A stretch of DNA of 53,143 nt from Clostridia bacterium (GTDB lineage Bacteria > Bacillota > Clostridia > Christensenellales > Aristaeellaceae): the NCBI GenBank assembly GCA_017433405.1, contig JAFRHH010000041.1:1-53143 (forward strand). Direction: 5' to 3'. Both the position numbers and the translations under genes were made by a program. The notes under the pieces are model-generated. The model saw only the letters and a program-made list of their open reading frames with translations, was not told the DNA's origin and made no database searches. Positions 1 to 53,143 of this stretch are shown here, piece by piece (within the stretch, counting starts at the first letter, position 1; every line of letters starts with the position of its first letter).

Positions 1-684
1 GGAGTGGGATCGGACCTGGCATGGGTGCAGGAGTATCTGCAGGGCGAGAATCTAACCGGTACAGGCAGCGAGAGCGGTGTCGGTATTGGCGGCGGTGCCG
101 GAGCGGTTTATGTCGTCCGGAAGAAGGATGACGGCGGGTACGGCCTGTGGATCGGTGACAGCCTGATCGGAGAGCTTCCGGAAACGGAAGAGCTGATCGG
201 GCTGATCGGAGAAGAGGAATTGATCCTGCTGACAGCGGAAAACGTCTCTGGAGTGGGATCGGACCTGGCATGGGTGCAGGAGTATCTGCAGGGAGAGAAT
301 CTAACCGGCACAGGCAGCGAGAGCGGTGTCGGTATTGGCGGCGGAGCCGGAGCGGTTTATGTCGTCCGGAAGAAGGATGACGGCGGGTACGGCCTTTGGA
401 TCGGCGACAGCCTTGTCGGAGAACTCCCGGAAACGGAGGAACTGATTGGGCTGATCGGAGAAGAGGAACTGATTCTGCTGACGGCAGAAAACGTCTCAGG
501 AGTAGGATCGGACCTGGCATGGGTGCAGGAATATCTGCAGGGGGAGAATTTAACCGGTACAGGTACCGGAACCGGAGATGTAGTAGATTACGGAAACAAA
601 CCAACCAAACTGGAAGAGCTTCTAAATCAAACAGTCCCGGAAAACTCAATCTACGTGCAGGATAACTTGGGAAGCGGCATATAA
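1..684 (+). CDS. Repeat protein of unknown function, 5' end outside the window
   Basis: The frame is open from the first base, so the start lies upstream; the stop is at 682-684. The visible 227 residues are two full copies and part of a third copy of an 83-residue unit (249 bp; units begin at 1, 250 and 499). Each unit starts GVGSDLAWVQEYLQ, continues through a Gly/Ser/Thr-rich stretch (TGTGSESGVGIGGGAG), a short strand-like segment with VYVVRKKDDGGYGLWIGDSL, and an acidic Glu/Leu/Ile-rich tail. Copies differ by only a few bases, pointing to recent duplication or gene conversion. The tail after the last repeat (about 35 residues) is unrelated. I recognise no family. The composition and the secreted neighbour downstream suggest a surface or extracellular role, but no signal peptide is visible here. 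Confidence 0.75.
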   Translation, partial: GVGSDLAWVQEYLQGENLTGTGSESGVGIGGGAGAVYVVRKKDDGGYGLWIGDSLIGELPETEELIGLIGEEELILLTAENVSGVGSDLAWVQEYLQGENLTGTGSESGVGIGGGAGAVYVVRKKDDGGYGLWIGDSLVGELPETEELIGLIGEEELILLTAENVSGVGSDLAWVQEYLQGENLTGTGTGTGDVVDYGNKPTKLEELLNQTVPENSIYVQDNLGSGI

Positions 685-733
685 CAGAATAATTACAACG
701 ATGAATAACCTGCGACATGGGAGAGTGAAAAAA

Positions 734-1942
734 ATGAAGAAAGTATTGTCAATTGTGATAGTTATCCTGTTGATGGCCGGGCTGCTGCCGGTTGCCTGCG
801 CTGCTGCAGAAGAAATGCCCGGACCTTCGAAGCCGGCGGGAGTTATTCTTCCGATCGTGATGAGCGACAAGGAAACACGGGAATGCTTCTTTGCAAACGG
901 TACACCTATTACGATTCAGGAGCCTAAAGCGGATACGACCGGATGGGTACATGATGAGGAAATTCAAAAAAGTCTTGGGAATGGTTTTTCTCCGAAAAAG
1001 AAGCCGGGAACAGGTGCGGTTATCAGCTGGGAAGAAGGCCAGGAAACCCGCTTTGTATATGTTTCCGGTTACAGCAAAGTCTTTGGAGGAAGTTTGGACA
1101 CATCCGTAAAAGCGGATGTACAGATTACCGTTCGGGGCAGAAACATCAAAAAAGCCTTTCCGAATGTGTCTTTCCTGTTTGGCGGTGGATACAATGGTGA
1201 TGTGGACGGGAATGTGACCATTACGTTGGAAGAAAGCCAGATGATGTATGTCTATGGCGGCGGATATAACGGCAGTATCACTGGAGATGTTCTGATTCAG
1301 TCCTCCGGAGAAAACTGGTCCCTGGATATGGTGGGCGGTGGTATTGCCATTTCCAAAACAAGAGATGTAATTGCGAACGTTGGCGGGAATGTGACGATGG
1401 ATTTGCGTGGAATGATGATCAGCTATATGGATTCGCTGGTTTGCGGCGGTCTGGCTGAATCTATTTCTGAATATACGACACAGGCCAATGTCGGCGGCAG
1501 TATCAATGTTTATGCTGAGGGACGGAACGTATACCAGGTATGCGGAGGCGGAGAAGCCTACTGTACTTCGGAAGAGTGCGGATCTGCGATGGCTGATGTG
1601 GGAGGTAGTATCCGTCTTGAATTACGGGACAGCAGAGTCCGTTACTACAATGCAGAAGTTGCACTGTTGGGAGGCGTATTTGTCGGCGGCCTCGGACGCT
1701 TTGGGAAAGCAAATGTCAGCGGGGACTGCGAAGTGATTGTTGCGAATACGGTTTTTGACGATGAAGCTCTTGGGGTGATTCTGGGTGGCATGGCAGAGGG
1801 CAGCTCTGCAGTTGCAAATGTTGGTGGAAAAATCACCGGACAGGTGTTTTCGGATTCCAATCCGGCACATGTGATTTCGGGGGGAATTATTGATAAGGAC
1901 GGAACAGCGGAAGTTCGCGGTGAAATTAAATGCACTGAGTAG
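734..1942 (+). CDS. Secreted glycine-rich repeat protein (possible beta-solenoid)
   Basis: I chose the ATG at 734 because a GGGAGAG ribosome binding site ends about 8 nt upstream and the product then begins with a clean signal peptide: MKK, a hydrophobic core (VLSIVIVILLMAGLLPVA) and an Ala-rich signal peptidase I site near CAAAEE. An in-frame ATG at 701 would add 11 polar residues. The mature part of about 380 residues has irregular repeats of roughly 25-40 residues built on a glycine turn (GGGYNGDV, GGGYNGSI, GGGIAI, VGGNVTM, VGGSINV, VGGSIRL) followed by alternating hydrophobic strand residues, as expected of a parallel beta-helix. No catalytic motif or sortase anchor is seen. It lies 50 bp after the repeat protein on the same strand, perhaps in one transcript. 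Function unknown; an adhesin-like surface protein is inference. Confidence 0.8.
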   Translation: MKKVLSIVIVILLMAGLLPVACAAAEEMPGPSKPAGVILPIVMSDKETRECFFANGTPITIQEPKADTTGWVHDEEIQKSLGNGFSPKKKPGTGAVISWEEGQETRFVYVSGYSKVFGGSLDTSVKADVQITVRGRNIKKAFPNVSFLFGGGYNGDVDGNVTITLEESQMMYVYGGGYNGSITGDVLIQSSGENWSLDMVGGGIAISKTRDVIANVGGNVTMDLRGMMISYMDSLVCGGLAESISEYTTQANVGGSINVYAEGRNVYQVCGGGEAYCTSEECGSAMADVGGSIRLELRDSRVRYYNAEVALLGGVFVGGLGRFGKANVSGDCEVIVANTVFDDEALGVILGGMAEGSSAVANVGGKITGQVFSDSNPAHVISGGIIDKDGTAEVRGEIKCTE

Positions 1943-1994
1943 ATGACAGTGTATCTGCGCTGGGTTTATATCGTCTTTACGGGGGCTGAATCGC

Positions 1995-2180
1995 ATGAGT
2001 GAGCAAAACCAATCCGAAATCATCATTTATCAGACAGAAGACGGATTGACAAGAGTCAATGTGACGTTTTCAGATGAGACTGTCTGGCTTTCACAGCAAC
2101 AGATTGCGGAACTGTTTCAGAAGTCCAGAACAACGATTGTAGAACATATTCATAATAAAAATGCGAGAAGACCGAGGTAG
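1995..2180 (+). pseudogene. N-terminal remnant of a RhuM-family protein
   Basis: The 61 residues begin MSEQNQSEIIIYQTEDG and contain the family's typical ETVWLSQQQIAELFQ and IVEHIHN segments, the N-terminal helix-turn-helix-like part of RhuM/virulence proteins (family knowledge). Intact members are about 300 residues or more. Here the frame leaves the family pattern right after EHIHN and stops at 2178-2180. The following DNA does not continue the family in any frame I could read. It is best read as a truncated remnant of a mobile-element cargo gene. A G-rich stretch before ATG 1995 could still serve as a weak ribosome binding site. Confidence 0.65.
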
Positions 2181-2362
2181 AGGTTGAGTTTCTATGGACA
2201 ACAAGTTTTTGAATCTGCCATTCACACAGTACGCTCCGGCGTATTTTTCAACAGATTGTCAATAGTCCAGCGATACATTGATCTGGTTACTTTTGCCAAA
2301 TTCATTTCTACACTGGCGACAACCCCATTTTCATCTTCCTGTATCTGATCCCTGAATACCGG

Positions 2363-2593
2363 ATGGACTATTATGCAGCGAGAAACTGGGTACTGTCCAA
2401 CGGGAAGAAGATGTCGGACTGGAAAGCGGTGATCCGAACCTGGGAGAAGAACAACTTCAGCCGGGGCAGGCCCGGAGAACAGACCAGGAAGGTTTCGGCT
2501 CAGCAGTATACGCAGCGCGACCGCGATTACTATGCGGAAAAAGAAGCAAGAGCCATGCGGCAGGTGATTGAAAGGGCGCGCGCAGTGGGATGA
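2363..2593 (+). pseudogene. C-terminal remnant of a phage-type replisome organizer
   Basis: The 76 residues start with MDYYAARNWVLSNGKKMSDW, then KAVIRTWEKNNF and a basic, Glu/Arg-rich tail. The pattern 'F(Y)ASKGW-x-GK-x-MKDWKAAVRTWEK' is typical of the C-terminal end of phage replication initiation and DnaD-like helicase-loader proteins (recalled family pattern, not searched). No start or DNA-binding N-terminal domain precedes it; the frame upstream to about 2320 gives only a short non-homologous stretch. With the RhuM fragment just upstream this marks debris of a prophage or integrative element. The 180 bp between the two fragments holds nothing else I can support. Confidence 0.5.
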
Positions 2594-2672
2594 TCTGTCC
2601 GCTTGCGTGAAAGATCAGCGTGCTGTACAATAGAGCTGCTGAAGTGACAAACGAGAAAGGGGAGAAATCATT

Positions 2673-3533
2673 GTGGTGAAGCCATTTCCGAGAACAACAG
2701 TAGCCGGAGTTTCTCTTTCAAGGATGATTATCGGGACGAACTGGATTCTGGGTTGGAGTCATCGGAGCCCCGCCGCTGATTTGCAGATCAAAAACCGGTT
2801 TCCGGATGGGAAAGCTGTCTTTCCGCTGCTGAATACATTTCTTGCGGAAGGCGTGGATACGATCATGGGTCCGCTTCAGCAGGAACGGGTTATGCAGGAG
2901 GCCGTGAAGGAAGCGCAGAATCGAACCGGAAGAACGATGATTCTGATCGATACGCCAATTATCAACGTGGATGATAATGAAAAATCGCGCAGGGAAGCGC
3001 GGGAGACGATTCACCGAAGCCGAGTATGCGGTGCAACCTTCTGTCTTGTGCATCACTCCAGCGCGGAGCAGCTGGTCAACAAGAATCAGCATCAGATTGT
3101 CAGGCTGGGAGACTATACGGATATGATTCGGCAGGAGGGGATGATCCCCGGACTGTCTGCGCATATGCCGGAGCTGATTACTTATTCAGATGAGAACGGG
3201 TATGATGTGGAGACATATATCCAGATCTATAACTGCATGGGATTTATGATGCAGGTAGAGATCGAAACGGTTGCTTCCATTATTCATCACGCAAAAAAAC
3301 CTGTCATGACAATCAAACCGATGGCGGCCGGGCGGACAACTCCTTATGTTGGACTGAACTTCAGCTGGAATACGATTCGCCCGTGTGACATGGTCACCGT
3401 GGGCTGCATGACACCGGAAGAGGCCGGGGAAGATATCGAAATCTCACGCGCAGCCCTGGAGCATCGTTTCCCGAAGATTGGAAAGCGGGGAAGCCCCAAT
3501 CAGAAACAGGACGCGTTTGGCAGCCATTCATGA
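2673..3533 (+). CDS. Conserved protein of unknown function, TIM-barrel-like
   Basis: This 286-residue protein starts at a GTG (2673) about 8 nt after a good AAAGGGGAG ribosome binding site; a second GTG follows immediately. The N-terminus (FPRTTVAGVSLSRMIIGTNW) resembles the first strand of aldo/keto reductase-like or other TIM-barrel proteins, and alternating hydrophobic strands recur (VDTIMGPL, MILIDTPIINVD, GATFCLVHHSS, PVMTIKPMAAGR). The C-terminal pattern CDMVTVGCMTPEEAGEDIE is like the closing segment of aldo/keto reductase-type barrels. I cannot identify the Asp-Tyr-Lys-His catalytic set of true aldo/keto reductases, so no activity is assigned. It stands alone between phage debris and the MsrA lipoprotein. 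Confidence 0.7.
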   Translation: MVKPFPRTTVAGVSLSRMIIGTNWILGWSHRSPAADLQIKNRFPDGKAVFPLLNTFLAEGVDTIMGPLQQERVMQEAVKEAQNRTGRTMILIDTPIINVDDNEKSRREARETIHRSRVCGATFCLVHHSSAEQLVNKNQHQIVRLGDYTDMIRQEGMIPGLSAHMPELITYSDENGYDVETYIQIYNCMGFMMQVEIETVASIIHHAKKPVMTIKPMAAGRTTPYVGLNFSWNTIRPCDMVTVGCMTPEEAGEDIEISRAALEHRFPKIGKRGSPNQKQDAFGSHS

Positions 3534-3576
3534 TAAAAGGTGGATTACACAAGGAAGAGGGACCGATGAGCTCTAC

Positions 3577-3669
3577 ATGAATATCCCAGACAGCATGTTC
3601 GATCACCTTGATCATTATCGTGAAGTAATTTACGAGCATGTGTATACGCACTACAAGGAAGCGGCGTAA
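3577..3669 (+). CDS. Small ORF or remnant, 30 residues
   Basis: A short frame from ATG 3577 encodes MNIPDSMFDHLDHYREVIYE and a short tail, ending 3 bp before the next gene's start codon. The same frame stays open upstream to 3478. The residues look protein-like (balanced acidic and aromatic content), but there is no clear ribosome binding site and I recognise no family. It could be the tail of a decayed gene fused to the upstream region, or a small peptide. Function unknown. Confidence 0.25.
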   Translation: MNIPDSMFDHLDHYREVIYEHVYTHYKEAA

Positions 3670-3672
3670 GAA

Positions 3673-4380
3673 ATGGTGAGCGTTTTTATGAAGCGAACCG
3701 CGATGAGAATGATGATTCCACTCCTGATATGCCTGCTTGCTTTATCAGGATGCGCAGCCCAGAGTACAGGAAAGGAAGGCGGAAGTATGGCGAAAAGCTC
3801 TTACACACAGATCGATCAGGAAACGGCAAAGGAAATGATGCTCCGGGATGACGGACATGTGATTGCAGACGTCCGGAGGCAGGATGAGTACGATGGCAAA
3901 AAAACGATTTACCTTGCCGGTGGCTGCTTCTGGGGCGTGCAGAAGTTTTTCGACCAGTTTGACGGCGTGATCAGCACAGAGGTGGGCTATGCCAACGGTC
4001 CGGACACCGCGCCCGGCTATCAGGAGGTATGCGCCAGCAGCGGGCATGCGGAGACGGTTAAAATTGTCTATGACGAGAACAGGATCAGCCTGACCGACCT
4101 GCTTGGTTATTACTTCATGGTGATTGATCCTCTCTCTGTCAACAGGCAGGGGAACGACCGGGGCATCCAGTATCGCACGGGCATCTATTATACCGAAGAG
4201 ACCCAATTGCCGGAAATCGAAGCTGTTTATCGGACGCAGGAAGAAAAGGCTGGCACGAAGCTGGCCGTGGAGCTTTTGCCGCTGGTCAATTTCTTTACCG
4301 CGGAAGAGTATCATCAGAAATATCTGGACAAGAATCCCGGCGGATACTGCCACATTCCCCGAAACATGTTTACCCTGTAG
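3673..4380 (+). CDS. msrA: Lipoprotein: truncated rhodanese domain fused to peptide methionine-(S)-S-oxide reductase
   Basis: The protein (235 aa) reduces methionine-S-sulfoxide in oxidised proteins, by family outside the membrane. A lipoprotein signal peptide with lipobox LSGC (Cys27) is visible. Residues about 44-75 match the beginning of a rhodanese domain (YTQIDQETAKEMM, then HVIADVRRQDEYD). The sequence then jumps directly into the MsrA domain at KTIYLAGGCFWG (residues 78-88, catalytic Cys85), which is complete to HIPRNMFTL. The rhodanese part lacks its active-site Cys loop, so an in-frame deletion apparently joined two genes or domains. The GYANG and YCHIP motifs of MsrA are present; no MsrB domain follows. 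Start: ATG 3673; an in-frame ATG at codon 6 is possible. Confidence 0.9.
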   Translation: MVSVFMKRTAMRMMIPLLICLLALSGCAAQSTGKEGGSMAKSSYTQIDQETAKEMMLRDDGHVIADVRRQDEYDGKKTIYLAGGCFWGVQKFFDQFDGVISTEVGYANGPDTAPGYQEVCASSGHAETVKIVYDENRISLTDLLGYYFMVIDPLSVNRQGNDRGIQYRTGIYYTEETQLPEIEAVYRTQEEKAGTKLAVELLPLVNFFTAEEYHQKYLDKNPGGYCHIPRNMFTL

Positions 4381-4505
4381 CAGGAGGATGTGTTTTGCCT
4401 GCTGTTCGTATAAAATGAACCGAACCGCATTTCAATCCAAAGCTGCCTGGAACTGTTTCGGGCAGTCTGCAAAATGTACAAACAGAACCCGGAGGAGAGA
4501 TTTTT

Positions 4506-5777
4506 ATGGAAAACACATGGTCTTTGGACAACACCACTGTTGACTATGCGCTTCTTGAAAAGGTGAATCCCGTGTTCAATACAGCGAAGATGACGCTGTT
4601 TCAGTTAGCCGCAAACGGTGACAGGGATGCGGCGGCACTGGCGAAGAGCATGGGCCTTACACTGGAGGCCACTCAGGACAGCGCCAACACGAAAGCGTCT
4701 CCGGAACAGGTGCTGGGCGGCACAATCATGCTGGAAGCCCGTTACCGCACGATGGCGCGTCTGGCGGAGGAATCCGGCTATACGCTGGTAGATATGCCCT
4801 GCGGTTATACACCACGGGCGATTGCATTTGCAGGGAAGGGCTTGCCCTATTACGGCCTGGATCTTCCGGCGGTCATCCGGGAAGCATCGGAGAAAATCCG
4901 TGCGCTGGTCCCTGCGGAGCAGAGGAAGTTTGTCCATTTCCGGGAGGTAGACGCGACCAACTATACCTCGCTGGAGAAGGCGCTGGAGGACATTGACGGT
5001 GGTGTCTGCATTACCACAGAAGGCCTGCTGATGTATTTCACCGATTCGGAGGCCGGGGCACTGTGCGACAATATCCGCCGCATATTGGAAAAAAAGGGCG
5101 GCTGCTGGTACGTGGCCGACGTGGAATGCTCGCTTCAGTATGTTATTGTCATGCGCACGCTGGTGGGTGATCGCTTCATGGAAATCATGAAGAATGCGAC
5201 ACAGCAGACAAAGGACAAGTCCGACGTAGAGATCGGAAAGAACGCGCTGATTGCCTCCCCTGCGGATATGGAGGGCAGCATCAGGAAAGCGATGGCTTTT
5301 CTTGCAAAGCACGGTTTGAAGGCTGAACGTGTGAATGTCGGCGAACACATGCCCAAGCTGGATTCCCTGAACAGGGTTACCCCTGAGCAGGCCGCCGCGT
5401 TATGTGCGGGCATGAAGCATTGCGCTTTCTGGAAAATCACCCCAGGTGGAGCGGCGGTGACGCTTCCTTCCACGGAAACGAAGGGATTTCATGCCGATGC
5501 CGCCATTCAATCAGGCACTTTGTCCCTGGCGCTGACGGGGCGGCTTGATACGATCACCGCGCCGAGTCTGTTGTCTTTCTTTGAAAAGACGAAGGCAGAG
5601 CAGGCGCTGGATGCCGTGGAGGTGGATTGCAGTCGACTCGAATACATCTCCTCTGCCGGCCTGCGTGTGCTGCTGATCATGCATAAGGCCTGCACGGGCG
5701 GGGTTTCACTTTACGGTGAAAACGAAACCGTGAGAGAAATTCTGGAACAGACCGGCTTTGATTCCATTTTTCACTGA
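4506..5777 (+). CDS. Leucine carboxyl methyltransferase-like enzyme fused to a STAS domain
   Basis: The 423 residues fall into two parts. Residues about 1-325 look like a class I SAM-dependent methyltransferase of the LCM/Ppm1/TcmP family: an N-terminal cap, then GYTLVDMPCGYTPRAI (motif I), YYGLDLPAV (motif II) and ITTEGLLMYF, the TEGLLxYL-like hallmark. Residues about 337-423 form a STAS domain (anti-sigma-factor-antagonist fold) with LALTGRLDTITAPSL and YISSAGLRVLL; Ser382/Ser383 lie where SpoIIAA-type proteins carry the phosphorylated Ser. This joins a small-molecule or protein methyltransferase to a partner-switching domain. The substrate is unknown. ATG 4506 follows a strong GGAGGAGA site by about 7 nt. 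The 125 bp upstream hold no gene. A hairpin follows the stop. Confidence 0.8.
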   Translation: MENTWSLDNTTVDYALLEKVNPVFNTAKMTLFQLAANGDRDAAALAKSMGLTLEATQDSANTKASPEQVLGGTIMLEARYRTMARLAEESGYTLVDMPCGYTPRAIAFAGKGLPYYGLDLPAVIREASEKIRALVPAEQRKFVHFREVDATNYTSLEKALEDIDGGVCITTEGLLMYFTDSEAGALCDNIRRILEKKGGCWYVADVECSLQYVIVMRTLVGDRFMEIMKNATQQTKDKSDVEIGKNALIASPADMEGSIRKAMAFLAKHGLKAERVNVGEHMPKLDSLNRVTPEQAAALCAGMKHCAFWKITPGGAAVTLPSTETKGFHADAAIQSGTLSLALTGRLDTITAPSLLSFFEKTKAEQALDAVEVDCSRLEYISSAGLRVLLIMHKACTGGVSLYGENETVREILEQTGFDSIFH

Positions 5778-5781
5778 CTGT

Positions 5782-5808
5782 GGTCCGGAGGGACGGTTCC
5801 TCCGGACC
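5782..5808. terminator. Strong hairpin between convergent genes
   Basis: GGTCCGGAGG (5782-5791), a 7-nt loop and CCTCCGGACC (5799-5808) form a perfect 10-bp stem right after the methyltransferase-STAS stop and 16 bp before the stop of the convergent pyrophosphatase gene. Only a short ATTTAT follows on the plus strand, so it is not a classical U-tract terminator, but the position fits a bidirectional transcript end. Confidence 0.6.
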
Positions 5809-5823
5809 ATTTATCAACTATTG

Positions 5824-7476
5824 TTATCCCCAGATCTGCGAAAGGGCGGGAACGATCTGCTTTTTCCGGGACATGACGTGGGGCAGGAAGACATGATGAT
5901 CATGGAGATCCTCCACGCCGAAGGCGTTGCGGATCACATCCGGATCCCCCGCGAAGATCAGCTCCGATCCTTCCTTGAGGACGTTGGTAATCATCAAAAG
6001 CATAATCTCATAGTGATGCTCGTCCCGGCAGTATTCCAGCGCCTCGACGATTTCATCCAGCCGCTTCATCAGCGGCGCGGTATCGACACAGGTAATCTGG
6101 GAGATCGCCAGGGCATGGGATCCCAGATGGAATTCCTTCATATCGCCCCGGATCAGCTCCGCGGCGGGCTTATCGAAGGACACGCCCCGGGTAAACATCG
6201 CCTTGCCCAGCTCCTCCAGGTCGATTCCCGCGTGGCGGGCCAGCCGCTCCGCCAGAATTTTGTCCTGGGGCGTACAGGTCGGGCTCTTGAAGAGCACCGT
6301 ATCCGAGATGATGGCGGCCGCCATCAGGCCGGCGAGGCTCGGGGAGGGCAGGAGCCCGTGCTCCTGATACATGCTGGCCACGATCGAGGTCGTGGAGCCG
6401 ATGGGCTCATTCCGGAAGAAGACCGGGCGCCCGGTCTGCACATCCGCGAGGCGGTGATGGTCGATAATGCCGACGATTTCCGCCTGCTCCAGGCCGGAGA
6501 CGGCCTGGCCCATCTCATTATGATCCACCAGGACGATTTTTTTGCGCCGGGGCTTGATCAGGTGATAGCGGGAGAGGGTTCCGACGACCTTTTCCTCCTC
6601 GTTCAGAACGGGATAGGAGCGGAAGCGGCTTTTAAGCACCGTATCCCGGACGTCGTCGAGATAATCGTTCAGATGGAAATAGACCAGATCGTTCTTCGAG
6701 GCGATCCGCCCCACGGGAACCGACTGGAACAGCAGGCGGGCGGCCCGATAGGCGTCGAAGGGGGTCACCATCAGACAGGTCGAGCAGGAAAGATTCCGAT
6801 AGTGATCCGCCGCCTCGCTCTGGCAGAAGATAATGCAGGCGGCGCCGGCGGCGATGGCCTGATCGGCGACGACGGGATCATTGCCGCAGAGGACGATGTT
6901 TCCTGGCCGGAAGGAGGGCGTGGCGCCGGAAAGGGCCAGCACCACCTCCCCGGACATTTCCTCAAAATAGTCCTCGGGGGAATTTAGAATATGCCCCTCC
7001 AGGGCGCCGAGCAGATTAAAGACGGGAATGGACTGCACCACCGGGTTCCGGAGGGATTCCATATCGTTTTCGGCGATTCCTCCGGCGGTAATCAGCCCGA
7101 AGAGCGTTCCGTCCTCATGGGTGACCGGCAGGGCGGAGAGGCTGTTCCCCTGATCCTGGAGCACCTTCCAGGCATGGGAGACGGGAACGCCTTCCCCAAG
7201 CGCCGGCGGCGTATCGTAATCGATATCCGACACCTGGGTCCGGACGGAGCGGATATAAACCGGCGGTTTGAAGCCAAACCGATCCAGCAGGAAGGCCGTC
7301 TCCGTGTTCAGATGGCCGATCCTGCCGGCAATATAGTTGTTTTCCCCCAGAGCGTTATTCAGGGCCGCATAGGCCATCGCGGAAACGATGGCATCCGTAT
7401 CCGGATTTCTGTGGCCCAGTACATAGATGGATTCCGTATGCTTGTCCCCCTTCAGCGATTCATCAGCGCCATCCAT
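5824..7476 (-). CDS. ppaC: Manganese-dependent inorganic pyrophosphatase with CBS and DRTGG domains
   Basis: This family II (DHH-type) pyrophosphatase hydrolyses PPi in the cytoplasm. The 550 residues match the long, regulated form. The N-terminal DHH motif GHRNPDTD lies at residues 21-28. It is followed by a CBS-DRTGG-CBS insert, which in known members binds adenine nucleotides and tunes activity. The catalytic domain resumes with VDHNEMGQ, IIDHHRLAD (DHH signature), AAIISDTVLFKSPT and a DHHA2 C-terminus. The start at 7476 lies 25 bp inside the end of rho, so the two genes are probably co-transcribed and translationally coupled. No other good start is available. Confidence 0.95.
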   Translation of the reverse strand: MDGADESLKGDKHTESIYVLGHRNPDTDAIVSAMAYAALNNALGENNYIAGRIGHLNTETAFLLDRFGFKPPVYIRSVRTQVSDIDYDTPPALGEGVPVSHAWKVLQDQGNSLSALPVTHEDGTLFGLITAGGIAENDMESLRNPVVQSIPVFNLLGALEGHILNSPEDYFEEMSGEVVLALSGATPSFRPGNIVLCGNDPVVADQAIAAGAACIIFCQSEAADHYRNLSCSTCLMVTPFDAYRAARLLFQSVPVGRIASKNDLVYFHLNDYLDDVRDTVLKSRFRSYPVLNEEEKVVGTLSRYHLIKPRRKKIVLVDHNEMGQAVSGLEQAEIVGIIDHHRLADVQTGRPVFFRNEPIGSTTSIVASMYQEHGLLPSPSLAGLMAAAIISDTVLFKSPTCTPQDKILAERLARHAGIDLEELGKAMFTRGVSFDKPAAELIRGDMKEFHLGSHALAISQITCVDTAPLMKRLDEIVEALEYCRDEHHYEIMLLMITNVLKEGSELIFAGDPDVIRNAFGVEDLHDHHVFLPHVMSRKKQIVPALSQIWG

Positions 7477-9212
7477 TCCTTAATCTTCACCAGCAGCTCC
7501 GCGTTGGTTTCCACCTTATCCATCATGGACAGCAGCTGCGGAATCGCGACGGCGGAGGTGGCGCTGGAAAGCATGGTCCGGATCATTGAAAGGCCTTCCT
7601 TCTGGCTGTCGCTCAGGAGGATATCCGCGTTCTTGGTAAAGCTGTTCTGCAGGTTAACGGCGGGCTTCACCCCCGCCCGGGCGACGGACTGATCCAGGGT
7701 CAGCTCCATATTGGCGTTTCCCTTAAATTCCTCGACGACGGAATCATCCACCTTCGAGCCCGTTGAAATATCCATCGCGGCGATGACCGTCAGGCTGCCG
7801 CCTTCCTTACAGGCCCGGGCGGCTCCGAAGAGGCGCTTGGCCCGGAAGAGGCTGGCGGGATTCACCATGCCGGGGAGGCTGCGGCCCTGCTGGGCGGCGG
7901 CGGTGGTATAGATTTTCGCGAGCCGGGTCAGGCTGTCCACCAGCAGGACAACATCCTTCTGCTGTTCGACGAGGCGCATGGCCCTTTCAAGGACGATTTC
8001 CGAAAGGCGAAGATGCGCCTCCGGCGCCTGGTCGAAGGAGGAAGACAGCACCTGGCAGGGAACGGAATCCCGAACCAGCGTCGCGTCCTCCGGGTTCACG
8101 TCGATCAGCAGCATCAGCACCGTCACATCCGGATAGTTTTCGGAAATGACCCGGGCGTAGTGAGCCATGATATCCGTTTTTCCGGTATCCGGCGGAGCCA
8201 GAATCAGGGCCCGTTGGCCAAAGCCGAGGGGCGCGATCAGATCCACCAGCCGCATATCCGGGAAGGAAGCGGTGTTTTTGCTTTCCAGCGAAATACGCCG
8301 GGAGGGATAGACCGCTGTCAGCTCATCGAAGACGGGGCGCTGGAAGGAATTGGATTCCGGAACGCCGTTCACCGTGGAGATATACAGGAGAGCAGCGTAT
8401 TTATCCCACTCCCGCTGGGGACGGATTTTTCCCTGAATCAGATCTCCCGTCCGGAGACCGAAGCGGCGGATCTGGGCCATGGAAACATAGACATCCTTCG
8501 AGGAGGGCAGGAAGGACGGAGCCCGCAGGAAGCCATAGCCGTCCGGATGAAGCTCCAGAACCCCTTCGCCTTCCTCGTAATCCCCGGAAGCGAGGAGCTC
8601 CTCCAGCGTCGGCGCCGTGATTCCCGTATCCAGGGGCTGAATCGGCGAGAAGGGCTCATAGGTTCCCTTCGACGGGGAGGGCGTATAGGAAGCGACGGAG
8701 ACGGATCTCGGCCCGAAGGAGGATTCCCCGGAATGAGAGAAGCGCCGCTCCGGAAGCGGAGAGAGGGGACGGACGGGCGCCGCGTGAACCGGCGCGGTGG
8801 GACGGGAGTCCTCTTCCTTCGGGGCCGCGGCAGGGGCCACGGAGGAGGGGCCGAAGCGCGGAACGGTTCCGGTTCCCACTCTTCGGGGCATCACATGGGA
8901 CTCCAAAGCAAGGGGACGGGGCGCCGGAGCGCCAACGGGCCGGCCGGGCCGGGTTCCGTAGGACTGGGGCGGCTGCCAGGCGGGCTTCGCGGTGTGAACC
9001 GGGCTGTCGCTGTTATGCCAGGCCGCCTGGAACTTCGGCTCCTGGGGAGCCGCTTTTTCCGTGCTCTGGTCCGCTTCGGTATTTTCCGGGGAGAGCAGGA
9101 TCTTCTCAATAATGCCGGCCTTATCGAGGCCCGCGCCGAGGACGATCTTCCGTTCCCGGGCATAGTGTTTGAGCTGGACGACGGTCATCGCTTTTAATTC
9201 ATTTTCCGTCAT
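7452..9212 (-). CDS. rho: Transcription termination factor Rho, with non-canonical ATPase residues
   Basis: The 586-residue protein has the Rho layout: an N-terminal SAP-like Rho_N helix bundle (residues 5-40), a long Pro/Ala-rich low-complexity linker (about 45-205), the OB-fold RNA-binding domain (GEGVLELHPDGYGFLR, then DVYVSMAQIRRFGLRTGD, 215-257) and a RecA-type ATPase with Walker A PPDTGKT (340-346) and Walker B LLVDSLTRL (423-431). Several catalytic positions differ from E. coli Rho: P-loop Lys181 is Asp342, catalytic Glu211 is Val372 (IDVNPED instead of IDERPEE), Arg212 is Asn, and arginine finger Arg366 is Lys527. AAGGAGGT precedes ATG 9212. The upstream methyltransferase gene is 65 bp away. 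Rho function may be altered; see the finding. Confidence 0.9.
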   Translation of the reverse strand: MTENELKAMTVVQLKHYARERKIVLGAGLDKAGIIEKILLSPENTEADQSTEKAAPQEPKFQAAWHNSDSPVHTAKPAWQPPQSYGTRPGRPVGAPAPRPLALESHVMPRRVGTGTVPRFGPSSVAPAAAPKEEDSRPTAPVHAAPVRPLSPLPERRFSHSGESSFGPRSVSVASYTPSPSKGTYEPFSPIQPLDTGITAPTLEELLASGDYEEGEGVLELHPDGYGFLRAPSFLPSSKDVYVSMAQIRRFGLRTGDLIQGKIRPQREWDKYAALLYISTVNGVPESNSFQRPVFDELTAVYPSRRISLESKNTASFPDMRLVDLIAPLGFGQRALILAPPDTGKTDIMAHYARVISENYPDVTVLMLLIDVNPEDATLVRDSVPCQVLSSSFDQAPEAHLRLSEIVLERAMRLVEQQKDVVLLVDSLTRLAKIYTTAAAQQGRSLPGMVNPASLFRAKRLFGAARACKEGGSLTVIAAMDISTGSKVDDSVVEEFKGNANMELTLDQSVARAGVKPAVNLQNSFTKNADILLSDSQKEGLSMIRTMLSSATSAVAIPQLLSMMDKVETNAELLVKIKEWMALMNR

Positions 9213-9277
9213 GAAGAGAAACCTCCTTATGGTTTGCGAAGGGATTGTGTTTCAACGGGGGAAATCGAAATCAGGTT

Positions 9278-10300
9278 TCAACGATTCAGGGCAAAAATCT
9301 GGTCCCGGAGGACGGCCTGTTCCACTTCGTGGGGAAGGGACTGCCAGGGGCCGTCGCTTACGACGCTGAATCCGCTTTCGGTCAGGCATTCGGATACTTC
9401 GGATGTTTTCAGCGTCAGCGTATTATAGCTCAGCGCCAGCACGCCGCCCGGCTGCATGGCCTTCGACCAGGCGGGAAGGGCCCGGAGGAGCAGCCGGCGG
9501 AAGGATTCCGTTTTGCCCCCTGCCCGGGGCGCGTGCTGAATGCCGTAGGGAAGGTCGGCGAAGAGCAGATCCGCCTTTCGCTTCCGCGTCAGGACGGGAA
9601 GAAGGGCCGTATCCTCCGCTGCCAGGGTCAGACAGCCGGGGGACGGCTGATCCCCCTCTCCGCCGGCCGGAAGGAAGGAACATTCCCAAACGGGAAGAGA
9701 CTGTCTCCCCGCCGTTTCCGACCGAAGGGAGACCTTATGCTTCAGCCGGTGAAACTCCAGATACTTTTTAAAATACGTCTGGGCTTCCCGGATGGCTCCC
9801 CGGTCCGCGTCGAGCCCCAGCGCCTGATCCCCGTATTCCAGGGCGCAGAACAGCGATGTTCCCTTGCCGCAGAGGGGATCCGCCACCAGCAGGCTTCCGG
9901 GAGGAAAGGTTTCAGCGGAAAGAGCAAGGAGCGCGCGGCTCATGTTCAGAATTCTTTTCGTATAGGGAACCCCGGTCTTCCCCTTGTATTTCAGGAGCTC
10001 CGCGAGATCCTCCTCCAGCGCGCCCCGGCGAAGGACCGGCAACGGACGCAGCAGGCCATCCTCAGGCTGCTCCGCCATCAGGGACACGGAGCTGTGGCCG
10101 GAGAGCCAGCGCAGCTCCCGATCCGAAAGCGCCCTGCTTTCAAAGCACAGAAAGGAGGCGTTGCCCAGGGCCCGGATTTCAATTTCACAGCGGACGCCGA
10201 TCGCTTCAAGCATCGATTGAAGCTCGCTTAAAGCCAGGCGGTCGAGCGATTTACGATAACGGATATTCGGGTGCTTTATCAGCTCGAACGAAAAAAACAT
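9278..10300 (-). CDS. Trm11/UPF0020-like SAM-dependent RNA guanine methyltransferase
   Basis: This 340-residue protein resembles the TRM11/UPF0020 group, which makes N2-methylguanosine in tRNA. The catalytic half has VADPLCGKGTSLFCALEYG (SAM motif I), YGDQALGLDADRGAI (motif II) and ADLLFADLPYGIQH, where DLPYG is the (N/D)PPY-type catalytic motif IV. The N-terminal part (about 100 residues) carries no THUMP domain that I can recognise. The exact target is not deducible. It has its own promoter (10331-10359) after the rpsU terminator and leads into rho. ATG 10300 is preceded by AGAGG at 5 nt. Confidence 0.75.
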   Translation of the reverse strand: MFFSFELIKHPNIRYRKSLDRLALSELQSMLEAIGVRCEIEIRALGNASFLCFESRALSDRELRWLSGHSSVSLMAEQPEDGLLRPLPVLRRGALEEDLAELLKYKGKTGVPYTKRILNMSRALLALSAETFPPGSLLVADPLCGKGTSLFCALEYGDQALGLDADRGAIREAQTYFKKYLEFHRLKHKVSLRSETAGRQSLPVWECSFLPAGGEGDQPSPGCLTLAAEDTALLPVLTRKRKADLLFADLPYGIQHAPRAGGKTESFRRLLLRALPAWSKAMQPGGVLALSYNTLTLKTSEVSECLTESGFSVVSDGPWQSLPHEVEQAVLRDQIFALNR

Positions 10301-10330
10301 TTCATCCTCTTTTCCTTAGAAACTGACAGC

Positions 10331-10359
10331 AGTATAGCAGATTTCAGCTAACTTGGCAA
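10331..10359 (-). promoter_or_regulatory. Sigma-A promoter for the methyltransferase-rho-ppaC unit
   Basis: On the minus strand TTGCCA (-35, plus positions 10354-10359) is separated by exactly 17 bp from TATACT (-10, 10331-10336). It lies about 30 bp upstream of the methyltransferase start and directly downstream of the rpsU terminator, so it marks the start of a separate transcript. Confidence 0.7.
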
Positions 10360-10371
10360 GGGATTTTGGAC

Positions 10372-10400
10372 AAAAAGAAAACCCTTCCCAAAGGGAAGGG
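10372..10400 (-). terminator. Rho-independent terminator of rpsU
   Basis: Read on the minus strand, CCCTTCCC-TTT-GGGAAGGG (plus 10382-10400) forms an 8-bp stem followed by a T-rich tract TTTTCTTTTT (plus 10372-10381). It starts 11 bp after the rpsU stop codon. Confidence 0.85.
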
Positions 10401-10410
10401 AAGGCTTATC

Positions 10411-10584
10411 TCACCATTTGCGCTTACGGGCGGCTTCGGCCTTTTTCTTGCGCTTGACACTGGGCTTTTCGTAATGCTCGCGCTTGCGAACTTCCTGGAG
10501 AACCCCACTACGGGCGCACTGCCGCTTAAACCGTTTGAGCGCACTTTCCAGGGACTCATTTTCGCGGATACGAACCTCGGACAC
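10411..10584 (-). CDS. rpsU: 30S ribosomal protein S21
   Basis: A 57-residue basic protein begins at a GTG start (plus 10582-10584): [20 protein letters not shown], then [20 protein letters not shown], and a Lys/Arg-rich tail ending in RKRKW. This is the full length and sequence pattern of bS21, which helps base pairing of the ribosome's anti-Shine-Dalgarno with mRNA. GGGAGG lies about 7 nt before the GTG. It has a near-perfect promoter upstream and its own terminator, so it can be expressed alone. Its position after the prmA-rsmE-mtaB-hit series is the conserved Clostridia order. Confidence 0.95.
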
Positions 10585-10656
10585 TGTTATCCCTCCCCTC
10601 GCTCATCAAAGCCTTGCCAAAACCGGCCTGACGGACGGGCGGCAAAACGTAGGGTT

Positions 10657-10685
10657 ATTATACAGCCAAATCCACCCTTCGTCAA
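10657..10685 (-). promoter_or_regulatory. Sigma-A promoter of rpsU
   Basis: On the minus strand TTGACG (plus 10680-10685), a 17-bp spacer and a perfect TATAAT (plus 10657-10662) lie about 70 bp upstream of the rpsU GTG. Confidence 0.85.
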
Positions 10686-10710
10686 GAATGTCTAACAAAT
10701 AATTGTGGGT

Positions 10711-10750
10711 TTTCAGCGATTTTCAGCGATTTTTCAGCGCGATTTCAGCG
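10711..10750. repeat. Short tandem repeat, about 10 bp x 4
   Basis: Four imperfect units of TTTCAGCGAT follow one another between hit and the rpsU promoter. This looks like slippage-generated sequence; no function is evident. Confidence 0.6.
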
Positions 10751-10771
10751 CAGCGCACAAAATTCAGGCTG

Positions 10772-11113
10772 TCAGGACATCTTTTCGGACATCTGTTTTC
10801 CGCCAAGAAGATGGAAGTGCAGGTGATGCACCGACTGGCAGGCGTGGGGGCCGGCGTTGGTGATGACGCGATAGCCCTCGGTCAGGTTTTCCTGCTTCGC
10901 GATCAGGCGGGCGGCCCGAAGGCACGCGGCCAGCTGAACGTCGTCGAGCTGATCCGCCTCCGAAAGGGAGGAGATGTGTTTTTTCGGAATGATCAGAATA
11001 TGAACCGGCGCCTGGGGAGCGATATCCCTGAAGGCCAGCACCTGGTCATCCTCGTAGACTTTCGTCGAAGGGATTTCTCCCTCCAGGATCCGACAGAACA
11101 GACAATTTTCCAT
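10772..11113 (-). CDS. HIT-family nucleotide-binding protein (HinT-like)
   Basis: The 113-residue protein has the histidine-triad fold of purine nucleoside phosphoramidases. Visible are CLFCRILEGEIPSTKVYED at the N-terminus (first Cys pair, sometimes metal-binding), the APVHILIIPKKHI strand and the triad HLHFHLLGG near the C-terminus. Length is normal for HinT. GGAGGT precedes ATG 11113. The gene lies between mtaB and rpsU, the usual Clostridia order, and is probably co-transcribed with mtaB. Confidence 0.9.
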   Translation of the reverse strand: MENCLFCRILEGEIPSTKVYEDDQVLAFRDIAPQAPVHILIIPKKHISSLSEADQLDDVQLAACLRAARLIAKQENLTEGYRVITNAGPHACQSVHHLHFHLLGGKQMSEKMS

Positions 11114-11157
11114 TTTGGGGTACCTCCTTTATTGTTTTTTGGCAGTTTGGGGATGGG

Positions 11158-11188
11158 CCGGAACGTGGGGACAGTCCCCCCGTTCCGG
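11158..11188. repeat. REP-like palindrome (GGGGACAGTCCCC type)
   Basis: CCGGAACG-t-GGGGAC-a-GTCCCC-c-CGTTCCGG is palindromic apart from one mismatched pair and the central base. It begins immediately after the mtaB stop codon (minus strand), 44 bp before hit. It belongs to the family seen in pcrA (34312-34377), at 43353-43474 and at 46302. It may form an RNA hairpin between mtaB and hit. Confidence 0.8.
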
Positions 11189-12490
11189 TCAGGGGAGCGG
11201 CCGGCCCAGCATCAGGCCGTCGCGTTCGCCGGTGAGCCTTACCCGCACGGGGACGCCGTAATCGCAGCGGGCGTCGGGGGAGAGGCGGACGCGGATATAT
11301 TCCGGCGTATATCCCTCCCAGCAGCCCTCCATCCGCTCCTCCGGGATGATTTCCGATTCACGGCCGATCCAGGACCGCAGGAAGACAGCGGCGCAGCGAT
11401 CCCCCGTGTCGATCAGGGCCCGGACCCGCTCTTCCTTAACGGCCTTGGGCACCTGGCCGGGCATCAGGGCGGCGGGGGTTCCGGGGCGGGGGGAATAGGG
11501 AAAAACATGAATCCTCGCGAAGCCGACCCGCTCGATCATATCGCGGGTTTCCAGGAACTCCTCTTCCGTTTCGCCGGGGAAGCCAGTCAGAATATCCGTC
11601 GTCAGGGCGGCCGAAGGAAAGACGCTCCGGAGGTTTTGGACACCCTCCAGATACTGAAGCGAATTATAGCGACGCTTCATGCGCCGAAGCACGGAATCGC
11701 TGCCGGACTGCAGGGCCAGGTGAAACTGGGGACAGACCTTCGGCAGGGCCAGCAGGCCGGCGGCAAATTCCTTCGTCGCGATCCCGGGCTCCAGGGAGCC
11801 GAGGCGGATCCGGTCGACGCCGTCGATTCCATGAATTCGCGCCAGCACCTGAAGCAGGGACAGGGGCGGATCCAGATCCTTCCCGTAGGAGGACAGATGA
11901 ATACCGGTCAGGACGATTTCCCGGAACCCGCTAAGGCTCAGCCGCCGGGCTTCCGCCTCCACCTCTTCGGGACAGCGGGAGCGCACCGGGCCCCGGACGG
12001 AAGGAATAATACAGTAGGTACAGCGGTTTTCGCAGCCTTCCTGAATTTTCAGGGTCGCCCGGGTATGTTCGTCCTGAAAGCTGATATGCAGCGGCTCGAA
12101 GGGCAGGGCATCCGGGAGGGGCTCCACGGCGCACAGCGGGGTTCCGGAGGAAATCACCTGCTCCAGGAGCGTCACGACCTCCAGGCGGCGCTGGGTTCCC
12201 AGCACCAGATCGGCCTTCGTCCGGGAAAGCAGGGCGGAAGCCTGCTGCTGGGCCAGGCAGCCGCAGAGGATCAGCCGGGAGGTGGGATGGGTCCGCTTCA
12301 CCCGGCGGGCCAGCTGGAGAGATTTTTTGTCCCCGGTACCGGTGACCGTACAGGTATTGAGCAGATAGACGTCAGCGTCCCCGTCGAAGGGAACGGGGGT
12401 GTAGCCCTTTTCGAGAAACAGTTCCAGCATCGCCTGGGTGTCATACTGATTGACCTTGCAGCCCAGGGTGTGGCAGGCGACCGTCGGCAT
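11189..12490 (-). CDS. mtaB: tRNA (t6A37) methylthiotransferase MtaB
   Basis: This radical SAM methylthiotransferase converts t6A37 to ms2t6A in tRNAs. The 433 residues show an N-terminal UPF0004 domain with cluster ligands Cys11 (HTLGCKVNQYD), Cys47 (NTCTVT) and Cys76 (ILCGCLAQ), then the radical SAM motif CENRCTYC (Cys153/157/160), and a C-terminal TRAM-like region (about 370-433). The HTLGCKVNQ start is characteristic of MtaB rather than MiaB, whose gene is at 47583. It starts 3 bp after the rsmE stop, with its ribosome binding site inside the end of rsmE. Confidence 0.95.
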   Translation of the reverse strand: MPTVACHTLGCKVNQYDTQAMLELFLEKGYTPVPFDGDADVYLLNTCTVTGTGDKKSLQLARRVKRTHPTSRLILCGCLAQQQASALLSRTKADLVLGTQRRLEVVTLLEQVISSGTPLCAVEPLPDALPFEPLHISFQDEHTRATLKIQEGCENRCTYCIIPSVRGPVRSRCPEEVEAEARRLSLSGFREIVLTGIHLSSYGKDLDPPLSLLQVLARIHGIDGVDRIRLGSLEPGIATKEFAAGLLALPKVCPQFHLALQSGSDSVLRRMKRRYNSLQYLEGVQNLRSVFPSAALTTDILTGFPGETEEEFLETRDMIERVGFARIHVFPYSPRPGTPAALMPGQVPKAVKEERVRALIDTGDRCAAVFLRSWIGRESEIIPEERMEGCWEGYTPEYIRVRLSPDARCDYGVPVRVRLTGERDGLMLGRPLP

Positions 12491-12493
12491 GCG

Positions 12494-13231
12494 TCAACCC
12501 TCCATTTCCCCATACAGCGCCATGAAAGCGGAAATCACGGAAAGGCCCGCCGTTTCCGTTCGAAGAATCCGGGGGCCCAGGGTCATGGGAACGCCGCCGG
12601 CGGCCAGAAACAGATCCATCTCGCTTCTGTCGATACCGCCCTCCGGGCCAATCACGATTCCCAGATCGGATACCGACGGCCAGCGGGAAAAAACGGCCAG
12701 GGGGCCGGCATCCCGGCTTTCCTCCCAGGGGATGACCGAAAGGGAATGGCCCTTCAGCCGGTCCGCCGCCTCCGGCACCGAAAGGGGAGGCTCCACCTCC
12801 GGCAGGAGGATCCGGCCGGACTGCTTACAGGCTTCCCGGGCAATCTTCTGCCACCGCTCCCGCTTCTTCAGCCGGTCCCGGGAATCGGGCCGGGAGACGG
12901 AGCGGGTCATCATCACCGGGACGATCCGGGAGACGCCCAGCTCCACCGCCTTCTGGACGATCCATTCCATCTTATCCGCTTTCGGAAGCCCCTGATACAG
13001 GGTGACTTTCAGCCGGGGTTCGGGATCGGGAAGGGCTTCAAGCAGGGAAACGGCGATCCGGCCCGCTTCCACGGAACGGATTTCCGCCCGGAAGCGCCCG
13101 CTTTCCGACAGAGCCTCGACGGGATCGCCTTCCGCCAGGCGAAGCACCGACAGGGCGTGGCGGGTATCCTCGGGAGAAAGGAAGCCCTCCCGGCTGTTTT
13201 CCGGGTTCGGAATGACCCAAAACCGATGCAA
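12494..13231 (-). CDS. rsmE: 16S rRNA (uracil1498-N3)-methyltransferase
   Basis: RsmE methylates U1498 of 16S rRNA. The 245 residues have the N-terminal PUA-like domain (MHRFWVIP, HALSVLRLAEGD) and the C-terminal SPOUT knot with KADKMEWIVQKAVELGV, IGPEGGIDRSE and LGPRILRTETAG, the SAM-binding trefoil signature. Length is normal. It sits 6 bp after prmA and 3 bp before mtaB in a tight operon. Confidence 0.96.
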   Translation of the reverse strand: MHRFWVIPNPENSREGFLSPEDTRHALSVLRLAEGDPVEALSESGRFRAEIRSVEAGRIAVSLLEALPDPEPRLKVTLYQGLPKADKMEWIVQKAVELGVSRIVPVMMTRSVSRPDSRDRLKKRERWQKIAREACKQSGRILLPEVEPPLSVPEAADRLKGHSLSVIPWEESRDAGPLAVFSRWPSVSDLGIVIGPEGGIDRSEMDLFLAAGGVPMTLGPRILRTETAGLSVISAFMALYGEMEG

Positions 13232-13237
13232 GATCCA

Positions 13238-14170
13238 TCACCTCCGGGACAGGAACGCGACCCATTCTCCGCGATGGACTTCCTTCAGAATCGTATAACC
13301 GGCGTCCGTCAGGGCCTTTTGCACCTCCGGCCCCCGCTCCCGGACGATGCCGGAGCAGATAAACAGCCCCTGATCGCGAATATGGGCCCGGAGGGGAGCG
13401 GCGAAGGTGATAATAATATCGGAAATAATATTGGCGACGCAGATATCGCAGGTTTCGCTGACCTGCTTTAGCAGATCCCCCTGCTTCACGGCCACCTGCC
13501 CGGCGACCCCGTTATGGCGGACGTTTTCCTCCGCGACCCGGACGGCATCCGGATCGATATCAATCGCCAGCACCTTCCCGGCTCCCAGCAGGGCAGCCCC
13601 GATGGCGAGAATGCCGCTTCCCGTTCCTACGTCGATAACGGATTCGCCCCCCTGAATACAGTCGTGCAGCAGGGAAAGGCACATGCCGGTGGTTTCGTGG
13701 GTACCGCTGCCGAAGGCCATCCCGGGATCCAGTTCGATGATCCGGTCCCCGGGAGATGGCTCAAAAGCCTCCCAGGTAGGCTTGACGACGAGATGATCGC
13801 AGGCATAGAAGGGCTTATAGTATTTTTTCCAGACATCCTTCCATTCCGCGTCATCGGCGGAGCGGCGGTCCATTTTCAAGCTGCCGTAATCCTCGTGCGC
13901 CTTCCGGAGCGCCTCAAGGGCGAAGCGGAAGCCATCGATTTTTTCCATCAGCCCTTCCGGGGAAAACCAGGCGTGGACCAGGACATCCTCCGGCATCTCG
14001 GTCAGCAGCTTCGGATCGATGATCTCCCAGATTCCGTGGGGCTTATTCGGATCGGGAATGTCCGCCCGGTCCTCGATCATCGTTCCGTCGGCGCCGCCCT
14101 CCATCAGCAGGGAAGAGACCTCGTCGCTTCCCTGGGTCGTCGTGTGCACAATCAGTTCAATCCATTCCAT
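13238..14170 (-). CDS. prmA: Ribosomal protein L11 methyltransferase
   Basis: PrmA trimethylates ribosomal protein L11. The 310 residues begin MEWIELIVHTTTQGSDEVSS, the typical N-terminal substrate-recognition domain, followed by LDPGMAFGSGTHETTGMCL and the SAM motif VIDVGTGSGILAIGAALLG, then VANIISDIII (NPPF-like catalytic loop, here NIISD). AGAGGAGG lies 8-9 nt before ATG 14170. It leads the prmA-rsmE-mtaB-hit-rpsU series. Confidence 0.96.
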   Translation of the reverse strand: MEWIELIVHTTTQGSDEVSSLLMEGGADGTMIEDRADIPDPNKPHGIWEIIDPKLLTEMPEDVLVHAWFSPEGLMEKIDGFRFALEALRKAHEDYGSLKMDRRSADDAEWKDVWKKYYKPFYACDHLVVKPTWEAFEPSPGDRIIELDPGMAFGSGTHETTGMCLSLLHDCIQGGESVIDVGTGSGILAIGAALLGAGKVLAIDIDPDAVRVAEENVRHNGVAGQVAVKQGDLLKQVSETCDICVANIISDIIITFAAPLRAHIRDQGLFICSGIVRERGPEVQKALTDAGYTILKEVHRGEWVAFLSRR

Positions 14171-14231
14171 GCGTTTTCCTCCTCTGAAAAACGTCGGTTC
14201 ACGTCCGCCGGACAGGCCCGGGGCCCTGCGC

Positions 14232-15812
14232 CTATTCCTGATAGCTTTCGATGCCCCTCAGGAGCTCGTATTCCCGTACATCCCGGCAGGTCGTGTACAT
14301 ATGGCGGGTAATCACGTTTCCGGTCCGGAAGTAGAGACAGATAAAGGGACAGTCCTCATAGAACAGGGCCTGGATTTCCATCAGCTTCTGACGGTATTCC
14401 TCCTGGCTCGTCTTCAGCCTCAGATCCTCAAAGAGCTCGTTCATCTTCGTGCTCCGGTAGCGGCAGTAATTCCCCGTATTTCCCCGCATCAGCATGAAGC
14501 CGGGATCGGGAGAGACATCCATGGCGAAGGAGACGAGCGCCAGGTTGAACCGGCCGCTGGAGAGCCGGTCCCGGAGATTGGCCATGGTCATCGCTTCGAC
14601 CTTGCAGGAAATACCGACCTCCGCCAGCTGGGCGGCGATCTGGTTGGCCGCCTCGGTTCGGACATCGTTATCCGGCTCCTCGTAGACATAGAAGCTTAAA
14701 TGAAGATTATGCAGCTTGCCCTCGGAATCAATCCGGTCCAGAATGCCGTTATCGTCCGAATCCGCCCAGCCCGCCTCCTCCAGCAGCTGGCGCGCCATGG
14801 TCAAATCCCGGTAAAAGCCGGCGTCCAGCTCGCTGTTATACATCCAGGTTCCCGGATAGAAGGGAAAATTGGTCGGCTCCACGAGACCGGAATAGATATT
14901 GGTTACCAGCTTGCTCCGGTCAACGACATACCGGATGGCCCGGCGGACCTCCAGCGTCAGCTCCTCGGAGCTGTTGTTCATATAGAGACATTCCAGCTGG
15001 TTTGTCCGATACTTCATCGAGATGGACGCGGTTCCCGTCTTATACTGGGCGCCGGCGATGGACCGGGTGAAAATCGACTCCACCCGGGCGTATTCGTAGC
15101 TTTCGATCACGGAGGAAGCCGTATCATGAAATTCCACCATGATATCCCGGACGGTGGGCTGGGTTTTCCACCAGTTGGTATTCGCCTGGAGCCACATATA
15201 ATCCCCGGCTTTGAATTCCTCGATCCGGTAGGGCCCGCTGCCGATGGGCTGATCCATGCCCACCTGGGAGGCGGGAACGACGGGAAAGGTCATTTCATAG
15301 AGGAGTCCGAAGTTCCTGCGGGCGGCCCGGACGACGACGGTGTATTCATCCCTGGCGGAAATAGAGGAAACGAAATATTTCAGATTGGCATAGAACCCGT
15401 GGTCGGAAGCGTTCTCATCATTGGCCTTATCCAGGATATACTGGGCGGAGGCGACGATATCGCCGGCGGTCAGCGGCGTTCCGTCCGAAAAGGTTACATT
15501 CTTCCGAATATGAAAGGTCCAGTTTTTTCCGTCGCTGGAATGCTCCCAGCTCTCGGCGAGACAGCTCTGGGGAAGATACTGGTCATCGATGACGACCATG
15601 CTTTCATAGACAACGTTATAGATGGACAGCATATCCCGCTCGAGGGGCTCCAGGGGGCGCACCGCCAGGGTTTTGGTACACTGAATACCCAGCACGAGGC
15701 TGGTAAACTGGGCGGTGGAGGAAGCCAGGGCCGAATCAGGATTCAGCCCGGCGAGCAGGATCATCAGCAGGCTGAGCATGAGGGCTGTATACTTTCTGAA
15801 GGTAAATCCCAT
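14232..15812 (-). CDS. Extracellular solute-binding protein, family 5 (peptide/nickel-type)
   Basis: The 526 residues match the SBP_bac_5 family that delivers oligopeptides or similar ligands to ABC importers. A signal peptide (MGFTFRKYTALMLSLLMILL) ends in a likely signal peptidase I site (ALASS); there is no lipobox Cys, unusual for a Gram-positive binding protein. Family features include LAESWEHSSDGKNWTFHIRK, VTFSDGTPLTAGDIV, IGSGPYRIEEFKAGD and a C-terminal EDCPFICLYFRTGN. No permease or ATPase gene is nearby, so it may be an orphan receptor. The start (AAGGGTGA upstream) lies 77 bp inside the end of the coaE-transglycosylase gene. Confidence 0.9.
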   Translation of the reverse strand: MGFTFRKYTALMLSLLMILLAGLNPDSALASSTAQFTSLVLGIQCTKTLAVRPLEPLERDMLSIYNVVYESMVVIDDQYLPQSCLAESWEHSSDGKNWTFHIRKNVTFSDGTPLTAGDIVASAQYILDKANDENASDHGFYANLKYFVSSISARDEYTVVVRAARRNFGLLYEMTFPVVPASQVGMDQPIGSGPYRIEEFKAGDYMWLQANTNWWKTQPTVRDIMVEFHDTASSVIESYEYARVESIFTRSIAGAQYKTGTASISMKYRTNQLECLYMNNSSEELTLEVRRAIRYVVDRSKLVTNIYSGLVEPTNFPFYPGTWMYNSELDAGFYRDLTMARQLLEEAGWADSDDNGILDRIDSEGKLHNLHLSFYVYEEPDNDVRTEAANQIAAQLAEVGISCKVEAMTMANLRDRLSSGRFNLALVSFAMDVSPDPGFMLMRGNTGNYCRYRSTKMNELFEDLRLKTSQEEYRQKLMEIQALFYEDCPFICLYFRTGNVITRHMYTTCRDVREYELLRGIESYQE

Positions 15813-17175
15813 AATCCCTGGTCACCCTTTCCGCATATTGTCTGGTTGGCCCTTCCGGGAGCCGCGTGATCGAAAGATGAATGCCGTCGGTACTGAGACG
15901 TCCGTCCGAAAGCCAGGAGGCGACGGTGCCCTGGCCGGCGTGGTAGGCGCAGGTTACGCTGACCGGATCGCCGGAGAACAGCCGGCTGAGATAATTCAGA
16001 TACCAGCAGCCGAAGCGGATATTGGTTTCCGGGTCATACATGCGCTCGAAGGCATATCCGCTGACGCCTTCCTTTTGAGCGATCCATTCCGCGGTATCCG
16101 GCATGAGCTGCATCAGCCCCCGGGCCCCGGCGGAGGACTCGGCGTTTGGGCGGAAGGAGCTTTCATTCCGGATAATGGCGGTCACATAGGCCGGGGAGAG
16201 GTTATAGGCCGCCGCGTACCGCTCGATCAGATCCTGATATAAAACCGGATACTCCGCGTCGATTTTCCGCTGCTCCGACTCATGCAGCGCCTTCTGGTTC
16301 GACAGATAGGCAGCCATGAGGCACTGGGCGGTAAAGGCCACCGCCAGCAGCGAGGAAACGGTGATCAGCGCCGCCATCAGCCAGGGCGGCAGCTTCCAGG
16401 CGACCTTGCGGGCGGAAGGCCGGCGGCGGGTCCGGCCGGACCGCTCGATCACCGGCGCTTCCGAAGCCTTCGGCGGGGCACTGACAGCGGGGGCGGCCGC
16501 CGCGTCCGCGGGCGCGGGATCCGGGACGGTTTCCGGCTCATAGCGGTCCATTCTCCGCCGGCGGCCGGGAGGCGCGCCGCAGCGGCCCAGCTCCTCCCGC
16601 AGCAGCACAGCGACCCGGGCAAGGGTTTCATCCACGGAGCCCGAATTATCGATCACCACATTGGACCGCCGGGCCTTTTCCTCCGTCGGCAGAACCGCGC
16701 GGATCCGCGCAAGGGCCGCCTCCTCCGTGCAGCGGTCCCTGTCCATCAGCCGCTTCAGCTGCAGCGGCGGGGGAAGGACCACGCACCAGACGGAATCGCA
16801 GCGGGCGTCGTACCCCTTTTCAAAGAGAAGCGGAAGATCCAGAAAGCAGAGGGGAGCGCCGGCGCTTTGCAGCGCCCGGAGCGCTGAACCGATATCCTCC
16901 TCCAGAAAAGGGGCCATGACCCGATCCAGCTTTTCCAGGGACGGGGGATCGGAAAACACCCGGGCGCCCAGCTTCCTTCGGTCCAGGCTGCCGTCCGGCA
17001 GGAAAAACCCGTCCCCGAAGGCCGCCCGGATCGCCGGCAGCGCCCGCCCTCCCGGGGCGGTCAGGCGCCGGGAAACCGCGTCCCCGTCGATCACGGGAAT
17101 CCCCTGTTCCGCCAGATACCCGCTGACGGTTGATTTTCCGCAGGCGATTCCGCCCGTCAATCCGACGACTCTCAA
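15736..17175 (-). CDS. coaE: Dephospho-CoA kinase fused to a membrane-anchored lytic transglycosylase
   Basis: One 479-residue frame holds two normally separate proteins. Residues 1-197 are dephospho-CoA kinase, the last step of CoA synthesis, with P-loop GGIACGKST (8-16), IDGDAVSR and DLPLLFEKGYD. A basic and Ala/Pro-rich linker follows (about 198-265), then one membrane helix (about 265-290) and an SLT-type lytic transglycosylase domain: IIRNESSF with catalytic Glu338, SAGARGLMQLMPDTA, then NIRFGCWYLNYL. The order would leave the kinase in the cytoplasm and the muramidase outside. An internal ATG (codon 209, plus 16549-16551) has only a weak adjacent GGAGA, so separate translation of the second half is possible but not supported strongly. 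In relatives coaE and an slt gene are neighbours, which would explain the fusion. Confidence 0.9.
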   Translation of the reverse strand: MRVVGLTGGIACGKSTVSGYLAEQGIPVIDGDAVSRRLTAPGGRALPAIRAAFGDGFFLPDGSLDRRKLGARVFSDPPSLEKLDRVMAPFLEEDIGSALRALQSAGAPLCFLDLPLLFEKGYDARCDSVWCVVLPPPLQLKRLMDRDRCTEEAALARIRAVLPTEEKARRSNVVIDNSGSVDETLARVAVLLREELGRCGAPPGRRRRMDRYEPETVPDPAPADAAAAPAVSAPPKASEAPVIERSGRTRRRPSARKVAWKLPPWLMAALITVSSLLAVAFTAQCLMAAYLSNQKALHESEQRKIDAEYPVLYQDLIERYAAAYNLSPAYVTAIIRNESSFRPNAESSAGARGLMQLMPDTAEWIAQKEGVSGYAFERMYDPETNIRFGCWYLNYLSRLFSGDPVSVTCAYHAGQGTVASWLSDGRLSTDGIHLSITRLPEGPTRQYAERVTRDYGIYLQKVYSPHAQPADDPARRAES

Positions 17176-17265
17176 GGCGCTGTCAACCCTCCCGATTCAA
17201 AAGACGCCCGGCGGAGCGCATCCTGCCGGGCCTGAAAACCGAACGCCCGTTCAAGGCGAAAAGGA

Positions 17266-18441
17266 TCAGAGATTGGAGGTCAGAAGCTTTTTCTTCAGCT
17301 CGGCTTCCATGGAATAGAGCTGTTTTTCCGCCTCGATCCGCTTCTGATGCCCCTCGGACTGAATGGTCATGACCTCGTTAATCGTGTCGATCAGATCCTG
17401 GTTGGTCTGGACCAGGGTATCCATATCAATGATGCCCCGCTCGGCTTCCTTCGCGGTCTGGATGGTTCCGATCTTCAGGGCCTGGGCGTTTTTCCGAAGA
17501 AGCTCATTGGTCATATCCGTCACGGCCGTCTGGGCCTTCAGGGCCTCCTGGGAGTGATGGAGCCCGAGGGCCAGCACCATCTGACTCTTCCAGAGGGGAA
17601 GGGTATTGGCCAGGGTGGACTGGATCCGCTCCACCAGCAGGCTGTCGTTATTCTGCAGCAGGCGGATCTGGGGCGCCATCTGAAGGGCGACCTGCCGGGT
17701 CAGCTTCAGATCAAAGAGCTTCTTTTCAAACCGGTCGCACTGGGCAGCCAGATCGTTCGCCTTCTGGGCGTCCATGGCGTCTCCGCTGGCGGCGGCCTTT
17801 TCCTGAAGCTCCCTGAGCTCCGTTTCCCGAATCTGTTTCAGCTTTTTCTCCCCGGCGATGATATAGAGGGTCAGCTGATGGAAATAATCGTTGTTCTGGT
17901 CATAAAGACGGTCGAACATCGCCACGTCCTTCAGCAGCTGGGTCTGATAATTCTCCAGAGAGCCGGCGATATTGTCCACATTCGCGGAAACCTTATTATA
18001 GCGGGCCTTCATCCGCTCGATCTTGTCCTCCGCCTTGGCGAAGAGGCGGGCCAGCCCCTTGGGCTCCTCCGTATCCCTTTCGAAGCCCTTCAGTTCGGCG
18101 ACCAGATTGACCAGCATGTTTCCGACCTCGCCGGTATCCTGGGTTTTGACGGCATCCAGCGCGGTCTGGGAGAAATCGGAAATCTTTTTCTGGGCGTCGG
18201 CGCCGAAGAGCAGCACGTGATCCGGATTCGAAATATCCACCTTGGCGATGAAGTCGTTGATGGCTTTCTTTTCGGCGTCGTTCAGCTGGCTTTCGTCCAG
18301 GCCGGGAGCGACCTCGGGCTCAGCGGCCTGAGCGGGCTTTTCCGGGGTCTGCTGGATGCTGGCGGTGGGCGCCGCGGGGGCCTCGGGAACCGGAGCGGTC
18401 GGAGCGAGAGAAAGCTGAGGCATGGAATTCGTTTCGGACAT
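17266..18441 (-). CDS. telA: TelA-family (toxic anion resistance) protein
   Basis: The 391 residues match the TelA/KlaA family (tellurite and envelope-stress related, mechanism unsettled). After a Pro/Ala-rich N-terminus of about 45 residues come long amphipathic helices with the family landmarks LFGADAQKKISDFSQ, IAGSLENYQTQLLKDVAMFD, LYIIAGEKKL and MVLALGLHHSQEAL, ending in coiled coil. It lies 49 bp after xpaC on the same strand; the telA-xpaC pair is a common Bacillota arrangement and implies a joint role. Confidence 0.92.
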   Translation of the reverse strand: MSETNSMPQLSLAPTAPVPEAPAAPTASIQQTPEKPAQAAEPEVAPGLDESQLNDAEKKAINDFIAKVDISNPDHVLLFGADAQKKISDFSQTALDAVKTQDTGEVGNMLVNLVAELKGFERDTEEPKGLARLFAKAEDKIERMKARYNKVSANVDNIAGSLENYQTQLLKDVAMFDRLYDQNNDYFHQLTLYIIAGEKKLKQIRETELRELQEKAAASGDAMDAQKANDLAAQCDRFEKKLFDLKLTRQVALQMAPQIRLLQNNDSLLVERIQSTLANTLPLWKSQMVLALGLHHSQEALKAQTAVTDMTNELLRKNAQALKIGTIQTAKEAERGIIDMDTLVQTNQDLIDTINEVMTIQSEGHQKRIEAEKQLYSMEAELKKKLLTSNL

Positions 18442-18490
18442 GGGAACCTTCCTCCTTCAAAAAAATCTGCTGTCGACAGAAACCGGAAAC

Positions 18491-19387
18491 TCAGTTTCCG
18501 CTTCTGTAGGTTTGCGCCGTCTGCTGTCCGTCCTGCTGGCCGTCCCCGGCGGGAAAATCCATCACGGGGGCCGAGGAGGAGCGCCGCTGGGCCTCCGCGG
18601 CCGTCCGGGCGGTATAGGTCAGCCCCTTGTTTCCGGTGATTTCGTTTTCGGTATATCCGTCCCGCTTCAGCATCTGCTCCAGCACGTCGATATCCGTGGA
18701 GATATCCAGCATATTGTCCTTATGGAGGTTATCGATCTGCTTCTGGCAGGCCGTCAGGATCATATTCATTCCGCGGACCGTCGTATCCCGGGCTTCCTGC
18801 ATTTCCTGATAGGAAACGCCGCGCTGCTGCATGGTCCGGTAATTGGCCAGCATTTTGAGGGTGGTCGGCAGATAATAATTCATAAACTTCCGAACCTGGG
18901 ACGCCTTAGCGGGGGATTCCGAAACGGTCCGGAAGATCTGCTCGCATTTCCGGGTCAGGGTTTCCATCTGGCCGGAGAGGGTCTCGTCGGGAATCGCCGC
19001 GTTTTCCTTCCGGATCGTCGCGAGCATTTCCTGCCCCTTGGTAATCACCGCGTCGGCCGCGGGATCCCCCGTCAGCGGGATTTTGGAAGCCTCCTCCCGC
19101 CGCTTTCGCTCCGCCTCGGCGGCCCGGATTTTCGCCAGCCGCTCCTCCTCCGCCTGCCGGGCGGCCGCTTCCTGCCGGCGGCGCTCCTCGTCCGCCTTGT
19201 TATGGGTCGTTGTATCGAGCCCGCTTCCCATGATGCTGGTGATCTTCCCGATGCCAAGACCGACAAAAACCCCCGCCAGGATCCCGGGGAAGGAAAACCC
19301 GGTCAGCCAGGAGAGGAGCAGAAGGGTAATGATGAAGCCGGCGCTTCCGGACTTTTTATTGCTGTTGCCGTTGTTTTTCCTGTTCAC
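18491..19387 (-). CDS. XpaC-family protein (5-bromo-4-chloroindolyl phosphate hydrolysis family)
   Basis: The protein of about 298 residues has an N-terminal membrane segment (GFIITLLLLSWLTGFSFPGI and following), a charged coiled coil rich in Glu/Arg/Ala (about 70-105), and the XpaC domain (ITKGQEMLATIRKEN, VRKFMNYYLPTTLKMLANYR, EQMLKRDGYTEN). The ATG at 19394-19396 directly touches the GAGGTGG ribosome binding site, which is too close. The GTG three codons later (19385-19387) has 9 nt spacing and is preferred. Despite the family name no hydrolase residues are established. It is paired with telA. Confidence 0.85.
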   Translation of the reverse strand: MNRKNNGNSNKKSGSAGFIITLLLLSWLTGFSFPGILAGVFVGLGIGKITSIMGSGLDTTTHNKADEERRRQEAAARQAEEERLAKIRAAEAERKRREEASKIPLTGDPAADAVITKGQEMLATIRKENAAIPDETLSGQMETLTRKCEQIFRTVSESPAKASQVRKFMNYYLPTTLKMLANYRTMQQRGVSYQEMQEARDTTVRGMNMILTACQKQIDNLHKDNMLDISTDIDVLEQMLKRDGYTENEITGNKGLTYTARTAAEAQRRSSSAPVMDFPAGDGQQDGQQTAQTYRSGN

Positions 19388-19422
19388 GACCGTCATCCAC
19401 CTCGCATGAAAACAATCGGCCT

Positions 19423-19431
19423 ATTATACCA
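19423..19431 (-). promoter_or_regulatory. Extended -10 promoter of xpaC-telA
   Basis: The minus strand reads TGGTATAAT (plus 19423-19431), a perfect -10 with the TGn extension, about 35 bp before the xpaC start. The -35 region is weak (TTTCCT at 17 bp). Confidence 0.55.
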
Positions 19432-19470
19432 TATAAATTCATCAAAGGAAAGAATGTTTCTTCATTCTGA

Positions 19471-19513
19471 ATGATTTTCATTCCGGATGATTTTCATTCC
19501 GGATGATTTTCAT
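19471..19513. repeat. 16-bp tandem repeat between ispE and xpaC
   Basis: ATGATTTTCATTCCGG occurs twice in direct succession (19471, 19487) with a partial third copy (19503-19513). Each unit has the internal palindrome GAATG/CATTC or similar, so the array could fold downstream of ispE. It is too short and regular to be a CRISPR array. Confidence 0.65.
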
Positions 19514-19532
19514 GGCGATTTTCACAGAGCCG

Positions 19533-20408
19533 TCAGGGGGACAGGATCCGGAAGCTTTCGGACTGGGTGGCGCAGCGCCAGATTTTCCGAAAGCTGCGGG
19601 AGAGGGATACCCAGGCGGCATCCCGGGCCGCTTCCTCCTCAAAGACACCGAAGACGGCGCTTCCGCTTCCGGTCATGAGCGCGGGGACGGCTCCGGCGGC
19701 CTGAAGGGCATCCAGGCAGGCCTGAATTTCCGGATTCAGCCTTCGGGAAACGGGCTCCAGCACATTCCGGAAGGCGGGGGCGAAGGCGGGAACCGAGCCC
19801 GACCGAAGGGCCTCCGCCGCCAGATCCGTCCGAGGTTTTTCCGCCGGGGCCTCCCGGTGCCAGGCGCGAAACACCTCACCGGTGCTGAGGCCTTCCTCCG
19901 GCTGAAGCACCAGCAGGGGGTAGTTTCTCCCGCAGGGCAGCCGGACCAGCTTTTCCCCGATGCCGGAGGACCGGGCGAGGCCGCCCTGAACCAGAAAGGG
20001 GACGTCCGCCCCCAGAGCGAGGCTCATCTCCTCCAGATCGGCCCCCGTCAGCCCGGTCCGCCAGAGCAGGTTCAGGGCATTCAGCACGGCAGCAGCATCG
20101 GAGCTGCCGCCGCCCATTCCGGCCTGCACCGGGATCCGCTTCGTCAGGGAGATGGCCGCCCCCTGCCGGGTTCCGGCAGTCTTCTTCAGCAAAAGCGCGG
20201 CCCGCAGGGCCAGATTTCCTTCATCCGCGGGAACCCCTTTCCCGGAGGGCCCCGAAACCGACAGGGTCAGTTCGGAAGCCGGAAGGATCTCCATCCGGTC
20301 CGCCAGGGACACCGGCTGCATCAGCATATCCAGGAGATGGTAACCGTCGGGCCGAAGGCCCGTAATATCCAGGGACCAGTTGATTTTTCCAAAAGCTTCG
20401 ACGATCAT
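19533..20408 (-). CDS. ispE: 4-diphosphocytidyl-2-C-methyl-D-erythritol kinase
   Basis: IspE phosphorylates CDP-ME in the non-mevalonate isoprenoid pathway. The 291 residues are normal in length and show AFGKINWSLDITGLRPDGYH at the N-terminus, the GHMP-kinase ATP loop PVQAGMGGGSSDAAAV and a C-terminal ALMTGSGSAVFGVFE. The ribosome binding site AAAGGAG precedes ATG 20408 and a promoter lies directly upstream (20434-20462). Confidence 0.96.
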   Translation of the reverse strand: MIVEAFGKINWSLDITGLRPDGYHLLDMLMQPVSLADRMEILPASELTLSVSGPSGKGVPADEGNLALRAALLLKKTAGTRQGAAISLTKRIPVQAGMGGGSSDAAAVLNALNLLWRTGLTGADLEEMSLALGADVPFLVQGGLARSSGIGEKLVRLPCGRNYPLLVLQPEEGLSTGEVFRAWHREAPAEKPRTDLAAEALRSGSVPAFAPAFRNVLEPVSRRLNPEIQACLDALQAAGAVPALMTGSGSAVFGVFEEEAARDAAWVSLSRSFRKIWRCATQSESFRILSP

Positions 20409-20433
20409 ACAGGGCAGCTCCTTTCATGAAGAC

Positions 20434-20462
20434 ATGTTACCCCCGGCGGCCCGAAATGGCAA
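20434..20462 (-). promoter_or_regulatory. Promoter of ispE
   Basis: On the minus strand TTGCCA (plus 20457-20462), a 17-bp spacer and TAACAT (plus 20434-20439) lie about 30 bp upstream of the ispE ATG. Confidence 0.5.
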
Positions 20463-20481
20463 GAGGCCGGGAAAAGCGCTC

Positions 20482-20510
20482 TTGTCAGAAAGGACAAAGC
20501 GTTGTAAACT
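20482..20510 (+). promoter_or_regulatory. Promoter of the DUF1934-gpsA unit
   Basis: TTGTCA (20482-20487), a 17-bp spacer and TAAACT (20505-20510) lie about 45 bp before the DUF1934 gene, back to back with the ispE promoter. Confidence 0.6.
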
Positions 20511-20554
20511 AAAAAAGGAAGCATCAAAAGCAATCAAAGGGGAGGGAAATCATC

Positions 20555-21007
20555 ATGCCGCAGGACGGAAAAACCTCTGTACTGATCAATCTGATGGCAA
20601 TTGCCAGCTATGACGGGATGCCGGATTACCCGATCCAGTTTATGACAAAAGGAACCCTTCATTATTCAAACCCGGACAGCGCGGTGCTGACCTACAGGGA
20701 AACCCAGCAAGACGACGAAAGCGGGGAGACCATCGAAAGCGATATTATTCTGAATATCGGGGAAAAACGGGTGACCATGGAGCGGCGGGGGGATTTTTCC
20801 AATACCATTGTCTTTGTTCCCGGCCACCGCTTCGAGGGAACCTATCAGACGCCCTACGGCGAACTCGGGATGGCGGTTTTTCCCCGGAAGGTAGACTGCC
20901 GCATCGGCGAAAAGAAGGGCGCCGTTCACCTGAAGTATCAGCTGGACATTCAGGGAAACTTCTCTTCCACCAACGAGCTGCATCTTGAATACAACGCGGA
21001 AGCGTAA
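20555..21007 (+). CDS. DUF1934 family protein (YwiB-like, calycin-type beta-barrel)
   Basis: A 150-residue cytoplasmic protein with the alternating strand pattern of DUF1934: IQFMTKGTLHYSNPDSAVLT, then YRETQ, NIGEKRVTMERRGDFSNTIV, TPYGELGMAVFP and KGAVHLKYQLDIQG. Length is typical. No enzymatic role is known for the family. AGGGGAGGG precedes ATG 20555, and gpsA follows after 17 bp, probably co-transcribed. Confidence 0.85.
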   Translation: MPQDGKTSVLINLMAIASYDGMPDYPIQFMTKGTLHYSNPDSAVLTYRETQQDDESGETIESDIILNIGEKRVTMERRGDFSNTIVFVPGHRFEGTYQTPYGELGMAVFPRKVDCRIGEKKGAVHLKYQLDIQGNFSSTNELHLEYNAEA

Positions 21008-21024
21008 GAAGGAAACAGGTTAAC

Positions 21025-22026
21025 ATGAAAAAAGTGACAATTCTCGGAGCCGGGACGTGGGGCTCCGCCCTGGCGCGGAGCCTTTGGATCGCGGGGAACG
21101 AGGTCCGGCTCTGGAGCAGGTTTCCGGAGGAGATCGACAGCCTCCGTACAACCCGGCGGAATCCCCACCTGCCGGGCATGACCATTCCGGAAGAAATCAT
21201 TCTGACCGCGGACGCTCCCTTCGCCCTGAAGGACGCCGATGCGGTTCTTTTCGTGGTGCCTTCGGTTTTTATCCGGGAAACGGCCCGGGATCTCGCCGGA
21301 TGGATTCCGGAAGCGGCGGCGGTGGTTTGCGCCTCCAAGGGGATCGAGGCGGGGACGGAGATGCTGCTGACGGAGGTCATCGGGGAGGAGATGGCCCGGA
21401 AAGGGCGGGCGTGCCGGGGGCTGGCCGCGATCAGCGGGCCGACCCACGCGGAGGAGGTCGCCCTGGATCTGCCGACGCTGATCGTTTCGGCCAGCGAGAA
21501 TCCGGAGGTGGCCGCGGACGTGCAGGCACTGTTTCGGGGAAGCTGCATCCGGCCCTATACCAATTCGGATCTCCGGGGGGTTGAAATCTGCGGAGCCCTG
21601 AAGAATGTGGAAACCCTGGCGGTCGGAATCGCCCGGGGAATCGGCTACGGGGACAATACCGCCGCGGCGCTGATTACCCGGGGAATCGAGGAGATCCGCC
21701 GGCTTGGGCTGGCGATGGGATGCCAGGAGCGAACCTTTTTCGGCCTGGCGGGCATCGGGGACCTGATCGTGACCGCAACCAGCCGGCATTCCAGAAATAA
21801 CCGGGCGGGGTTTTTGATGGGACAGGGAAAATCCGCCGGGGAAGCGGTCCGGGAGGTGGGCATGACCGTCGAGGGAATCAACGCGCTGCCGGCCGCCGTC
21901 TCCCTGTCTGCCAGATACGGGATGGAGATGCCGATTATCGACGCGGTTCGGGAAATCGTCGAACGGGGCGCCAGGCCGGCGGACATCGTCCGGGATCTCA
22001 TGAACCGGAAGCTGAAGGAAGAATAA
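21025..22026 (+). CDS. gpsA: Glycerol-3-phosphate dehydrogenase [NAD(P)+]
   Basis: GpsA reduces dihydroxyacetone phosphate to sn-glycerol-3-phosphate for phospholipid synthesis. The 333 residues are full length: N-terminal Rossmann motif VTILGAGTWGSALARSL, VVCASKGIEA, the substrate-binding ISGPTHAEEVA, GALKNVETLAVGIARGIGYG and LAGIGDLIVTATSRHSRNN. It lies between DUF1934 and the GH2 gene on one strand with short gaps (17 and 31 bp). Confidence 0.97.
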   Translation: MKKVTILGAGTWGSALARSLWIAGNEVRLWSRFPEEIDSLRTTRRNPHLPGMTIPEEIILTADAPFALKDADAVLFVVPSVFIRETARDLAGWIPEAAAVVCASKGIEAGTEMLLTEVIGEEMARKGRACRGLAAISGPTHAEEVALDLPTLIVSASENPEVAADVQALFRGSCIRPYTNSDLRGVEICGALKNVETLAVGIARGIGYGDNTAAALITRGIEEIRRLGLAMGCQERTFFGLAGIGDLIVTATSRHSRNNRAGFLMGQGKSAGEAVREVGMTVEGINALPAAVSLSARYGMEMPIIDAVREIVERGARPADIVRDLMNRKLKEE

Positions 22027-22057
22027 AGAATTAAGGAACAGAAGGAGAATAACCCCC

Positions 22058-25000
22058 ATGCGGCTTCTTTTGAACGATCAGTGGGAATTTGCGAAACTGC
22101 CTTTCGGAAGCTCGTCGGAGGAGGCGGAAAAGGCGGTCTGGCGCCGGGTGGATCTGCCCCACGACTGGCTGATCGGGGGAAAGGATCTATACGAAACCGC
22201 CGACGGATGGTACCGCCGGAAGATCACGGCGTCGCCGGAAGACGGCCGGATTTATCAGCTTCATTTTGACGGCGTCTATATGGACTGCGACGTGCTTCTC
22301 AACGGGAAGGTGGTCGCCTCTCACGCCTATGGCTACACCGATTTCAGGGCGCCGCTGACGGAGGGGCTCCGGCCGGGAGAAAACCTGATTCAGGTTCATA
22401 TCCGGCATCAGAGCCCCAACAGCCGGTGGTATTCCGGGAGCGGCATCTTCCGGGACGTGCATCTGGAGGTTCTGCCGAAAAATCATGTGACGCCGGACAG
22501 CTTCATCCTCTGGGAGAAGGACGGGGCGGAAGGCCGGGAGGTCGTCCTGGAGGCGGAATGCGCCGGGGACGACGGGATCGGCATGGAGGTGTGCCTCTTC
22601 GCGCCGGACGGCAAAGCGGCGGCGCGGGGAAAGGCTGTTTCGGAGAACCACCGGGTGCGGGCCTGCCTGACGGTTCCCGGCGCCGAAAAATGGCAGCCGG
22701 ATCATCCGGCCCTCTATCGGATGGTCTGGCGATACGGGGAGGACGGCGGCGAGAAGCGGATCGGCTTCCGGGATCTTCGCTTTGATCCGGATCAGGGGTT
22801 CTTCATCAACGGGAACCATCTGAAGCTCAAAGGCGTCTGCCTGCATCATGACCTGGGCGCCCTCGGCGCCGCTTTTCATCCGAAGGCGGCCCGGCGGCAG
22901 CTGCAGCTCATGAAGGACATGGGCGCAAACGCCCTGAGAACCTCCCATAACCCGCCGGCGGAAGAGCTGCTGGATCTCTGCGACGAAATGGGGATCCTGG
23001 TGGTGGACGAAGCCTTCGATATGTGGGAACGCAGCAAGACCCCCTATGATTACGCCCGGTTTTTCGACCGGGACGAGGAAAAGGACGTGGCCGCCTGGGT
23101 TCGCCGGGATCGCTGCCATGCCTCGGTCATCCTCTGGTCCATCGGCAACGAGATCTACGATATGCACGCGGATATCCGGGGGACGGAGGTCACCCGGATG
23201 CTGACGGAACAGGTCCGCGCCCACGATCCGGCCCATCACGCGGAGATCACCTTCGGATGCAACTACATGCCCTGGGAAGGCGGACAGCGATGCGCGGAAA
23301 TCGTCAAAATTCCGGGGTACAACTACGGAGAAAAATACTACGAAGCGCATCACGAAAAGCACCCGGACTGGGTGATCTACGGCAGCGAAACCGCCAGCGT
23401 GCTTTCCAGCCGGGGCATCTATCATTTTCCCATGGAGCGGTCGATCATGAGCGAGGCGGATCTGCAGTGCAGCGCGCTGGGGAACAGCAATACCAGCTGG
23501 GGGGCCTCGGATCTGAAAACCATGATCACCGAGGATCTGAAGTGTGATTTCAGCATGGGCCAGTTTATCTGGAGCGGGATTGACTATATCGGGGAGCCGA
23601 CGCCCTATCATACCAGAAGCTGCTATTTCGGCCAGGCGGATACCGCCTGCTTCCCCAAGGACAGCTATTACCTGTTTCAAAGCCTCTGGACCACGGAACC
23701 CATGATTCATATCGGGGTAACCTGGGACTGGAACCCCGGCCAGCTGATCGACGTTCCCGTTATGACCAACTGCCGGAGGGCGGAACTTTTTCTGAACGGA
23801 GAGAGCCTGGGGGTGCGGGAGGTGGATTCCCGCAGCGCTGGGGCCTGTCAGCCGGTCTGGCGCCTTCCCTTTGAGGCGGGGACGCTTGAGGCGGTGGGCT
23901 ATGACGAAGCCGGCCGCAGGCGGGCGACCGCCTCCCGGGTGACCCCGGGCAATACGGCCCGGCTGAAGCTGACGGCGGAGGACGCGGCCCTGAAGAGCGA
24001 CGGATACGATCTCGCCTTCGTCGTTATTCAGGCGGTGGACCGGGAAGGAAATCCGGTCGAAAACGCCCGGGATCAGGTTCGCGTGACCGTCCGCGGCGGC
24101 GGCCGGCTGATCGGAACCGACAACGGAGATTCCACCGATCCCGACAGCTACAAATCCGGCGTCCGGAGGCTGTTCGGGGGAAAGCTGCTGGCGATCATCG
24201 CCTCCAGCGGCCGGAAGGAGGATACCCTTGTCCGGGCTGAAAGCCCGGGCTGCCCTGCCGCTTCCCTGGTCATTTCTTCGGAGGAGGCGGAGCTTCTGCC
24301 CGGCATTTCCACGGAGGAGGCCATCGAGGCTCCTTCCGGGGAGCTGACGCGGCGAGGCGTCCGAAAGCTGGTTCTGGAGGCGGAAGGAGAACGGCTCCTG
24401 ACTCCGGATCATCCGGAATGCCTGATCCGGTTTCACCTCGAACCGGAGGGCGCCGAATGCGTCGGGCCGGAGTGGCAGGTGACCAACGCCCTTGGCATTC
24501 CCGCACCCTTCGCCCACGTGGAGCCGGTTTCAGAATCCGCCGTTCGGGTGTGGGCGGAAGGGGATGGGGAATACTATCTTCGCGGCCTTTACGGAAACGC
24601 GGCGGATCATCCGGAGAACATCAGCCAGCTGGAGCTTCGGGCGGAGGGCTTCGGAACGCCTGCGATTGATCCCTACACCTTTGTCAGCGCCGGCCTGCAC
24701 GATCTGCATTCCGGTGAGATCGGAACCGGGAACGAGAAGGGGATCGCCTTCTCCCGGGACGGGGAGAGCATGGCCGGCTTCAGCAGGATTGATTTCGGCC
24801 CCGTGGGCTCCGACGAGCTGGAGCTTCCGATTTTTGCCCTGAACGGGGAACCATACGAGATCGAACTCTTTGACGGGAATCCGGCGGAGGGCGGGCGGCT
24901 GATCACCATCCTGAACTATCAGAAGCCCAGCATCTGGAACGTTTATCAGCCGGAGCGGTACCGGCTTCCGGAGATTCTCCGGGGCGTCCACTGCCTCTGC

Positions 25001-25426
25001 TTCCGCATGCATGACAAGGTTCATATGAAGGGTTTCCGCTTCAGAAAGATGCTTCGGAGCGAGCAGTGGATCCGGGCCGGGGAGGCGGACGAGATCTACG
25101 GCGATCAGTTTGAGCGGGCGGAAGGCGCCGTCCGCGGCATCGGCAACAACGTGACCCTGGTCTTCCGGGAGATCGAGTTTCAGCAGGAGGAAGAGCGGCG
25201 GCTGATCATCGAGGGTACGACGCCCCTGGACCACAATACCATTCACATCCGGGTGACCCAAGAAGGGGGCGGGGTCGAAACCCAGCTGGCGGAATTCCGT
25301 GGGAAGGAGCGGAGCCGGCAGGTCTTCCCGATTCATGTTCCCGCCGGAAAAACCGAGATTTCCTTTGTCTTCCTGCCGGGGAGCCAGTTTGATTTTGAAG
25401 GATTCGGCTTTGAAAAAAAGAATTAA
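22058..25426 (+). CDS. Glycoside hydrolase family 2 (beta-galactosidase-like), cytoplasmic, long form
   Basis: The 1122 residues carry the GH2 domains in order: jelly-roll sugar-binding (1-160; VDLPHDWLIGG, SRWYSGSGIFRDVHLE), immunoglobulin-like (about 165-250) and the TIM barrel (FINGNHLKLKGVCLHHDLGA, ANALRTSHNPPAEELLDLCD). The acid/base is Glu365 in ILWSIGNEIYD and the likely nucleophile is Glu444 in VIYGSETAS. A DUF4982-like domain follows (about 560-640), an Ig-like segment, and about 250 further residues including a carbohydrate-binding-like C-terminus. There is no signal peptide, so it acts on imported oligosaccharides. The substrate (beta-galactoside or another beta-glycoside) cannot be fixed from the sequence. 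No transporter is adjacent. Confidence 0.88.
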   Translation: MRLLLNDQWEFAKLPFGSSSEEAEKAVWRRVDLPHDWLIGGKDLYETADGWYRRKITASPEDGRIYQLHFDGVYMDCDVLLNGKVVASHAYGYTDFRAPLTEGLRPGENLIQVHIRHQSPNSRWYSGSGIFRDVHLEVLPKNHVTPDSFILWEKDGAEGREVVLEAECAGDDGIGMEVCLFAPDGKAAARGKAVSENHRVRACLTVPGAEKWQPDHPALYRMVWRYGEDGGEKRIGFRDLRFDPDQGFFINGNHLKLKGVCLHHDLGALGAAFHPKAARRQLQLMKDMGANALRTSHNPPAEELLDLCDEMGILVVDEAFDMWERSKTPYDYARFFDRDEEKDVAAWVRRDRCHASVILWSIGNEIYDMHADIRGTEVTRMLTEQVRAHDPAHHAEITFGCNYMPWEGGQRCAEIVKIPGYNYGEKYYEAHHEKHPDWVIYGSETASVLSSRGIYHFPMERSIMSEADLQCSALGNSNTSWGASDLKTMITEDLKCDFSMGQFIWSGIDYIGEPTPYHTRSCYFGQADTACFPKDSYYLFQSLWTTEPMIHIGVTWDWNPGQLIDVPVMTNCRRAELFLNGESLGVREVDSRSAGACQPVWRLPFEAGTLEAVGYDEAGRRRATASRVTPGNTARLKLTAEDAALKSDGYDLAFVVIQAVDREGNPVENARDQVRVTVRGGGRLIGTDNGDSTDPDSYKSGVRRLFGGKLLAIIASSGRKEDTLVRAESPGCPAASLVISSEEAELLPGISTEEAIEAPSGELTRRGVRKLVLEAEGERLLTPDHPECLIRFHLEPEGAECVGPEWQVTNALGIPAPFAHVEPVSESAVRVWAEGDGEYYLRGLYGNAADHPENISQLELRAEGFGTPAIDPYTFVSAGLHDLHSGEIGTGNEKGIAFSRDGESMAGFSRIDFGPVGSDELELPIFALNGEPYEIELFDGNPAEGGRLITILNYQKPSIWNVYQPERYRLPEILRGVHCLCFRMHDKVHMKGFRFRKMLRSEQWIRAGEADEIYGDQFERAEGAVRGIGNNVTLVFREIEFQQEEERRLIIEGTTPLDHNTIHIRVTQEGGGVETQLAEFRGKERSRQVFPIHVPAGKTEISFVFLPGSQFDFEGFGFEKKN

Positions 25427-25435
25427 AACAGGCTG

Positions 25436-25464
25436 TTGACAGGACAAATATAAGACGTTATAAT
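25436..25464 (+). promoter_or_regulatory. Consensus sigma-A promoter of glmM
   Basis: A perfect TTGACA (25436-25441), a 17-bp spacer and a perfect TATAAT (25459-25464) lie 59 bp upstream of the glmM ATG, so glmM and the two genes after it have an independent strong promoter. Confidence 0.9.
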
Positions 25465-25522
25465 ACAACTGTTTTTGACGTGCCTCAGGATGTAAAATCC
25501 AGAAGGAACAGGAGGAAAAACC

Positions 25523-26887
25523 ATGGGTAAATATTTCGGTACGGACGGTTTCCGCGGCAAGGCCGGGGTCAATCTGACGGCGGAGCACGCGTTTAAAATC
25601 GGCCGGTATCTCGGGTGGTACTACGCCGGGAAGCATCAGGGGGACAAGGCGAAGATCGTGATCGGTAAGGATACGAGGCGCTCTTCTTATATGTATGAAT
25701 CCGCGCTGGCGGCCGGTATTACCTCCTCCGGGTCGGATGCTTATCTGCTTCATGTGACGACGACCCCCTGCGTCAGCTATATTACCAGGACGGAGGGCTT
25801 CGACTGCGGCGTCATGATCAGCGCGAGCCACAATCCCTTCGGCGACAACGGGATCAAGCTGCTCAACGGCAAGGGCGAAAAGATGGAGGACGAGGTTCAG
25901 GACGAGATTGAGAAATACATCGACGATCCGGCGGCCCAGCTTCCCTACGCGGCCGGCGCGGACATCGGATGCACGGTGGACTTCTATACCGGACGGAACC
26001 GGTATATCGGCTATCTGACCAACCTGGCGACCAAGCCCTTTGACGATCACAAGGTGGCCCTGGACTGCTCCAACGGTTCCAGCTGGATGATCGGGCCGGC
26101 GGTGTTCAACGCCCTGGGGGCGAAGACCTATGTGATCAACAACCAACCCGACGGCGTCAACATCAATCTTGACTGCGGAAGCACGCATATCGGGGCACTT
26201 TGCGACTATGTCCGGGAGAACAAGCTGGACGTCGGCTTCGCCTTCGACGGAGACGCGGACCGCTGCCTGGCGGTGGACGAAAAGGGCCAGGAGGTCAACG
26301 GCGACAAGATCATGTATATCTGCGCCAAGTATCTCAAGAGCAAGGGTCAGCTGCCCAGCAACACGGTGGTTACGACCATCATGAGCAATTTCGGCCTCTA
26401 CAAGGCGCTGGACGCGGCCGGCATCAACTATGAGAAAACCGCGGTGGGCGACCGGTACGTCTATGAGAACATGAAGGCCTATTCCCATCTGATCGGCGGG
26501 GAGCAGAGCGGCCACATCATCTTCCGGAAGCACGCCCGCACCGGGGACGGGCTGATTACCGCCATCATGCTGATGGGCGTTATGATCGATACGCAGCTGC
26601 CCCTGAGCGTGCTGGCGGATGGATGCCATATGTATCCCCAGGTGCTGAAGAACGTCGTCGTCGACGACAAGGACGGCACCCTGGCGGAGCAGGAGGTCAT
26701 GGACGCGGTCAGCGCCTGCACGGAGGCGCTTGGGGACAGCGGCCGGGTGCTTCTGCGCAAGAGCGGGACGGAGCCGGTGCTCCGGGTCATGGCGGAGGCG
26801 GGCACCAAAGAGGAATGCGAAAAGAACGTGGACGCGATCATTCAGGCCATGAAGGACAGCGGACATCTGATCGAGGTGAAAAAATAA
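25523..26887 (+). CDS. glmM: Phosphoglucosamine mutase (phosphohexomutase family)
   Basis: The enzyme interconverts glucosamine-6-phosphate and glucosamine-1-phosphate for peptidoglycan precursors. The 454 residues have MGKYFGTDGFRGKAG at the N-terminus, the phosphoserine loop ISASHNPFGDNGIK, the metal loop AFDGDADRCLAV, the sugar loop GGEQSGHIIF and the phosphate-binding loop RKSGTEPVLRVM. These are GlmM-like, though phosphomannomutase activity cannot be excluded. Its stop overlaps the next start by one base (TAATG). AGGAGGAA precedes ATG 25523. Confidence 0.92.
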   Translation: MGKYFGTDGFRGKAGVNLTAEHAFKIGRYLGWYYAGKHQGDKAKIVIGKDTRRSSYMYESALAAGITSSGSDAYLLHVTTTPCVSYITRTEGFDCGVMISASHNPFGDNGIKLLNGKGEKMEDEVQDEIEKYIDDPAAQLPYAAGADIGCTVDFYTGRNRYIGYLTNLATKPFDDHKVALDCSNGSSWMIGPAVFNALGAKTYVINNQPDGVNINLDCGSTHIGALCDYVRENKLDVGFAFDGDADRCLAVDEKGQEVNGDKIMYICAKYLKSKGQLPSNTVVTTIMSNFGLYKALDAAGINYEKTAVGDRYVYENMKAYSHLIGGEQSGHIIFRKHARTGDGLITAIMLMGVMIDTQLPLSVLADGCHMYPQVLKNVVVDDKDGTLAEQEVMDAVSACTEALGDSGRVLLRKSGTEPVLRVMAEAGTKEECEKNVDAIIQAMKDSGHLIEVKK

Positions 26888-27546
26888 TGCTGAAGACAGT
26901 CGATTTGTTTGATCTGGAGCATACCCTGGCGGCGGAGCTGCTGAAGGGCTGCGAATATCCCTGGCAGGCGCTTCCCCTGATTAAGGAGACGATTCTGGCG
27001 ATCGGAAAGACGCTGCCCGCCGACGAATATGAGGAGGTCAGCGAAAACGTCTGGATCGCCAAAGACGCGAAGATCTATCCGAATAACTATATCGCCGGCC
27101 CCTGCATTATCGGCCATGAAACGGAGGTCCGGCCCGGCGCCTTTATCCGCGGCAGCGCCCTGGTGGGGGATCACTGCGTCGTCGGGAACAGCACGGAGCT
27201 GAAGAACGTGATTCTTTTTGACAACGTCCAGGTTCCCCACTACAATTATGTCGGGGACAGCATTCTCGGATACAGGAGTCATATGGGCGCGGGCAGCATT
27301 ACATCCAACGTTAAGAGCGACAAGCTGCCGGTGGTCATCCGCTGCGGTGAGGAGCGGGCCGAAACCGGGATGAAGAAAATCGGCGCCATGCTGGGGGATC
27401 GGGTGGAGATCGGCTGCAACAGTGTGCTGAACCCCGGTACCATCGTCGGTCGGGATTCCAATGTGTATCCGACCTCCTGCGTCCGGGGAACCATCCCGGA
27501 AAAATCCATCTGGAAATTCGGCGGAAAGGTTGTCAAAAAGAACTGA
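26887..27546 (+). CDS. Left-handed beta-helix protein, UDP-GlcNAc pyrophosphorylase/acetyltransferase-like
   Basis: The start ATG 26887 overlaps the glmM stop (TAATG), giving 219 residues beginning MLKTVDLFDLEHTLAAELL. The body has hexapeptide repeats of the LbH fold (CIIGHETEVRPGAFIRGSAL, VGDHCVVGNS) and the loop ILGYRSHMGAGSITSNVKSD, followed by IGCNSVLNPGTIVG, very like the acetyltransferase half of GlmU. The nucleotidyltransferase domain is absent. A known Clostridia family has this layout, often labelled UDP-N-acetylglucosamine pyrophosphorylase. Coupling to glmM suggests acetylation of glucosamine-1-phosphate or a related amino sugar (inference). A separate uridylyltransferase would be needed. 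Confidence 0.85.
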   Translation: MLKTVDLFDLEHTLAAELLKGCEYPWQALPLIKETILAIGKTLPADEYEEVSENVWIAKDAKIYPNNYIAGPCIIGHETEVRPGAFIRGSALVGDHCVVGNSTELKNVILFDNVQVPHYNYVGDSILGYRSHMGAGSITSNVKSDKLPVVIRCGEERAETGMKKIGAMLGDRVEIGCNSVLNPGTIVGRDSNVYPTSCVRGTIPEKSIWKFGGKVVKKN

Positions 27547-27554
27547 CGGATTTG

Positions 27555-27571
27555 CCGCGGGGCGGTTTTTT
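27555..27571 (+). terminator. Possible weak terminator after the LbH gene
   Basis: CCGC-GGG-GCGG (27555-27565) followed by six T (27566-27571) begins 8 bp after the stop. The stem is only 4 bp, so efficiency is doubtful. Confidence 0.35.
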
Positions 27572-27662
27572 ACGAAAGGATGGCGCCGGTCGGCGAATCA
27601 AGCCGCCCGATGAATGAATCGGCCAAAGCATCAAACAACCAATGAAAGGGGACCAGACGTTT

Positions 27663-28394
27663 ATGAAGGTTATTATTGCCAAAGATTATGAGGACGGAGC
27701 CCGCAAAGCGGCGGATATCATCGAGAAAATCGTTCGGGAGAAGCCGGACTGCACCCTGGGCCTGGCCACCGGATCCAGCCCCGTGGGGATGTATCAGGAG
27801 CTGGCCCGGCGCTGCCGGGAGGAGGGCCTCGATTTCAGCCGGGTTCACAGCGTAAACCTGGACGAGTATGTGGGCCTCGATGGCACCCACGATCAGAGCT
27901 ACCGCTATTTCATGGATACGAACCTGTTTAACCACATCAACATTGACAAGAAGAATACCTATGTGGCGAAGGGAACCGGAGACATTCAGAAGAACCTGAA
28001 GGAGTTCAACGAGATCCTCGACCACGCGGATGTGGATATTCAGGTGCTCGGCGTCGGGCCGGACGGCCACCTGGGGTTCAATGAACCCGGGGACACCCTC
28101 TGGGACGGAGCTCACGAGGAGACACTGGATGATTCCACCATCGAGGCGAACAAGCGTTTCTTCGCCAGCAAGGAGGATGTTCCCACCCACGCGGTTACCA
28201 TGGGGATGGGCAACATCATGCGGGCGAAGCGGCTGCTGATGATCATCAGCGGGAACAAGCAGGAAGCCGCCAGGCGCCTGCTGATGGAGGACAGGATTGA
28301 TCCCCGCTGCCCCTGCACCTTTATGCGGATGCACCGGGAAGCCTATGTCGTCATCGAGCGGAAGCTGGCGGACGAAATCGGATACAAAGGGTAA
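27663..28394 (+). CDS. nagB: Glucosamine-6-phosphate deaminase
   Basis: NagB converts glucosamine-6-phosphate to fructose-6-phosphate and ammonia. I chose ATG 27663 (243 residues) because AAAGGGGA at 27645-27652 is correctly spaced for it; the in-frame ATG at 27642 overlaps that site. Family motifs: CTLGLATGSSPVGMYQELAR, SVNLDEYVGL with the catalytic Asp, GVGPDGHLGFNEPG and a C-terminal MGMGNIMRAKRLLMIISG. With glmM and the LbH protein it brackets the glucosamine-6-phosphate node: cell-wall use on one side, catabolism on the other. Confidence 0.96.
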   Translation: MKVIIAKDYEDGARKAADIIEKIVREKPDCTLGLATGSSPVGMYQELARRCREEGLDFSRVHSVNLDEYVGLDGTHDQSYRYFMDTNLFNHINIDKKNTYVAKGTGDIQKNLKEFNEILDHADVDIQVLGVGPDGHLGFNEPGDTLWDGAHEETLDDSTIEANKRFFASKEDVPTHAVTMGMGNIMRAKRLLMIISGNKQEAARRLLMEDRIDPRCPCTFMRMHREAYVVIERKLADEIGYKG

Positions 28395-28408
28395 GGAATG
28401 ACAGACGC

Positions 28409-28436
28409 GGGGCCTCCGGAGCGATCCGGAGGCCCC
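28409..28436. terminator. Hairpin after nagB
   Basis: GGGGCCTCCGGA (28409-28420), a GCGA tetraloop (GNRA type) and TCCGGAGGCCCC (28425-28436) form a perfect 12-bp stem 15 bp after nagB and 27 bp before the next gene. There is no long U-tract, so it may act as a processing barrier or partial terminator. Confidence 0.65.
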
Positions 28437-28462
28437 TTCACGCAAAGAGGAGACATCGCCAT

Positions 28463-29269
28463 ATGATCGAAGCGAGAGAGGTTTTTCCGGGCGTTCACCA
28501 TCTGACCGACGCGATGGGCGTCAGCATGACGCTCCTGCAGGGAGCAGGGCGGGCGATGCTGTTCGATACGGGCTATGGCCTGGAAAACGTCAGGGAGCGG
28601 GTTCTGGAGCTGACGGACCGGGAGGTGGACGTGGTGTTGAGCCACGGCCATCATGATCATATTCTCGGGGCGAGATGGTTCGGCCGGACGTATCTTTCGG
28701 AAGAGGATCTGGAAGAATACCGGCTCAGAACCGGGAGGGCCCAGCGGGAAAAGGTCGCGGCCCAGGCCGCCGGGAAGGGGCTCACCGTTCCCGGGGATTT
28801 TCTGACCGCGGTCTGGCCGGAGCCTGTGGCGCTGAAGATGGGGGAGCGGATTTGTGGCTTCGAGAGCCTGTGCTCTGATCTGGGGGATCTGAAAATAACC
28901 CTTATGAAGGTTCCGGGGCATACGCCGGGGAGCCTGATCCTGTATATCGAAAAATGGGGGCTGATGCTGACGGCGGACAACTGGAATCCCTGTACCTGGC
29001 TGTGGTTTCCAAGCGCGATTCCCGCCCGGATCTGGCGGGAAAACATGAAGCGGGTCATGGCCGCGTTTCCAGTCCGGTGGGTGCTCTGCTCCCACGACGG
29101 GCGGCTTTTCAGCAGGGATACGGTTGACCGGTATCTCCAGGCCCTGACGGATGAAAAAATGAACCAGGCGGAACGGGTCCGCCTGGATGAGCGCATCGAT
29201 ACCCGCCAGGTCTGCCTGGAGAGGGAAGGGATGCGGTTTGTATTTGACTGGCGGAAATTCAGACGCTGA
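28463..29269 (+). CDS. MBL-fold metallo-hydrolase
   Basis: The 268 residues have the metallo-beta-lactamase fold: AMLFDTGYG, the metal motif LSHGHHDHILGA (HxHxDH), VPGHTPGSLILYIEK, LMLTADNW, and a final CSHDGRLFS with the C-terminal His. It resembles small hydrolases of thioesters or phosphodiesters; the substrate is unknown. GAGGAGA precedes ATG 28463. Its 3' end overlaps the 3' end of the convergent glnN by 11 bp, leaving no room for separate terminators. Confidence 0.88.
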   Translation: MIEAREVFPGVHHLTDAMGVSMTLLQGAGRAMLFDTGYGLENVRERVLELTDREVDVVLSHGHHDHILGARWFGRTYLSEEDLEEYRLRTGRAQREKVAAQAAGKGLTVPGDFLTAVWPEPVALKMGERICGFESLCSDLGDLKITLMKVPGHTPGSLILYIEKWGLMLTADNWNPCTWLWFPSAIPARIWRENMKRVMAAFPVRWVLCSHDGRLFSRDTVDRYLQALTDEKMNQAERVRLDERIDTRQVCLEREGMRFVFDWRKFRR

Positions 29270-31343
29270 ACAGCAGGCTGTCATAGGTCGGGAAGGGCCA
29301 GCAGGCCTTATCGGTCATCGTTTCCAGAGCGTCCGCCGCGGCTCTGACCTCCCGCATGGCCGGAAGGACCCGGTCGTGCATATAGGCGGCCAGCGGCAGG
29401 GGATCGCCGTCGGTCAGCTTCCCGTTGAGCACTTTTTCCAGCGTATCCGTCGCGCTGCTGAGGCCTTCGATCTTTCGGCACAGGTTCCCCAGGGCCGCAC
29501 TGCAGCCAGGCATCGGGAAGCCGGCCTCGCCCGCCTTCAGGAGGGAAGCGGACTGGTCTCCCGCGTACCGGATGACGGCGGGAAGAATCTGCCTGCGAAC
29601 CATCATCAGCATGGTCTCAGCTTCGATATTGATCATTTTCGCGTAGGAATCCAGGCCGATATCCCGGCGGGAGCGGAGCTCGGCGGCGGTCAGTACCCGG
29701 TGGGTTTTAAACAGGGCGATATTTTTTTCCGCCGTATAGCAGGGGAGGGCGTCCACGGTGGACTCCAGCCGGGTCAGCCCCCGGCGGGCCGCCTCCTGGA
29801 CCCATTCGTCCGCATAGTTGTTGCCGTTGAACAGGATCCGCCGGTGAGCCCGGATTTCCCGGACAATCAACTCGTGGAGGGCCTGGCGGAAATCATCAGC
29901 CTTCTCCAGCTCGTCGGCGAAAAGCCTCAGGCTTTCCGCCACGATGGTATTGAGGACGACGTTCGCGTCGGAAATGGAGGCGGCGGAGCCGAGAGAACGG
30001 AATTCAAACTTGTTTCCGGTAAAGGCAAAGGGGGACGTTCGGTTCCGGTCCGTCGTATCCTTCGGAATCTTGGGAAGCGCCTGAACCCCGATCGCCATAT
30101 CGGTTTTTTCCCTCCCGCTGTAGTCCTTTCCCGCTTCCAGGGAATCCAGGATTTCCGTCAGCTCATCCCCCAGGAAAATGCTGATAATCGCGGGAGGGGC
30201 TTCGCAGCCGCCGAGCCGGTGATCATTGCCGGCGGAGGCGACGGAAGCCCGGAGCAGATCCTGATAATCATCCACCGCCTTGATGACCGAGACCAGGAAC
30301 AGCAGGAACTGGGCGCTTTCATGGGGACTGTCCCCGGGGTTCAGCAGATTATAGCCCGTATCCGTGGACATGGACCAGTTGTTATGTTTGCCGCTGCCGT
30401 TGACCCCGGCAAAGGGCTTTTCATGAAGCAGGCAGACCAGATGATGCTTCCGGGCAACCTTTTTCATCATTTCCATTGTCAGCTGATTATGATCGCAGGC
30501 CACGTTGGCAATGGTGTAAATCGGCGCCATTTCGTGCTGGGCCGGGGCGGTTTCGTTATGCTCCGTCTTCGCCAGAACCCCCAGCTTCCACAGCTCCTCG
30601 TTCAGCTCCGCCATAAAGGCCTGCACCCGGGATGGGATCGTTCCGAAGAAATGATCCCCCAGCTCCTGGCCCTTGGGCGCCTTGGCGCCGAAGAGGGTAC
30701 GGCCGGTAAAGATCAGATCGCTGCGCTGATCGAACAGATCCTGATCCACCAGGAAATATTCCTGCTCCGGACCGACGGAGGGCATGACCCGAACCGCGTC
30801 CGTCCGCCCAAAGAGCCGCAGAATCCGGATGGCCTGGCGGCTCAGGGCTTCCATGGAGCGGAGCAGCGGCGTCTTCTTGTCCAGCGCCTCGCCACCGTAG
30901 GAGCAGTAGGCAGTCGGAATGCAGAGAATATGATCCTTAATAAAGGCGTAGGAGGTCGGATCCCAGGCCGTATAGCCCCAGGCCTCGAAGGTGGAGCGGA
31001 GGCCGCCGCTGGGCAGGGAGGAGGCGTCCGCTTCGCCGCGAACCAGCTCCTTCCCGCTGAATTCAGCGATCATTTTCCCCCCTGGGAGCGGGGAGATAAA
31101 GGCGTCGTGCTTTTCCGCCGTGACGGAATTCAGGGGCTGAAACCAGTGGGTATAATGGGTTGCGCCCTTTTCGAGGGCCCAGTCCTTCATTGCGTTGGCG
31201 ACGACGCTGGCCACCTGGGGATCCAGCAGGCTCCCGTTGCTGATGGTTGCGTGAAGGGCCCGGTAGGTCTCCTTCGGAAGACGCTGCCTCATGACCGCGT
31301 CATTAAATACGTTGATTCCGAAAATCTCCTCCGTCAGCGCCAT
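29259..31343 (-). CDS. glnN: Glutamine synthetase type III
   Basis: GlnN makes glutamine from glutamate and ammonia with ATP; type III forms a large dodecamer. The 694 residues are the right size and show the GSIII-specific N-terminal domain (HYTHWFQPLNSVTAEKHDAF), the catalytic VGPEQEYFLVD, AKTEHNETAPAQHEMAPIY, and HEKPFAGVNGSGKHNNWSMS (the NGSGKHNNWS loop is a GSIII signature). GAGGTGG precedes ATG 31343. It has its own promoter (31416-31445). NagB releases ammonia nearby, but a functional link is only speculation. Confidence 0.97.
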   Translation of the reverse strand: MALTEEIFGINVFNDAVMRQRLPKETYRALHATISNGSLLDPQVASVVANAMKDWALEKGATHYTHWFQPLNSVTAEKHDAFISPLPGGKMIAEFSGKELVRGEADASSLPSGGLRSTFEAWGYTAWDPTSYAFIKDHILCIPTAYCSYGGEALDKKTPLLRSMEALSRQAIRILRLFGRTDAVRVMPSVGPEQEYFLVDQDLFDQRSDLIFTGRTLFGAKAPKGQELGDHFFGTIPSRVQAFMAELNEELWKLGVLAKTEHNETAPAQHEMAPIYTIANVACDHNQLTMEMMKKVARKHHLVCLLHEKPFAGVNGSGKHNNWSMSTDTGYNLLNPGDSPHESAQFLLFLVSVIKAVDDYQDLLRASVASAGNDHRLGGCEAPPAIISIFLGDELTEILDSLEAGKDYSGREKTDMAIGVQALPKIPKDTTDRNRTSPFAFTGNKFEFRSLGSAASISDANVVLNTIVAESLRLFADELEKADDFRQALHELIVREIRAHRRILFNGNNYADEWVQEAARRGLTRLESTVDALPCYTAEKNIALFKTHRVLTAAELRSRRDIGLDSYAKMINIEAETMLMMVRRQILPAVIRYAGDQSASLLKAGEAGFPMPGCSAALGNLCRKIEGLSSATDTLEKVLNGKLTDGDPLPLAAYMHDRVLPAMREVRAAADALETMTDKACWPFPTYDSLLFSV

Positions 31344-31415
31344 CTTCAGCCACCTCGCCCGAAAAATTTTCCCTCCGCCTGCGCCCCGCGAACCGCGGAC
31401 AGAAGCGTCCCCGAC

Positions 31416-31445
31416 AGTTTATGAAAAAGACAGGTGTTTTGTCAA
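31416..31445 (-). promoter_or_regulatory. Promoter of glnN
   Basis: On the minus strand a perfect TTGACA (plus 31440-31445), an 18-bp spacer and TAAACT (plus 31416-31421) lie about 75 bp upstream of glnN. Confidence 0.75.
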
Positions 31446-31510
31446 GTAAGGAAGCGGGGAGCGGAGGCCGGAGCGCTTCCTCCGACCGATGGAACAGACT
31501 TCGGTTTGAT

Positions 31511-31539
31511 TTGTTTTTCGGCTTTTTTTATGGTATTCT
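31511..31539 (+). promoter_or_regulatory. Promoter of the yerC gene
   Basis: TTGTTT (31511-31516), a 17-bp spacer and TATTCT (31534-31539) with an upstream TGG extension lie about 95 bp before the gene. It is divergent from the glnN promoter. Confidence 0.5.
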
Positions 31540-31546
31540 ATAAAGT

Positions 31547-31573
31547 CGTGAACATGTATAGGAGACGTTCACG
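31547..31573 (+). promoter_or_regulatory. Inverted repeat in the yerC leader (possible operator)
   Basis: CGTGAAC (31547-31553) and GTTCACG (31567-31573) are perfect inverted arms 13 bp apart, starting 8 bp after the -10 box, at the expected transcription start. They could be an operator or a 5' leader hairpin. The same CGTGAAC/GTTCACG arms form the hairpin of the 99-bp element at 49015 and 52278. Confidence 0.5.
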
Positions 31574-31634
31574 GCTTATGGTTTTGTTTTCTGGACGCCT
31601 GAAGATGAAAGATCGAAACGGGGAAGTGATAACC

Positions 31635-32027
31635 GTGTTTAATCCGAAGGTTTATAATGCACAGACGGAGCGGCTGATGGAGGCCATCCTGGCCATCGGA
31701 AATAAAGAGGATGCCTATCGGTTCTTTGAGGATCTTTGTACGATTCCGGAGATCAAAAGCATCGCCCAGCGGCTCGAAGTGGCCTGGCTGCTTCGGAAGA
31801 AGGAAACCTATCAGCGGATCGCAGAGGAAACCGGCGCCTCCAGCGCGACCATTTCCCGTGTCAACCGGGCGCTCAGCTACGGGGCGGACGGATATAACCG
31901 GGTGCTTGACCGAATGGAAGAAAACAGGGAAACCGTTGGGGGAGACGAAGGGGCAGCCATTGGGGAAGCTGACGGCGCAAACATCGGAGAAAATGGCGGG
32001 GAAAGCGAGCCTTTTGAACAGATGTAA
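31635..32027 (+). CDS. YerC/YecD-type TrpR-related regulator
   Basis: The product of about 130 residues has the TrpR-like DNA-binding fold: LMEAILAIGNKEDAYRFFED, then LCTIPEIKSIAQRLEVAWLL, and the helix-turn-helix TYQRIAEETGASSATISRV with NRALSYGADGY, all typical of the YerC/YecD family. A Gly/Glu-rich tail of about 30 residues is extra. I prefer GTG 31635, 10 nt after GGGGA; an in-frame ATG at 31605 is the alternative. In B. subtilis yerC lies near pcrA-ligA, as here. Its targets are unknown; the palindrome in its own leader suggests autoregulation. Confidence 0.85.
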   Translation: MFNPKVYNAQTERLMEAILAIGNKEDAYRFFEDLCTIPEIKSIAQRLEVAWLLRKKETYQRIAEETGASSATISRVNRALSYGADGYNRVLDRMEENRETVGGDEGAAIGEADGANIGENGGESEPFEQM

Positions 32028-32037
32028 AAATGGCAGA

Positions 32038-32127
32038 GACAGATTTTGTCCGCGAATCGCGCAAGCGTGAGCGGTATCAAAATCGTCATCCGGCAGAATG
32101 ACAGACTTGAACTGCCCATCACAGAGG
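32038..32127 (+). repeat. Leader repeat upstream of pcrA (A-type plus B-type element)
   Basis: The first part (from 32038, GACAGATTTTGTCCGCGAAT, then a variable loop and CGTGAGCGGTA) is shared with 34824 upstream of ligA. The second part (32080-32127: AAATCGTCATCC, GCAGAATGACAGAC, TTGAACTG, then ATCACAGAGG) is the B-type leader found before several genes. In this copy the GAAC half is kept but the GTTC half is CATC. It ends 28 bp before the pcrA start. Confidence 0.75.
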
Positions 32128-32155
32128 CGAAAACGATCAGGAGGAAAAGGAAAAG

Positions 32156-34798
32156 ATGGATTTAGCCGATCTGAACCGGGAGCAGCGAATGGCCGCGGAA
32201 ACGCTCGAGGGGCCGGTGCTCGTTCTGGCGGGGGCCGGCAGCGGCAAGACCCGGGCCCTGACCTACCGGATCGCGAACCTCATCGACCACGGGGTCGCGC
32301 CGTGGCACATTCTCGCCCTGACCTTTACCAACAAGGCCGCGGCCGAAATGAAGCAGCGGGTTCAGCAGCTGACGGGGGAGCAGGCCGCCTCCGAGGCCTG
32401 GATCAGCACCTTTCACTCCACCTGCGCCCGGATCCTTCGGAGGGATATCGAAAAGCTCGGATATACCCGCAGCTTCGCCATCTATGACGATGAGGATCAG
32501 AACACCATCATCCGCCAGATCCTGAAGGAGCTGAACATCGACGACAGGTTTCTGCCGGTTCGGGAGGTTCGGAGCCGGATAAGCGACGCTAAGAACCGGA
32601 TGATTACGCCGGACGAATGGTTCCGGACCAGCCCCCGGGACCGGAGGAGCAGCCAGATTCACGACGCGATGACCCTCTATGAAAAAAAGCTGCGAACGCT
32701 GAACGCCCTTGATTTTGATGATCTGATCAACAAAACCCTCGAGCTGATGCTGGATCATCCGCCGGTGCTGAGCTATTACCGGGAGCGGTTTCAATATGTG
32801 CTGGTGGACGAATATCAGGATACGAACAAAGCCCAGTACGAGCTGATCCGGCTGATTTCCCTCCAGCACCGGAACCTCTGCGTCGTGGGGGACGATGACC
32901 AGAGCATCTACGGATGGCGCGGGGCGGACGTTCGCAACATTCTCGATTTCGAAAAGGATTATCCGGATGCGAAGGTCATCAGGCTGGAGCAGAATTACCG
33001 GAGCACGGGGATCATTCTCGACGCGGCGAACCAGGTGATCGCCCATAACGCGGACCGGAAGGACAAGCGGCTCTGGACGGAGGCGGAGGGCGGGGATAAA
33101 ATCCGATCCTACACCGCCGTCGACGAGCAGGACGAGGCCCTCTGGGTCGCCGGGCGGATTCAGGAGCTTCGCAGGGGCGGAACGGACATCGGAAGCGTCG
33201 CCATTCTCTATCGGAACAACGCCCAGAGCCGCGTGGTCGAAGAAATGCTCATGCGGGCGGGGATCCCCTACCGGATTTTCGGGGGCCAGAAGTTCTACGA
33301 GCGAAAGGAAGTCAAGGACATCCTCGCCTACCTGCGGGTGATCGTCAATCCCTCGGACGATCTGAGCCTTCGGCGGATTATCAACATTCCCAAACGGGCC
33401 ATCGGGGAGACGACGGTTCAGGCGCTCGAGGCCCACGCCGCGGAGAAGGGCATCCCGCTTTACAGCACGCTGGAGGATCCGCCGGAGGGGCTGAACAAAC
33501 GGGCCAGAGGCAGCCTGCAGGCCTTCGCGGAGCTGATGACGATGCTGACCGTCATGAAGGACAGCCTTCCCCTGGCGGAATACATCGACTATCTGATCGA
33601 CCAGACCGGGCTCGAGCGGCAATACGCGAAGGAGAATACCGAGGAGGCCCGGAGCCGGATGGAGAACATCGCGGAATTCCGCGGAGCGGTGACCGCCTTT
33701 GCCCAGCTTTCCGAGGAAAGCTCTCTGGAGGACTACCTTGAAAACGTCGCCCTGGTCACGGATCTGGACCGGTCCGGCGAGGCGGGGGACACGGTCACGA
33801 TGATGACGCTGCACAGCGCGAAGGGCCTCGAATTCGACCACGTTTTCATCGTCGGAACCGAGGAGAATATCTTTCCGTCCGCCCGCAGCCTGGAGGACCC
33901 GGGGCGCCTGGAGGAGGAGCGGCGGCTGATGTACGTCGGCATTACCCGGGCGCGGAAGGCCCTCTGCCTCACCCGGGCCCGGGAGCGGATGCTCTATAAC
34001 CAGTTTCAGCATAATCCCCCGAGCCGCTTCATCGAGGAGATTCCGGACCGCCTGATTCAGGAGGAGGGCTTTGGAGCCCGCCGGCGGCCCGCCCCCCGCG
34101 GAGGAACTCACTTCGAAAGCAGCGCCGGCGACGCGGCAGCCAGTTACGGAAACGCCCCCCGCGGAGGAACCCGCTTCGAAAGCGGCGCCGGCGACGCGGC
34201 AGCCAGTTACGGAAACGCCCCCCGCGGAGGAACCCGCTTCGGAATCAGCTCCCGGGCCGGCAGCGACGCGGAGCGCTTTGGCTACTACCCGGACGACCCG
34301 GGAAGCGGGACCCGGAACGTGGGGACTGCCCCCCGGGTTCCGCCCCGCGGAACATGGGGACTGTCCCCGCGTTCCGCGACACCCCAGGCATCCGGCGCGC
34401 CCCCGCGTTCCACATCCCCCCGTGCAGGCAGCATGACCCCTCAGGAGCTCGGTAAGCCCAGAATCACCCTTCACGGGAAAAGCCTGGACCAGCTCCCGAA
34501 GGCCGCGGCGCCGAAGGGAACGGCGCTGGATCAGATCCCCGGGGTCACGAGGGGCTTCGGCAGCGCCTCCCAACCCGCAGCCACGGGCCACGGCGTTAGC
34601 GGCGCTTCCCAGTCCGCAGTCGCGAACCGCATATTCGAGCCCGGCGAGCGGGTCATGCATGCCAAATTCGGCCCGGGAACGGTCCTCCACGTCGAAGGCG
34701 AGGGCGCCGCGGCCAGGATTCGCGTTCATTTCGATTCCGCCGGGGAGCGGGAGCTTTCCCTGGCCATCGCGCCGATCGTCCGATACAGAGAGGATTAG
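32156..34798 (+). CDS. pcrA: ATP-dependent DNA helicase PcrA (UvrD/Rep, SF1A)
   Basis: PcrA unwinds DNA 3'-5' in repair and replication restart and displaces proteins from DNA. The 880 residues show Walker A AGAGSGKT (25-32), motif Ia LTFTNKAAAEM, Walker B VDEYQDTN (from about 217), motif III GDDDQSIYGWRGAD, motif IV LEQNYRST, motif V TLHSAKGLEFDHVF and motif VI RLMYVGITRARKAL. After the helicase core comes a disordered linker (about 640-810) with 21-residue tandem repeats and two REP palindromes translated in frame. The C-terminal domain of about 60 residues (GERVMHAKFGPGTVLHVEG) is the RNA-polymerase-interacting Tudor-like domain. AGGAGGA precedes ATG 32156. It is followed by ligA as in other Bacillota. 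Confidence 0.97.
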   Translation: MDLADLNREQRMAAETLEGPVLVLAGAGSGKTRALTYRIANLIDHGVAPWHILALTFTNKAAAEMKQRVQQLTGEQAASEAWISTFHSTCARILRRDIEKLGYTRSFAIYDDEDQNTIIRQILKELNIDDRFLPVREVRSRISDAKNRMITPDEWFRTSPRDRRSSQIHDAMTLYEKKLRTLNALDFDDLINKTLELMLDHPPVLSYYRERFQYVLVDEYQDTNKAQYELIRLISLQHRNLCVVGDDDQSIYGWRGADVRNILDFEKDYPDAKVIRLEQNYRSTGIILDAANQVIAHNADRKDKRLWTEAEGGDKIRSYTAVDEQDEALWVAGRIQELRRGGTDIGSVAILYRNNAQSRVVEEMLMRAGIPYRIFGGQKFYERKEVKDILAYLRVIVNPSDDLSLRRIINIPKRAIGETTVQALEAHAAEKGIPLYSTLEDPPEGLNKRARGSLQAFAELMTMLTVMKDSLPLAEYIDYLIDQTGLERQYAKENTEEARSRMENIAEFRGAVTAFAQLSEESSLEDYLENVALVTDLDRSGEAGDTVTMMTLHSAKGLEFDHVFIVGTEENIFPSARSLEDPGRLEEERRLMYVGITRARKALCLTRARERMLYNQFQHNPPSRFIEEIPDRLIQEEGFGARRRPAPRGGTHFESSAGDAAASYGNAPRGGTRFESGAGDAAASYGNAPRGGTRFGISSRAGSDAERFGYYPDDPGSGTRNVGTAPRVPPRGTWGLSPRSATPQASGAPPRSTSPRAGSMTPQELGKPRITLHGKSLDQLPKAAAPKGTALDQIPGVTRGFGSASQPAATGHGVSGASQSAVANRIFEPGERVMHAKFGPGTVLHVEGEGAAARIRVHFDSAGERELSLAIAPIVRYRED
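34098..34235 (+). repeat. 63-bp tandem repeat inside pcrA
   Basis: Units begin at 34098, 34161 and 34224 (the third partial), each encoding 21 residues of the form RGGTRFESGAGDAAASYGNA. They lie in the linker between the helicase core and the Tudor-like tail, keep the frame, and are nearly identical, so they are recent expansions. Confidence 0.85.
34312..34377. repeat. Two REP-like palindromes inside the pcrA coding sequence
   Basis: 34312-34342 and 34347-34377 are copies of the GGAAC-GTGGGGACTGTCCCC-GTTCC palindrome. The second is perfect apart from its centre: GCGGAAC-at-GGGGAC-t-GTCCCC-gc-GTTCCGC. They are read through in frame as part of the PcrA linker. Confidence 0.85.
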
Positions 34799-34823
34799 GG
34801 TTCCTGACAGTCACCACAGAGAA

Positions 34824-34914
34824 GACAGATTTTGTCCGCGAATTGCGTTTGCGTGAGCGGTACAGAAATCGTTATCCGCCGCAGAAGGCAGATGTGAACT
34901 GATGTTCGCAGAGG
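34824..34914 (+). repeat. Leader repeat upstream of ligA (A-type plus B-type element)
   Basis: This repeats the pcrA leader: the A part from 34824, then the B part 34866-34914 (AAATCGTTATCC, GCAGAAGGCAGA, TGTGAACTGATGTTCGCAGAGG). Here the palindrome GAAC-TGAT-GTTC is complete. It ends at the ribosome binding site of ligA. Confidence 0.8.
34896..34907 (+). promoter_or_regulatory. SOS-box-like palindrome (LexA/DinR type) before ligA
   Basis: GAACTGATGTTC matches the Gram-positive LexA core GAAC-N4-GTTC and sits 17 bp before the ligA start codon. An identical 12-mer lies before ylbF-mutS. It may instead be an RNA hairpin of the B-type leader. Confidence 0.45.
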
Positions 34915-34921
34915 AGGATAA

Positions 34922-37213
<2,292 letters not shown>

Positions 37214-37226
37214 TGCGCGGAAAAGG

Positions 37227-37394
37227 GGGACGGTGTCCGGGGCTGCCGCCCGGGGACAGGGGGACCTGCCCGCAGGGCAGCAGAACGAGGGAATCGCACG
37301 CGCACCGCGGAGCCGCAGTCGCGTCTCTCGCGCACAGCGCGCGGCCAGGGAATCGCACGCGCACCGCGGAGCCGCAGTCGCGTCTCTCGCGCAC
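37227..37394. repeat. GC-rich intergenic repeats between ligA and the M50 gene
   Basis: The stretch contains three repeats. GGGACGGTGTCCGGGGCTGC (start of a 26-bp element, 37227-37252) is found again at 38106-38131. A 31-bp element (37263-37293) recurs exactly at 46329-46359. A 48-bp direct duplication lies at 37288-37335 and 37347-37394. No gene or promoter is seen in it. Confidence 0.8.
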
Positions 37395-37426
37395 CGCACG
37401 CGGTATAGACAGAAAGGAGATTAAGT

Positions 37427-38095
37427 TTGAGCTTCATTCAGGAAATGATTCTTCGCTTTCAGCAGAACCCGGGCGACGCCCTGATCTACCTGCTCATGAG
37501 CACGGCGTCCATCCTGATCTGCCTGATCGGCCATGAGGTGGCCCACGGGTGGGTCGCCCTGAAATGCGGGGATCCGACGGCAAAGATGATGGGCCGGCTG
37601 ACTCTGGATCCCCGGAAGCATCTGGATCCGATCGGAACCATCTGCATGCTGCTTCTGCGGGTCGGATGGGCAAAACCGGTCCCGATCAATCCCCGGAACT
37701 TCCGAAACTACCGGAGGGATTATATCCTGGTTTCCCTGGCGGGGATCGGGGCGAATCTCGCGATGTTCCTCCTCGGAACCATCGGGATGGTGCTGCTCTG
37801 GAAGCATACGGACAGCGACATTACCGACTACCTGATCCGCTTCCTGCAGATGTTTGTCCAGATGAACCTGAGCCTGGCGGTGTTCAATCTGCTGCCGGTT
37901 CCGCCGCTGGACGGCTTCCGCCTCCTGAACCAGCTCGCGTACAACGGACGGCTGCAGCTTTCGCCCCAGACCCAGCAGATCATCCAGATCGTTTTTCTCA
38001 TTCTCTGCTTCTCGGGCTTCCTGAACGGCCTGCTCAGTACGGTCATCGGCGCCATCTATAACGCGGTGGTCCCCTTTTTCTTCCGAATCCTATGA
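37427..38095 (+). CDS. Site-2-protease-type membrane metallopeptidase (M50)
   Basis: The 222-residue integral membrane protein has four to five hydrophobic segments. The zinc motif GHEVAHG (HExxH) lies in the first helix pair and the second metal motif FNLLPVPPLDGFRLL (NxxPxPPLDG) in a later one, both diagnostic of intramembrane M50 proteases. There is no PDZ domain, so it is the minimal Bacillota type found next to scpA-scpB. The start is TTG 37427 after AAAGGAGA. The substrate is unknown. Confidence 0.92.
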   Translation: MSFIQEMILRFQQNPGDALIYLLMSTASILICLIGHEVAHGWVALKCGDPTAKMMGRLTLDPRKHLDPIGTICMLLLRVGWAKPVPINPRNFRNYRRDYILVSLAGIGANLAMFLLGTIGMVLLWKHTDSDITDYLIRFLQMFVQMNLSLAVFNLLPVPPLDGFRLLNQLAYNGRLQLSPQTQQIIQIVFLILCFSGFLNGLLSTVIGAIYNAVVPFFFRIL

Positions 38096-38105
38096 GTGGG
38101 ACAGC

Positions 38106-38315
38106 GGGACGGTGTCCGGGGCTGCCGCCCGTTCTCCGCTGAACCGGGCGCTCCGAACCCTCCGTCCCACCCGGCAGACAGCCGCCCGTTCTCCGCTGAA
38201 CCGGGCGCTCCAAACCCTCCGTCCCACCCGGCAGATAGCCGCCTGTTCTCCGCTGAACCGGGCGCTCCGAAGTCCGGGGCTGCCGCCCGTTCTCCACTGA
38301 ACCGGGCGCTCCGAA
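38106..38315. repeat. GC-rich tandem array between the M50 gene and scpA
   Basis: GCCGCCCGTTCTCCGCTGAA-type units begin at 38124, 38181, 38238 and 38282 (spacing 57, 57, 44). Each carries the inverted pair CGCCCG/CGGGCG. The array is preceded by the 26-bp element at 38106-38131. It looks like a degenerate REP cluster; nothing coding is supported. Confidence 0.8.
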
Positions 38316-38357
38316 CTCCCGAAAACGCGCAACTAAGGAAACAACTAAGGAAACAAA

Positions 38358-39227
38358 ATGGAACTGACTTTTCGCTTAAAGGATTTTGACGGCCCGCTGG
38401 ATCTTCTGCTGACCCTGGTGGGGAAGGCGCAGATCGACATCCGGGATATCTTCGTCAGCGAGATCACGGATCAGTATCTGGCCATCGTTCAGCAGGCGGA
38501 CGACCTCAACATGGACGAAGCCAGCGATTTCCTGGTCATGGCCGCGACCCTGCTGGAGATCAAGAGCCGGGCGATGCTGCCCCGGCCGCCGGAGCCCGAG
38601 GAGGGAGAAGACCCGGAAACCGAGCTGATTCGCCGGCTCGAGGAATATAAGCAGATTCGGGAAAGCGTCGACCGGATGAAAGCCTTCGAGGAGGCGGCGA
38701 AGAACGTATTCACGAAGCTGCCGGAGGAATACCCGCTGCCGCCGCCGGAAATCGAGCTCAGAGGGCTGACTCTGGAAGGCCTGATGAGGGCCCTGGAGCG
38801 CATCCTGGAGCGGAAGCGGGGGCTCGACGATGATCCGGAATCGAACCACTATGCCCCGCGAAACATTCATCGGGATCAGCATAACGTTCAGGAATGCATG
38901 CTGGATCTGATGAAAAAAATCCGAAAAAAGCGCCGGATCGACTTCGAGGAAGCCCTGACGGAGCAGCCAACCCGGGAGGAAGTCATCACCTACTTCCTCG
39001 CGATTCTGGAGCTCATCAAGCTCGGCCGGCTTCATCTGATCCAGGAGGAGACCTACGGCAGGATTGAGCTCATCGCGGGGTCCGGCGACAAAGCGCCGGA
39101 AGCGCCGCCGGAGCCGGAAGCGGGTCTGTCCGGAGAGAGCGCCGGACCCAGGCGCAAACAGGGAAGAGCGAATCCGCAGCCAGCCCCGAAAATCAGGGCG
39201 GAAGCGAATCCGCAGTCGGAAGCGTAG
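38358..39227 (+). CDS. scpA: Segregation and condensation protein A (kleisin)
   Basis: ScpA is the kleisin that bridges SMC heads with ScpB in chromosome condensation. The 289 residues open with LTFRLKDFDGPLDLLLTLVG, KAQIDIRDI and DFLVMAATLLEIKSRAMLP (N-terminal kleisin helix bundle). They close with VITYFLAILELIKLGRLHLI (winged helix) before a disordered Pro/Ala/Glu tail of about 45 residues, longer than usual. scpB follows after 54 bp; the order M50-scpA-scpB is conserved in Bacillota. Confidence 0.95.
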   Translation: MELTFRLKDFDGPLDLLLTLVGKAQIDIRDIFVSEITDQYLAIVQQADDLNMDEASDFLVMAATLLEIKSRAMLPRPPEPEEGEDPETELIRRLEEYKQIRESVDRMKAFEEAAKNVFTKLPEEYPLPPPEIELRGLTLEGLMRALERILERKRGLDDDPESNHYAPRNIHRDQHNVQECMLDLMKKIRKKRRIDFEEALTEQPTREEVITYFLAILELIKLGRLHLIQEETYGRIELIAGSGDKAPEAPPEPEAGLSGESAGPRRKQGRANPQPAPKIRAEANPQSEA

Positions 39228-39281
39228 GCCGCGGAGACGGAACGGAACGGAGAGGACGAAGGGGAGCAGTAGTAAGAAACC

Positions 39282-40145
39282 ATGGCGAACGAAAACGTGA
39301 AGGCAACAGAAGAAAAGAAGGGCAGGAAGCCAGCAACGCCGGGGGAAAACCCGGAGGTCTCCCAGAAAGAAGCCCCGCCGGAAAATCCGGAGAAAAACCC
39401 GGAGGCCTCCCCGAAAGAGGCCCCGCCGGAAAATCCGGAGAAGAACCCGGAGGCCTCTCCGAAAGAGGCCCCGCCGGAAAATCCGGAGAAGAACCCGGAA
39501 GTCTCCCCGAAAGAGGCCCCGCCGGAAACCCCGAATGAAACCCCGGAAGGCAAGGCCGAGGGCAGCCTGGAGGGCAGCCTGGAAGGCCGCATCGAGGCCG
39601 TCCTCTTCGTGGCCGGGGACGCGATTCGAAAAAAGGACCTCGCGGGGGTGCTTTCGATTACCGAAAAGAAGCTGGAAAGCATTCTGACCCGGATGAGCGA
39701 CGATTACGATTATAATCAGCGGGGCTTCATGATCAGGCGCTTCGGCGAAAAGGTCCAGCTGGCCACCAGGCCCCTTTATGCCCCGGACGTCGTCCGGCTG
39801 CTCCAGCCGGTGCAGCAGCAGAGCCTGAGCCAGGCCGCCATGGAAACCCTGGCGGTGGTAGCCTACAAGCAGCCGGTAACCCGGTCCGAGGTCGAGCAGA
39901 TCCGCGGCGTCAAATGCGACTACAGCCTGCAGAGCCTGTCAACGAAGGGGTTGATTCAGGAGGTCGGCCGCAAGGACACGATCGGTCATCCGATTCTCTT
40001 CGGCACCACCGACGCCTTCCTGAGCCATTTCGGCCTCGAATCCCTGGAGGATCTTCCCCCGATGCCGGAGGAAGCCGGAAAGGCCGGGGATACCGGCGCG
40101 GAAGACGCCGGAACGGCATCGGAGGAAGAGGAGCTGACTTACTGA
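39282..40145 (+). CDS. scpB: Segregation and condensation protein B
   Basis: ScpB (287 residues) dimerises and binds ScpA in the SMC complex. The winged-helix core runs from about residue 98 (GRIEAVLFVAGDAIRKKDLA) through RGFMIRRFGEKVQLATRP, then METLAVVAYKQPVTRSEVEQ with IRGV, to HPILFGTTDAFLSHFGLESL. The first 95 residues are not part of the family: they are mostly a 16-residue tandem repeat (ENPEKNPEASPKEAPP type, 48 bp period, 39349-39528), acidic and disordered. The core is complete, so the protein should work. A later internal start is possible but has no good ribosome binding site. Confidence 0.94.
   Translation: MANENVKATEEKKGRKPATPGENPEVSQKEAPPENPEKNPEASPKEAPPENPEKNPEASPKEAPPENPEKNPEVSPKEAPPETPNETPEGKAEGSLEGSLEGRIEAVLFVAGDAIRKKDLAGVLSITEKKLESILTRMSDDYDYNQRGFMIRRFGEKVQLATRPLYAPDVVRLLQPVQQQSLSQAAMETLAVVAYKQPVTRSEVEQIRGVKCDYSLQSLSTKGLIQEVGRKDTIGHPILFGTTDAFLSHFGLESLEDLPPMPEEAGKAGDTGAEDAGTASEEEELTY
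39349..39528 (+). repeat. 48-bp tandem repeat inside scpB
   Basis: AAATCCGGAG recurs at 39383, 39431 and 39479; the array holds nearly four units, in frame, encoding the Pro/Glu/Ala-rich N-terminal extension of ScpB. Confidence 0.85.
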
Positions 40146-40147
40146 CG

Positions 40148-40262
40148 CAGCGGCTGCAAATCGTCATCCATCGCAGCATGGCAGACGTGAATTACCATTC
40201 ACAGCGGCTGCAAAATGGTCATCCATCGCAGCATGGCAGACGTGAATTACCATTCACAGAGG
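40148..40262 (+). repeat. Two tandem B-type leader repeats upstream of the clostripain-like gene
   Basis: Two copies of 54 and 55 bp (40148-40201, 40202-40256) each contain TCATCCATCGCAGCATGGCA, GACGTG and the palindrome GTGAAT-TACC-ATTCAC. They end in CAGCGG or CAGAGG, the latter just before the ribosome binding region of the gene at 40295. The palindrome differs from the GAAC/GTTC copies by paired changes in both arms. Confidence 0.8.
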
Positions 40263-40294
40263 AGAAAAGCCCGGAGAGAAGGAGTTAAACAAAA

Positions 40295-43200
40295 ATGCAG
40301 GACAACAGGAAGCCGAGGGCCCGGGAAAAAAGAGTTACCGACAACGGAAAAGGCGTTCAAAAATACGGCCAGGGCCTCGGAACCGGCCCGGTGAACAATA
40401 CCGGGAACTATGAATCCCGGCGGGAGCAGCGCGCCGGTTCCCCCGGAGGGAATCGCCAAAGCGGCGATCTGTTCTCCGGAGGGAATCGCCAAAGCGGCGA
40501 TCCGTTCTCCGGAGCAAAACGCGCCGGGAGCAATCCGTTCCAGGCCGGCGGGCGCCAAAGCAGCGATCCGTTCCAGGCCGGCGGGCGCCAGAGCGGCAGG
40601 CCTTCCGGGTCCTCGAGGGCCGGGGGAGATCCCTTCAAATCCTCCCGGCGCGGCGGGAACCCCTTCGGCGGGCTCTTTGGCGGTCATTCCAGCCAAAACT
40701 CCGGCAGCCCCTTCGGCGGCACGACCGGCGGATCTTCCGGCAATCATTCCGGCAGCCCCTTCGGCGGCACGACCGGCGGATCTTCCGGCAATCATTCCAG
40801 CAGCCCCTTCGGCGGCGGAAAGCTGATCGGAATCATCATCCTGCTGGTCCTCCTGCTGGGGGGCGGCCGGCTGAGCGGCCTCTTCGGGGGCGAGGAAGCC
40901 TCCCTCCCTGTGGCGGACTCCGGAACGACAACCTCCGGAACAGGATCCTCCTCCGGCACCTCCTCCAGCACCTCCAGCACCTCCTCCGGCCTGAGCGGCC
41001 TGCTTAGCGCCCTGATGAACTCCTCCTCAGGCTCTGTCTACGATTTCATCCCCTCCGGCGGCGGGCAAAGCGGCGCCGGCACCTCCTCCGGCGGCACCTC
41101 CGGCATCCCCTCCGGCACCTCCTCCGGCGCGGAATATTATACCTATGCCTCCAGCGGCAACGATTCCTCGGCGGATCAGACCGTCGCGCCGGGCGCCCGG
41201 GAAAAATACACAAAGATCCTGGGTGGGGGTCAGGACCGGATGACGATCCTGGTCTATCTCTGCGGCTCCGACCTGGAGAGCAAAAACGGCATGGGAACGG
41301 CTGACCTTAAGGAAATGGCGAACGCCCGGATTGGCGAAAAGGTGAACCTGATCGTCTATACAGGCGGCGCCTCCCGCTGGCGGAACAGCGTGGTATCTTC
41401 CACGACCAACCAGATCTACCAGATCCGGGACGGCTCCCTGACCCGGCTGGAGTCCGACCTGGGGAACGCCTCCATGACGGATCCCAATACCCTGACCCGT
41501 TTCATCCAATACGGCCGGGAGCATTTTCCGGCCAACCGGATGGCCCTGATCCTCTGGGACCATGGCGGCGGCAGCGTCAGCGGCTTCGGCTATGACGAAA
41601 AAACCGGGCGAAACCGAAGCATGACCCTGGCCGGCATCGATTCGGCGCTGGCGAAGGCCGGGGAGAAGTTTGATTTCATCGGCTTCGACGCCTGCCTGAT
41701 GGCGACGGTGGAAAACGGGCTTATGCTCAGCCAGTACGCCGACTATATGATCGCCAGCGAGGAAACCGAGCCCGGCGTCGGATGGTATTATACGGACTGG
41801 CTGACGGCCCTCTCCGCCAATCCGGCCATGGAAACGGTTCAGATCGGAAAGCATATCGCGGATGACTTCGTCTCCGTCTGCTCCCGGAAATGCCGCGGCC
41901 AGGGCACGACGCTGAGCGTCGTCGATCTGGCGGAGCTGGCCGCGACGGTGCCCGGGGAGCTGAAGGATTTCAGCCTTGAAACGAACAGTCTGATCCAGCA
42001 TAATGAATACGCCCGCGTCTCCGGCGCGAGAAGCCGAACCCGGGAATTCGCCCAGTCCAGCCGCATCGACCAGATCGATCTGATCCATTTCGCGGAAAAC
42101 CTCGGAACATCCTCCGGAAAGGAGCTGGCGGACGCGCTGCGGGGGGCGGTCAAATATAACCGAACCGGGGGCGGCCTCAGCCATTCCTATGGCCTTAGCA
42201 TCTATTTCCCCTACAGGCGCGGCGCGAAGGTTCGCGAGGTCGTTTCGACCTATGAAGCGATCGGCATGGAGAGCGAATATACCCGGTGCATCCAGGAATT
42301 CGCGAGCCTGGAGCTGAGCGGGCAGCTCAGCGCTGGCAGCTCTTTCGATGAGATCACCTCCGGCCAGCCCTCCGGCGGGATTCTGGATATCCTCCTGGGC
42401 GGCAGCGGCTCTGGCTCCGGATACGGCGGCGGCTCCTACGGCGGCTCCTCCTTCGGATACGGCGGCTCCTACGGCGGTTCCGGGTTTGGGAGCCTCCTGG
42501 GGGATCTGTTCTCCGGAAATGCCTCCGGCTTCGGCGGCTTCGGCTCCTCCTCCGGATCCGGCGCCTCCTACGGCGGCTCCTCCTCCGGATACGGCGCCTC
42601 CTACGGCGGCTCCTCCTCCGCCTCCGATCTGAGCGGCCTGCTGACGCTGTTCTCCGGCCGCCAGATGACGGCGGACAGGGCCATGGCCTATATCCAGGAG
42701 AATCATTTCGACCCGTCGAATCTGGTTTGGCGGAATGGGCGGATCACCCTGCCGGAAAGCCAGTGGAACCTGATTCAGTCCGTCAACCGCAATATCTTCT
42801 TTGACGACGGCAGCGGCTTTATCGATCTGGGAATGGATCCGGACTACGAAACCGACGGAAACGATCTGCTCTCCTCCTTCGATGGAACAGTGATCTCGGT
42901 CGACGGCCAGCCGATCGCCTTCTACTTCCTGGATTCCGTCGAGGAAGGGGATTACTATCGGATCACCGGCTACAGCCCAGCGATGCTGAACGGGGTCCGG
43001 GTGGACCTCCTGTTCGTCTTCGACCAGGATAATCCCTACTGCTATATCGTGGGGGCCCGCCAGGTCTATCCGGATTCAGACTGGTCGACGCTCCCGAAAA
43101 ACCTGATCCAGATCGGGCGGGGAGATCAGCTCCAGTTCCTCTGCGACTATTTCGATTACGAGGGGAACTACCAGGATTCCTACCGGCTCGGAAAGCCGAT

Positions 43201-43318
43201 CACCCTGGGTTATAATATCCTGATCAGCAATACCCCCGTCGAGCGCGGCCGCTGCTCCGTCACCTACTGCCTGACGGATCTCTACCAGAATCCCTGGTGG
43301 ACGCCGGTCGCCCCGTAA
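40295..43318 (+). CDS. Clostripain-related (C11) cysteine peptidase, membrane-anchored
   Basis: The 1007 residues comprise a disordered N-terminal region (1-175) of Gly/Ser/Arg-rich tandem repeats (GGNRQSGDPFSG, SPFGGTTGGSSGNHS), one membrane helix (about 177-192, LIGIIILLVLLLGGG), a Ser/Thr/Gly linker and the C11 peptidase domain (about 310-690). The catalytic pair is His423 in LILWDHGGGSVSGFGY and Cys467 in IGFDACLMATVE. A second Gly/Ser/Tyr-rich repeat region (about 700-775, GGSYGGSS type) and a conserved C-terminal domain of about 220 residues follow. The protease domain is presumably extracellular. Its substrate is unknown. No signal peptide other than the internal anchor is seen. Confidence 0.9.
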   Translation: MQDNRKPRAREKRVTDNGKGVQKYGQGLGTGPVNNTGNYESRREQRAGSPGGNRQSGDLFSGGNRQSGDPFSGAKRAGSNPFQAGGRQSSDPFQAGGRQSGRPSGSSRAGGDPFKSSRRGGNPFGGLFGGHSSQNSGSPFGGTTGGSSGNHSGSPFGGTTGGSSGNHSSSPFGGGKLIGIIILLVLLLGGGRLSGLFGGEEASLPVADSGTTTSGTGSSSGTSSSTSSTSSGLSGLLSALMNSSSGSVYDFIPSGGGQSGAGTSSGGTSGIPSGTSSGAEYYTYASSGNDSSADQTVAPGAREKYTKILGGGQDRMTILVYLCGSDLESKNGMGTADLKEMANARIGEKVNLIVYTGGASRWRNSVVSSTTNQIYQIRDGSLTRLESDLGNASMTDPNTLTRFIQYGREHFPANRMALILWDHGGGSVSGFGYDEKTGRNRSMTLAGIDSALAKAGEKFDFIGFDACLMATVENGLMLSQYADYMIASEETEPGVGWYYTDWLTALSANPAMETVQIGKHIADDFVSVCSRKCRGQGTTLSVVDLAELAATVPGELKDFSLETNSLIQHNEYARVSGARSRTREFAQSSRIDQIDLIHFAENLGTSSGKELADALRGAVKYNRTGGGLSHSYGLSIYFPYRRGAKVREVVSTYEAIGMESEYTRCIQEFASLELSGQLSAGSSFDEITSGQPSGGILDILLGGSGSGSGYGGGSYGGSSFGYGGSYGGSGFGSLLGDLFSGNASGFGGFGSSSGSGASYGGSSSGYGASYGGSSSASDLSGLLTLFSGRQMTADRAMAYIQENHFDPSNLVWRNGRITLPESQWNLIQSVNRNIFFDDGSGFIDLGMDPDYETDGNDLLSSFDGTVISVDGQPIAFYFLDSVEEGDYYRITGYSPAMLNGVRVDLLFVFDQDNPYCYIVGARQVYPDSDWSTLPKNLIQIGRGDQLQFLCDYFDYEGNYQDSYRLGKPITLGYNILISNTPVERGRCSVTYCLTDLYQNPWWTPVAP

Positions 43319-43352
43319 CAGTACCCCCGTTCCGGGCGTGCTTATGCCCTGG

Positions 43353-43474
43353 GTGGAACGTGGGGACTGTCCCTCGCGTTCCACGTTCCGTGGAACACAG
43401 GGACTGTCCCCGCGTTCCAGTCTCCCCATAACAGTGGAACACAGGGACTGTCCCCGCGTTCCAGTCTCCCCATA
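43353..43474. repeat. Array of three REP-like palindromes
   Basis: Copies of GTGGAAC-(GTGG/ACA)GGGACTGTCCC-GCGTTCCA lie at 43353-43384, 43390-43419 and 43434-43463. The last two belong to exact 41-bp direct repeats (43390-43430, 43434-43474). The array fills the 188-bp space between the clostripain-like gene and the radical SAM gene, where I see no promoter. Confidence 0.85.
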
Positions 43475-43506
43475 TCAGAACAACAGGAAAAAGATCGAAA
43501 ACAGAA

Positions 43507-45531
43507 ATGAACGAATGGAAAGCAAGAGAGTCGGAAATGAATGAACGGAAAGTAAGCGCCCCGGAAAAGATCGCCCCGGAAAAGATCGCCCAGGAAAAAA
43601 TCGACCAGGAAAACTTTGAACGCGCGCTGGACCGGGTCCAGAAGGCCCCCCGCTATACCGGCGGGGAAATGAACACCTCGGTCAAGCCCTGGAACAAAGA
43701 TCTCCTCCGCTTCGGCTTCTGCTTCCCGGATACCTACGAAGTCGGAATGAGCCATCTGGGGCTGAAGCTCCTCTATGGGCTGATCAACCGCGAACCCTGG
43801 AGCCTCTGCGAGCGGTTCTTTATGCCCTGGACGGATATGATCGCCGAGATGAAGGCGCGCCGCATCCCCCTGCTCAGCATGGAAAGCCGTCATCCGATGA
43901 AGGAATTCGACGTCGTCGGCTTTACCCTGCAGTATGAAATGAGCTATACGAATATCCTGGCGATGCTGGATATGGGCGGGATCCCGCTGGAAAACAGAGA
44001 GCGCGGCGAGGCGGATCCGATCGTCGTCGCCGGCGGCCCCTGCGCCTTTAATCCGGAACCCCTGGCCCCCTTTATCGATGCCTTCATGATCGGGGACGGC
44101 GAGGACGTGCTCCTCGAGCTGAACCAGGTGATTCAGGATCGGAAAAAAACCGGCGAATCCCGCCGGGCCTGCCTGAAAAAGCTCGCGCGGCTCCCCGGGG
44201 TCTACGTCCCGGATCTCTATGCCGTCGCCTATAACGAAGATGGTACGGTCCGCGCCGTCGAGCCCATGGCCCCGGAGGCGCCGGCCCGGATCCTCCGCCG
44301 CTTCGTGACGGATCTGGATGCCGCCTATTATCCGGAGGAAATCCCCGTGCCCTATACCGAGGTCATCTTCGACCGGATTATGCTGGAAATCATGCGGGGC
44401 TGTACCCGGGGGTGCCGCTTCTGCCAGGCGGGCATGCTGTACCGCCCCGTCCGGGAGCGAAGCCTTCCCCGGCTGGCCGATCTGGCGGAAAAGCTGGTCC
44501 GGTCGACGGGCTACGAGGAAATCAGCCTCAGCAGCCTGTCCAGCGGGGATTACAGCTGCCTGCCGGAGCTGATCCGGGAGCTGATGAGGCGGCTGAAGGA
44601 TAAAAGGGTGTCGATCAGCCTGCCGAGCCTGCGCCTGGATTCGGTGCTGAAGGAGAGCCTCGAGGAAACCCAGCAGGTCAAGAAAACCAGCCTGACCTTC
44701 GCCCCCGAGGCCGGCACCCAGCGGCTGCGGGATGTGATTAACAAGGGCGTCACGGAGGCGGATCTGCTGGAAAAATGCCGGGATGCCTTCGAGGGCGGCT
44801 GGAGCAGCGTCAAGCTCTACTTTATGGAAGGCCTCCCGACGGAAACGGATCAGGATCTGGCGGGCATCGCGGACCTGGCCCGAAAGGTCGTCGCCGAATA
44901 TTTCGGAGTCCCCAAACCCCGGCGGGCGAAGGGCCTGCGGGTTTCCGTCAGCGTCTCAACCTTCGTGCCGAAGCCCTTTACGCCCTTCCAGTGGGAGGCC
45001 CAGGACCCAATCCCGACGATTCAGGCGAAGCAGTCCCTCCTGAAAAAGCTCCTGAATATGAAGGGGGTTCAGTTTAACTGGCATGAGCCCTATCTCAGCT
45101 TCCTCGAGGCCTGCTTCGCCCGGGGCGACCGGCGGCTGGGAGCCGTCCTGAAGCGGGCCTGGGAAAAGGGCTGCATCCTGGACGGATGGAGCGAAACCTT
45201 CCGTTTCGACCTCTGGATGGAAGCCTTCCGGGAATGTGGCCTGGATCCCGCCTTCTATGCGAACCGGGTTCGGCCGAAGGACGAGGTCCTGCCCTGGGAT
45301 CATATCGACAGCGGAATTTCCAAAGCCTTCCTCTGGCGGGAGCGGGAAAAAGCCGCCCGGGCGGAAGTCACCCGGGACTGCCGTCAGGGCTGTAACGGCT
45401 GCGGCCTGCAGAAGCTGAAAGGCGTCTGCGCCTGGGCCGGAGCGAATGCGGCCGGGGCGGCGGAGGCCGGATCGGCTGAGACAGGCGGCGACGCCGGAGC
45501 CGCGAAAGGGGGAGCCGAAAAATGCGAATGA
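43507..45531 (+). CDS. TIGR03960-family radical SAM protein with B12-binding-like domain
   Basis: The 674 residues match the TIGR03960 family, which in Bacillota is paired with a DUF2344 protein and RNase E/G; its reaction is unknown. An N-terminal extension with EKIAPEKIAQEKI repeats precedes RVQKAPRYTGGEMN. A cobalamin-binding-like Rossmann region has FGFCFPDTYEVGMSHLGLKL and GPCAFNPEPLAPFIDAFMIG. The radical SAM motif CTRGCRFC has Cys299/303/306, and a C-terminal Cys cluster CRQGCNGCGLQKLKGVC is present. The last 10 bp overlap the DUF2344 gene, implying translational coupling. ATG 43537 is an alternative start. Confidence 0.9.
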   Translation: MNEWKARESEMNERKVSAPEKIAPEKIAQEKIDQENFERALDRVQKAPRYTGGEMNTSVKPWNKDLLRFGFCFPDTYEVGMSHLGLKLLYGLINREPWSLCERFFMPWTDMIAEMKARRIPLLSMESRHPMKEFDVVGFTLQYEMSYTNILAMLDMGGIPLENRERGEADPIVVAGGPCAFNPEPLAPFIDAFMIGDGEDVLLELNQVIQDRKKTGESRRACLKKLARLPGVYVPDLYAVAYNEDGTVRAVEPMAPEAPARILRRFVTDLDAAYYPEEIPVPYTEVIFDRIMLEIMRGCTRGCRFCQAGMLYRPVRERSLPRLADLAEKLVRSTGYEEISLSSLSSGDYSCLPELIRELMRRLKDKRVSISLPSLRLDSVLKESLEETQQVKKTSLTFAPEAGTQRLRDVINKGVTEADLLEKCRDAFEGGWSSVKLYFMEGLPTETDQDLAGIADLARKVVAEYFGVPKPRRAKGLRVSVSVSTFVPKPFTPFQWEAQDPIPTIQAKQSLLKKLLNMKGVQFNWHEPYLSFLEACFARGDRRLGAVLKRAWEKGCILDGWSETFRFDLWMEAFRECGLDPAFYANRVRPKDEVLPWDHIDSGISKAFLWREREKAARAEVTRDCRQGCNGCGLQKLKGVCAWAGANAAGAAEAGSAETGGDAGAAKGGAEKCE

Positions 45532-46301
45532 TGGCGGTTTTTGAAAAAAGCGAGCGTATCCGGCATATCGGCCATCTGGATATCCAGCGCAGCGTCCAGC
45601 GGGGCCTGCGAAGAAGCGGCCTGCCGGTGGCCTATTCGAACGGCTTTCATCCCCATATCCTGATCTCCTTCGCCAGCGCCCTGTCGACCGGCGCGGCGGG
45701 AAAACGGGAAATCATGGATGTGACCCTGGCGGAGCCGGTAACGGCGGATCGCTTCCTCGATGCGATGAACCGGGCCATGCCGCCGGTGCTGCGGCTCCTC
45801 GAAGCCCATCCCCTGGCGGATCGGGCCCCGGCGCTGATGACCCTGGTCCGGGCGGCGGTCTACGACCTTCGGATCGACGGGGAGGAGGAAGCCCGGCGGA
45901 TCCTCGGCGCGATCCCGGCCGCCCTGGCCCGCCGGGAGCTCCGGGCGATGCGGAAAACGAAAACAAAGCTGGAGGAGATCGATATCCGGCCGCTGATTCT
46001 CGGCCTGAATATCCCTGCCGCCCCCGCCGCGCCCGCCGCCGGGGAAACCCCCGCCGCCCCTGCCGCCTGGGAAAACCCCGCCGACCCCGCCGCCGGGGAC
46101 CCCCCCGCCGCCCCCCATCTCCGCGCGGTTCTGACGCTGACGGAAACGACATCCTGCAAGCCGGGCATGCTGATGGAAGCCCTGAGCCGGGAGGCGGGGC
46201 TGGCGGAAGTCCCCCGCTTTGTGACCACCCGGCTGGCCCTCCTGGGCGAGGACGCGGCGGGCAGGCTGATCCCCCTGGAAAAAGCAGCCGCGGAAAGCTG
46301 A
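45522..46301 (+). CDS. DUF2344/TIGR03936 radical-SAM-associated protein
   Basis: The 259 residues start MRMMAVFEKSERIRHIGHLD and contain the family landmarks LPVAYSNGFHPHILISFASA and REIMDVTLAEPV. They are normally encoded directly after, or fused to, the TIGR03960 protein. A Pro/Ala-rich insert (about 167-205: APAAPAAGETPAAPAAW type) interrupts the domain before the C-terminal LTLTETTSCKPGMLMEALS. It overlaps the upstream gene by 10 bp. No enzymatic activity is known; it is probably a substrate-binding partner. Confidence 0.9.
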   Translation: MRMMAVFEKSERIRHIGHLDIQRSVQRGLRRSGLPVAYSNGFHPHILISFASALSTGAAGKREIMDVTLAEPVTADRFLDAMNRAMPPVLRLLEAHPLADRAPALMTLVRAAVYDLRIDGEEEARRILGAIPAALARRELRAMRKTKTKLEEIDIRPLILGLNIPAAPAAPAAGETPAAPAAWENPADPAAGDPPAAPHLRAVLTLTETTSCKPGMLMEALSREAGLAEVPRFVTTRLALLGEDAAGRLIPLEKAAAES

Positions 46302-46359
46302 TGGAACGTGGGGACTGTCCCCCTGTCTGACCTGCCCGCAGGGCAGCAGAACGAGGGAA
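46302..46359. repeat. Half REP element plus shared 31-bp element
   Basis: GGAACGTGGGGACTGTCCCC (46304-46323) is the left half and centre of the REP palindrome. It is followed by a 31-bp sequence (46329-46359: GACCTGCCCGCAGGGCAGCA and 11 more bases) identical to 37263-37293. Both lie between DUF2344 and the RNase gene. Confidence 0.8.
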
Positions 46360-46398
46360 GCGCAAGCGTGCCGCGCGCTGCAAAAGGTGAAATCGCTG

Positions 46399-47586
46399 AT
46401 GAAAGAAAGACTGATCTACGAAACCCCGGAAGCCTACTGGGTCTGCGAGAGACAGGAAGACGGTTCTTGGCAGACAGGACAGAAGAACTGTCCCCTCTGT
46501 CTGGTCGAATACCTGCCCCGGGATCGGGCGGATGAAGCCGGCGCCGTCTTTATGGGCCGGGTGAACCGGATCATGAAAAGCCTGGACTGCGCCTTTGTGG
46601 ATCTGGGCCGAAAGCGGGATGGCTTTCTGCCCCTCCGGGAAAACAGCCGGAGCTTTACGGGCGGGCCCCTTCGCTCCGGTGATCTGATCCCGGTCCAGAT
46701 CCGAAAGGAGGAAACCGGCGAAAAGGGCGCCTTCCTTTCCCGGGATCTTTCCCTGGCGGGGAACCTGGTGATCCTGATGCCGCTGAACCGCTTCGTGGGC
46801 GTCAGCCGAAAAATCACGGATCCCGAAAAGGCGGAAGCGCTGAAGGCGATCGGAAACCGAATCGTCGCCGACCCCGCCCCCGCGTCGGCATCCGCCTCCG
46901 CCTCGGCCGCGCCCCCCTGCGACGAGACCTGCAGTCCCGCCGACTCCGCCCCCGACTCCGCCCCCGCCCCCGCCGCCTTCGGCCTGGTGCTGCGGGAGGC
47001 GGCCTGCTTTGCCTCCGAGTCGGAAATCCGGCGGGAGACGGCGGAGCTGCTGGCGCGCTGGCAGGCGCTCCGCCGCGGGATCCGGGCCGCGGAAAAGCCG
47101 GGCCTCCTCCGGGCGGACTCCCTCCTGTCCCAGCTCCGGAACGACTATGACCATAACGGCCCCCTGCGGATCGAGACCGTGGAGACGGTTCCGGAGGCGC
47201 TGCGGGCCCAGCTGAAGACGGCCTCCGCCCGAAAGGTGGAGCTGCCCGGCGGCGGAAATCTGGTCATCGACCGCTGCGAGGCCATGACGGTGATCGACGT
47301 GAACTCCGCCAGGGATTCGAGCGGCTCCGAAAAGGAGCCGGCGGTTACGGAAGTCAATCTCGCCGCCTGCGAAGCCATCGTCCGCCAGGTTCGTCTCCGA
47401 AACCTCGGCGGCATCATCCTGGTGGATTTTATCGATATGGATGCCCCGGAGGACCGGGAAAGGGTCGCGGCCCGGCTCGGGGAGCTCTTCCGGGCGGATA
47501 GGATGAAAACGGTGCTCCACGGGTGGACGAACCTCGGCCTGATGGAAATTACGCGAAGGCGGTATCGGAAGGAGTTAAACCCATGA
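46399..47586 (+). CDS. Ribonuclease E/G family protein, short form
   Basis: RNase E/G endonucleases process rRNA and mRNA. I chose ATG 46399, spaced about 9 nt from AAAAGG, rather than GTG 46387. The 395 residues have an S1-like RNA-binding domain (GAVFMGRVNRIMKSLDCAFV, DLGRKRDGFLPL) and the catalytic domain with both metal-binding Asp motifs (MTVIDVNSARD and GGIILVDFIDMD). An Ala/Ser/Pro-rich insert of about 40 residues lies in the 5'-sensor region. The chain ends at EITRRRYRKEL, just before the place where RNase E has its CPxC zinc link, so the C-terminal part is missing. The neighbours TIGR03960-DUF2344 are usual, but rplU-rpmA, often next, are not here. Confidence 0.88.
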   Translation: MKERLIYETPEAYWVCERQEDGSWQTGQKNCPLCLVEYLPRDRADEAGAVFMGRVNRIMKSLDCAFVDLGRKRDGFLPLRENSRSFTGGPLRSGDLIPVQIRKEETGEKGAFLSRDLSLAGNLVILMPLNRFVGVSRKITDPEKAEALKAIGNRIVADPAPASASASASAAPPCDETCSPADSAPDSAPAPAAFGLVLREAACFASESEIRRETAELLARWQALRRGIRAAEKPGLLRADSLLSQLRNDYDHNGPLRIETVETVPEALRAQLKTASARKVELPGGGNLVIDRCEAMTVIDVNSARDSSGSEKEPAVTEVNLAACEAIVRQVRLRNLGGIILVDFIDMDAPEDRERVAARLGELFRADRMKTVLHGWTNLGLMEITRRRYRKELNP

Positions 47587-48983
47587 GATCAGACAGCGTC
47601 CTGATTCCGGAGGAAGAGATGGCGAGGCAGCGGGATCTGGCCCTCGAGGTGAAGGCCCTTCCGCATCGCCCGCGAAGCTACTTTGTCGTAACCTACGGCT
47701 GCCAGATGAACGCCCATGATTCGGAAAAAATCGCCGGCATGCTGGAGGAAATGGGCCTGCTTCCCGCCCCGCGCCGGGAGGAAGCGGATTTCGTGATCTT
47801 TAATACCTGCTGTATCCGGGAAAACGCCGAGCGCAAGGCCCTGGGCAACGTGGCCTGGCTGAAGGAAATCAAACGGCAGCGGCCGGAAATGATGATCGCC
47901 GTCTGCGGCTGTATGGCCCAGGAGCCGGGAATGGCGGAGCGGCTGCTGAAGCAGTATCGCTTCGTGGATCTGATCTTCGGCACATCGAATCTCTATCGGC
48001 TGCCGGAGCTTTTGCTGTCTCGGCTGAACGCGGGGGCCCCCCTCGTCGCCGTCGATGACGCGGATACCCTTCCCGAAGGGGTCCCGGTCCGGCGGCTGCG
48101 CCATGATGCGGCCTATCTGACGATCATGTATGGCTGCAATAATTTCTGCTCCTATTGTATCGTCCCCTACGTCCGGGGGCGGGAGCGGAGCCGCCGCGAG
48201 GAGGATATCCTGCGGGAGGCCGAAGCCCTGGCGGCCGCCGGCGTGCGGGAAATCATGCTCCTGGGCCAGAATGTGAACAGCTATGGGCTGGATTCGGCGG
48301 GAAAGCCCCTCTTTCCGTCCCTGCTCCGAAGGCTGGATCAGGTCGGGATCGAGCGGATCCGCTTCATGACCAGCCATCCGAAGGATCTCTCGAACGATCT
48401 GATCGCCGCCATGGCGGAAAGCGCCCATGTCCTGCCCCAGTTTCATCTTCCCGTCCAGAGCGGAAGCGATCCGATCCTTTTGCGGATGAACCGGCATTAT
48501 ACCCGCTCTCAGTATCTGGATCGGGTTCGGAAGCTGCGCGCGGCGATTCCGGGAATCGGCCTTTCGACGGATATGATCGTCGCCTTCCCGGGGGAGACGG
48601 AGGCGGATTTTGAGGAAACCCTGTCGCTGGTTTCCGAGGTCCGCTATGACAGCGCCTTTACCTTTGTTTATTCCCCCCGGACCGGAACGAAGGCCGCCTC
48701 CTTCCCGGACCAGATTCCGCCGGAGATCGCGAAGGACCGGATCACCCGGCTGATCGCCCTGCAGGAAGCGCTGCAGCGGGAGACGCTCTCGCGGTTTTTG
48801 AATCAGGAGGAGGAGCTCCTGGTGGAAAGCGTCAGCCGGCGGAGCGAGGAGGCGGTTTCCGGAAAAGGGCGCCACGGAATCTCGATCACCCTCCCGGGAG
48901 GCGCGGAGGATATCGGAAAAATCCTCCGCTGCCGGATTGTGAAGGTGAAGAATAATACGCTGATCGGCGAAAGAATCCCCTGA
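47583..48983 (+). CDS. miaB: tRNA-2-methylthio-N6-dimethylallyladenosine synthase
   Basis: MiaB adds the 2-methylthio group to i6A37 in tRNAs. I chose ATG 47583, which overlaps the RNase stop (ATGA) and follows AAGGAG; it gives 466 residues. Cluster ligands are Cys40 (TYGCQMNAHDSE), Cys76 (NTCCIRENAE) and Cys110 (VCGCMAQEPG). The radical SAM motif CNNFCSYC has Cys185/189/192, and the C-terminus is a TRAM domain ending near NTLIGERIP. In Bacillota miaB is often followed by a ylbF/ymcA gene and mutS, exactly as here. Confidence 0.96.
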   Translation: MRSDSVLIPEEEMARQRDLALEVKALPHRPRSYFVVTYGCQMNAHDSEKIAGMLEEMGLLPAPRREEADFVIFNTCCIRENAERKALGNVAWLKEIKRQRPEMMIAVCGCMAQEPGMAERLLKQYRFVDLIFGTSNLYRLPELLLSRLNAGAPLVAVDDADTLPEGVPVRRLRHDAAYLTIMYGCNNFCSYCIVPYVRGRERSRREEDILREAEALAAAGVREIMLLGQNVNSYGLDSAGKPLFPSLLRRLDQVGIERIRFMTSHPKDLSNDLIAAMAESAHVLPQFHLPVQSGSDPILLRMNRHYTRSQYLDRVRKLRAAIPGIGLSTDMIVAFPGETEADFEETLSLVSEVRYDSAFTFVYSPRTGTKAASFPDQIPPEIAKDRITRLIALQEALQRETLSRFLNQEEELLVESVSRRSEEAVSGKGRHGISITLPGGAEDIGKILRCRIVKVKNNTLIGERIP

Positions 48984-49012
48984 CCGGACGAAAGAATGCC
49001 GTCGCAGAATGA

Positions 49013-49115
49013 TATACTAGTTCACGTTAGAATTTGCCGGAGGCAAAGCTCTTACGTGAACGTATATGCCGCGGGCAGGACGATGGTTTGGCAATCAATT
49101 CCGTTCGCGAGTATA
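49013..49115. mobile_element. MITE-like 99-bp element, copy 1 (flanked by TA)
   Basis: The 99-bp core (49015-49113) runs from TACTAGTTCACG to CGCGAGTA and is flanked by TA on both sides. It is identical base for base to 52278-52376; the identity extends over 105 bp (49011-49115). It holds a long internal hairpin: GTTCACGT and ACGTGAAC arms around a nested TTTGCC-GGA-GGCAAA stem-loop. Removing it with one TA restores a B-type leader of normal length. It has no coding capacity. Confidence 0.8.
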
Positions 49116-49120
49116 GACGT

Positions 49121-49132
49121 GAACTGATGTTC
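49121..49132 (+). promoter_or_regulatory. SOS-box-like palindrome before ylbF-mutS
   Basis: GAACTGATGTTC is identical to the one before ligA, in the same position just ahead of AGAGGAGGA. It fits GAAC-N4-GTTC. It lies between the 99-bp element and the ylbF ribosome binding site. Confidence 0.45.
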
Positions 49133-49151
49133 AAAGAGGAGGAAGAAACAG

Positions 49152-49565
49152 ATGCGGGAAGTTATGACAAAAGCCCAGGAGCTGGCCGAAGCCATTCTGG
49201 CCAGCGCGGTATACCGGAAAATGAAGGAGCTGGAAGGGGAGGTCCGCCGGGATCCGGAGGCGGCCAACGCCCTGGGGCAGCTGATCGAAAAGCGAAGCCG
49301 GGTTGAAAATATCCTATCGGACAGCAACATGGATCCGGAGGAGCTGAAAAAAGCCAGCCTGGAAATGGAGGAGGCGGAGAAGGCCATGAATCAGAACGAA
49401 AAGATTCAGGCCCTTCGGGAGGCCCGGAAGGATTTCCAGACCATGATGGATAACGTGAACAAGATTCTGCGGCTCGTCGTGACGGGCGAGGTCGCGGAGG
49501 AGCGGGAGACCGGCCGCGCTGGCGGATGCTCTGGCAGCTGCGCTGGCTGCAGCGGCTGCCAGTGA
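49152..49565 (+). CDS. YlbF/YmcA-family protein with C-terminal Cys cluster
   Basis: The 137 residues are mostly helical: MTKAQELAEAILASAVYRKM, ALGQLIEKRSRVENI and ALREARKDFQTMMDNVNKIL match the YlbF/YmcA (Com_YlbF) family. In B. subtilis these proteins with YaaT form an Fe-S complex that steers RNase Y and development. The tail ends GGCSGSCAGCSGCQ, four Cys in a CxxxCxxCxxC pattern that could bind an Fe-S cluster. AGAGGAGGA precedes ATG 49152. It lies between miaB and mutS, the conserved order. Confidence 0.88.
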   Translation: MREVMTKAQELAEAILASAVYRKMKELEGEVRRDPEAANALGQLIEKRSRVENILSDSNMDPEELKKASLEMEEAEKAMNQNEKIQALREARKDFQTMMDNVNKILRLVVTGEVAEERETGRAGGCSGSCAGCSGCQ

Positions 49566-49584
49566 GCATTCGGAGGAAGATGCA

Positions 49585-52179
49585 ATGGCCTTATCACCGA
49601 TGATGCGTCAGTATCTCGATCTTCATGCCCAGTATCCGGACTGCCTGCTGCTCTTCCGGCTGGGGGATTTTTATGAGCTTTTTTTCGAGGACGCGAAGAC
49701 GGCCTCCCGGGAGCTGGAGCTGACGCTGACCGGGCGGGACTGCGGGCTGGAGGAGCGGGCGCCCATGTGCGGCGTGCCGTATCATTCCGTCAATACCTAT
49801 ATTGAGAAGCTGATCGAAAAGGGGTATCAGGTCGCCATCTGCGAACAGATGGAGGATCCGGCCCTGGCCAAAGGGCTGGTGGATCGCCAGGTGATCCGGG
49901 TTATCACTGCCGGAACGGTCACCGATCCCGCCATGCTGGAGGAAAAGAAGAATAATTATCTCGCCTCCGTCTGCTTCCAGGGCCGCCGGGTGGGCCTGGC
50001 CTGCGTCGATGTCTCGACCGGGGAGTTTACCGTCATGGAGCCGGAGCCCGCCGCCCTGAAGGCGGAGCTCGCCCGGCTCGCGCCGACGGAGATCATCGCC
50101 GGCGACGCGGCCAGGGTTCGGGCGGAGATCGGGGGCGACGGGACGCGAATCGCGGAGAAACCCCCGGCGTGGTATCAGCTCAAAAATGCCCGATCGATCC
50201 TCCTGGAGCATTTTCACGTTTCCGATCTGACGCCGCTGGGCCTGGCGGAGCATTCCGCCGGGGCCTGCGCCGCCGGGGCGGTGCTGCGCTATCTTCGGGA
50301 AACCCAGAAAAACGGCCTGGACCACCTGCTTTCCCTCCGCTTTACCGAAAACGGCGAATATATGGTGCTGGACGCGAATACGGCGCGGAATCTGGAGCTG
50401 ACGGAGAGCCTCCGGGGAAGGGGAAAAAAGGGAACCCTCCTGGCCCTCCTGGACAGGACCTGTACGGCCATGGGCGGCAGGATGCTGCGAAGCTGGGTGG
50501 AGCGGCCACTGATCCGGAAGGAGGCGATCGAGGAAAGGCTGGAGGCGGTCGGCGAGCTGAAGGACGACCTGATCCTGCGGGAATCCCTCGCCGAAAAGCT
50601 GACGGGCGTTTACGATCTGGAGCGGCTGGTCTCGAAAATCGCCTATCAGAATCTGAATCCGAAGGACTGCGCAGCCCTTTGCTCCTCCCTCGGGCGAATC
50701 CCGGAAATGAAGGCGCTGCTGAAGGACGCCTCCTCCGAAGCCCTGGCGCGGCTCCGCGCCCGGCTGGATCCGCTGGAGGATCTGACGGCGCTTCTGCGGC
50801 GGGCCCTGGCCGACGATCCCCCCTTTCTCCTCTCCGAAGGCGGCTTTATCCGGGACGGCTATTCCGCGGCCCTGGATGAATACCGCCTCGCCCAGCGGGA
50901 CGGAAAGCAGTGGATCCTGGATCTGGAGGCCCGGGAAAGGCAGCGAACCGGCATTAAGAATCTTCGGGTCCAGTATAATAAGGTCTTCGGATATTATATC
51001 GAGGTCACGAAATCCAACCTGGCCCTGGTTCCGGAGGACTATGTCCGGAAACAGACCCTGGTCAGCGCCGAGCGGTTTATGACACCGGAGCTCAAGGAGA
51101 CGGAGCAGAAAATCGTCGGGGCCCAGGAGCTGAGCGTCCGGCTGGAGCTGGAGCTCTTTGGCGAAATCCGGCGGGAAATCGCCGACCGTCTCCGGCGGAT
51201 TCAGGAAACCAGCGAAGCCGTCAAAACCCTGGACGCGCTTTTGAGCCTGGCCCGGGCGGCTTCGGATCATCAGTATGTCCGGCCGGAAATCACGGAGGAC
51301 GGTCCGCTGAGGATTACGGAAGGCCGCCATCCCGTGGTGGAGCGGACCCTGGAGGAATCCGGCTTCGTTCCGAACGATACCCTCCTGGATACCGACGAAA
51401 ACCGGATGATGATTATTACGGGGCCCAATATGGCCGGAAAGAGCACCTATATGCGCCAGGTGGCGCTGATTGCCCTCATGGCTCAGATCGGCTCCTTCGT
51501 CCCGGCCACGGAGGCCTCCCTTCCGATCTGCGACAGGATCTTTACCCGGGTCGGCGCCTCCGACGACCTGGCCTCCGGCCAGAGCACCTTCATGGTCGAG
51601 ATGAGCGAAACCGCCCATATTCTCCGAAACGCGACCGCCAGAAGCCTGATTATCCTGGATGAAATCGGCCGCGGAACCAGCACCTTCGACGGGCTGGCGA
51701 TCGCCTGGGCTGTCGTGGAATATATCTGCTCGAAGGAGCATATCGGCGCGAAAACCCTCTTCGCCACCCATTATCATGAGCTGTCCGAGCTCGAGGGCCA
51801 TCTCGAGGGCGTCAGGAACTTCTGCATCTCCGTCAGGGAGCACGGGGAGGACGTGATTTTCCTTCGGAAAATCGTCCGGGGCGGCGCCGATAAAAGCTTC
51901 GGGGTCCATGTTGCCCGGCTGGCCGGGATTCCGCGCCCCGTGATCGCCCGGGCCCATGAGATTCAGGCCCGGCTCGAGGTCAGCAACATCAATCAGAATA
52001 CGATCGGAAAGAATATTCTGGGCGATGGAAAAAAGCGAAAGAATGAGCAGGTCGATCTGTTTGAGTATAAGAAGACCGAACTGATTCAGGAGCTGGCGGA
52101 AATCGACGTCATGGCGCTGACGCCGATGGAGGCGATCAATAAGCTCTTTCTCCTTCGGGAAAAGGCGAAGAACGTGTAA
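49585..52179 (+). CDS. mutS: DNA mismatch repair protein MutS
   Basis: MutS recognises mismatches and recruits MutL. The 864 residues are full length: mismatch-binding domain with GDFYELFFEDA (the F-x-E wedge, Phe29 and Glu31), connector, lever and clamp helices, and the ABC-type ATPase with Walker A GPNMAGKSTYMRQVALI (from residue 613), the signature region DDLASGQSTFMVEMSE, Walker B LIILDEIGRGTSTFDG and the His loop FATHYHELSELE. It begins 19 bp after ylbF. mutL is not next to it in this window. Confidence 0.97.
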   Translation: MALSPMMRQYLDLHAQYPDCLLLFRLGDFYELFFEDAKTASRELELTLTGRDCGLEERAPMCGVPYHSVNTYIEKLIEKGYQVAICEQMEDPALAKGLVDRQVIRVITAGTVTDPAMLEEKKNNYLASVCFQGRRVGLACVDVSTGEFTVMEPEPAALKAELARLAPTEIIAGDAARVRAEIGGDGTRIAEKPPAWYQLKNARSILLEHFHVSDLTPLGLAEHSAGACAAGAVLRYLRETQKNGLDHLLSLRFTENGEYMVLDANTARNLELTESLRGRGKKGTLLALLDRTCTAMGGRMLRSWVERPLIRKEAIEERLEAVGELKDDLILRESLAEKLTGVYDLERLVSKIAYQNLNPKDCAALCSSLGRIPEMKALLKDASSEALARLRARLDPLEDLTALLRRALADDPPFLLSEGGFIRDGYSAALDEYRLAQRDGKQWILDLEARERQRTGIKNLRVQYNKVFGYYIEVTKSNLALVPEDYVRKQTLVSAERFMTPELKETEQKIVGAQELSVRLELELFGEIRREIADRLRRIQETSEAVKTLDALLSLARAASDHQYVRPEITEDGPLRITEGRHPVVERTLEESGFVPNDTLLDTDENRMMIITGPNMAGKSTYMRQVALIALMAQIGSFVPATEASLPICDRIFTRVGASDDLASGQSTFMVEMSETAHILRNATARSLIILDEIGRGTSTFDGLAIAWAVVEYICSKEHIGAKTLFATHYHELSELEGHLEGVRNFCISVREHGEDVIFLRKIVRGGADKSFGVHVARLAGIPRPVIARAHEIQARLEVSNINQNTIGKNILGDGKKRKNEQVDLFEYKKTELIQELAEIDVMALTPMEAINKLFLLREKAKNV

Positions 52180-52219
52180 TTTGTCACTGCTCCGTCCGTT
52201 CGATCAGGGAAGGATCGCG

Positions 52220-52248
52220 TTGACAGGCGAATGATTGGATGATATGAT
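52220..52248 (+). promoter_or_regulatory. Sigma-A promoter upstream of the amidohydrolase gene
   Basis: TTGACA (52220-52225), a 17-bp spacer and TATGAT (52243-52248) lie 153 bp before the ATG, so the leader RNA would include the whole second copy of the 99-bp element. A second candidate (TTGGCA 52351-52356, 18 bp, TATAAT 52375-52380) lies at the element's right end, but its start point would cut into the ribosome binding site. Confidence 0.75.
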
Positions 52249-52275
52249 TTTATACAAATGGCAGACATGAACGGA

Positions 52276-52378
52276 TATACTAGTTCACGTTAGAATTTGC
52301 CGGAGGCAAAGCTCTTACGTGAACGTATATGCCGCGGGCAGGACGATGGTTTGGCAATCAATTCCGTTCGCGAGTATA
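52276..52378. mobile_element. MITE-like 99-bp element, copy 2 (flanked by TA)
   Basis: The core 52278-52376 is identical to copy 1. Left of it is ATGGCAGACATGAACGGA (52258-52275) and right of it ATGACAGAGGAGG. Together, without the element, they make a B-type leader of the same length as the others. This copy is transcribed from the 52220 promoter. Confidence 0.8.
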
Positions 52379-52400
52379 ATGACAGAGGAGGAAGAAAAGA

Positions 52401-53143
52401 ATGAAAGTAGACAAGATCATTAAAAACGCTAAAATCTTCACTTCCGACAGGGAAAATAAGCTGGCCAGCGCGCTGGCCGTGAAGGATGGAAAGTTCGTCT
52501 ATGTGGGCGATGAGAAGGGCCTTTCGGAATATGAGGGAGAGACGGAGGATTTAGCCGGAAAATTTATCATGCCCGGCATCATCGACAGCCATGTTCATAT
52601 CACCATGGGCGCCGGATACGAGCTGGTGGGCGATATTGGAAAGATGCTTCACTGCAACGGCAAGCAGGAAGTCCTGGATACCATCGCGGAGGATATCCGG
52701 AAGAATCCCGGTAAGCGGCGTTATTGCTATATTCTCCACAAAAAGATGCTGAACGACGAGGATCTCACGAAGGAAGATCTGGACGCGATTTGCCCGGACG
52801 GAGAATTGCAGATTCAGGAAGCGCAGATGCACAGCATCTGGGTGAATTCCAATATCTTAAGGAAGCACGGCATTACGGATGATATCAAGGACCCGGTTCC
52901 GGGCTTAAGCTTTTATGTGCGCAAGGACGGGCACGTGACCGGAGAAATGAGCGAGGGCGCGACGGAGCTGCCGATTATTCTGGACAGCGCCATGGATAAG
53001 CCGGATTCGGAGATTGACGCCGCGATTCAGCGCTGGATTGATTATTCCTTAAGCGTCGGCGTGACAGGGGTTTTCGACGCCGGTATTCCGGGATACCCTG
53101 AATTTCATGAGCGTGTCTATAAACGCCTTCGGAGCCTGGATCA
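52401..53143 (+). CDS. Amidohydrolase family protein (YtcJ-like), 3' end outside the window
   Basis: The frame runs from ATG 52401, after AGAGGAGG, to the window end (247 residues, incomplete). It starts MKVDKIIKNAKIFTSDRENK and has the small beta-sandwich of metal-dependent amidohydrolases, then FIMPGIIDSHVHI with the HxH metal ligands. A later segment (LSVGVTGVFDAGIPG) agrees with the YtcJ-like group of exoenzyme-type amidohydrolases. Members are usually about 530-550 residues. The substrate is unknown. It has its own promoter and is probably not co-transcribed with mutS. Confidence 0.88.
   Translation, partial: MKVDKIIKNAKIFTSDRENKLASALAVKDGKFVYVGDEKGLSEYEGETEDLAGKFIMPGIIDSHVHITMGAGYELVGDIGKMLHCNGKQEVLDTIAEDIRKNPGKRRYCYILHKKMLNDEDLTKEDLDAICPDGELQIQEAQMHSIWVNSNILRKHGITDDIKDPVPGLSFYVRKDGHVTGEMSEGATELPIILDSAMDKPDSEIDAAIQRWIDYSLSVGVTGVFDAGIPGYPEFHERVYKRLRSLD

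Follow-up and report, generated by a model that had tools for sequence, protein, structure and literature searches.

Short bacterial repeats that end in TA have been described in several organisms. The repeat unit of pneumococcus (RUP) is intergenic, measures 107 bp, has a 9 bp terminal inverted repeat and TA ends, and is predicted to give a folded transcript (PMC2229807, PMC3049150); a TA duplication is reported for it as well (PMC2229807). The Correia or NEMIS repeats of Neisseria also have TA ends, measure about 107 and 155 bp and come with stem–loop transcripts and sigma-70-like promoters near genes (PMC2229807, PMC10969869), and their transcripts undergo RNase III processing (PMC10969869). 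CIR, of Caulobacter and Brucella, is described as two hairpin arms and a linker with TA termini (PMC2229807).

Two copies of a comparable sequence, which we call element A, lie in the window, i.e., the whole stretch of 53,143 nucleotides of DNA analysed here. We regard element A as very probably a 99-bp non-autonomous DNA transposon (MITE) whose ends would be recognised in trans by a transposase targeting TA, with duplication of that TA on insertion. Compared by description, it is like RUP in its similar size, short inverted repeat, TA ends, intergenic position and predicted folded transcript; unlike it, RUP has 108–110 copies and a proposed partner with similar ends, IS630-Spn1, whereas element A gave 22 matches and no partner in our searches. 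Its likeness to Correia, again by description, consists of the TA ends, the size, the stem–loops and the promoter-like sequence near genes; however, Correia repeats have 24-bp terminal repeats and a promoter function seen through expression in E. coli, whereas element A has short ends and a promoter defined by consensus match. The two hairpin arms, linker and TA termini recall CIR, but the latter carries a conserved GANTC site and has no known target duplication (PMC2229807).

Element A and its copies

The segments 49011–49115 and 52274–52378 are identical over 105 bp, to the base as the original prediction had claimed, and its reading of the core (99 bp, TACTAG...GAGTA, with TA at either side) is correct at both sites (Table 1). 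With both TAs the element measures 103 bp, and it is from this length alone that we class it as non-coding. The terminal inverted repeat, TATACT/AGTATA in five identical copies, is short: 6 bp including the TA, or 8 of 12 positions when extended by eye.

Table 1. Positions of element A, B-leader parts, predicted structures and genes; positions are those of the window unless another contig is named.
Feature	Position	Strand	Remarks
Element A, copy 1	49013–49115	+	Core 49015–49113; TAs 49013–49014 and 49114–49115
Element A, copy 2	52276–52378	+	Core 52278–52376; TAs 52276–52277 and 52377–52378
Predicted hairpin 1, copy 1	49020–49061	+	GTTCACGT...TTTGCC GGA GGCAAA...ACGTGAAC
Predicted hairpin 2, copy 1	49068–49112	+	From folding; slightly shorter in two other folds
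Predicted hairpin 1, copy 2	52283–52324	+	By sequence identity with copy 1
Predicted hairpin 2, copy 2	52331–52375	+	By sequence identity with copy 1
Right end, copy 1	49088–49117	+	TTGGCA, 18 nt, TATAGA; weaker, 9/12; not reported by separate scan
Promoter-like right end, copy 2	52351–52380	+	TTGGCA, 18 nt, TATAAT, final two bases supplied by target; 11/12, consensus match only
Promoter-like site upstream of copy 2	52220–52248	+	TTGACA, 17 nt, TATGAT; 11/12, consensus match only
B leader in window	32042–32127, 34828–34918, 40146–40264, 49115–49143		
B-leader right part entered by copy 1	49116–49143	+	Hairpin and Shine-Dalgarno
B-leader left part entered by copy 2	52257–52275	+	
B-leader right part at copy 2	52379–52395	+	Shine-Dalgarno AGAGGAGG
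YlbF family gene (Com_YlbF)	49152–49565	+	Downstream of copy 1
Amidohydrolase gene (Amidohydro_3)	52401–53141	+	Downstream of copy 2; runs off contig
RAYT-like Y1 transposase (Y1_Tnp), 247 aa	805–1548 of locus L140, contig C5 of host genome (G000)	−	Sole Y1_Tnp match in host genome

The host draft genome (2.53 Mb, 92 contigs, 89% complete) is the sole genome of its species in the analysis. Searching it with the 99-mer had been suggested on the strength of the two copies seen in the window; with the 105-mer as query, we found 22 matches at E ≤ 0.001. Five copies, identical across 103 bp, are distributed over four contigs: the window pair is on C14, and the others occur singly on C83, C20 and C6; all five start with TATACTAG and end with GAGTATA, and their flanks vary. 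The window pair is not a segmental duplication, since its flanks are not alike and, besides it, C83, C20 and C6 each carry an identical copy. Two further full-length copies have 87 and 89% identity, each of these diverged copies (L006 and L007) retaining one intact end, and the remaining 15 matches are shorter, diverged or partial. A 55-bp form (L012) keeps, by eye, the first hairpin and the GAGTATA end. Diverged and partial copies of this sort are what an older family would leave. Some copies are not near gene starts, or run antisense to genes (partly by eye). Element A is, then, short (<200 bp), dispersed and multi-copy, with defined ends that carry terminal inverted repeats in the five identical copies, all of which are features of MITEs.

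Outside the host genome, the search among relatives that the original prediction had also proposed gave no match in any of 40 genomes (24 congeneric) at E ≤ 0.001, nor did the ylbF loci of 21 congeners at E ≤ 1. Exact degenerate patterns had no match in a one-per-species genome collection or in viral contigs, both of which perhaps exclude records very near the host genome, and plasmids and phages gave no blastn match at 1e-5. The right-end 18-mer, allowing at most one mismatch, occurs at two single places in 44 other genomes of the genus, and blastn of these two loci with element A returned nothing at E ≤ 1. No publication title or abstract naming the family was found, the sequence itself not being searchable in the literature. 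We consider element A a new MITE family, so far in one genome, of a kind that is itself familiar.

Insertion into B leaders

The sites entered by element A belong to another repeat of the host genome. This B leader is roughly 90 bp long, is in some places arranged in tandem, and closes with a hairpin plus a Shine-Dalgarno sequence (GACGTGAACTGNNGTTCACAGAGGAGG). A search of the genome that tolerates up to three mismatches locates this tail at 255 places and a reversed control at none. In a sample of 416,802 bases, made up of the window and of regions picked to surround A and B matches, an ORF (at least 80 aa, or at least 30 aa if running off the stretch) starts within 60 nt after 60 of 78 B tails, and 40 of these starts lie at 5–16 nt; the corresponding controls were 20/78 in the opposite direction and 2096/5000 at random positions. 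An 89-mer of the B leader has a match in one of 30 relatives (G009). The B leader looks like a spreading 5′ UTR; it is far more abundant than element A, more surprising, and probably the more interesting object. A shared origin of element A and the B leader is not supported, as 115 of 1000 shuffles align locally at least as well as the two do (score 26).

Copy 1 is flanked by a radical SAM/TRAM (MiaB-like) gene and by ylbF-mutS. The placement proposed for both copies in 5′ leaders, copy 1 before ylbF-mutS and copy 2 before an amidohydrolase gene, holds. Copy 2 is probably transcribed within the amidohydrolase 5′ UTR, given the promoter-like sequence upstream of it. We compared each host site, with no, one or two TAs kept, to a B consensus built from 77 B copies that exclude the copy-1 site. 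Matches out of 48 were 32, 34 and 31 for copy 1 and 26, 31 and 26 for copy 2; against the best single B copy they were 35, 40 and 33, and 28, 33 and 28, respectively. Keeping one TA gives the best fit at both sites, by a small margin for copy 1 (34 vs. 32), and the B leader at copy 2 is diverged (31/48). The entry points within the B leader differ, which means two separate insertion events, in agreement with the original prediction. The best fit also supports a TA target duplication at both window sites, a reading in which the empty sites are taken from a paralogous repeat. As judged from these paralogous host leaders at two sites, the duplicated target is TA, in line with the target duplication of MITEs and the TA duplication of IS630/Tc1-mariner elements, although an enzyme of IS200/IS605 type that cleaved after TA both in the target and at the right end would leave a duplicated TA as well.

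Relatives are unusable as a source of orthologous empty sites because they are too distant (56–74% protein identity). Leaders are short in the 13 of 21 relatives' ylbF loci that were read on the leader side, the other eight having been read on the mutS side, and the amidohydrolase orthologues (leaders of four relatives' loci) were of no help in this respect. What the host-site comparison shows is an element entering an existing 5′ leader and leaving the ribosome binding site intact. As a MITE, element A would be recognised in trans by a transposase through its short ends, TACT...AGTA, and inserted at TA, which would be duplicated; in this way, the window copies would have been incorporated into the 5′ leaders upstream of ylbF-mutS and the amidohydrolase gene, adding two predicted RNA hairpins with predicted Shine-Dalgarno access unchanged, and the promoter-like right end might add transcription.

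A promoter-like right end

The right end of element A, TTGGCA-18-TATA with target bases able to complete TATAAT, may constitute an outward promoter, judging from its sequence. We counted consensus positions in the right ends of 18 of the 22 matches, excluding L016, L018, L021 and L022, which have no clear right end: 11 of 12 positions are matched in five, 10 in four, nine in five, eight in one, and fewer in three. It is conceivable that element A is a mobile promoter under selection, the right end giving a −35 and most of a −10 and insertion upstream of genes being favoured. Half of the right ends (9/18, five of them with 11) match 10 or 11 of the 12 positions, in a sampled genome where 11-or-12 matches occur 42 times in 833,604 strand-bases, A copies included; moreover, a gene start lies 17–56 nt from the right end in 8 of 18 (by eye). 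Copy 1, on the other hand, has TATAGA only, and TATAAT is completed in two of the eight right ends that face a nearby gene start vs. four of the ten others (gene starts by eye), so we see no sign of selection for a promoter and find this explanation doubtful.

A related possibility, which we hold to be unlikely, is that of a portable promoter: the duplicated TA, together with the target bases that follow it, would complete the −10, and choosing a TAAT target would amount to making a promoter, in a host with many gene leaders copied from a dispersed repeat of hairpin and Shine-Dalgarno. If the right end were an active promoter, insertions would alter the expression of housekeeping genes, e.g., mutS. 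As a separate observation, the right end of one A copy (L011, ~1501–1558) appears, by eye, to provide an opposite-strand gene with its last codons and stop.

Candidate enzymes and RNA structure

Movement of element A as a MITE would require a transposase acting on its ends. Enzymes of the IS630/Tc1-mariner type duplicate TA, and the original prediction had named this type for element A. The TA duplication fits, but no DDE_3 (IS630-type) transposase was found in the 89%-complete host genome. Of the 45 genus genomes, 6 contain DDE_3, with eight matches in all. The best TA-flanked repeats around these eight, as their putative ends, do not resemble TACTAG; several have no convincing ends and two loci are short. 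Among these eight matches, no putative ends in common with element A were seen. The transposase with TACTAG-type terminal repeats that had been anticipated did not turn up. Element A has 13 left-end and 17 right-end places, and among these (lists by eye) we saw no two ends enclosing a longer element. Twenty reading frames close to end-only or partial copies, scanned with Pfam, gave no transposase. A TniB match in the Clp-type ATPase of L012 (E 1.8e-5, weak) was set aside as AAA cross-matching.

Repeats the size of an IS are often absent from draft assemblies, and a missing transposase is for this reason weak evidence. We infer that the host either no longer has the enzyme or encodes it in a region missing from the assembly, and give about even chances to its having been of the IS630/Tc1-mariner type. 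Other bacterial repeats accepted as MITEs are also without a known partner (PMC2229807).

A different kind of enzyme would be involved if element A were a single-strand element (HUH, IS200/IS605 or RAYT type), with the hairpins as subterminal recognition structures and TA as a cleavage site, without duplication. Two predicted hairpins, the lack of a long terminal inverted repeat and the one Y1_Tnp gene of the host genome agree with such an element. However, the symmetric TATACT/AGTATA ends suit a DDE enzyme better, and the Y1 gene is not flanked by the repeat: element A is absent from its own 3 kb locus (by eye), where a B copy lies upstream of the gene, and neither A nor B occurs in any of 80 RAYT loci of other genomes at E < 0.1, leaving RAYT unsupported as a partner. 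In all four of these 80 loci with flanks read, a third repeat, an GACAAGGGGACGGTTCTTTTGTC-like palindrome, stands beside the gene instead (by eye), and the host Y1/RAYT transposase seems to belong with a repeat other than element A. We therefore think a single-strand element quite unlikely. Words similar to the GACAAGGGGACGGTTCTTTTGTC-type palindrome recur in the host genome.

Turning to the RNA that the MITE copies would contribute to leaders, the arms of the long hairpin described in the original prediction are present (GTTCACGT, 49020–49027, with ACGTGAAC, 49054–49061), as are the nested ones (TTTGCC, 49033–49038, with GGCAAA, 49042–49047), and folding gives a second hairpin (~49068–49112) in addition to that single one. 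Element A folds better than its shuffles both as DNA (z −4.0) and as RNA (z −4.7), with none of 200 shuffles folding as well in either case. In an RNA alignment of 11 of the 22 matches, of which five rows share one and the same element sequence, changes on both sides are seen in 4 of the 34 predicted pairs, and the covariation term is unfavourable (+1.22), so that selection on the RNA is not supported. Predicted accessibility of the Shine-Dalgarno barely changes when the element is taken out (0.91 with and 0.91 without copy 1; 0.95 and 0.94, respectively, for copy 2), and a simple block of translation is therefore not predicted. An RNA role is possible as far as these models go, and so, by analogy with Correia, is RNase III processing of the transcripts. 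That element A is a conserved regulatory RNA or cis-element of leaders and not mobile is highly improbable: the strong fold, the pairs changed on both sides and the leader position are in its favour, but the insertions break a pre-existing leader at different points, other copies stand away from gene starts or antisense, the covariation is unfavourable, relatives have no match, and an Rfam scan of the window gave no family at its gathering score.

Two minor observations concern the amidohydrolase gene. In a congener (G054, contig C23, 56692–58707; L246, L083), a relative of this amidohydrolase (66% identity) starts some 0.9 kb away from an IS630-type gene, possibly by chance. Finally, contig C79 of the host genome (G000) probably continues contig C14, since the amidohydrolase fragment at the right edge of the window ends in a 21-aa stretch that recurs identically at positions 3–65 of C79.
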